A stretch of DNA of 35,744 bases, taken from NCBI GenBank assembly GCA_027575765.1, contig JANBPT010000443.1:1-35744 (forward strand), given 5' to 3'. The notes below the pieces were generated by a model. That model searched no databases and had not been told where the DNA came from. It saw nothing but the letters and a program-made list of their open reading frames with translations. The position numbers and the translations under genes are program-made. Each line of letters opens with the position of its first letter. The first letter of the stretch is position 1. This document shows, piece by piece, positions 1 through 35,744 of this stretch. Origin of the DNA: Tieghemiomyces parasiticus (Eukaryota > Kickxellomycota > Dimargaritomycetes > Dimargaritales > Dimargaritaceae).

Positions 1-215
1 TTGCTCGACAGGTCGGTCACTTGTTGCTTGCGCTGCTGGTAAGCGCTGGTGTATGGTATACGTGCCTTAATCCAGCTACGTACGCCCGTCGAGCGCTCTG
101 TATCAGCGGTAGGTGTGCCTGAAGGTTCATTGTGGCCGAACAGACCTGCCGATGCAGGCGCGGGGAACGCTCCATAGACAACGAGTGCCACGGAGATGAC
201 AATGCTGGTACGCAT
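1..215 (-). CDS. Predicted secreted protein, 5' part (runs off the window edge)
   Basis: The frame opens at ATG 215-213 and stays open to base 1, giving 71 complete codons with no stop, so the gene continues left of the window. The first 23 or so residues form a typical signal peptide: MRTS, then a hydrophobic stretch IVISVALVVYGAF, then PAPASA just before the likely cleavage at GLF. The exported part is rich in Ser, Thr and Pro and then becomes basic (WIKAR, QQRKQQ). It lies head-to-tail with the two paralogous secreted-protein genes at 1213-2313 and 5725-6834 and shares their TATA placement and a 12-base leader motif, so it is probably a third family member. That cannot be proven, because the diagnostic C-terminal block would lie outside the window. 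Another frame (17-202) is also open here but lacks a signal peptide. Function unknown. Confidence 0.62.
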   Translation of the reverse strand, partial: MRTSIVISVALVVYGAFPAPASAGLFGHNEPSGTPTADTERSTGVRSWIKARIPYTSAYQQRKQQVTDLSS

Positions 216-300
216 GGTACAGGTCGCGGTTGTATTAAAGCAAGACGTGGATGAGTGTGTCGTGGGGCGGCAGGGTTGAAGGCCAGGCGGCGTGGATTGG

Positions 301-312
301 GTGTAGTATTGC
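301..312 (-). promoter_or_regulatory. Shared 12-base leader motif, copy 1
   Basis: The minus strand reads GCAATACTACAC. The identical 12-mer occurs at 6899-6910 before the third gene, and a 10/12 version at 2422-2433 before the second. All three copies lie between the promoter region and the ATG. The role is unknown: a transcript-leader element, a factor site, or a remnant of the duplication. Confidence 0.4.
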
Positions 313-401
313 AACTGGACAGGGTGGTCGGAGACTATAATTCGAGTGAGTGGCAAGGAAGGGGAGTGGACTGGCACATCACTAGGCCGTGTGCAACCCG
401 G

Positions 402-409
402 TATTTATA
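402..409 (-). promoter_or_regulatory. TATA box of the partial secreted-protein gene
   Basis: The minus strand reads CTTATAAATAC here, a near-ideal TATA box, 194 bases before the ATG at 215. The spacing matches that of the other TATA-bearing genes in the window. Confidence 0.6.
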
Positions 410-1212
410 AGATTCTGGGCACCACTAACGCAGCGCGGGGGAAGCAGAGGGAGGTGGTAGCGAAACAAAGCTACGTGCAGCGGAAATAAGGCGATAAAGA
501 GGCCAGCACGGCGTCCGGCGCCTCCATCCCCTCCTATCCTAGCTGTGCAAGCCAACAGGCAGCAGTTGCACTCCTGCGAGTGGGTGCGTGTTCTCCGCCG
601 TCCGCCTTCGCAGTCCCGTCAACTATAGTATACGGCAGACAGACCTTCCCCTGCCAGCGGGACGCGCTGGTTGTGCTTTGTGCGGATCGGGTCCCAGCCA
701 ATGGTTAGATGCACGGTGATTCTTTCGACAGCCCTCGGTCACCAGACCATCAGCTCCGGGTGCGTTGGTTTGTCTCCTCTGCCGTATAATCGAACTCGGT
801 CCCTGACAATCGCCTCGCCCTATCACTCCTTTCCCTAATCGGCTGGAAACCGACCTTCACTCACCCCTTCCCTAATTAACCAAGAGTTAGTCAGGAACCT
901 CCGCCTTCTTGCTAAACTCACTTGGTGACTTTTTTTCTGGCTTTTGACTTTCGCCAGGGGTAAAGAAGATTAGGGGCCAGTAAAGCCCAGCCTGCCGCTA
1001 GGCATATATTGGTGTGGGATGTAAATAAGTAAAACAAAAGCAAAAGCTGGGGTGCACACTCCCAGAACTGAAGTGTATGTATCTCAGGTGACACCGGCGG
1101 ACATTTAAACTGCGTCCTCGAGGGCCCTCAAAGCTGAGCGGTAATGACATAATGGCCAATCCCTTGAATTAACCGGGAGGAACTCATTACCGCAGGCAAA
1201 CACCCCGACAAG

Positions 1213-2313
1213 CTAAACCTGACTAGAATGAACGCCTGGTCCATCCACATTCTTCTGGTCCGGTTCGGAAATCGTGACCATAGGGTCAAGTACGCGTAGG
1301 GAACTCTGCAGGGTCCACCGCATGGCCCATTCGCGGGCACGGTAAGTTCTGTCGTGTGGGGTGTTCTGGGTCAGCAACTGGCGCAGGGCGGCCAGTTCTG
1401 TAACGAGCTCCACGGCGGTTAGAGTGCGGGCTTCGTCCAGGTGCACTTGAAGGTCGTCAAGCCCACCATTGATTTCACGATCGGAATCTCGGCCGACATT
1501 AGCATCGACAGGTCCGGCCTGGTTGACCACATCCCTGTGGTTAGGCAAATCAACGGAGGGATTGGTCCCGCGGAGGACTCTCGGGCTGGCCGGAGTATGC
1601 GGGGGTTCCGGCTGGTTGTTACGGCTGAGGAGTTCGAATAGTGGGATGGGGTAGGAGCCCGATGTACCGAGCCCAGACTTAGCGGGCACGGCCACACGTT
1701 CCTGCTCACCGTTACGCGTGAGCTTCCAGGTTTCTTTGTCACTTTCCCCGCTTGATAAGATCCCGTCCGACCCGGCAGTCTGGTGGGGTGGTAGAGAAGA
1801 GATTGGCTGATACTGACGCGGTGTTAGCTTGGGCTTCTCCGAGTCGCTGCTGGGTAGGGTGGATTTTTTAGAGGTCAGCGGAGGTGCAGGGAGTGGGCGA
1901 GTGGGTGGAGGAGGCGTCCGGTCCTCGACCATGTTGTCACTTGCCGAACCAAACAGTACCCTTTGCGCATATATTGCCGCATCGCCCGTCAATTCAGATG
2001 AGCGGTAAACCGGTTTCAACGACGCTAAAGAAGCACGGAATCGAAGCCTTGAGCCCGAACTGTCACTACCTTCATGGTCGCCAAGGAGGAAACTCCCCCA
2101 GTGTCGAAATTTTTCCGCCACCTTGTTCACCCGGTTGGTCCCGGAACTGCCCTCCGCCAGGTTATTCTCGACATGTTTCGAGCGAGGAGGCAACGTTGGC
2201 GGATCTGAGGGTACTAAGGGAGGTCGGAACGGGCCCTGGGCCATAAGAGATTCCGTGGCTTGAACCCGGCCAAAGGCAACAAGGAGAGCAGTGGCAAGCA
2301 GGAAAACACGCAT
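1213..2313 (-). CDS. Secreted Pro/Ser-rich protein with conserved C-terminal block (paralog A)
   Basis: This is an uninterrupted frame of 366 codons, ATG at 2313-2311 and TAG at 1215-1213. Residues 1-19 form a signal peptide (MRVFLLATALLVAFGRVQA), so the protein should enter the secretory pathway. The middle is low-complexity, with a proline run at 133-145 (TPPPPTRPLPAPP) that looks like an SH3 ligand. Residues 235-244 (PEPPHTPASP) recur in the paralog. Residues 284-358 form the best conserved block, predicted helical, with EARTLT, RQLL, REWA and RWTLQS motifs; by hand it is 49/75 identical to residues 287-361 of the gene at 5725-6834. No transmembrane segment or known catalytic motif is seen. 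The family is not one I recognise. The pattern of a divergent exported N-terminal region and a conserved C-terminal block suggests a fast-evolving secreted factor; that is inference. Confidence 0.82.
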   Translation of the reverse strand: MRVFLLATALLVAFGRVQATESLMAQGPFRPPLVPSDPPTLPPRSKHVENNLAEGSSGTNRVNKVAEKFRHWGSFLLGDHEGSDSSGSRLRFRASLASLKPVYRSSELTGDAAIYAQRVLFGSASDNMVEDRTPPPPTRPLPAPPLTSKKSTLPSSDSEKPKLTPRQYQPISSLPPHQTAGSDGILSSGESDKETWKLTRNGEQERVAVPAKSGLGTSGSYPIPLFELLSRNNQPEPPHTPASPRVLRGTNPSVDLPNHRDVVNQAGPVDANVGRDSDREINGGLDDLQVHLDEARTLTAVELVTELAALRQLLTQNTPHDRTYRAREWAMRWTLQSSLRVLDPMVTISEPDQKNVDGPGVHSSQV

Positions 2314-5300
2314 GGTTGGCGTGGCGGCTTAAAAGGGGAGGGGGTTGGCAGGTGAAAGAAAAACAAAATAGAGGTGCTGCAGCGGGTTACCAAGAGGTGA
2401 TCGAGTCGACATATGGATGCAGTGCGGTATTGCGTGCTGTAGATCTACGAAGTATTGTCGAGAGGTAGGAAACGGGGTGGTAGTTCCTCAAGTTCAATGG
2501 TGTGCGGTTGACGGTTGAAATACGGAAAGCCCAGGGTGACGCGCAGAAAATAGGTTAGGGAACAAAGTAACTGGCGTGTGCAGGCGGGCGGAGCGAGGTA
2601 CTTATCCTCCACATAATCGGCATACCGCCGTTCGCTCGGCTATGCGACCCCCAACGAACGTTTGCCGTGCTGCTATCCACCAAGTCCGCCCTCACCCCGA
2701 TGGGCAACTTTAGTGGCGACAGAGCTGGTCCGCCGTGTAACCGCTGTCGGGTATGACATTGACTCTCATTTCCTCGGCTCCGCCTTACGGTCCGCCTTTA
2801 CTATTTAGATACCGATGGCGACCCGTGTTGGGCAAGTTACGAATCCTGTCGACAACAGGCATGGCCGATTCCTACGCCTGTAATTGTGGCCGTATTGTTG
2901 CCTTTGCGTTATTAGGGGATCGCCTCCTCCGCCCCAGTCGTTAATTGGACCCTAAATCTGGAAGACGCCCCGCCTATGGTGCAACTAAATAGTACCCTCC
3001 GCCACATTCGGTGGTTTGTGGTCGCAGCTCTTCGTTAAGCGGCGCGCATCCGGTTTAGAGCTTAACGATGTCAGCCACTACGCTAAAACAACCCAATCGG
3101 GAGTACAATTGTTGCTCATAGCTCTGGTGTGTAACACTTAGGGGCTCGTCCCGGTAGAGGGAAAAAAGGGGGAACAATAGTTATTGCATGGCCTTCCTTT
3201 CCTACTACTTCCTTGCAGGGCGGCGTCCTTTGAGGGCCGTATACATGTATGGATGGGCACCATTTTATTGATTAACGAGCGCCGAACCCTAGTCGAATGG
3301 TGGCAGGAATGATATAGCAATGTACCGCCGTCTCCTGTTCGTTAACGAGATGGACTGAGTAGACCTTCGTCTACAATCATAATGTAGGAGAGCTAGATAA
3401 TCACAAGGACTTTCTGCTCCAGCGTACAGCGGACTTCGTAAAAGACGCGGTACAGGCTTGGCAAACGGACTAATACTAGTGTAGGAGTAGTTCACGTCGT
3501 GTATAGTCGCGCCATTTGGTAATCCAACCGATGACTGATGGCTATACCGAATCTCATCCACTCGCCTGGTCTCTGACCAGGCTGTCTTCCGTATAAATCC
3601 CATAATTTTTCCCCACAATAATGAACACTGCACCACATAAACCGCTGGAACATAATTTTGCGTCCATCTAAGTACCACGTGCATTATAAAGCGTTTACCA
3701 ACGTATAATATCATCCTTGCTACCAGTTCCAATTTCATCAGCTTACGTCCATCGACAGTATGTACGCGACCCTCGCTTACCGTTTCCACGGTGGCCCAAC
3801 TCCATAGGCACCGCTCACGAATACCATGGACGCTGCCGGCTTGATCTTCAAGCCTTTGCCTTCTCTGGTTGGAACAACGTACAGCGTATAAATTCAAATT
3901 CCGAAGATGCAGTGACGAGGGTTAATTGTAATGATTAAAATACACCCAATGGGGAGTCCGCGGGATTGCGGGCGTGTTTACTGTTGAGTCAGAGCCCACA
4001 GTTAAACATACAACGGCGAGGACCCAAAGTTTAACCGGTAGGATGAGTAGGCCGCTTGTATGGTGGGCAGTGATTAAACGCCGGTCATACCATATATAGT
4101 GCGAATGTGTAAACATCCGAGAATGCATCAGGCCCAGAAAACTAAGGATGGCCAGATCCTTTTGCGTAAAGAATACCAACCCAGAGAGCTAGCCTTTCCA
4201 ACAACAAGCACACGCAGTGGTTCTTTTTTCTTTCATCGGGATTACTATGGCACCGAGGAGAAGGGTGCGTCGGAGTGATTCCTCGACCACGCAATCTGGA
4301 GGGTAGGCAACAGCATTAATAGGAACTCATCAGGACGGCTCGAATCAGTTGGTCGCGGTAGAATCAACTGGTTGTATCAATGGCCCCATTATGGTAGGGT
4401 GACGGTGGGCCGTGATACGTGACCGTTAGGCCCGGCGCGCTCGATCCTGTTCGGCTGTCAGTATCTCATGGGGTTAAGCCATAGGCGTCGAGTGCACATA
4501 ATTTGTATCAGGATTCCTTGCCTCGGAGCTCAGTTAAGCCACGAAGAGGCAGGTCAGGGAGGGTTGTGGTATGAGCGATGGTATTGCGGGTGGGTGGGGA
4601 AGGTGGCGGGGTTGTGCTCTAGTCCAGTACTGGTTGTACTACGGAAGGAACCAAGGGTGGTTACGCATGGTAATGATCGAGCGTGCCAGTAGTGAGTCCA
4701 TGGTGCGTGCCAAAAATACTAAACCTGGCGAAGAACGAGTGGACCACAATGGAGACAGGTCTGTGTCGGTAAGCGAAGAATTTTTAAAAAGGAACGTGGG
4801 CCGGGGGAAGGGGTCCAGGAAGCCAGGTCAGGTCAAACTGGCCCTTGAATCCGGCGCCATATTATACAAGCCTGCGTGAGTGGCGCCTGACTGTAGAAGT
4901 GGCCAGGGCCCCGTTAGCCCCGCAATATACACCTCAGGGCCAGGGGGTCAGCCTGAAATGGTGCAAGGGCTCACAACCTGGACTCCCGGTTACAACGGAA
5001 GTGGCACTTAGACCTCCACGGAAGCCATGTTAACCCCGGGCACCACGACCCAGTGAGAAGTGGCTTGCACTGGACACTATCACCTAGTCCCTATGGACCC
5101 CATCCTTCTCCTCCCCCTTGCCTAAAATTTACTACATGCCCATTCGGTCCGATGCCTTGATGTACAACTATCCCTACGGTACCTATTATGCCTTATCCGT
5201 TTATCCCGGCTCATTCTGCTCAGCATACCTCACCTCCACCGGCTAAAATTTTACCGCTGCCATGTAAAGGGGATACCTGGTCAATTGTAGACCTATTATT

Positions 5301-5724
5301 CGTTACACCACCGCCGCCGGCGCCCCCTTTACCGCTCCCGCTGACAGCCGGTAAGCCTTCGTGGTACAAGGCGAAGGCTGTATCGGACCTCAGCTAGGTA
5401 GTTGACCTGCTCCTTGCCGTCCAGCTCATCCTTCCGCTTTTGACCCCGTTAAAATGGTTCAAGAAAACATGACCTGGACTTCGACAGCCGGGTCAATAAT
5501 CCCGCTGCACTTCAGCCTCACATGTGGCAGGCAGTGGACTGGTTTAATGTAAACTTTTCGTATCGAATCTCTATAATTGTAATGATAGCTATGCGCTGCG
5601 AATAGACCTGCTACGATGGTTGACATCGCAAACTTCTATATCATCAAAGTAAAAACGAAGCCTAATTTAAAATAAGGTAAAAAAAAAGGAGTATGCATTC
5701 AGTGGTATGAAGGAAACTATTTAA
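2314..5724. other. Long gene-poor interval between paralogs A and B
   Basis: I find no supportable gene in these 3.4 kb. The longest open frame (3289-3897, minus) begins at TTG, has no family resemblance and is of a length expected by chance in 35 kb. Frames around 4468-4879 (G-rich, plus) and 5188-5397 (Pro-rich, plus) are equally unconvincing. The first few hundred bases carry the leader and promoter of paralog A, and 5640-5724 is an A-rich stretch after the stop of paralog B. Confidence 0.5.
2422..2433 (-). promoter_or_regulatory. Shared 12-base leader motif, copy 2
   Basis: The minus strand reads GCAATACCGCAC, 10/12 identical to the motif before the flanking family members, 109 bases before the ATG at 2313. 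No good TATA box is found for this gene; the nearest candidate, GGATAAGTACC near 2598-2608, is weak. Confidence 0.3.
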
Positions 5725-6834
5725 TTACGCTCTATCAAGCCGAACTATCGACCCGTCTGCGCTCTTCTGGCCTGGTTCGGAAAGCTTAATCTTAGGGTCA
5801 AGTATGCGCAGGTAACTCTGCAGGGTCCACCGCAGGGCCCACTCACGATGGCGGAGAGTGATGTCGTTCGAGGTGTCCTTTTCCAGCAACTGGCGCACGG
5901 TGGCCAGTCCTAAAACGAGCTCTACGGTGGTGAGAGTGCGGGCTTCGCCCAGGTACACCTGAAGGTCGCCAAGTCCACTCTTGGTGCTGACTTGGCTAGT
6001 ATCTTGGCTGATATTCGAATCGGCGGTGCCGACCTGGCCGACCACGCTCGAGCGCGTCAGCAGGTCGGATGAGGAATTGACCCGACTGAGGGCGCTTGGG
6101 CTATCTGGAGTGTGCGGAGGTTCTGGGTGGTAGGGTCCATTATATCTCGCATGCCGCGGGGGCAGCGGGGGACTGAACTTCACATTATCTGAGGCTCCCG
6201 GGAGTATGGTTGACCTAGTCCCAGACCGTGGGGGCAGGGTTGCACTAACCGCCTCCAGTTCTCTAATCAATTTTTCGGTCGATTCGCTTGATAGGCTGTC
6301 CTTGTCGGGATCCCGATCGAGTGAAGTAACCGCGGTTGTGAACGATGCAGAGCCGTCCAAAGAGCTAGATTCTAGCCGTTCGAGGGGAGACACGATAGGG
6401 CTCGGCTGTGGGGCTTTAGTTAATCCAGCGTGGGGAGAGTCCGGATTCGTGCCTGGGGTAATGAGCTGGTATTTTTCGGCATAGGATACATCGGTATCTG
6501 GTGGCATATCCATACTCGGCTGGGTAGCGACTTGTCGGATGGACCTCCAGGGGTTGTTATGACAGTTGGCACTTCCCGTGCCCCCAGACGGGTGTTGGGA
6601 GTGGCACACGGAGGACACCAAGCGCTGCCACTTAGCGACGACTCTGTCCCGCTTCCGGGTCACCATATGGGATGGGTTCACCCTATCAGCCTGCGCAGAC
6701 GGCAGTGGATCTGTAAACGACGGGGAATTATTCAGCATAGGCTGGTGGAGATTGGTGTCCCCAGTGGGCGTTCCGTTGGTGAATGAGGTAGTCAGAGTCA
6801 ATACCCCGAGGGAGATATATAGCTGAGTGCGCAT
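5725..6834 (-). CDS. Secreted Pro/Ser-rich protein with conserved C-terminal block (paralog B)
   Basis: The frame has 369 codons, ATG at 6834-6832 and TAA at 5727-5725, with no intron. Residues 1 to about 20 form a signal peptide (MRTQLYISLGVLTLTTSFTN). The exported part is rich in Ser, Thr and Pro. Residues 221-228 (SPPLPPRH) form a proline-rich motif at about the place of the one in paralog A. Residues 237-246 (PEPPHTPDSP) match paralog A almost exactly, and residues 287-361 are about 65 percent identical to its C-terminal block (DLQVYLGEARTLT, REWALRWTLQS, LRILDP). Outside these blocks the two proteins hardly align, so change is concentrated in the N-terminal two thirds. Cys 77 and Cys 91 could pair after export. 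Leader bases just before the ATG also resemble those of paralog A. Function unknown. Confidence 0.82.
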   Translation of the reverse strand: MRTQLYISLGVLTLTTSFTNGTPTGDTNLHQPMLNNSPSFTDPLPSAQADRVNPSHMVTRKRDRVVAKWQRLVSSVCHSQHPSGGTGSANCHNNPWRSIRQVATQPSMDMPPDTDVSYAEKYQLITPGTNPDSPHAGLTKAPQPSPIVSPLERLESSSLDGSASFTTAVTSLDRDPDKDSLSSESTEKLIRELEAVSATLPPRSGTRSTILPGASDNVKFSPPLPPRHARYNGPYHPEPPHTPDSPSALSRVNSSSDLLTRSSVVGQVGTADSNISQDTSQVSTKSGLGDLQVYLGEARTLTTVELVLGLATVRQLLEKDTSNDITLRHREWALRWTLQSYLRILDPKIKLSEPGQKSADGSIVRLDRA

Positions 6835-6898
6835 AGTAGGTATAGGCGGAGTTTAAAAGGGAGCAAAGGAGGGTGGTGAACTGAAGCTAGCGAACCGC

Positions 6899-6910
6899 GT
6901 GTAGTATTGC
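6899..6910 (-). promoter_or_regulatory. Shared 12-base leader motif, copy 3
   Basis: The minus strand reads GCAATACTACAC, identical to the copy at 301-312, 65 bases before the ATG at 6834 and about 126 bases after the TATA box. It is probably inside the transcribed leader. Confidence 0.4.
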
Positions 6911-7035
6911 TTAATTACGGAATTGTGACGGTGACGAAGCGAAGCCAGGTGCATAGGGTAAGAGGAAAATCGTAAAGTACCTCCAGATAAGATTTAATCG
7001 AAGTGAGCACTCGGAGGAATGAGGAATGTCGGTGA

Positions 7036-7043
7036 TTTTTATA
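7036..7043 (-). promoter_or_regulatory. TATA box of paralog B
   Basis: The minus strand reads GGTTATAAAAATC, a good TATA box 209 bases before the ATG at 6834, close to the spacing of the other TATA-bearing genes. Confidence 0.5.
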
Positions 7044-8846
7044 ACCGATTTATTTGTCTAACCTGGAAACAGGTCAATGATATTTGGGAGGTCAAAATGC
7101 GGCGGACAAGTGGGGTTTGAATCTCATCCACCCAACTTCGCCCTGTTACACTTGTACGGTCCTGGTCCGGTACACAGCGAGTACAGAATCGCTCGCAGCC
7201 ACTAGTCTAACAATAGAGAGTGGTGTCAAGTGTTTTCCCATTGGTCTGATCTTGCTTCGTTGGCTAAGAGACGACCGCCTCGTTTGCCCACTCAAGCCTC
7301 TTGGGCCCCACCCGGCCGTTGAACCCGCTCCCATGTTTATTTACAATAGAAAAACACGGTTTAGATCCTGCAGTCCAGTCGTGAAAAAAAATATTCACGG
7401 GAAACGTCCAATTGGCAACGTGTGAGCTAGGCCGCTCGGGACTTAACCACGAGTGTGGCGCCCATATGCGAACTCTCCAAGCTACCGACTGCCGAGTCCG
7501 CCCTGCAACCTTCGGCGGGCAACTAAGCGGCCTCGCACCACCTGGCCTTGCACCTTACATCAATGCAGGACTCCGCCCTCCTCCCTGATCCGTTCTCCGC
7601 CTGTTAACCTACTTCTCATATTGTTTAGCATTCCTAGTACTCTTGTCCCCTCTTCTCTTCTACACCTATCACACTCCTACGCTCTCGCCCTACCTCTCTC
7701 GCTTCTCACAGCTCGTATTCGTCTTGCGCTAGCCCTCACCCTAACGTTCGTTTACTAGTTACACTGTCGCACCTCAATAAAACCATTACGCCCCCTACCT
7801 CCACCAGTGCCCTATAGCGACATCACAATGAAAATCGCCCGCTCATGGAGGTGGTTAAGAGGTGACCCACAAATGACCCAACGTTTGGTGTGCCCACTGT
7901 GCTTGGATACGGGACAAAGTTGAAGCGTAAGACAGAGGAGGAGAAGGTAGAGAGGCACTGGGCAGCTCCTGCAGTGGCGGGCGGTGTCCGTGGTGGGTGA
8001 AAATCTACACAAAGCAGCCAGATGTCAAAGGTAAAGGCAATTTGTATATCGCCGCCTTTACTAACAGCCCTCAATTCCTCCCTCATCCTCACCGCCCTCC
8101 GGTTTTAAGGCAGGCTGCGCTCGTTGCTACCACCCCAGGTGTACTACGGGCCATCACCCAGACGAGGCAGAGCGGAGCAGGCATCTACGTAATACCTGAG
8201 TACTACAGCTAGCTACTGGTATCCAAAGTCTCATATTTTGGTATTAGCTGGCTTTCCTGACCCAAACTGTCGTTCACGCCAATGCCCCTAAGGAGGGACA
8301 GGCCGCGGCAACCAATGTTTCCCGGTAACAATTTAATATATTATAAATTGACACTGTAAGGCTACCCAACATTGAGGACGCCAATGGGAGAAAAGGATAC
8401 ATAGTTCCAGCTCATAACAATGGATCAAAAGAGACAGATTAATGTGCCCTACTACAGTGGTCGACAATCACTTTTTTCCGCATAGCTATAATGTCGTTGC
8501 AGTGGCATATACTCGAGCGTCGGTAAATCCGTCGCGAAGTGACGCTAGGACGAGAGGCGGCCTACCAGTCCCAACAATGAAGAACATATGCCAATCTTCA
8601 CCGCGCGACGCTAGTCACATTGGTGAATGGAGAGGCGTGAATGCGGCCAGTGCGCACTGACTAGTGCTCGATATGCAGGGTCATGTAGAACATTAGTGGT
8701 TTTACGGAGCAAAGACCGGCGCTAATTACGGCCGAGATGGTGGATTATCATTCTGGAAAATCGTTTCGCCCTGTCCCTCCCCCTCCTTGCATACCTCTGC
8801 TTTGACCCTTCGCTCTACTCCGTAACCTCGTCACAGTCAATTTTCG

Positions 8847-8854
8847 TATATAAC
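8847..8854 (+). promoter_or_regulatory. TATA box of the small secreted peptide gene
   Basis: TATATAAC, 196 bases before the ATG at 9043. A C/T-rich leader follows (8935-9042), typical of fungal promoters with a pyrimidine-rich start region. Confidence 0.5.
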
Positions 8855-9042
8855 TAGGGGCGGTTCACCGAAAGTCAACGAGCCCAGACAACCATACATT
8901 TTGCACCCATTCTCCGCTCCCCAGTATACAGTGTTCGTCCGCTCGGACCAGCCTCTATTTACCGCACCTTTTTTTTCCATCTCATTTGCACCTAGGTTCA
9001 CAACCACTGTCATTTTATTAGTGCTACTCATACCCGCTCACC

Positions 9043-9231
9043 ATGAATCTGCGTTCCATTGCCATCCTCGTCGTGTTGACCTCAGCTGTGACGGCCCAGC
9101 CCATCGCGTCTGAGGAGGCCCACTTGGAGCGCCGTTGGCTTCCGTTAATCCGGGCCGGCTTTTCAGTCGCCAGAGGGGCTTACAAAGTAGGGAAGGTCAT
9201 CGGCGGCGCCCTAAGCGGTAATAAGAACTAG
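9043..9231 (+). CDS. Small secreted cationic peptide precursor (antimicrobial-peptide-like)
   Basis: The frame has 62 codons, with ATG in good context (CTCACCATGA) and stop TAG. Residues 1-18 form a textbook signal peptide (MNLRSIAILVVLTSAVTA). Residues 19-31 form a short acidic pro-piece containing EEAHLE and ending in Arg30-Arg31, a dibasic site of the kind cut by Kex2/furin proteases in the Golgi. The remaining 31 residues (32-62) start WLPLIRAGF and carry five Arg/Lys and no Asp/Glu. They have small and hydrophobic residues spaced as in an amphipathic helix, then a Gly-rich end (VIGGALSGN). This order of parts is that of linear membrane-active host-defence peptides, with the acidic pro-piece masking the charge until cleavage. 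There are no cysteines, so it is not a defensin. It could instead be a signalling peptide or pheromone. I recognise no specific family. Confidence 0.72.
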   Translation: MNLRSIAILVVLTSAVTAQPIASEEAHLERRWLPLIRAGFSVARGAYKVGKVIGGALSGNKN

Positions 9232-11672
9232 TGAGAGCCCAACAAGACTACTGTATGGCGCTCCTTGATCGAGACACACCTGTCGTATTGAATACGATTC
9301 CACTCGCCTGATTAACCTTCCCGCATTCCCGTAGGGGCGTGGGTATTACGCCTCCTTCTCCCGTACCTACATAGATTTTCATTAGTCTTCTACTTTGTAT
9401 CTTCCTCATTCTCAACATGCATCGCATCCCAGTTACGATAAAAATACTATATCAATTAGTCGGCCTTATCAAAAAAAACTCTAGAACAAGTCTCCCATAC
9501 CAGGCCATTCGCTGCCGTGGATGCCGTGTCGACCCCGGGGCAGTCTGATAGGAGGGGCCATGCATCAAAATGATACTGGATGGTCCCTATGCGTAGGCTG
9601 CTCTCTAGTACATAAGAACTGCTTATAGCGGGCACTATGCCGTCGAACTATTCCACAGCCCGCAGCTTCCGGAACATGGGCACAAACCAGTACCGCGTTG
9701 ATGACTGGCGTAGGCGTACATAGAGGCGAGACTCCCCCCCAATTGAGGCGCTAACGACATAGCCTGTGCAGACTGCGCTTGAGAACGAAGTCCCCTCCTT
9801 CGTCTCTCTCGCTCTCTTTCTCTAGCCCTGTTCTACCCACTCACTGTTTTCTGTTCGACCTATACTTCAACTCTCCGCCTGGACTTCAAACTCCTATCAC
9901 TCGAGTTCATGAGCTGGCGGGTGCTGCCGTCCTGGATTGAAGCGGAAACCAAGAGATCCACAATCTTCTGGTCGATGTGCTCTCTGTAGCGCATACCTTT
10001 TGTATCGCTTTCTCGGGCTTGACCTCAGATTCTCGGTGGTATGCTTTAGAAGGTTCAATGTACCATCCGCGACTGCCTTACCCACTGGATGGTAGTTTGG
10101 GAGAGTGCATGGATGCCGAAGGTCACCTGGGCATCCTGTATTTTACAGTAAATTGGGTCGAAGGACGCGCCATGATTAGAAGGAAACGCAGTGACTTGCA
10201 TAGGGTGTCTACGGACGCATTCCTCTGTCAAGTGCGCTATCGGTAAGGATCAGGTTGACCCGTTACCGCTCTGATGGCTGTGGCCAGAAGGCCCGTCAGA
10301 AGCGGACAGGCTGAAGTTCTAGTTGTGGCCCTTCCTAGTTTGGAGAAATGTGCAGTGTCATCTGCTGCATAGTTTAGCTATTATTCCCACCACGGGGCTG
10401 CATGGGCGCTCTGTGGGGGGCATAGTTGGCATGTGAAAATGGATCAGACACTCGTGGTCGGCCTGTGGTAGGGAAGCTGGTGACACCCCCTGCTATGGAA
10501 CGGATACAACCGTCCCAGCCGAACGCAATTCGTTGAAGCTGCAGCGCTTGTCAGTCACCATCGGCCCTCCGCAACGCCACCCTTACACCATTCATATATA
10601 GTTGATACGCCATTGGGCCACGGATGAAGACTTGGCAAAGTAGTCCGAAGGGCGGCATCCATGAAGGGTTTGGGCTACACAGATAACAACGATATGACGA
10701 CTGCGGCCTTCGTTACTCGCCCCCCTTATCGTTAGTAGGAAGCAGCCGCCCCCGTTAACTGTACCGCGATGCCCCCGCGTAAGGGATTGGGCTTAGCGAG
10801 GACAATCGAAAGTGGTATTTATTCTGCCCCGCTCATGTCCAGCACCAGTTAGACCGCTTCTATTCTCCTGCCTACAACTGGATAGCAGGTCACCTTCAAC
10901 TTTACCTCCGGTAGTAGGCTGGCGTGGATGAGGGATCTGGCAGAGAGGACCGGGAAGAGGTGATAAGCAGCCCCTGGGTGACACAGCTGACGAATTCATG
11001 GACGGCGGGAGCTGGCCCATTCCCTCCCCCATCACGTAGAGTTAATGCGGAGGTGGTACGGCTTGGCCAGCAGTGACAGTGGGTGCAGTGGATGACGTCA
11101 AGCCGCTCCAAAGATGACAGTTGCAAAAAAGTAATTGGCGGCTGGGCGGACATGAGGCATCCAGCCTAAATCTTAACTAGAACTACGTTGTCTTCGATCT
11201 ATCGGGCGGCCTGGCTGGCCGCCCCGCCACCAATGTCAACGGTCCGCTTGCTATGGTCTCTGTCTTCTCAGCAGTGAATACCGTTAGCCATAAGTAGTAA
11301 ACAATGGAGCACTGACTAGGCCCTGGTGAGGAACGACTAGGAAAAGATATCTTCTCACTCGCCAATGCCCAAGTAGGAAATACAGCGTCCCATTTCGTCT
11401 CTGACCGGTCCCTTGCAGGACGCATCAAAAGGAGGAAGGCACCTACTGGCCCAATTTAAAGGGATTGACGTTACAAACCGCCGGGATAAATTCGTGGAAG
11501 GCTATCTGGTCCACCCCGCCAGTCGTGAGGATGGAGGCCGATAGGCGGCATCTGCGACGTCAGACGATTCCTGATAACCCTCCTTGATATTTACGTAAGA
11601 CAGTTACACCGAAAGAGTACCGTCGTGGCACCTGACGGGGAGCTTTCCCTGAGAGCCACCGAATCCTTTCCC
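9232..11672. other. Intergenic region without a recognisable gene
   Basis: These 2.4 kb separate the peptide gene from the first hydrolase. Short frames at 9977-10246, 10793-11153 and 11183-11428 have no motif, no promoter and no family resemblance. A C/T-rich stretch at 9790-9895 is the only compositional feature. A spliced gene of very short exons could be missed by eye. Confidence 0.4.
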
Positions 11673-11680
11673 TATAAATA
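11673..11680 (+). promoter_or_regulatory. TATA box of the first ABHD-type hydrolase
   Basis: TATAAATA within CCTATAAATATG, 226 bases before the ATG at 11899, followed by a C/T-rich leader. Confidence 0.6.
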
Positions 11681-11898
11681 TGCAGGGAATCTCCCCTCTC
11701 CCGACGGCTCGAAATAGATTATAGTCCGTAAGCCTCGAACATTTTCATCCGTATAATACATCAATTCTCTGACTCCCTCCCCCACCTCAACCTCGTCATA
11801 TGCTACCGACCCATCTCCGCTGCCTCCTACTCCCCAATCTGCAGCCTTTTTCTTTCTAGGCCCATTTTTAACCCACACACGAGGCCAGTTAACCAACC

Positions 11899-13698
11899 AT
11901 GTTCAGCCTCAGTAGCGTCAATTTGTTCAGTACCGGCGTCCCACACCTGGGTGCACTCCAGGACTACCTCCCCTCACTCAATAGCCATTGGCCCACCAGC
12001 CCAGAGAAGGCTCGGGCCGTCGAATGCAAGCACCTATCTTTATTGCCTTCCTTCCGCCCGGTCGAACCCCTCGAGGAGTACCTGCGGACGCTAAGCCCCG
12101 ACGGCCGTGACTATCACGCCAGGCTGTGTGAGGCTACCGCAGTCTCCGGCGAGGGCGAGTTGGTGGCTCGGGTCGGCGATGTAGCCATCGGCCAGGGCCA
12201 GTTTATACGAACCTTCATGATACATCGCGAACATACCGTCCACGCCAGTCCCAGTGACTCGGCCGAGGGTAATGGTGACGGGTTCGCCGCTTGCCCTCCG
12301 TCGTCACCCACCATCTCCCTGTCTTCCACCGACTCGCTACCTGTGCACCCCAGCGAGACCGCCCCAATTGTCATGATGCACGGATTCGGCGGTGGCCTGG
12401 GCCACTACTACCGCAATTACGAAGCCCTGGCCGCTCCCGGCGGACGTATCGTGTATGGGCTGGACTGGCTCGGGATGGGCCTAAGCAGTCGGCCGACGGA
12501 TCTACCGTGGTTCACCTCATCGTCCCCTCCCTATAGGGACACTTCTGGATTGGATAAACCAAGTGCCAACTCAACCCCAGCTGCCACAGCCATTGATTCC
12601 ACCGTGGCCGTCGACGAGGAGAATTCCATGACCCGTCGGGCCGAGGAGTTCTTTGTAGACGGACTGGAGCGTTGGCGTCAGGCTATGGGCATCCCTCAGC
12701 TCTTTCTTATCGGCCACAGCTTCGGTGGGTACATGTGCGCTGCCTACGCCATGAAATACTCGACCCGCGTGGAGAAACTGCTCCTCCTCAGCCCCATGGG
12801 TATTGCCGAACCGCCCCCGGGTTACCGCGAATGGGCCAACCGCGTCACCCACGGCGATCTGGATGTTATCCTGCCCTCTGCAAAGTACCGACGCCGCATT
12901 CCTCCCACCCTGTGGAAACCTGCCCGTGACCGGAGACAAGCAAATTTATCATCAGTCCCAACCGCCCCCGCTAATACCGGGGAACAACGGGGGACAGTCC
13001 AAGTCCGGTCACGACCCAGCGTGGCCCCTATGGTCACCGACACCAAGGGCAACGCCCCCGGCTCGGCCTTTCCTGGCTTTCTGGATCCCGTCCCCGGGCC
13101 GACCACCATAATGACCACCCCTGATGGAGAATCGGATGACGACCCGGACTCCATCTATGAAGTGGTCCCACTAGCCGGCCAGGATGACCAGTTCCACCTA
13201 CCAGGCTCTCCGGAGAATTTTATTCGCCACCCGCGGCTATTGGGCCACGTTTTTGCGCAAATCTGGACACGATGCCTCTCCCCGCAGTGGTTCGTAAGGG
13301 CCTTGGGCCCACTAGGCCACACCTTAATCCGCCGGTTCTGCTCGGATGGTCCCAAGTCCCTTGACCCGGACGAGGTCGCCCGGCTCAACGACTACGTGTT
13401 TCACCTGGCCGCCCTCCCTGGCTCGGGCGAGTATGCCTACACGGCCCTGCTCACCCCGTACGCCTTTGCGCGCCGTCCGCTGCGTCACCGCGTTAACCCA
13501 CAGACCCTGACTGTACCCTGCGTGGTTATGTTTGGCGAGCACGACTGGATCAATATGGGCGGTGCCGAGGCCATGGTCCGCGGCCTTCCCGGAGACTCCC
13601 GCGTGGTATACTTTTCCGGTGCAAACCACACCGCCATGCTGGAGAATCCTAGTGAGTTTAACCAGTTTGTCTTGGAGGAACTCGGCTATGTGGACTAG
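11899..13698 (+). CDS. Alpha/beta hydrolase, ABHD4/ABHD5 (CGI-58)-like, copy 1
   Basis: Intronless gene of 599 codons; ATG context CCAACCATGT, stop TAG. The alpha/beta-hydrolase fold is seen in order: oxyanion-loop HGFGGG (161-166), RNYEALA, then DWLGMGLSSRP typical of the ABHD4/5 and yeast CLD1/ICT1 group. The nucleophile elbow is GHSFGG with Ser274, followed by EKLLLLSPMG. The likely acid is Asp549 (GEHDW) and the His is His577 (ANHTAMLENP). With Ser, Asp and His all present it should be an active lipid hydrolase or acyltransferase acting on lysophospholipids, cardiolipin or triacylglycerol; the substrate cannot be chosen from sequence. Animal ABHD5 has about 350 residues. The excess here is low-complexity insertions near 205-243 and 335-430, in the cap region. 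The acyltransferase motif HX4D of the family reads HX4E (H577, E582). It is paralogous to 32542-34272. Confidence 0.9.
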   Translation: MFSLSSVNLFSTGVPHLGALQDYLPSLNSHWPTSPEKARAVECKHLSLLPSFRPVEPLEEYLRTLSPDGRDYHARLCEATAVSGEGELVARVGDVAIGQGQFIRTFMIHREHTVHASPSDSAEGNGDGFAACPPSSPTISLSSTDSLPVHPSETAPIVMMHGFGGGLGHYYRNYEALAAPGGRIVYGLDWLGMGLSSRPTDLPWFTSSSPPYRDTSGLDKPSANSTPAATAIDSTVAVDEENSMTRRAEEFFVDGLERWRQAMGIPQLFLIGHSFGGYMCAAYAMKYSTRVEKLLLLSPMGIAEPPPGYREWANRVTHGDLDVILPSAKYRRRIPPTLWKPARDRRQANLSSVPTAPANTGEQRGTVQVRSRPSVAPMVTDTKGNAPGSAFPGFLDPVPGPTTIMTTPDGESDDDPDSIYEVVPLAGQDDQFHLPGSPENFIRHPRLLGHVFAQIWTRCLSPQWFVRALGPLGHTLIRRFCSDGPKSLDPDEVARLNDYVFHLAALPGSGEYAYTALLTPYAFARRPLRHRVNPQTLTVPCVVMFGEHDWINMGGAEAMVRGLPGDSRVVYFSGANHTAMLENPSEFNQFVLEELGYVD

Positions 13699-14294
13699 TG
13701 TCAATACAATTTGGCCACCTTCACTTTTTTGCTACGCCGTCGTCAGAACTTTCCATTATCCGTCACCTCTCCTCTACCATTGGTGACATTCTTACAGCCA
13801 TTATCCTGTAAAGTTTTACCCTTTTCCTGGCCACCATTACTGTACATTAAATCCATTAATACATCATTTAGCTATTCAAGAGTACGACTCAGATATATTT
13901 ATAGTAATACAAGTTGATGAAGGTCCAACGAGACGGGCAAAGTTCGGTCGGAAGATGGCGTACCAATAGTACAAATGGGGAGAGTGACATGGTCGGGCTT
14001 AAATGATTCTGGCAACTTGGTCGAGCTGCAGGGAGGCGGGCGTCACCTGAAAAAGGGAGTTCGACCGACGACCTACATGAGTCGCTGAAACTTAAGGTCT
14101 GGAGTGGGTAGTATGACAAAACACAACGACACGGGTATTTATCAGCATGGCCGATAGGGTGCATGACTAAGTGGGAGAAAGAGAGAGAGGAGGAGGAAGG
14201 GTGCCTCCTCAACTCGGTCCACAATAATCTGGCACAGGGACGTGTGCGCATGTGGTTTGCCGGATCGAGACGCTGTCGGTTGCCACAGGATACG
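13699..14294. other. Convergent intergenic region
   Basis: The 3' ends of the first hydrolase (plus) and BLOC1S2 (minus) face each other here. The stretch 13830-13915 is AT-rich (ATTAAATCCATTAATACATC and a TATA-like TATATTTATAG) and probably carries a polyadenylation region. No canonical AATAAA follows the hydrolase stop, and I see no gene. Confidence 0.45.
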
Positions 14295-15514
14295 TCACCT
14301 ACCGAGCTGCCGCGAAAAGGCGTCTAACTGCTGGGCCATTTCCTCGAGTTCAGCTATTTGCTGCGTGACCAATTCTGCCTGGTCGATGTAAGCATCCATT
14401 TCGGAATCTGTCCATAAAGCGGCATGCCGGATATTATGAAGGGCAGGGAGAAGAGGGTGGCGGTGATGTGGGAGGTTAGTGGACATGCAGTACGTGGAAT
14501 ACGCAGGAGATTGGATGGTAAGTAACAGGGCAGTTTGCCGCCAGGATACGTTGCGAAACGGAACCGACGGGCGGCGCGTGCGGGCCACACGCAGCTCACG
14601 CGGTAACTGACTTCCCATCGGAAGCAAAAGCAAAAATAAATAAATAAATAGCAGGAGGTTGGGAGGCGTAGAGAAGTCAAACGTACAGGTCTGCTGGGCT
14701 TTGGCTGCCGATACGAGCAAGTCTTGGACGGTGGAGGCCAGGGAATCGTACTTTTCACGGGTGGTCACGTTAACTTCTTCGATGAGCCGTAGGTCCTCGG
14801 CGGCCACTGTCGGCTCGGTTACATGTGCGGGGAATAAGTGCAATAGTTGTAATTTTGTTAGCCGCGTTGACTCTAGGCCAAACTGAAAGTCGACAGCCCT
14901 CTTTTCGGGCCCCTATTCGAGTCCCCTCCCCCTCCCCCCAAAAAAACCACGGAAACCCAATTCAGCTTACCGAGAAATTCCCCGCGTACGACCTGCCCGA
15001 TTTTGCCGGCCGTCTCTGCCGCTGCCCAGTCGAGTCGAGCCTGCGGGTCAACGGGCTCTCCTTCGCCGCCACCACCCCCTTTCAGTCCGTCCACACCCAG
15101 CCTCCCGCGATGTCTGTCGCCAGTCCCATAGTACCCTGCCCCGTCGCCCCTGCCGCCATGGTTGTCGTCGTCCTCCCCCTCCTCCGTTAACGCGGAAATC
15201 CCATTCCGCTGGGCGGCACTCAATAGTGCGTCCCAGTACGCCGGCCCGCTACTCCCGCTGACGGTACGGGCGGCCCGCTCGCGGGGTTGGGTAAGGAAGG
15301 CGGTCGATGGTGACGAATGACCACTGGCGGATGGGTGATGGGTATTCGTGCCAATTTCATCAACGGAAGCTGTGCGTGAACGAAGTGACGATAGTAACCA
15401 GTGGGAGGGGGAGGTTGAGGATTCTCCTGGGGAGGCCGTACGCGTGCGTTCGCGGAAGAGAGCCGGGAGGCTCTCCAGAAACGAGGAGGCCGTGTCAGCG
15501 CGGGGTTTTGACAT
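14295..15514 (-). CDS. BLOC1S2: BLOC-1 complex subunit 2 (BLOC1S2), three exons
   Basis: Exons are 15514-14971, 14806-14687 and 14407-14295, giving 258 codons. Intron 1 (14970-14807) has a GTAAGC donor, a CTAAC branch-like site and a GACAG acceptor; intron 2 (14686-14408) has a GTACGT donor and a GGACAG acceptor. Phases match at both joins. The spliced C-terminal 80 or so residues follow human BLOC1S2 closely: GEFLVAAEDLRLIEEVN, then QQTYSEMDAYIDQAELV, QQIAELEEMAQQLDAFS and RQL. The Tyr made by the second join falls on a conserved position. These are the coiled-coil helices by which the subunit packs into BLOC-1 (and BORC in animals), which work in endosome and lysosome trafficking. The first ATG is the only in-frame Met in exon 1, so the start is fixed. 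It adds about 160 Ser/Gly-rich residues absent from the 142-residue human protein. Confidence 0.85.
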
Positions 15515-15931
15515 GAGGGGTGGAGGGCTGATGACTATGATGGTGCTGGCCAGCCGAATTCAAGTAAATGAGAGGCAATTTGGGAAGGGGGGAAAAAGTA
15601 AAGCAGTGGCTGAAGAGGGAACCTTTCTAAGTTAGGGTGCATCCTTCTGTGCGTAGGTACATCGACTGCCTGATCGGGTGAAATGTGGAGGGGCACACTA
15701 GCGGAGTTGCCACCCCTGTGGACTGATGCTGCACACATGGAATACTCTTCGCTTTCGCGCGTCGCTTTGGAAGAAGCAGCCGTGGAGCTGCTTTCAGTTA
15801 GGCCGTGTGCAGGCCCAGTTGACCGCAAGTCTTTGATTATTTTTATTATCACTACCTAGACAAGTCGCTGGTACGTCAACAGTGCGGGTAATAGCCATTC
15901 TGTAAAGACACGGCAATCTGCCCGTCGGAAC
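15515..15931. other. Spacer between TRM44 and BLOC1S2
   Basis: This holds the 3' end of TRM44 and the promoter of BLOC1S2, both minus strand. An open frame (15535-15852, minus) has no family resemblance and lies in untranslated or promoter sequence. No TATA box is clear before BLOC1S2. Confidence 0.45.
15842..15847 (-). terminator. Polyadenylation signal of TRM44
   Basis: The minus strand reads AATAAA, 85 bases after the TRM44 stop codon. Confidence 0.4.
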
Positions 15932-18662
15932 TCATAAGTTTATAGAGCAGTCGCCGTTTGGCGAACAGCGGCCCGATTCCATTGAGTGCACCCTGTACGC
16001 CTCTTTAGCTTGTAATTTGGCCGTCCGTATCCGCGCCTTTTCGCGGTCTGACGTACGAGGCACGAATCGCCCGGCATCCTTGACGAGCTGATCTATGGCC
16101 TGTAGTACCTTCTGCTCGGCCTCGTGATCATCTGGAATGGACGAAGGGAATAGGTTGTGTTCGGCAAAGAGGGTAGATAGATTAGGAGTAAACCTCGTAT
16201 TAGCGACCTTCCCTGCCCAACCCCTCGATTACCAAAATAAACCATACATATATGCCACTCGTAGATGACTCAAAGAGTGTGCCTATGCTCCCATTCCACT
16301 TACCTCTCGCAAAGGTCCGGCGACGGCCCACTAGGGCGATGTCTTTAGTGGACGGAATACGAAGTGTCTCGTGTTCGACTTCAAACCCACACACCGCCAT
16401 GATCTCCTTGATGTATTCCACGTAGGCTTGGAACCGGGTCACCCCGGGGTTAGCAACAGCCGTGGTACCACCCGCTCCGCTGTCTCCGCCCTCCCCCCGG
16501 CGTTTGGGGGCCACGAACTTGGCACCGGAGAGTTCGAATGGGCAGCACGGGATGAGGACGATTTTGGCGTCATAGCGGGACCGTGCGGCCATGATGGGAA
16601 TCCAGGGGATGAGCTCGTCTGCGTGATTACCGATGAACCACTCCACATCCGGGTAGCGGGCGTCGACTGGTACCAGGGTCTCGGCCCGGAGGTCCGTGGT
16701 ATACCGAACGGGGGAGTCGATTGCGTCTGCGGTGGCATAGTAGCCCCACACTTTGCGCTCGCTCTGGTCGATACCGTACCCGGCGATACCCTCGCAGGCC
16801 AGTAGGTGAACCAGGAAGCCGTTTCCGCAGCCAAAGTCAACGTACTTGTGGCTGGTGGCATAGGTGAGGAAGATTATAGACCGGGCAAGAGGTCGGGCCT
16901 ATGGGTGCTGTGTCAGTGAACTAGTCATCCTAGCCGTACTTGGGTAGCCGAAGTAACATGGATAGTACCCTGCATAACTAGAGTTCGGCCCGCCGGGGAA
17001 CTTACCGGAAAGGGTTCGTGGTAGGCTCGGCTTGCCAAATCCCCAGCAGCCACGCGGCAATACTGATATCTTCCGGTATGAATTTGCTGGCATCGGTCTT
17101 CTCGGGCCACTGGGCGATCCACGGAGCGGCGTAGCGCGCTTTAAGGGCAGCACGGATGGTGCGGTAACGGTCGTGATCGACCAATATATCGTAGCGGGTG
17201 GTCTTTTGGTACCCCGTTAATTCAGAGATGCACCATTTGGCCAGCTTGGTCAAGATGGTAGGCCACGAGCTGCGTTCCTTGGCGGTCAAAGTGAAAAGGC
17301 CGACATCTGGCCGGAGAAGCTGAAATTCGACGCTGAGGCGACCCTGGGGCGGCGGTCTGTGGTGTCAGGCAATTGTGCGCCCGGTCCAAAGGTAATGGGA
17401 TCCGTGAGATAGATATGTCAGGGTAGGCTGATTCGCTGGAAGAACCGGAGAAAAAAATACCAGGTTTGACCAAGACGGTCAGCGCTAACCATCGTTGTTG
17501 ACCGGCAGTAGAGCCGCCATTGAAATTACTTACATTTCCTCCGATTCCTCCGATTCAAACTCGGACTGTGCGGCCTCCTTCTGCTCGGCTGTGAGTCGTC
17601 TGTAAACATAGGCGTAGGAGGCAAACTGGGTGGGGATTCCAGTCGTGTGAAGGGGTAAAAAAAGGCGCCGATCCCCAGAGGAGCATTAAGCAGCAAGGGC
17701 TAAGTGATCAGTACAGCCCCCAAATAGCTCAAAAGTCTACTATAAAATAAGTAATGGTAGTCCGTCGAGTCAGACTCTGACCTACCTTGGGGTAATAGAA
17801 TGGCAACTTGGCCAGGTCGCCATCGAACGTCGCAAGATCCGGGGTGAAGTGTACGCGCCACTCTGGCAGCGATAAGTCGACCAAATGACACGCAAAAAGA
17901 CCATCGAGATCGTAACAATAAGAATAAGTTCAATGATAGCTCAGCTTAAGTAGGCCACAAAACTAAGCCGACTTGACGGTGCTCCAAGACGGCTAGGATC
18001 ATGTTCGCTCGAGACCTACCTTCGTTACCGTATTGCCAGACTTCGACCGTTTCAGTTATGACCGCATCCTTAGCGGCCCGTTTGGGCAAGAGTTTGCGGA
18101 CGACGCGCGCGTGCCGGACGGGCAGCTGAACTGTACTAGCCCGATGCAGCACCTGCTCGTCGTCCACGGGGTAGCCATCCTGCTGCACAATCACAGCCTG
18201 CTCGACCGGCGGAATGATAAGGTGAGGTTCGGCGATCCAGCGGTTCTACAGGATATGTGGTGGTGAGGAGGGTTATATGCTTCAGCGACAGGCAAAGTTA
18301 GGGTGCGGAGTCGTCAACTAAAAGTTATCGTCGAAAAAAATCATTAATAATTAGGTGGCGGTAGCAATACGGGTGAGTCTTACCATAACATGTAGAAAAT
18401 GGGCCTCGCTAACCGGCGTGATGCAGGACAGATGCGTTAGCCAGGGTTGGTCGTTCACCATACGGAGCGTAGGCACTTCCCCGTTGCCAGAGGCCAACGT
18501 GGTAAACACTGGGGGTAAGCCCGCGGCCAATTTATTGCCTGTCGCTTGGCTCGTCGACTGCTGCGCTCCGAGGGTCGAATGGCAACGTTGGGATCGGTAC
18601 TGGCGAATGAGCGTATTGCGGTAGCTCACGCTGTCGAACGGCTGGGGCTGGGCACTCGCCAT
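15932..18662 (-). CDS. TRM44: tRNA(Ser) (uracil-44-2'-O)-methyltransferase Trm44, seven exons
   Basis: Exons are 18662-18384, 18245-18020, 17862-17786, 17625-17534, 17356-17006, 16851-16304 and 16212-15932. The phases fit throughout and give 617 residues (yeast Trm44 has 567). The six introns run 91-177 nt, with donors GTAAGA, GTAGGT, GTAAGT and similar and AG acceptors. Family marks after splicing: WPEKTDASKFIPEDISIAAW, then the S-adenosylmethionine-binding motif DFGCGNGFLVHLL (from about residue 347), GYGIDQSERKVW, EWFIGNHADELIPWIPIMAA, IPCCPFELSGAKF and LRIPSTKDIALVGRRRTF. Trm44 methylates the ribose of U44 in tRNA-Ser in the cytosol. A Lys/Arg/Gly-rich insert (PKRRGEGGDSGAGG) sits after the CCPF motif. 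An in-frame upstream ATG at 18836 would add 58 basic, Ser-rich residues; I prefer 18662 but cannot exclude a longer form. The third exon (77 nt) is the join I trust least. Confidence 0.9.
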
Positions 18663-21369
18663 GGTCGGTGTCGATGCAGATCGGACTTTCAGAGGTGCTC
18701 GCCGGGGGTATGAGGTGGATTGCGACGTCGGTGATGATTGGATGGACCGGATGCGCAAGTGGATGCGCATGATAGCTAGTTTGAGGGTGGGCACGCCGAG
18801 CGATGTATGTGCAGTGCGTAGGTAGAGTGGTTGCAATGGTGAGTGATCTCGTTTGCCCTAAATTACCGTGGTGCGCGAGTCATACACGAACCAAAGGCAG
18901 TAAATTGTCTACGCTTCTTCCTCCCCCTCAACCCTCCATTAAGATCGAAACCCAACAGCCAAAGACGAGAAAGGGCCATAAAATTGTTGTCTGACGTAGA
19001 GCTTGCTTTAAAGGCCTACCCTGACGCAGTCTACTAGAATCGTAGAAAGTTGAACATCAAGGGTTGTGTTTTGACTTAATTCGCTATTAGTCAACGAACC
19101 GGTTGCGCTTCTAACTCCTTTACAACCAATTAAAGGAATATGCGGTATCTTCCCATCAGTAAGTAACCGAACATTCTCTTGATGCCGCTTAGTCCGAGAC
19201 GGTCGGTTTCATGCCGGGGGAGGCTTATAATCAGGTTATCTGTAACTTTTTGGAAGCAAGGTCAGCGGTATCAAGTTGAAAGAATAACTAATCAACTTGA
19301 AGTTTCTCCAGATGTGGCCAGCCTAAACGGGCACAGTGCTAGAGAGAAGAAACCCTAGTAGAAGCAGGTGTGTGCCTAAGCGATCTCTATGGAAAAGCTT
19401 TACTTTAGTGTTAATTAGTGAGTTGCGTTGATGGGGAAAATTCAGTATGAATCTATGCAGCGTAGTACACTGGCCGTGAAAGTAGGGACCATCACAAGGT
19501 GTATACCACGGTAACACGTAGGCACCCTACCTTTTTACCATTTCATCAAACTAGCAGGCTCCTAAGAGGCACCCCGGTTTGGCAGATAAGGATATTGGGT
19601 CCATTGCGGCTTGAATGAGAGTCTGCCTGCGTAGCCTCTTGTAGCGCTGTTACTAGATGCTAGCGAGCGAGGGGTCGTAGTAGGTTTTACTGAAGTGCAA
19701 GGAATCAAACGATAACTTATGAGCAAGGGGCCGTGCGCGACGTAGAGCAATAAATGATAGCAGTCTTAAGCGCAAGGTGTGGAGATGGTGCAAACGATCA
19801 TGGACTAGTAAAATGGATCAAGGCGTGGATAGTGTGATAGGCGGATAGGAAGCGGGCGGGTGTGCTGCGAATACCAGCGATATAGGAAGTAGTTAGAAAG
19901 GTGTAGAAGGAACGGGAGGGAAGGCGGCAGGACTTTGGTTAGTATGGTCAGCTGGCGACCTTGGGCGGACGGTGGCAGGGGATCTGCAGTTCGTGCCACC
20001 TAGTGGGTGGGCCGTGCATGGTTAGTTGGTTGGTTTGTGGGTACGGCACCTCTTCCTACTTTACTGACAAGTGATTCTAATTATCGGAGGGATGCTGCCG
20101 ATGGGGACTAGCAAGCGTGGGGGTCGAAATGGGCTATACTAAAGGTGCAAGGGGATGGGGCAGTAGATGATAAGTAAGGCTGGGTGTAAGTTGTAGGGTT
20201 GGTACGAACGATACGAAGCAAGGTGAGGAATGAAAGGATGTGAGGAGTGCGAATGACGTTAAGAGAGAGGTGGGAACGCCATAAATGCCAAGTAGTACGT
20301 AATGAAGGTAGCAGACAAAGGAGGAGACATGGAGGAGAAGATGGGGTCCGATTTAGTAGAGTTGCCGGCCAGCTGCTATAACGTGAGCTGGGCAAAGTAT
20401 AAAATCTCCAACGGCTGCGTGGGAGCTAATGCAGCCAGAAGGTCGGTGATACATCAGTTCCTACAGGTTCAAAATGTCTGCTGGGTGAGGCTTCAGGGAG
20501 ATGGATCGTTAGTGTTGGTTATTGGGTGGTGGGTGTATATTGGCCTCCACCCATCCTCGCCAGAGAATGCAATAGCCAGACAGAATCATAAAGTCATTAA
20601 TGTGGTCTGCAAAAGGGTAAATAAAAAGAACTGGTCACAAGTCTCATATCATCACAGTGAATACAAGTTCAACATTATGTGATATAGACAGGATAACCAG
20701 TCCCTTGGACAAAGGTCGCATATATGGTCAAGTGATGAAACGCACTAGATGGTCGGGCCGTAGGTGGCTTGCATAGGACAGGGCCGTAGTTCAAGGCCTA
20801 GCATAATCCATGGCCTGCAATTCGGAGGAGACTAGGGATAACCCCGGTTAGCGGTGAATGTCAATCTGACTGTTTTGCGTAAAAGGGACATGGTCAAGTT
20901 GGATGGCAGGTCAGCTGGGGTGCCTGGGGCTAGATGATTTAGCAATTGGGTAGTCCTGACCCAGTTGGTTAACATAGATGCCACTGATCAAGCAGCTAGT
21001 ATTGAGGTTGAATGTGAAGGACGAGTAAACAAACCAGGCGGTAACAAAGAGCAACGGATGGACGGCTTCGGATTGGGTTCCCATGGAATATTTCTGCAGG
21101 GAAGAATGGTCGATATTATGAAGGTCAAGTTGCTACTGTACTATAGAGGAATACTCACCCTAGCTCGCCCTAAAAATGTGATGATGGCTACTTTGGCGGC
21201 CGAATGTGAAGGCAAGGGCCAAACGGAGTATACTGGTCAAGTCACTTTTTCTTTGTTAGTTTTACCATCTACAATGCCTAAATCAGCGGTGCAATAGGAG
21301 GTGCAATGGGGGTGACCAGGGGCCAAGGCCTAGTCATCTGCCTCGTAATTTGACTGCCGCCATTGCACA
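18663..21369. other. Intergenic region with purine-rich and repeated-word segments
   Basis: It holds the TRM44 promoter and possible extended 5' exon (to 18836). From about 19800 to 20400 the plus strand is purine-rich (pyrimidine-rich on the minus strand). Two open frames, 20302-20682 and 20965-21297 (plus), have no recognisable motif. Between 20726 and 21242 the word GGTCAAGT occurs four times and GAATGTGAAGG twice, which suggests a degenerate tandem repeat. I call no gene here. Confidence 0.4.
20726..21242 (+). repeat. Cluster of repeated words (GGTCAAGT x4, GAATGTGAAGG x2)
   Basis: GGTCAAGT is found at 20726-20733, 20892-20899, 21123-21130 and 21235-21242; an 8-base word is expected about once per 65 kb per strand. 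GAATGTGAAGG occurs near 21009 and 21201. The spacing is irregular (166, 231 and 112 bases), so this is at most a degenerate repeat or a cluster of factor sites. Confidence 0.35.
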
Positions 21370-21378
21370 TATATAAAG
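21370..21378 (+). promoter_or_regulatory. TATA box of the LRR-like gene
   Basis: TATATAAAG, 212 bases before the ATG at 21582. The short ATG at 21381 lies too close to the TATA box to be in the transcript. Confidence 0.6.
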
Positions 21379-21581
21379 AAATGCATGCTCTGCTTTCTTA
21401 GACAGTAAATCATTCACAGACTCGGCTTTAACCACAGCTTTCACTTGCTTGTCGCCCACTTTTCGGTTCCCCTACATTCATTCAGCTACTGGTAACTCTT
21501 CACAAAGTGCCTTCAGCTAGAAAATTCCGCTCATTTGAATCCCCTCCACGCTACAGGTCCTTTAACGAGTCAATAAGCGAA

Positions 21582-22055
21582 ATGTCGTCAACCCATATCC
21601 ACAATAGATACGACCAGGATCTCATTATCAACTGCTGCACAAAATTGACTCCTGTGATGAAGTTTATATCTAAATACGGGCGGGGTATTACAAATGTTAC
21701 TATCATCATTGGTGAGGCCATATCCAGCACCAACTACACCACGCTTTACAAACTTACGCATTACTTGCCTAATGTGAATACTGCACGATTGGTGTGGGGT
21801 GCAGAATATACCAGATGTGCGGGGAATTTCCCGCTGGCCAATCTGTTAAAGAAGGCCAAGACCGTTATTCTGGAAGCCCAGGATGGCCACGGGGTACCCG
21901 CCCTAAACTTCTATACTTTCTTCAACCTCTTCCCACGTAAGAGTCAGCTAACCACACTGATTCTGGGAAATGGGGTCAGAAGGGACCTTTTGGTCCGCAC
22001 CGCCCTTGCTGACCGTTGTCCGCTACTCAAGGAGATTATCGTTTCCCACCCCTAG
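21582..22055 (+). CDS. Short leucine-rich-repeat-like protein (F-box/LRR-type, no F-box)
   Basis: The frame is open from 21507, but its first codon there is GTG; the first ATG is 21582, giving 157 residues and a TAG stop. The sequence has the rhythm of degenerate leucine-rich repeats: ITNVTIIIG, then YKLTHYLPNVNTARLVWG, LLKKAKTVILEAQDGHGV, FPRKSQLTTLILGNG and DRCPLLKEIIV. This is the style of the C-terminal half of the large fungal F-box/LRR families, whose members choose substrates for SCF ubiquitin ligases. No F-box is present upstream, so this is either a free-standing LRR protein or a truncated family member. A good TATA box before it and an AATAAA after it argue that it is expressed as it stands. 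Confidence is high for a gene and moderate for the family. Confidence 0.6.
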   Translation: MSSTHIHNRYDQDLIINCCTKLTPVMKFISKYGRGITNVTIIIGEAISSTNYTTLYKLTHYLPNVNTARLVWGAEYTRCAGNFPLANLLKKAKTVILEAQDGHGVPALNFYTFFNLFPRKSQLTTLILGNGVRRDLLVRTALADRCPLLKEIIVSHP

Positions 22056-22152
22056 GTCATTCGATGCCATCTAAAGCAGCGGGGTGTATACACAACATAT
22101 TTTATAGGCATTGTCCACATTGCTCCTATTGCGACATAACCCTATAAATCTT

Positions 22153-22158
22153 AATAAA
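22153..22158 (+). terminator. Polyadenylation signal of the LRR-like gene
   Basis: AATAAA, 98 bases after the TAG at 22053-22055, in a sharply AT-rich stretch (22075-22280). Confidence 0.5.
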
Positions 22159-25100
22159 AATTGAACTAAATCCTATATAAAGCGCCGTGGTATTCATATA
22201 CTTCTCATAATACTTAGTATATTATAAAATTAACTTGCTTATTATTAATTGATGCATAATTGTTCATATTCTTAATTTCAACTGCATATCGACACGTACA
22301 GGGGCAACCGCCTCTTTAAATACATGGTCCGGAGAGGTTACTAGGATATCTAGTCTGCTGAATGAACCACCGATAATGCTACTCTATGGGTGATTGCCGG
22401 CGGAAGAAATTATGTCCCTGAAAGCCTTCAATAAAGCCCATTATTTACTGCCATCCTTTCCTTACAATCCAAGTGGCGGAGCGCCACTTCCTATCTCACC
22501 TGCCAAGCCGATTGTTTTCTACAACTGACATGCTCTACAGTGTGGCTTGCAATCTCCATTTTTCCCTAATTATATCCAAGCCGCAATGAACACCTCTGCC
22601 CTTTTCTTCCCAACGGTCATTGGCCCTCTCTCCTCTATTCGATTCGACGACCAGCTTGACCACGTACCTCAGCTGTGGAAGGCCGGCTTCAGCACTCGGT
22701 GCATAAAATGGAAGGCCTAAAGCCAATATCCAGTGACTTTACCGTACCTAACCTACGTTCGTCATCTGCCTCAGCCATCATCTATCGCCTGGGTTTCTTT
22801 TTGTGAAAGAAGTTGGCTCCCGAATGCCCCGGAGTAATAGCGAGGAAACTGGCGCAGGAAATTGAATGGCGATAATTTGGTAAAAGGTACACACGGGCTT
22901 CCAGTAAGAAAACCACTGCGGTGCCCGTAAAGGAGGGGTGTAGAAGTTAACGATAAAAAGGTGTAGCAGAGTGGTTGTTTGGTAAGGAAAGCAAACTGTA
23001 ACTCGGCGGTGGCGAGTGCTTCGCACTGTCAAGCAATACGAAAAAGTAAACGCCAAAACGGCGGCTGAGTTTGTCGAAATGGACTCGGTGGTTCATATAG
23101 AGAATTAGGGCTGTGAAGGTTCGCAGTTTCGGAGGTGGCTCTGGAAGGCAATGGTTTCGCGAGTTCGTGCGTTAGTAGCGTGAATTCGTTGGGTGCTGCA
23201 TGGAAGACTTCAATAGTTCGAGCACCCCGGTTGCAGGGCGACACCCTAGTGTCGGAGGTACTTTGGGCGGTGGGGGCATGCGTTAGCCTTAGTGGGGTCT
23301 AAAGGCACCACAACCACGCTAGAAACTGACCTCGTTACAAGAAGGCAATGTGAATGTCATCACACGGAGGTGCTAATAACTGCTGACGAGTCAGCTCAGG
23401 ACGGTTTCTCTTTCGCAAGCAGTTTCCAGTACCCTTTGGAAAATGAAGATGGTAACTTAAGGGTTTAATTAAAATAGCCGAATTTTGCAATACAGGATCC
23501 GGCACACCGACTAAAACGAAGTTCATCCAAGATTGGACCATTGCTATAATGACAGATTGTCTGTTTATCTCCCCACGACGTCAAAGTTTACCATTCGGCC
23601 TCTGGCTCTCCAAGTGCAATATGAGGGTTTTCATTTTCATGACCTGTCTTCCAGCGCCACAAGCTAGAATAAATCCATACCGGCCTGTATTGCAAAGCAC
23701 GTTTCTCTGCGAAATGGCGCACCGCAAAATCAAGTGGCTAGCCCACCACCATGCCAACCCTGATTCACCCCAAGCCACCCCCCCCCGAATCAACGCTAGT
23801 CAAGCAGCGTTGGTGAGCCTTACAGCGCGGTGGCCCGAGGTTTTACTGGTACGTGGTTCATAATTTCCCCATGCCTGACTTGCATTGGGCATAGTTTCCC
23901 CGGCGACACGCATGTCCTCCTGTGCAAGTATATGGGGATACTTAGTCCTGTCAATTAGGCCGTACGCCTAAACCTCGCCAATGACCAGCGAGTGATTCTT
24001 TAGCTAGTTCTTTTGTGGACCTCGCCAGACTCGGTACCGATCATTTCGCCACCGATATAGCCGACAACGCAGCCTGGAGTGGCCATTGGGACTACTAGTT
24101 CGGTTCCTGATGTTCTACAGTTCTTGAAAAGCCCCGAGGTGTCCGAAATGGCAGTGAATAGCCCTTGAAGTCACTCAGCCCGACGAATAGGACAGGTGAA
24201 CAATTCGCGACTCTTAGCTATACGCAGGAGTACGCTAAGCATGTCCAGAAGATCAATCAGTATGGGTGTTATTACTAAGACGCAACAACTACATTATGAT
24301 TAAGAGAGCTCGATGACACTGGTACGAGTGCCAAGATATGAACTGAACCATGCACGTGGCAATCGAGCCTTATTTGGAACACGTAGGAATTGCGCTTGCT
24401 GGGAGCGTAGGGTTAGCTCTCTAATGTGTGGGTCCCAAGCGACTAGGCTACGCTAGGGAAGACTAATTTAGTCCTCATGGGAGGGGACTATTAATGCTCC
24501 CTCTCAAGGCCTCAACGGTAATGTGGGCCGCCTTGAGTGTAACTGGCCTCCTGAAAATGGGGTTGGACACTGTTTTCAATGTACCATGGCAGAGCCATGT
24601 ATCCCACAATAATCGTAATGGGAGGTCTCCACTCCCACTGGGTTGATAAAATTGGGGTGTGCCTGCCAGCCGCAGTATTCCTTACTTACCTTACTGGGGC
24701 CTGGGCGGTCAAGCTTGCCCAGTGCCCAGGCCGGTGGCCTCGCCTGGCACTACCTTCCATCCTTCTTGGGTGTCGGAGGTAGCGGGGATACCGGTCTGCG
24801 TTGGGTCTTTAGGGGCTCATCGACAGTACATTTTTTGGTAGTGGACTTGCGGGCTTGCCTACCAGTCCTTCCTTCATTCACAAAAGAAAACGCATCGAAT
24901 ACATCCGACTGGTACACCTGTAGATGCCTGGTTTCAGGCTTCTGGCCTTGTCGGACCCCTGGAAAAAAAGGAGCCTGGCCACCAGGCGGCCATAATCTTT
25001 GCCGGAGAATTACGTTGAATTATTGGGCTGTTACAGTGAGCTAGCTCACATGGCGGTGAAGCCATCTCAGGTGTCAAATGGTGCACGTGTGCTGCAGTCA

Positions 25101-25737
25101 CCATTACCATGCCCCCTTCACCCATTCCCAAGTGGTCACTCGTATCACCGATAGTCCACCATAACTACAGGTTTTGGCTGTGGAGCAGTCTGACCCTTTG
25201 GATCATGACCCCTCCCTAACTCCAGGGTGCTCTACGCATCTCGTTAGCATCCGCCTTGGAGACCTTAAATTCTGCCCTGGCCTTCACACTGTTACTACAA
25301 GTTTGGTCTATCTAACGGCCCTCATCAAGGGGTACTCATGCCACTTCAAATTTAATATCTGGCCCCCTAAGCACGCCATAACTCTGGCACTGAACCTTCA
25401 GCACTTCCCACAGCACGCCATAATCGAGTCCAGTAGGTTACAAATCGACCAACTCCGGCCGTCTGGCATGTGTACCATGCTCATCTCTAGTCCGTAAGAC
25501 AACGCCCATGAAGGCAATGGTAGGTTGCAATTATTCTGATAGAATGCCCAGCTGACCTTGATAGACCATTCCCTTATCACATCTAGTGACTAGCTAGACA
25601 ACATTCTTCTATATCTAGGGATGACGATACTTGACTTATCAACCGGGGATTGCTACTGTGGATCATACACCACTTGATTCGCCAGTTCTATAAATGCCAT
25701 TACATTGTTTAAGAATTTCTTAACCAAAAGATGTTTA
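22159..25737. other. Long intergenic region without a clear gene
   Basis: 22159-22280 is AT-rich and includes a second TATA-like TATATAAAG at 22174-22182 with no good frame after it. The frames at 22778-23244 (minus) and 23549-23863 (plus) have no family resemblance. At 24640-24780 (plus) a frame contains LPAAVFLTYLTGA and RWPRLAL, which faintly recalls an F-box, and 25174-25497 (plus) has LRR-like hydrophobic spacing but starts at TTG. Together these may be remnants of an F-box/LRR gene; I cannot support a CDS. Confidence 0.35.
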
Positions 25738-26833
25738 TTAAATATAATCCCTGTTACTCTGTACTACTCAGAGACCTCGTACTAGCCAGCAATCATTACA
25801 GGCTCTAAAGTCATTTGGTTGGGGACTGGTTAGCTCCGATTGCCAGGCGTCCACGACCACCTCCACTGTGGTGACCTTCTTATCCCTCAGCCACTGTTTG
25901 ATATTCCTGAACAGCCAAAAGTCGCAAGGGGGCAGGTCAGCAGGACTGTAGGGAGAAGCTGACAGAAGTTTGAGTTTAGAGGCGGAAATGTAGGCCTGGG
26001 TAGCTGCAGCACAATGTGGTAGTGCATTGTCATAGTAGAGTCATGGAGGAAGATGGTCCAAATTTCTACCTGCCCCCACTCAGACCTGGACCATGGTCTC
26101 CCTCCCATACCCTACAAAGAGTTTGGTGGAGACCTTGACACCAGGGGGGTTTGACATTCAGGTGTAACAGGCGACACTTGGTGAAAAAAGAATGGTCAGC
26201 ATCATCTTGGGTGGGGTATGGCCTTGGCGGGTCTCAGTTGGGACAGGGCCACTTTTAGGGCACCACCTCCGGTGGCTTAATCCAGCAGGAGGGGGAGGAA
26301 TCATCAAGGTACACCCAAGTTTCCTCACCTGTGACGATGGAGTCCAGCAGGTAGTCACTGACCCCATCAAATTTCTCCTGGAACTTGGTGGCAAAACGTA
26401 CCTACTGGTGGTGCTGGCCATCAGCAAGGTTGTAAGGGGGGGTCTAGTAATTGAAATGGCTGTACAACCCCAGGTCCCTGTGCAGGACATTGTACATGGC
26501 GCTAGGGGAAGGGTGGAAGGTCCAGACCAGCTGCTCAGCAGGAAGCCAAGAGTCTTTCCCCAGGCGTCTCAGGACCATATCCCCATAAAATCTACTGATA
26601 GCATCTGATGGGCGGCCAGATTAAAGGTCACCTGCAAAAGTGGGGTGACCTGTGCGAAAGCGAGCAAGCCAGCTGTCGACGGTGGAGCAACTAGGGGCAG
26701 CCGGGCCCAGCTTGGGAGTCAAAACATTCAGAATAGCATCTACCTTGCGATCCTCTAGATAGTAATTATAAATATGGACCCGCACATCACATCTGGTTAA
26801 ATTGGGTGAAGTAGGGCTTTAAAAAGTAAACAT
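25738..26833 (-). pseudogene. Decayed mariner-family transposase
   Basis: Reading the minus strand from ATG 26833 to TAA 25738 across frames recovers a near full-length transposase (1096 nt; mariner genes are about 1040 nt). The order is HTH-type CSTVDSWLARFRTGHPTF and SGRPSDA, then HRDLGLYSHFNY, IVTGEETWVYLDD, YDNALPHCAAATQAY, SPYSPADLPPCDFWLF, and a tail VVQSNRDYI. Two of the three catalytic Asp positions are seen, DN and CDFW, 35 residues apart; the first, usually TGDE, reads TGEE. The coding frame is broken by several stops: TAA near the start and after AGDL, TAG where Trp is expected after HFNY, a second TAG before VRFATKF, and TGA before VVQS. At least one frameshift is also needed. A polyadenylation-like AATAAA overlaps the final stop. 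The element is inactive; its ends are not firmly found. Confidence 0.82.
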
Positions 26834-27299
26834 GATGGATGGTTTTAAAAAGCAAGGTGTGAAGTCAGAAATGGTTCAATCCTGGAATGGTTTATAGCAA
26901 CCGTCTCGGCATCGTTATATCACCTAGATCCATCTGAAACATTGCGATCTGAGACAACCAGCTTCAAAGTGTCAACCAATTAAATTTCACTTATATATAT
27001 AAATATGTCAGTAGACAAATATAGTGTGTGATAAGGTTCTATGAAGCAGTTTGTGATGATTTTTAAATTATTTACAAGAGCTAAAAGAATATTGTAGAGC
27101 TTTAAATGTTTGTTCCGCGAAAATGGGGAAGGCGCTGGACACCGAAGAGCCTGTGGGAAGACGATAGTTTCGGACTAACCAGGGGAATCGCAACTCGTTT
27201 TGGGCACCATTGCTTAATTTTATGCACTGAGAAAGCGTGAACTCTCTGGCAGACTACAGTGCTCAGTTCTCCGCAGTGGTGACTAGGCAATGCGGATAT
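26834..27299. other. AT-rich spacer upstream of the transposase remnant
   Basis: It probably contains the right end of the mariner element (a candidate end near 26881-26900), then AT-rich sequence (26985-27110, including TATATATATAAATATG) and the 3' region of the RING gene. No gene is seen. Confidence 0.4.
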
Positions 27300-28355
27300 T
27301 TACAATAGATATGCAATGTCAATTTTAGGGTCCGACAAGCACGATTTTTCTCGGCCCATGCTCCGTATGGGCGCCATGGCGGCGCGGGACGGACGCTCAA
27401 GGATTTTCTTCGCATACCGTGGGCCAGCCTTGCACAGACAGTAGTCATTACAGTCGAACCTACAGAGCGGGCAAACAGCCAACTTTTTGACCAGCCACTC
27501 GTCAATGCAATCCAGATGGAACCGGTGCTTGCATGGTAGCTTCCGGATATTATCTTGGGGCTCAATGGGGTCCAAACAGACCACACAGCCTTCAGTGGAA
27601 TTCATCGGCTCGGTGCCGCTCGCCTGTGAGTTGGCCAATTCGCGGGACCGCTCCCGGGCCATTTTTACCAGAGGGTCGGGCTTGTCTGACCCCGTTACGG
27701 CGGTAGAGGTACCATACCCCCATATCCCACAGCCGCTGTAGGGTAGACGGTCCTCCTCTCGGTGCAATATCGAAGTGTCAAGCGAGCCCGGAGACGTTCC
27801 GTAGCTTTCACCGGTGGGCTTGATGGTAAGGTCGTCGAGGTACAGGAGGAGGCTCGGGCTAAGCGGCCCCTGTGCACTGCATTCGACGGCGGAGGCCAAG
27901 GTTTCGATACCGAGCTGCCGCCGCTCCTTCCGGATGAACACTTGTTGGCGCCTCTGCCTGATAGTGAGGACCCACCGACCCATTATAATAAGGAACAGGA
28001 TAGTGAACGCTCCGCAGATCACCCCCGTCATGATGGAGGATAAATGCGAATTGGGTTTCAGGCCGGTGACATCAAACGGGGTGCTGCCGGTTTGGCGACG
28101 GGTGAGATTGGTGACGGGATTGTCCCAACCGGTACTCCGGCGTGTTAAATTGATCAATGCCGTTGTGCGCTGCCCCTTGGGTGAGAGGGCTACGGGTTTT
28201 GGGCTCATCAGGCTGGGGAGATGAAAGCGCGGAGATATATCGACTAAGTGGTTTATATGCGAAGAATGGGGTAAGTGGGAAGGTTCTACTGATGAGCACA
28301 GTGCAGCCGATGGTATTAAGTTGTGTGCGTATAATGGCGTATTAGGTCTGCACAA
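27300..28355 (-). CDS. Membrane-anchored RING-H2 finger protein (probable E3 ubiquitin ligase)
   Basis: Single open frame of 351 codons ending TAA. A hydrophobic segment at residues 108-127 (IMTGVICGAFTILFLIIMG), followed by the basic RQRRQQVFIRKERR, marks one transmembrane helix with the C-terminal part in the cytosol. Residues 257-298 form a complete RING-H2 finger: Cys257, Cys260, Cys275, His277, His280, Cys283, Cys295 and Cys298, with the PLCRF ending. Such rings bind ubiquitin-conjugating enzymes, and single-pass RING-H2 proteins tag membrane cargo in the endosome, Golgi or ER. Residues 1-107 would be lumenal or extracellular. The start is uncertain: an in-frame ATG at 28208 (MSPKPV) gives 302 residues and has GCATATAAACC about 45 bases before it, whereas 28355 has no clear promoter. 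No protease-associated domain is seen in the N-terminal part. Confidence 0.85.
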   Translation of the reverse strand: MCRPNTPLYAHNLIPSAALCSSVEPSHLPHSSHINHLVDISPRFHLPSLMSPKPVALSPKGQRTTALINLTRRSTGWDNPVTNLTRRQTGSTPFDVTGLKPNSHLSSIMTGVICGAFTILFLIIMGRWVLTIRQRRQQVFIRKERRQLGIETLASAVECSAQGPLSPSLLLYLDDLTIKPTGESYGTSPGSLDTSILHREEDRLPYSGCGIWGYGTSTAVTGSDKPDPLVKMARERSRELANSQASGTEPMNSTEGCVVCLDPIEPQDNIRKLPCKHRFHLDCIDEWLVKKLAVCPLCRFDCNDYCLCKAGPRYAKKILERPSRAAMAPIRSMGREKSCLSDPKIDIAYLL

Positions 28356-29359
28356 TGTCGTAAGGTGAATTGGCCGTGCACAATTACACTTAAGTTACCC
28401 ATCTAGGCTAGACTACCTACGTTAAGGATAGACACAACGGATACAACGGCGATGCGTGCTGCAAGAAGCGTGAATAGCTGATGTGATAGAGTGAACAACG
28501 ATAGGCATGGGCGCAAAGGCGTTTACTGCCTCAATAAGGCATGTCACTCAGCAAGCGACGATTAGATACATGCCCGCTGAGTGGCCGTCAAGGAATTGAA
28601 CGCAGAGGAACCGAAATCGAAGTACGAAATAGCGATGGTAAATTAGTAGGGCGTGGTTAGGTGATGGATATCAATCCTAGAACTTGACTAAAGCACCCGA
28701 GAACGTAGCGTGCGGGGCCAGCACGGTTTAAGTATCAGCATTAAGAGCTGCGTTGGGCGCGAGGTATTAGGTGAGTGAGGGCGAGGGGAAGGCTGACCTT
28801 CTCCGTGTCGCGATCGCCGTCTCGCTCGTAATTTGAGCCCGATCGCTGCCAGATTGACGCGAGTGGTGCTTTTATCTACCTAGCCACCGACTGTTACGGC
28901 TACCTTGCTAGGTTCGACTCCTTCCACAGGAGAGGAGCTATGAGGTGAGTGATGTATGGATGGCCGATGCCCCATTGGACATTCTCAAGGCCACCACGTC
29001 TGATTCGATTGTTACCACTATCGATCCAGCCCATAGTATACCAGCGCGGCAGGACGACGGTGTGCCCTAACGATACATGATCTGCCTGACCGCGTGAAAT
29101 CTTGGAGGGATTGGCCGACCAGATAGTGGAGGACCAAGTAAAGGGGGGGAGAAATGATGCCTAGGATCGTCAAACATCATCTTACCATTCATCTCAGATC
29201 TCTGGTAGAATCGCCTGGCTCCATGGTGTGAAGTATGAAATCAATAATGCGCCGGTTTGGTAGAGTGGCCCGGAGCCAATCTAATAGGCTACTGTCAGAT
29301 ATGGGTATATAGTTTATGGTACATAAGGAGAAATAACTGGAGATAATTCGAGGTGCTGC
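28356..29359. other. Spacer between RING gene and RAD51B
   Basis: I see no gene in this kilobase. The 3' end of RAD51B and the promoter of the RING gene lie here. GGTTCGACTCC at about 28911-28921 looks like a tRNA T-loop, but the stem around it does not pair. Confidence 0.45.
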
Positions 29360-31293
29360 TCAGACCGAGACGAGCGGGGAAGGTCGACTACCACGACGAG
29401 GTGAGGCAGGTGGGGGCACCTCGGGCGGCCCCAGATTGACCAAAGCCTCACCGAACCCCGCGGGGGTGATCACGTACGGGAACTGGCAGGCTGGAGCGAT
29501 GGGGGACTTAGCGATAGTGATGGCGCGGGCGACCACGATGGGACGGTGGACGGCCCCCCCAGTGGAGGCTAGTGAGGGCAGACCCCCCGTTTCGGGGCTG
29601 GCCAGGGTGCGCACAGTAAGTCGAGTGGTGACTAAGTGAGCCCAGGTATTACCCAGGGCTGCGCTGGTGGAGAGGCCATCTTCGTGGATATCTATACATC
29701 ATCGGAAACGAGGTGGGTGTCGGGGTGGGGTGGGTTAGACAGAGTGGGTAGCGGAGGGAGGGAGGAGTTGTGAGAGGCCGGCACCTAGTGGCTACCGCCG
29801 TTTCGCTGTGTCTGCAGCCCTCGCCATCTACCGAGAACTTACCAATATCGGACATGGACGGCACGCCCAGGACTCGCGGGCGTGCAAACCGCGTCGTAAC
29901 TTGGTTGGTCACGACCACGGGAATACTGAACGTCTCGGCTATATGCTTCAAACTGCTAGCCTCCCAGGTGAGTAGGTCAGGCAGTGTGTTCCGATCGTCG
30001 CCTGCCAGGCGTGGTCTCTTATGCAGTACATCGCCAAGAGGACCACTTTCCTCACTAGCCCGCTGGTTCAAATGACGACGCATGATGAAGGCGATCGAAT
30101 CCACCAAGATCAACTTGATCTTGTGCTGGACAATGAAGCCTTCGAGAGAGCGGAGGCTGGAAAGTGAAAAAAAAATCACCCGTGTGGACAAAGAGAATGA
30201 GGTGCTGTTAGGCTTGATGTGACCACCCATTTTTAATGACGGGCCAGTCCCCTGCCCGGCATAGGACGGATGGTAGGGTTACAGATGACCTACCGCTCCC
30301 GAAATTGTTGAACCGAGTCCAACGAAGCGACGTGCACACGGTCGGTGACGGTGGCCAGGAGATCTGGCGACGCGATAGCGCCCTGTAACTCGATGATATG
30401 GGCGGTGATTTCTTGCAGTCTGTGGGCGAGTTGCAAAAAAGAAGATAAAGTAGCCGTGACCAGGGTTAGTGACCAAGCCTGCGAATAAAAAGGCCGCTTA
30501 CCATATAAATTGTAGCGGTACATTGGGTCGAACATACCTTGTTGCGCTGAAGGCTCCTTCTGTGTCAAAATACAATACATGGCCGTCGGTACCACCAAGG
30601 TTGAGGGGTAGAGCGGTCCGGACGGTCAGGGTCAGGCACAGCTGAGTCTTACCGCAGCCGGGAGCACCGACCACCTAAGGGGTAGCAGAGAATCAGGATG
30701 GCACGGGTTGAAAAATGGTTAGCTGAGGCATCGCGGCACGCAAATAGGCACGCCTAGCCTACGGTGGCGATTTATTGCCTCAGTGGGCGCTCGGCGGCTT
30801 ACCTCGGTGACTGACGACCGGGGGATACCACCCCCTAAGGCAGTGTCCAGGGCATGATGGCCGCTAGAAAGCGCGATGGAGGCCCGGGGCTCCATCTGGG
30901 AATGATAGAGGTCTTTAACCTATGTACGGGCGGCCGCGGCAAGGAAGAGGGATGTGCCACCATGCCGAAAACACAAGGAGTATATTAAAGTGAGTACATC
31001 CAAATCACCAGAGCGCCGAAGTAGTATTTAGTTAGGGAACAGTTCCTGGTGGAGGACGCACTTACGTTCTGGGCCCGTACCGACACGGCGTACACGGCAG
31101 AACAGACGCGCTGGTACAGCTGCGCAGCGTCTGAGGTTTTTAGGTCGCAAATTTCGGCCAGTTCGGTCATAGTCAGGCCCAATAGGTCGCGGCAGGTGGC
31201 TACGGGGCGCGGCCGGTGGGCGCGAAGAAGGGCAAGGGCCGACTCTGACGGGCGTTTGGCCGGCGGGAGGCGCTGAAGTGGTCGCTGGGCCAT
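29360..31293 (-). CDS. RAD51B: RAD51 paralog, RAD51B-like recombinase, six exons
   Basis: Exons are 31293-31066, 30919-30803, 30674-30538, 30419-30294, 30156-29843 and 29691-29360. Phases agree at all five joins and give 417 residues (human RAD51B has 384). Introns run 118-151 nt. The N-terminal helical part (TCRDLLGLTMTELAEICDL) matches the paralog N-domain. Walker A is GAPGCGKT at 118-125, Walker B LILVD at 218-222. EASSLKHIAETFSIPVVVTN, followed by QVTT, and GNTWAHLVTTRL near the C-terminus are specific to RAD51B rather than RAD51, XRCC3 or Rad57. RAD51B works in the nucleus with RAD51C (BCDX2 complex in animals) to help load RAD51 at broken replication forks and double-strand breaks. A 30-residue insert after Walker B contains HKRPR, possibly a nuclear localisation signal. 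No strong TATA box is present; a weak GTATTTATTT lies near 31515, about 220 bases upstream. Confidence 0.9.
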
Positions 31294-32378
31294 ATTGGTC
31301 AGGGATGATTGACGAAGGAATTGCCAAAGGCATGGGCTCGCCCAGAGAAGCTAGGTAGTGAGGGTAGAGGGTCGTCAAGAAGTAGAAAGTCCAATGTGCG
31401 ACGGAGTATGAATGGTGACCCGCTCTATGCCCTCATCAGCCAACCAGGGCACCGGTGAGCAACCCGTCTACGGAATAGCGAGAGGCCCCGCCCATTTGCT
31501 TGTCTGTCGTGTAAATAAATACTCGCGCGAGGCTGTATCATCTTATCGGCCAATGGAAATAGGTGGGAGGGTCAAGTGGGCGCAAGTTCGACCTGGCTTG
31601 AGGAGCGGCCCACTACCCACCTCCTCCACTATTAACTTCACTGCCCGCGCATGTCCTCTCTGGCCGTGTCCATGGCGCTGGTCGTGGCTTCTGGGAAGCG
31701 CCACTAGCATTTAACCTCCCTCAATTCAAACTCCGCTGGCTGCCGCTGCGAACGTCACACGGCTTGGTCCTTGCCGGTACACCATAGCCAAAAGGGGCTA
31801 CGAAACGAAAAACCTTTGGCCAGCAGCACGGCCCTATGGTCAGGGGGGTCGAGTTACCTGCGTGAAGGACTAGGGTAGGGGGTTTTAGCCTCAATCAGGT
31901 AGGCCGCTGAGGGGCCGATGTAATTGGCCGCAGTTGGGTATGATTAGTCAGCCGTACTGCCTCCATTTCCTGGGACTCTATAGACTGAAACCTGCTGCGG
32001 AGATTGTCGCAGGGAAGGTTGGCAGGTGAAGGCTGCTGGTGTGAGTACCTCCACCACCACCTGCCCTAGTCTTCCCACTGCTCTCCTTCGGCCGGGTACG
32101 TCGCTCACCCGGCCGTACGGACAGTGGGGCTGGCTGCGGCACGTCTGTCTGAACGTTTCCTAACCAGTCTGGAATTTCCGCCAATGACAATCTTGAACGC
32201 CCTCCCCCGAATCGGCGGAAATAGTGATAGCAGCGAACCGCGTAGGAGCTGGGTAACCATTGTCGGTACTATCAGTTAGAAGGATTAAATGTCTTATTCG
32301 CCGTGTACACAGGTAGGTGCTGCGTGTGGGACCTGGGTGATAAGTCACTCCCCCTCTCGGTGTCAATTCCGGCTAACA
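31294..32378. other. Divergent promoter region between RAD51B and the second hydrolase
   Basis: The promoters of RAD51B (minus) and the second hydrolase (plus) share this 1.1 kb. Open frames at 31412-31714 (plus) and 31978-32366 (minus) have no family resemblance and are not called. Confidence 0.45.
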
Positions 32379-32384
32379 TATAAG
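32379..32384 (+). promoter_or_regulatory. TATA box of the second ABHD-type hydrolase
   Basis: TATAAG within ACATATAAGC, 163 bases before the ATG at 32542, followed by a C-rich leader. Confidence 0.5.
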
Positions 32385-32541
32385 CTCTACATGTCGCCCA
32401 CTCCTCCTGCCACACTATAGTATTAGCCACATTGCCTACCTACACCACATAGCTCACCCATACTGCCACGCCTCGGGCCCCACGCTGCTCTCACCTCCTG
32501 CGTTCAAGTTTAGCCCGTCACCCCCCCCTATTTCCAACACC

Positions 32542-34272
32542 ATGACCACCGCAGACCCGGCTACCACGACGGGCGAAAGCGCCATTGCCCAGCCGCCCAT
32601 CCCGTTCCGCCACTACCTCACCACTCTGCCCGGCCGGTGGCCCTCCACCGAGTTCAAGGCCCACTACGCTGAGCACCAGCTGCTCTCCAATATCTCCTTC
32701 TTTTGCCCCGACGAACCGCTCGAGTTACCTACGGCCCCGATTTCCCGCGACGGCAGCAATGTGTGCGGTGGTACGGCTACAGGCTTAGTATCGCACGTGT
32801 GGAATCGTCTCTCGCCCTTCAGTGGGGGACACACTATGGTAAACAAGACCACCCAATGCACTGCCCGCACCACTTCTAGCAATGCCAGCGCCGTGTCAGC
32901 CACCAACAGCCCCTCGCAGACACCGGCCTCTCCTTCCGGTTGGGTTGCCCGTGTGGGCAACATCGACATTGGTAACGGTCAATTCCTCCGCACTGTGGCC
33001 CTCGAGAGGGAAGATGGCATTTACACTACCACGACTGGCGGCCAGGAAGCCGCACCGCTCGTCATGGGTCACGGTTTCGGTACCGGTATTGGCATTTTTT
33101 TCCGCAACTACGAATCCCTAGCCGTACGCAGCGGTCGACGCGTCTACGGTATCGACTGGCTCGGCATGGGTCTCAGCGCCCGACCGAACGACCTGCTCTG
33201 GCTGAAAGCGGCCCGGAAACACCCCGACGATCCGGCCACCGTCCACCAAACCGAGGCATTCTTTATTGAGGCCCTAGACCGCTGGCGCGCCACCATGGGT
33301 ATCGAGAAGATGGTGCTACTGGGCCACAGCTTCGGCGGCTACATGGCCGCCCTCTATGGTCTTCACTATCCGGACCACGTTGAGAAGCTCCTCCTAGTCT
33401 CACCTATGGGCGTAGGCGAGCCACCCAAGGGGTTCATACCCTGGGTTCGCCAGATGATGGAGGGAAAGGCCACGGACTTTTTTCCGGGATTCGGAGCCGA
33501 CCGGCCGCGGGCCACCGGATGGGTACCTGGTACCGAGGTTGAACTAGCCAATCCGAATTACGCCAATTTGCCACCCCAGGAAGTACAGGAGACTATTGCC
33601 CAACAAGCTGAGGAGTACGCTGGGGTAGACCTGCCTCCGGCCGAACCGACGGCGAAATCTGACACCACAGATCCGACTACTGGTCCGTCACAGCCGGCCG
33701 CCGCGGACGGTGACGATGAGCGAGTCTGGAAAGCGGGCACTCCGGAGCACCGCCGACAGCCCCGATTACTTATAAACAACCGCCAATTGGTCCTCAAGCT
33801 GGTGGCCATGGTCTGGCGGTCACACTACTCCCCGCAGTGGGTCATTCGTAGGGGTGGACCCCTCGGGTCCATGCTGGTCAACCAGTACATTGGCCGCTAC
33901 GAGTACCTGCCGTTGCCCGAACGCAATGCCCTATCGGACTACCTCTACCACTTGGCCAGTCGGCCGGGGTCCGGTGAATATTCTCTCACCATCCTGACCT
34001 ATCCGTTCGTCTTTGCCCGCCTCCCGCTCGTCCTGCGTCTTACTACCCTGCGTGTGCCCACTGTGTTCATGTACGGCGAGAACGACTGGATGGACTACCG
34101 TGGCGCCGAGGCTGCCTCTCGCCAAATGCCTGTACCCACTCGGATTGTCCATATCGCCAACGCCGGCCACAACCTCATGGTCGAGAATCCGGAGGATTTT
34201 AACGCCTACGTACTCAAGGAGTTGGCCATCAGCGGAGACCGGGTTAGTGCAGACCTTGTTCCGGACTTGTAA
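32542..34272 (+). CDS. Alpha/beta hydrolase, ABHD4/ABHD5 (CGI-58)-like, copy 2
   Basis: Intronless gene of 576 codons; strong start context (CAACACCATGACC), stop TAA. Domain marks: VMGHGFGTGIG with the oxyanion His177, RNYESLA, YGIDWLGMGLSARP, then GHSFGGYMAALYG with nucleophile Ser263. EKLLLVSPMGVGEPP follows, then YGENDWMDYRGAEA with acid Asp515 and AGHNLMVENPEDFN with catalytic His543. The triad is complete, so it should be an active lipase, phospholipase or lysophospholipid acyltransferase at lipid droplets, ER or mitochondria; the exact substrate is unknown. A variable Thr/Ser-rich segment lies near residues 75-135, and a Pro/Ala/Asp-rich insertion at about 335-410 replaces part of the usual cap. 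It is clearly paralogous to 11899-13698, with the same WLGMGLS, RPGSGEY/LPGSGEY and HX4E features. The two copies lie about 19 kb apart on the same strand. Confidence 0.9.
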   Translation: MTTADPATTTGESAIAQPPIPFRHYLTTLPGRWPSTEFKAHYAEHQLLSNISFFCPDEPLELPTAPISRDGSNVCGGTATGLVSHVWNRLSPFSGGHTMVNKTTQCTARTTSSNASAVSATNSPSQTPASPSGWVARVGNIDIGNGQFLRTVALEREDGIYTTTTGGQEAAPLVMGHGFGTGIGIFFRNYESLAVRSGRRVYGIDWLGMGLSARPNDLLWLKAARKHPDDPATVHQTEAFFIEALDRWRATMGIEKMVLLGHSFGGYMAALYGLHYPDHVEKLLLVSPMGVGEPPKGFIPWVRQMMEGKATDFFPGFGADRPRATGWVPGTEVELANPNYANLPPQEVQETIAQQAEEYAGVDLPPAEPTAKSDTTDPTTGPSQPAAADGDDERVWKAGTPEHRRQPRLLINNRQLVLKLVAMVWRSHYSPQWVIRRGGPLGSMLVNQYIGRYEYLPLPERNALSDYLYHLASRPGSGEYSLTILTYPFVFARLPLVLRLTTLRVPTVFMYGENDWMDYRGAEAASRQMPVPTRIVHIANAGHNLMVENPEDFNAYVLKELAISGDRVSADLVPDL

Positions 34273-35667
34273 ACTCTGTTCACCGGCGGTTACGTCGCTG
34301 TATCTAGCTATGCTAAACCAATCCTTGCCCTTTATTCTGTATGCATATTTAATTAATGGAAGCCAACTTGGTGAAAACGGAATACAGCTGCTCAGTGATG
34401 CTGGTTTTTAGAGGAGTAAACATCCAAATCAAATGGCACACCCGCAGGTGACTAGAGTGACTATTGAAACTGTCAGCCCCTGGTGGTTCCATCTGTGTTA
34501 ACTTGATACGAAATGACCAATCCCTCCGACCGTATCTGATAATTGCGACATATGTGGGTGTCGAGCGAGCACCCTAGACCGAGCCCATGTCATTAGGTCA
34601 GAGGCCCGATTACCAGAACCCCAGGTGCTTGGAAGGCGGCTGGACGTTGTCATGTACACATTTTACTCCCACCAACCGTCCCCCCCACACACTTCCACGA
34701 CCTCTTACACCCTTCACGTTTAACAATTCCACCGTTCTCCTTGAGTGCCAATTTTCCAAACTAGGAACGGAGATCCTTGGCTACCGTCCGGTGCGGCGGG
34801 ACAAAACGCCTCCAGGGATACAAGACCGACCGAGGCATAGCCTTTGTAGATCCGCTATCTTACCTTCTCCCCCTTCAATCCTTTTCAACAATTAGCTTCC
34901 AATAGACCCGGCTACTAAGTCAACACATCTCTTCATTAACCACCGTAGAATTTCATACAGATAGCGGGGTTGTGATGGTGGTCATGGTCAAGGGGCGGTG
35001 GCGAACGTGGATATAACAGCGATACAAGCAGGTCTGAAATCCGCAAATATATGTAACCCAGATGTCCATTACTGCCATTGTAGTCTCGTAGTAAAGGGAT
35101 CCCGTCACCACGCTTTACCACTTTAAAGGATTTAGACGGTTGCCAAGGTTACTGCGATGCTGTTAAATAGCGATTAGCGAGCGTGGGAGTCGTAGCGGCT
35201 TTATTGATGGTGCAGGGCTGGTTGCAAGACGTACAGTGGCTCAGAAGCACTAACGAACGACGTGGGGTGAGCAGGGACGTGAAGAGTGCGATAGGTGTAG
35301 AGTGAGAGATGGGAGTGCTACAAATCAAGCGGCACATAGAGTAGGTGACAAAATGGAGAAAGGCCGGAGCGGTCGCTATGCCACATGGGTTTGAATAGCT
35401 AGTGTGCGGTCTCCGTCGGTTGCATGGATGTTTATGTAACCTTGGATGCTGGTGGCTTGGAATTCCCTGCGGTTCGAGGTGTCCGTTGTGTGGAATTAAA
35501 AGGGGTTACTCGTCGGTGTGAGGTTATGTGGGTACCATACGCCTATTATACTTGTCTTCTATCCCGTGTACCGACTTCGCGGGAAGGTTTATACCGATCA
35601 GGTATAATATCCCAATAAAAAATTTACCTAAACGGGCATTATCATCTTTTAGCGGTGATGCGATGAC
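34273..35667. other. Intergenic region up to the tRNA terminator
   Basis: No gene can be supported in these 1.4 kb. It contains the 3' end of the second hydrolase (AT-rich at 34330-34365) and a minus-strand pyrimidine-rich tract near 35260-35320 that includes TCTACACCTATCGCACTC, 17/18 like a word near 7660. The frame at 35424-35618 shows no motif. Confidence 0.45.
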
Positions 35668-35675
35668 AAAAAAAA
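35668..35675 (-). terminator. RNA polymerase III terminator of tRNA-Arg
   Basis: A run of eight A on the plus strand (T8 on the transcribed sense) starts two bases after the tRNA 3' end, as expected for Pol III. Confidence 0.75.
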
Positions 35676-35676
35676 T

Positions 35677-35744
35677 CGATCCAAGCAGGACTCGAACCTG
35701 CAATCTCCTGATCCGTAGTCAGGTGCCTTATCCAATTTGGCCAT
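35677..35744 (-). tRNA. tRNA-Arg(ACG), first six bases beyond the window
   Basis: Reading the minus strand from the window edge: D-arm GCC/GGC around AAATTGGATAA; anticodon stem CCTGA/TCAGG with loop CTACGGA, anticodon ACG at 35716-35714 (reads CGN, arginine after A34 is converted to inosine); variable loop AGATT; T-arm GCAGG/CCTGC with loop TTCGAGT; 3' acceptor strand TTGGATC with discriminator G. The B box GGTTCGAGTCC is intact and there is no intron. The 5' acceptor strand should read GATCCA just outside the window. Confidence 0.93.

Follow-up and report, generated by a model that had tools for sequence, protein, structure and literature searches.

The window analysed here, a 35,744-nt stretch of DNA from a Dimargaritales-like fungus, contains a 62-codon ORF on the plus strand that is probably a real gene and that reads as the precursor of a secreted peptide. 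On the full reading, Kex2 would release from this precursor a membrane-active amphipathic peptide, and we put the probability of that reading at roughly 0.5. The ORF occurs in two copies of the same architecture, the genome carries a kexin gene, and the peptide is amphipathic in sequence. The features of the window copy are as follows.

9043-9231, plus strand: 62-codon ORF with its stop codon (translation; intact in the second copy, on contig C703; codon-use rank)
9043-9096, plus strand: predicted signal peptide, residues 1-18, with a putative cut after Val-Thr-Ala (identical 18 residues in the second copy)
9097-9135, plus strand: acidic pro-piece, residues 19-31 (translation, both copies compared)
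9124-9135, plus strand: Leu-Glu-Arg-Arg, a Kex2-type site with Leu at P4 (same in both copies)
9136-9228, plus strand: mature peptide, residues 32-62, a predicted amphipathic helix of net charge +5 (helical moment, helical wheel, AlphaFold)
9019-9021, plus strand: in-frame TAG ahead of the start codon (shared by the second copy)
8847-8853, plus strand: TATATAA, a possible TATA box (weak)
8740-9042, plus strand: 303 ATG-free bases upstream of the start, presumably with the leader inside (previous ATG at 8737)

Translation confirmed the protein elements described in the first-pass annotation: the frame, its start (in the context ACCATGA) and stop, the hydrophobic N-terminus, the acidic pro-piece, the Arg-Arg pair at residues 30-31 and the cationic tail, which within 31 residues has five basic residues, no acidic residue and no Cys. 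The signal peptide was called by a crude rule of our own writing that cuts as early as its limits permit, here after residue 15; we placed the cut after Ala18 by reading the sequence, and secretion of the 62-residue product is predicted from the crude rule. The annotation had also credited the ORF with its own TATA box. TATATAA is present, but it is weak evidence, as matches to TATAWAA are not rare (10 in the window against 6.2 expected, with as many in 12 of 100 shuffles) and the second copy differs at this site, reading TGTATAAC where the window has TATATAAC.

The genome (46.5 Mb in 1363 contigs) holds one other copy of the peptide ORF, on C703. Its protein is 84% identical to that of the window copy, and its frame is intact, with no internal stops. 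The C703 match is collinear with positions 1-26245 of the window at 90.2% identity and stops where C703 ends; near 20 kb, identity drops from about 92% to about 85%. Within the ORF, 172 of 189 nucleotides are identical (91.0%), compared to 94.0% in the 350 bases before it and 88.8% in the 269 bases after it. Both copies retain the start and a stop, TAG and TAA. Residues 1-18 are the same (three synonymous changes, no non-synonymous ones), the pro-piece has one synonymous and two non-synonymous changes, and the LERR-W junction is kept, with LERR at residues 28-31 in each copy. The mature part differs at 8 of 31 residues; in C703 it also carries a net charge of +5, made up of six basic residues and one acidic. 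The first-pass annotation had proposed searching related genomes for conservation of the Arg-Arg site and the mature part, and in the one copy within reach the former is kept while the latter has changed. A whole-genome DNA search with positions 8800-9240 and a protein search at E up to 10 found no copies beyond these two, and as both returned the same pair, we found no multigene family.

From the long collinear match, the window and C703 look like two haplotypes or subgenomes rather than products of local duplication. The alpha/beta hydrolase of the window has a 94% identical partner on C703. Contigs C474 and C500 carry hydrolase matches that are more distant, score similarly to each other and may be another pair. 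According to a review, the Dimargaritales are mycoparasites and Dimargaris cristalligena may be non-haploid (PMC10386755).

This hydrolase, at 11899-13698 (plus strand), is the ORF of recognizable family nearest to the peptide. Of 7996 candidates scored against it, eight proteins were listed at E up to 1e-20. Apart from the window's own protein, the list comprises seven from Dimargaris, Tieghemiomyces and Dispira, 30-53% identical. By taxonomy, Dimargaris cristalligena, Dispira simplex and the genus Tieghemiomyces belong to the Dimargaritales, and the genome therefore probably comes from this order. A second, diverged alpha/beta hydrolase ORF lies at 32542-34272 (plus strand), 38% identical to the first over the matched part, and a match on C473 scores similarly to it. 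The ORFs at 1213-2313 and 5725-6834 (both minus strand), 366 and 369 aa long, are related to each other; by eye their N-termini look signal-like, and neither matches a Pfam family. A genome search with the latter returned four matches, the two window ORFs and their C703 partners (pN/pS 0.48 and 0.59). An ORF at 29649-30230 (minus strand) has a Rad51 match that falls short of the curated cut-off (18 bits against 22, E 0.0018) and is possibly an exon of an intron-bearing recombinase gene. At the contig end, a tRNA-Arg (acg) occupies 35676-35743 (minus strand), with its 5′ end cut off in the Rfam match.

The first-pass annotation held that the full order of features is rare by chance in so short a frame. 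Under a first-order Markov null of 400 simulated windows, a window should contain 0.0075 ORFs with this strict, full order (3 of 45,440 simulated ORFs of 45-100 aa) and 0.125 with a loose order, consisting of a signal peptide, a dibasic site and a cationic Cys-free tail. This null yields about 114 ORFs of 45-100 aa per window, compared to 77 in the real window. Across 20 stretches of the same genome (159,087 bp), none of 449 ORFs of 45-100 aa has the strict form and one has the loose form. Taken by themselves, signal-like N-termini are no more frequent than expected (3 against 3.3). The order is thus rare both in the null and in the genome, but the rule was written with the peptide already in view and is post hoc, and the second copy, with its six basic residues and one acidic residue, satisfies the loose form only.

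One rival to a gene is that the ORF is a chance open frame, non-coding sequence that reads like a prepropeptide by accident and that has stayed open in the second copy because a divergence of only about 9% has not yet closed it. We consider this unlikely. Codon use argues against it: with a score trained on 2342 codons from six window ORFs taken as genes, of which Pfam identifies two as hydrolases and one as a RING protein and matches none of the other three, the full score of the peptide ORF was reached by 2 of 99 non-overlapping control ORFs, its synonymous-only score by 1 and its third-position GC by 5. The lack of any ATG in the 303 bases preceding the start points the same way: start-to-start gaps of at least this length make up 9 of 553 on the plus strand, counting the peptide's own, and 7 of 517 on the minus. 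The corresponding gap measures 250 bases in the second copy and 98-193 bases for five of the ORFs taken as genes. The adjoining 59-aa ORF at 9248-9427 (minus strand) is intact in C703 too, has a pN/pS of 0.67 and lies outside the 15 best controls by codon score.

Comparison of the two copies gives the accidental frame more room. Intact ORFs are common: within the match, 31 of 90 ORFs of at least 40 aa are intact in C703, as are 4 of 15 of 60-69 aa (peptide included), in a count that treats any alignment gap, even an in-frame one, as a loss of intactness and in which the 90 include the peptide, likely genes and overlaps. The 91.0% identity of the ORF also resembles that of its surroundings. Whole-ORF pN/pS is 0.60 (6 synonymous and 10 non-synonymous changes), compared to 0.23 for the hydrolase and close to the values given above for the two neighbouring ORFs with signal-like N-termini, which favours a gene. 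Among the remaining 30 intact ORFs, however, 13 show a ratio of 0.60 or lower, some of these 13 being likely genes or overlapping them; two of the 30 have no ratio for want of synonymous changes. We therefore rejected intactness and pN/pS as stand-alone gene tests, both being common among other ORFs.

The distribution of the changes is more informative. When 17 random substitutions were simulated 20,000 times, the frame remained intact in 8030 cases and residues 1-18 were kept in 467; only 134 combined an intact frame with unchanged residues 1-18 and the Arg-Arg pair, which speaks against an accidental frame, with the caveat that these features were picked after the fact. The overall count of changes is itself unremarkable, as 7896 of the 20,000 runs gave ten or fewer amino-acid changes. 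In the mature part, the 8 non-synonymous changes over 69 sites amount to 0.116, about the synonymous rate of the hydrolase (0.115), with 2 synonymous changes over 24 sites; we thus see no purifying selection there, and change at a roughly neutral rate is what a chance frame would show. Nor is the retention of charge and helical moment in the second copy beyond chance, as both survived in 3,896 of the 14,903 simulated mature parts that were free of stops. The contrast in non-synonymous change between the leader (prepro) and the mature part is not significant (Fisher p 0.097). Taken together, the two-copy comparison suggests that the leader is constrained, and it neither supports nor excludes selection on the mature peptide.

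The helical moment of the tail exceeds what its composition gives, which also counts against an accident. When the residues of the window copy were shuffled 5000 times, 82 of the shuffles reached the moment of all 31 residues, and 27, 21, 30 and 9 reached that of tail segments 1-24, 2-23, 1-18 and 6-23. The second copy is ordinary over its whole length (363 of 5000), and the same segments gave 92, 118, 146 and 9. The helical wheel and structure prediction that the first-pass annotation had proposed agree with a basic, helical peptide. On the wheel, both copies have a single basic face, formed by residues 37, 44, 48 and 51 at 100-160 degrees. AlphaFold models, built from one or two sequences, predict one helix without a kink over tail residues 2-27 for the mature peptide alone (pLDDT 83.1, pTM 0.29). 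For the precursor, they predict a single long helix over residues 3-58 that runs through the signal peptide and the pro-piece (pLDDT 70.8, pTM 0.33; pro-piece pLDDT 58-69). GxxxG spacings occur at 50-54 and 55-59.

A candidate processing protease is encoded in the same genome. On C353, one 981-aa frame has peptidase S8 and P-domain matches in order, as a kexin gene. LERR fits the Kex2 motif with Leu at P4 as described in PMC8528282. The genome also has at least 38 listed Peptidase_S8 (subtilase) matches, of which 8 lie in frames of exactly 851 aa, suggesting an expanded secreted-protease family.

Searches for relatives placed the peptide in no family. In the protein database, we found no homologue sharing three 5-residue words with either the single protein or the two-copy alignment, a search that misses distant relatives. 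Pfam, which includes cecropins, and NCBIfam gave no family for the full-length or the mature form of either copy at E values up to 10, with HMMER filters that drop most weak matches. Two matches from a PDB sequence search (E 7.8 and 9.3) were both to EccD5, and we took them as chance. The protein database contains the window's own hydrolase and lacks the peptide. This absence would be expected of a chance frame; if the gene is real, gene calling presumably passed over an ORF of this length. We found no report of such a peptide in Dimargaritales in a literature search that lay mostly outside subscription journals and was aimed only in part at that group or its subphylum. By sequence, then, the peptide appears to be an orphan that belongs to no known family we recognize, of a general kind already known.

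The first-pass annotation had proposed a new antimicrobial or signalling peptide precursor. A secreted, Kex2-processed precursor of an amphipathic cationic peptide is supported by its anatomy, codon use, the kept leader and LERR-W junction, the kexin gene and the helical moment. Antimicrobial and signalling roles are both candidates only, and the sequence gives no grounds for choosing between them.

We infer expression, cleavage, a helix in membranes, a target and an activity along the following lines. A small and apparently intronless gene, absent from the protein database searched, would encode the 62-residue product, which the signal peptide would take into the secretory pathway. The acidic pro-piece would hold the peptide quiet until kexin cut after Leu-Glu-Arg-Arg to free 31 residues with a net charge of +5. 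At a membrane, these would form one amphipathic helix with the four basic residues on one face, within a 60-degree arc, and the GxxxG spacings may assist helix packing. The most likely action would be to bind and permeabilize microbial membranes, whether of bacteria or of the mycoparasite's fungal host. In a narrower version, which we offer tentatively and would not bet on, a mycoparasitic, early-diverging fungus would use an independently arisen, single-core, Kex2-released amphipathic peptide to permeabilize the hyphae of its fungal host, with the leader held constant while the mature part changes at a neutral or faster rate in an arms race.

Secretion and processing might instead serve an effector or signal that acts at a specific receptor or target of the host fungus, or a mating or quorum signal, without membrane lysis. 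Kex2-cut pro-domains have been inferred for about 30% of 120 fungal effectors (PMC8528282). Co-evolution would be expected to leave the leader constant and the mature part changing, but the contrast between them is not significant here. Ascomycete alpha-pheromone precursors can carry a single peptide copy, but the 31 residues here exceed the 9-24 given for alpha-pheromones (PMC6339444). Cationic amphipathicity and a model that shows no fold beyond a helix also tell against a role of this kind, which we regard as improbable.

Least credible by far is a first exon of a larger spliced gene, one of the outcomes that the first-pass annotation had named as a refutation: a six-frame reading is blind to introns and a donor-like GTGAG begins at 9231 with the last base of the stop codon, but no string from our short donor-motif list occurs inside the ORF before the stop or elsewhere in 8693-9600, no plus-strand ATG ORF in 9232-11898 ranks among the 15 best controls by codon score (ten start-less frames of at least 50 aa in this interval lay outside the scoring), and both copies keep their start and stop.

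If the membrane-active, Kex2-released peptide is real, it is a short Cys-free fungal peptide missing from the protein database searched, and a cheap-to-synthesize candidate for how Dimargaritales-type mycoparasites affect hosts or competitors. It would also indicate that comparing two copies within one non-haploid genome can help find such genes.

Several known systems resemble this architecture. Candidalysin, which Kex2 releases in a fungus from a precursor of several tandem peptides, is likewise cationic, free of cysteine, helical and amphipathic, and has about the same size. The present peptide would be similar in kind, with a single peptide per precursor; we claim no sequence relation. KEPs (KEX2-processed repeat proteins) share the signal peptide and the RR site and are reported in some Zoopagomycota, but PMC6339444 defines them by four or more fragments bounded by KR/RR sites and three or more repeats, whereas our precursor has one RR site, one core and no repeats.

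K2PP (Kex2-processed pro-domain) effectors of fungi share an N-terminal pro-piece, a Kex2 motif with Leu at P4 and a mature part that follows it (PMC8528282). They are recognized as secreted proteins with KR/RR or LxxR in the first half, after a disorder-prone pro-piece; LERR lies at residues 28-31 of 62 in both copies, with secretion called by our crude signal rule and the pro-piece made helical by AlphaFold. The K2PP effectors that we saw named in PMC8528282 come from plant pathogens, whereas here a 31-residue tail with no known effector activity occurs in a relative of mycoparasites.

Linear alpha-helical antimicrobial peptides, according to PMC8074791, have 12-37 residues, typically with a kink or hinge. 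Our peptide has in common with cecropins, magainins and other linear helical peptides its length, a predicted helix and a cationic amphipathic face; the examples of such peptides that we saw in PMC8074791 come from animals. The present model lacks a kink, and the peptide has no Pfam family at E up to 10. In sequence, the window copy has the traits of the linear helical cationic class (31 residues, +5, no Cys, a moment reached by 82 of 5000 shuffles), and the second copy has them more weakly (363 of 5000). By its anatomy, the peptide would work like the linear helical antimicrobial peptides.
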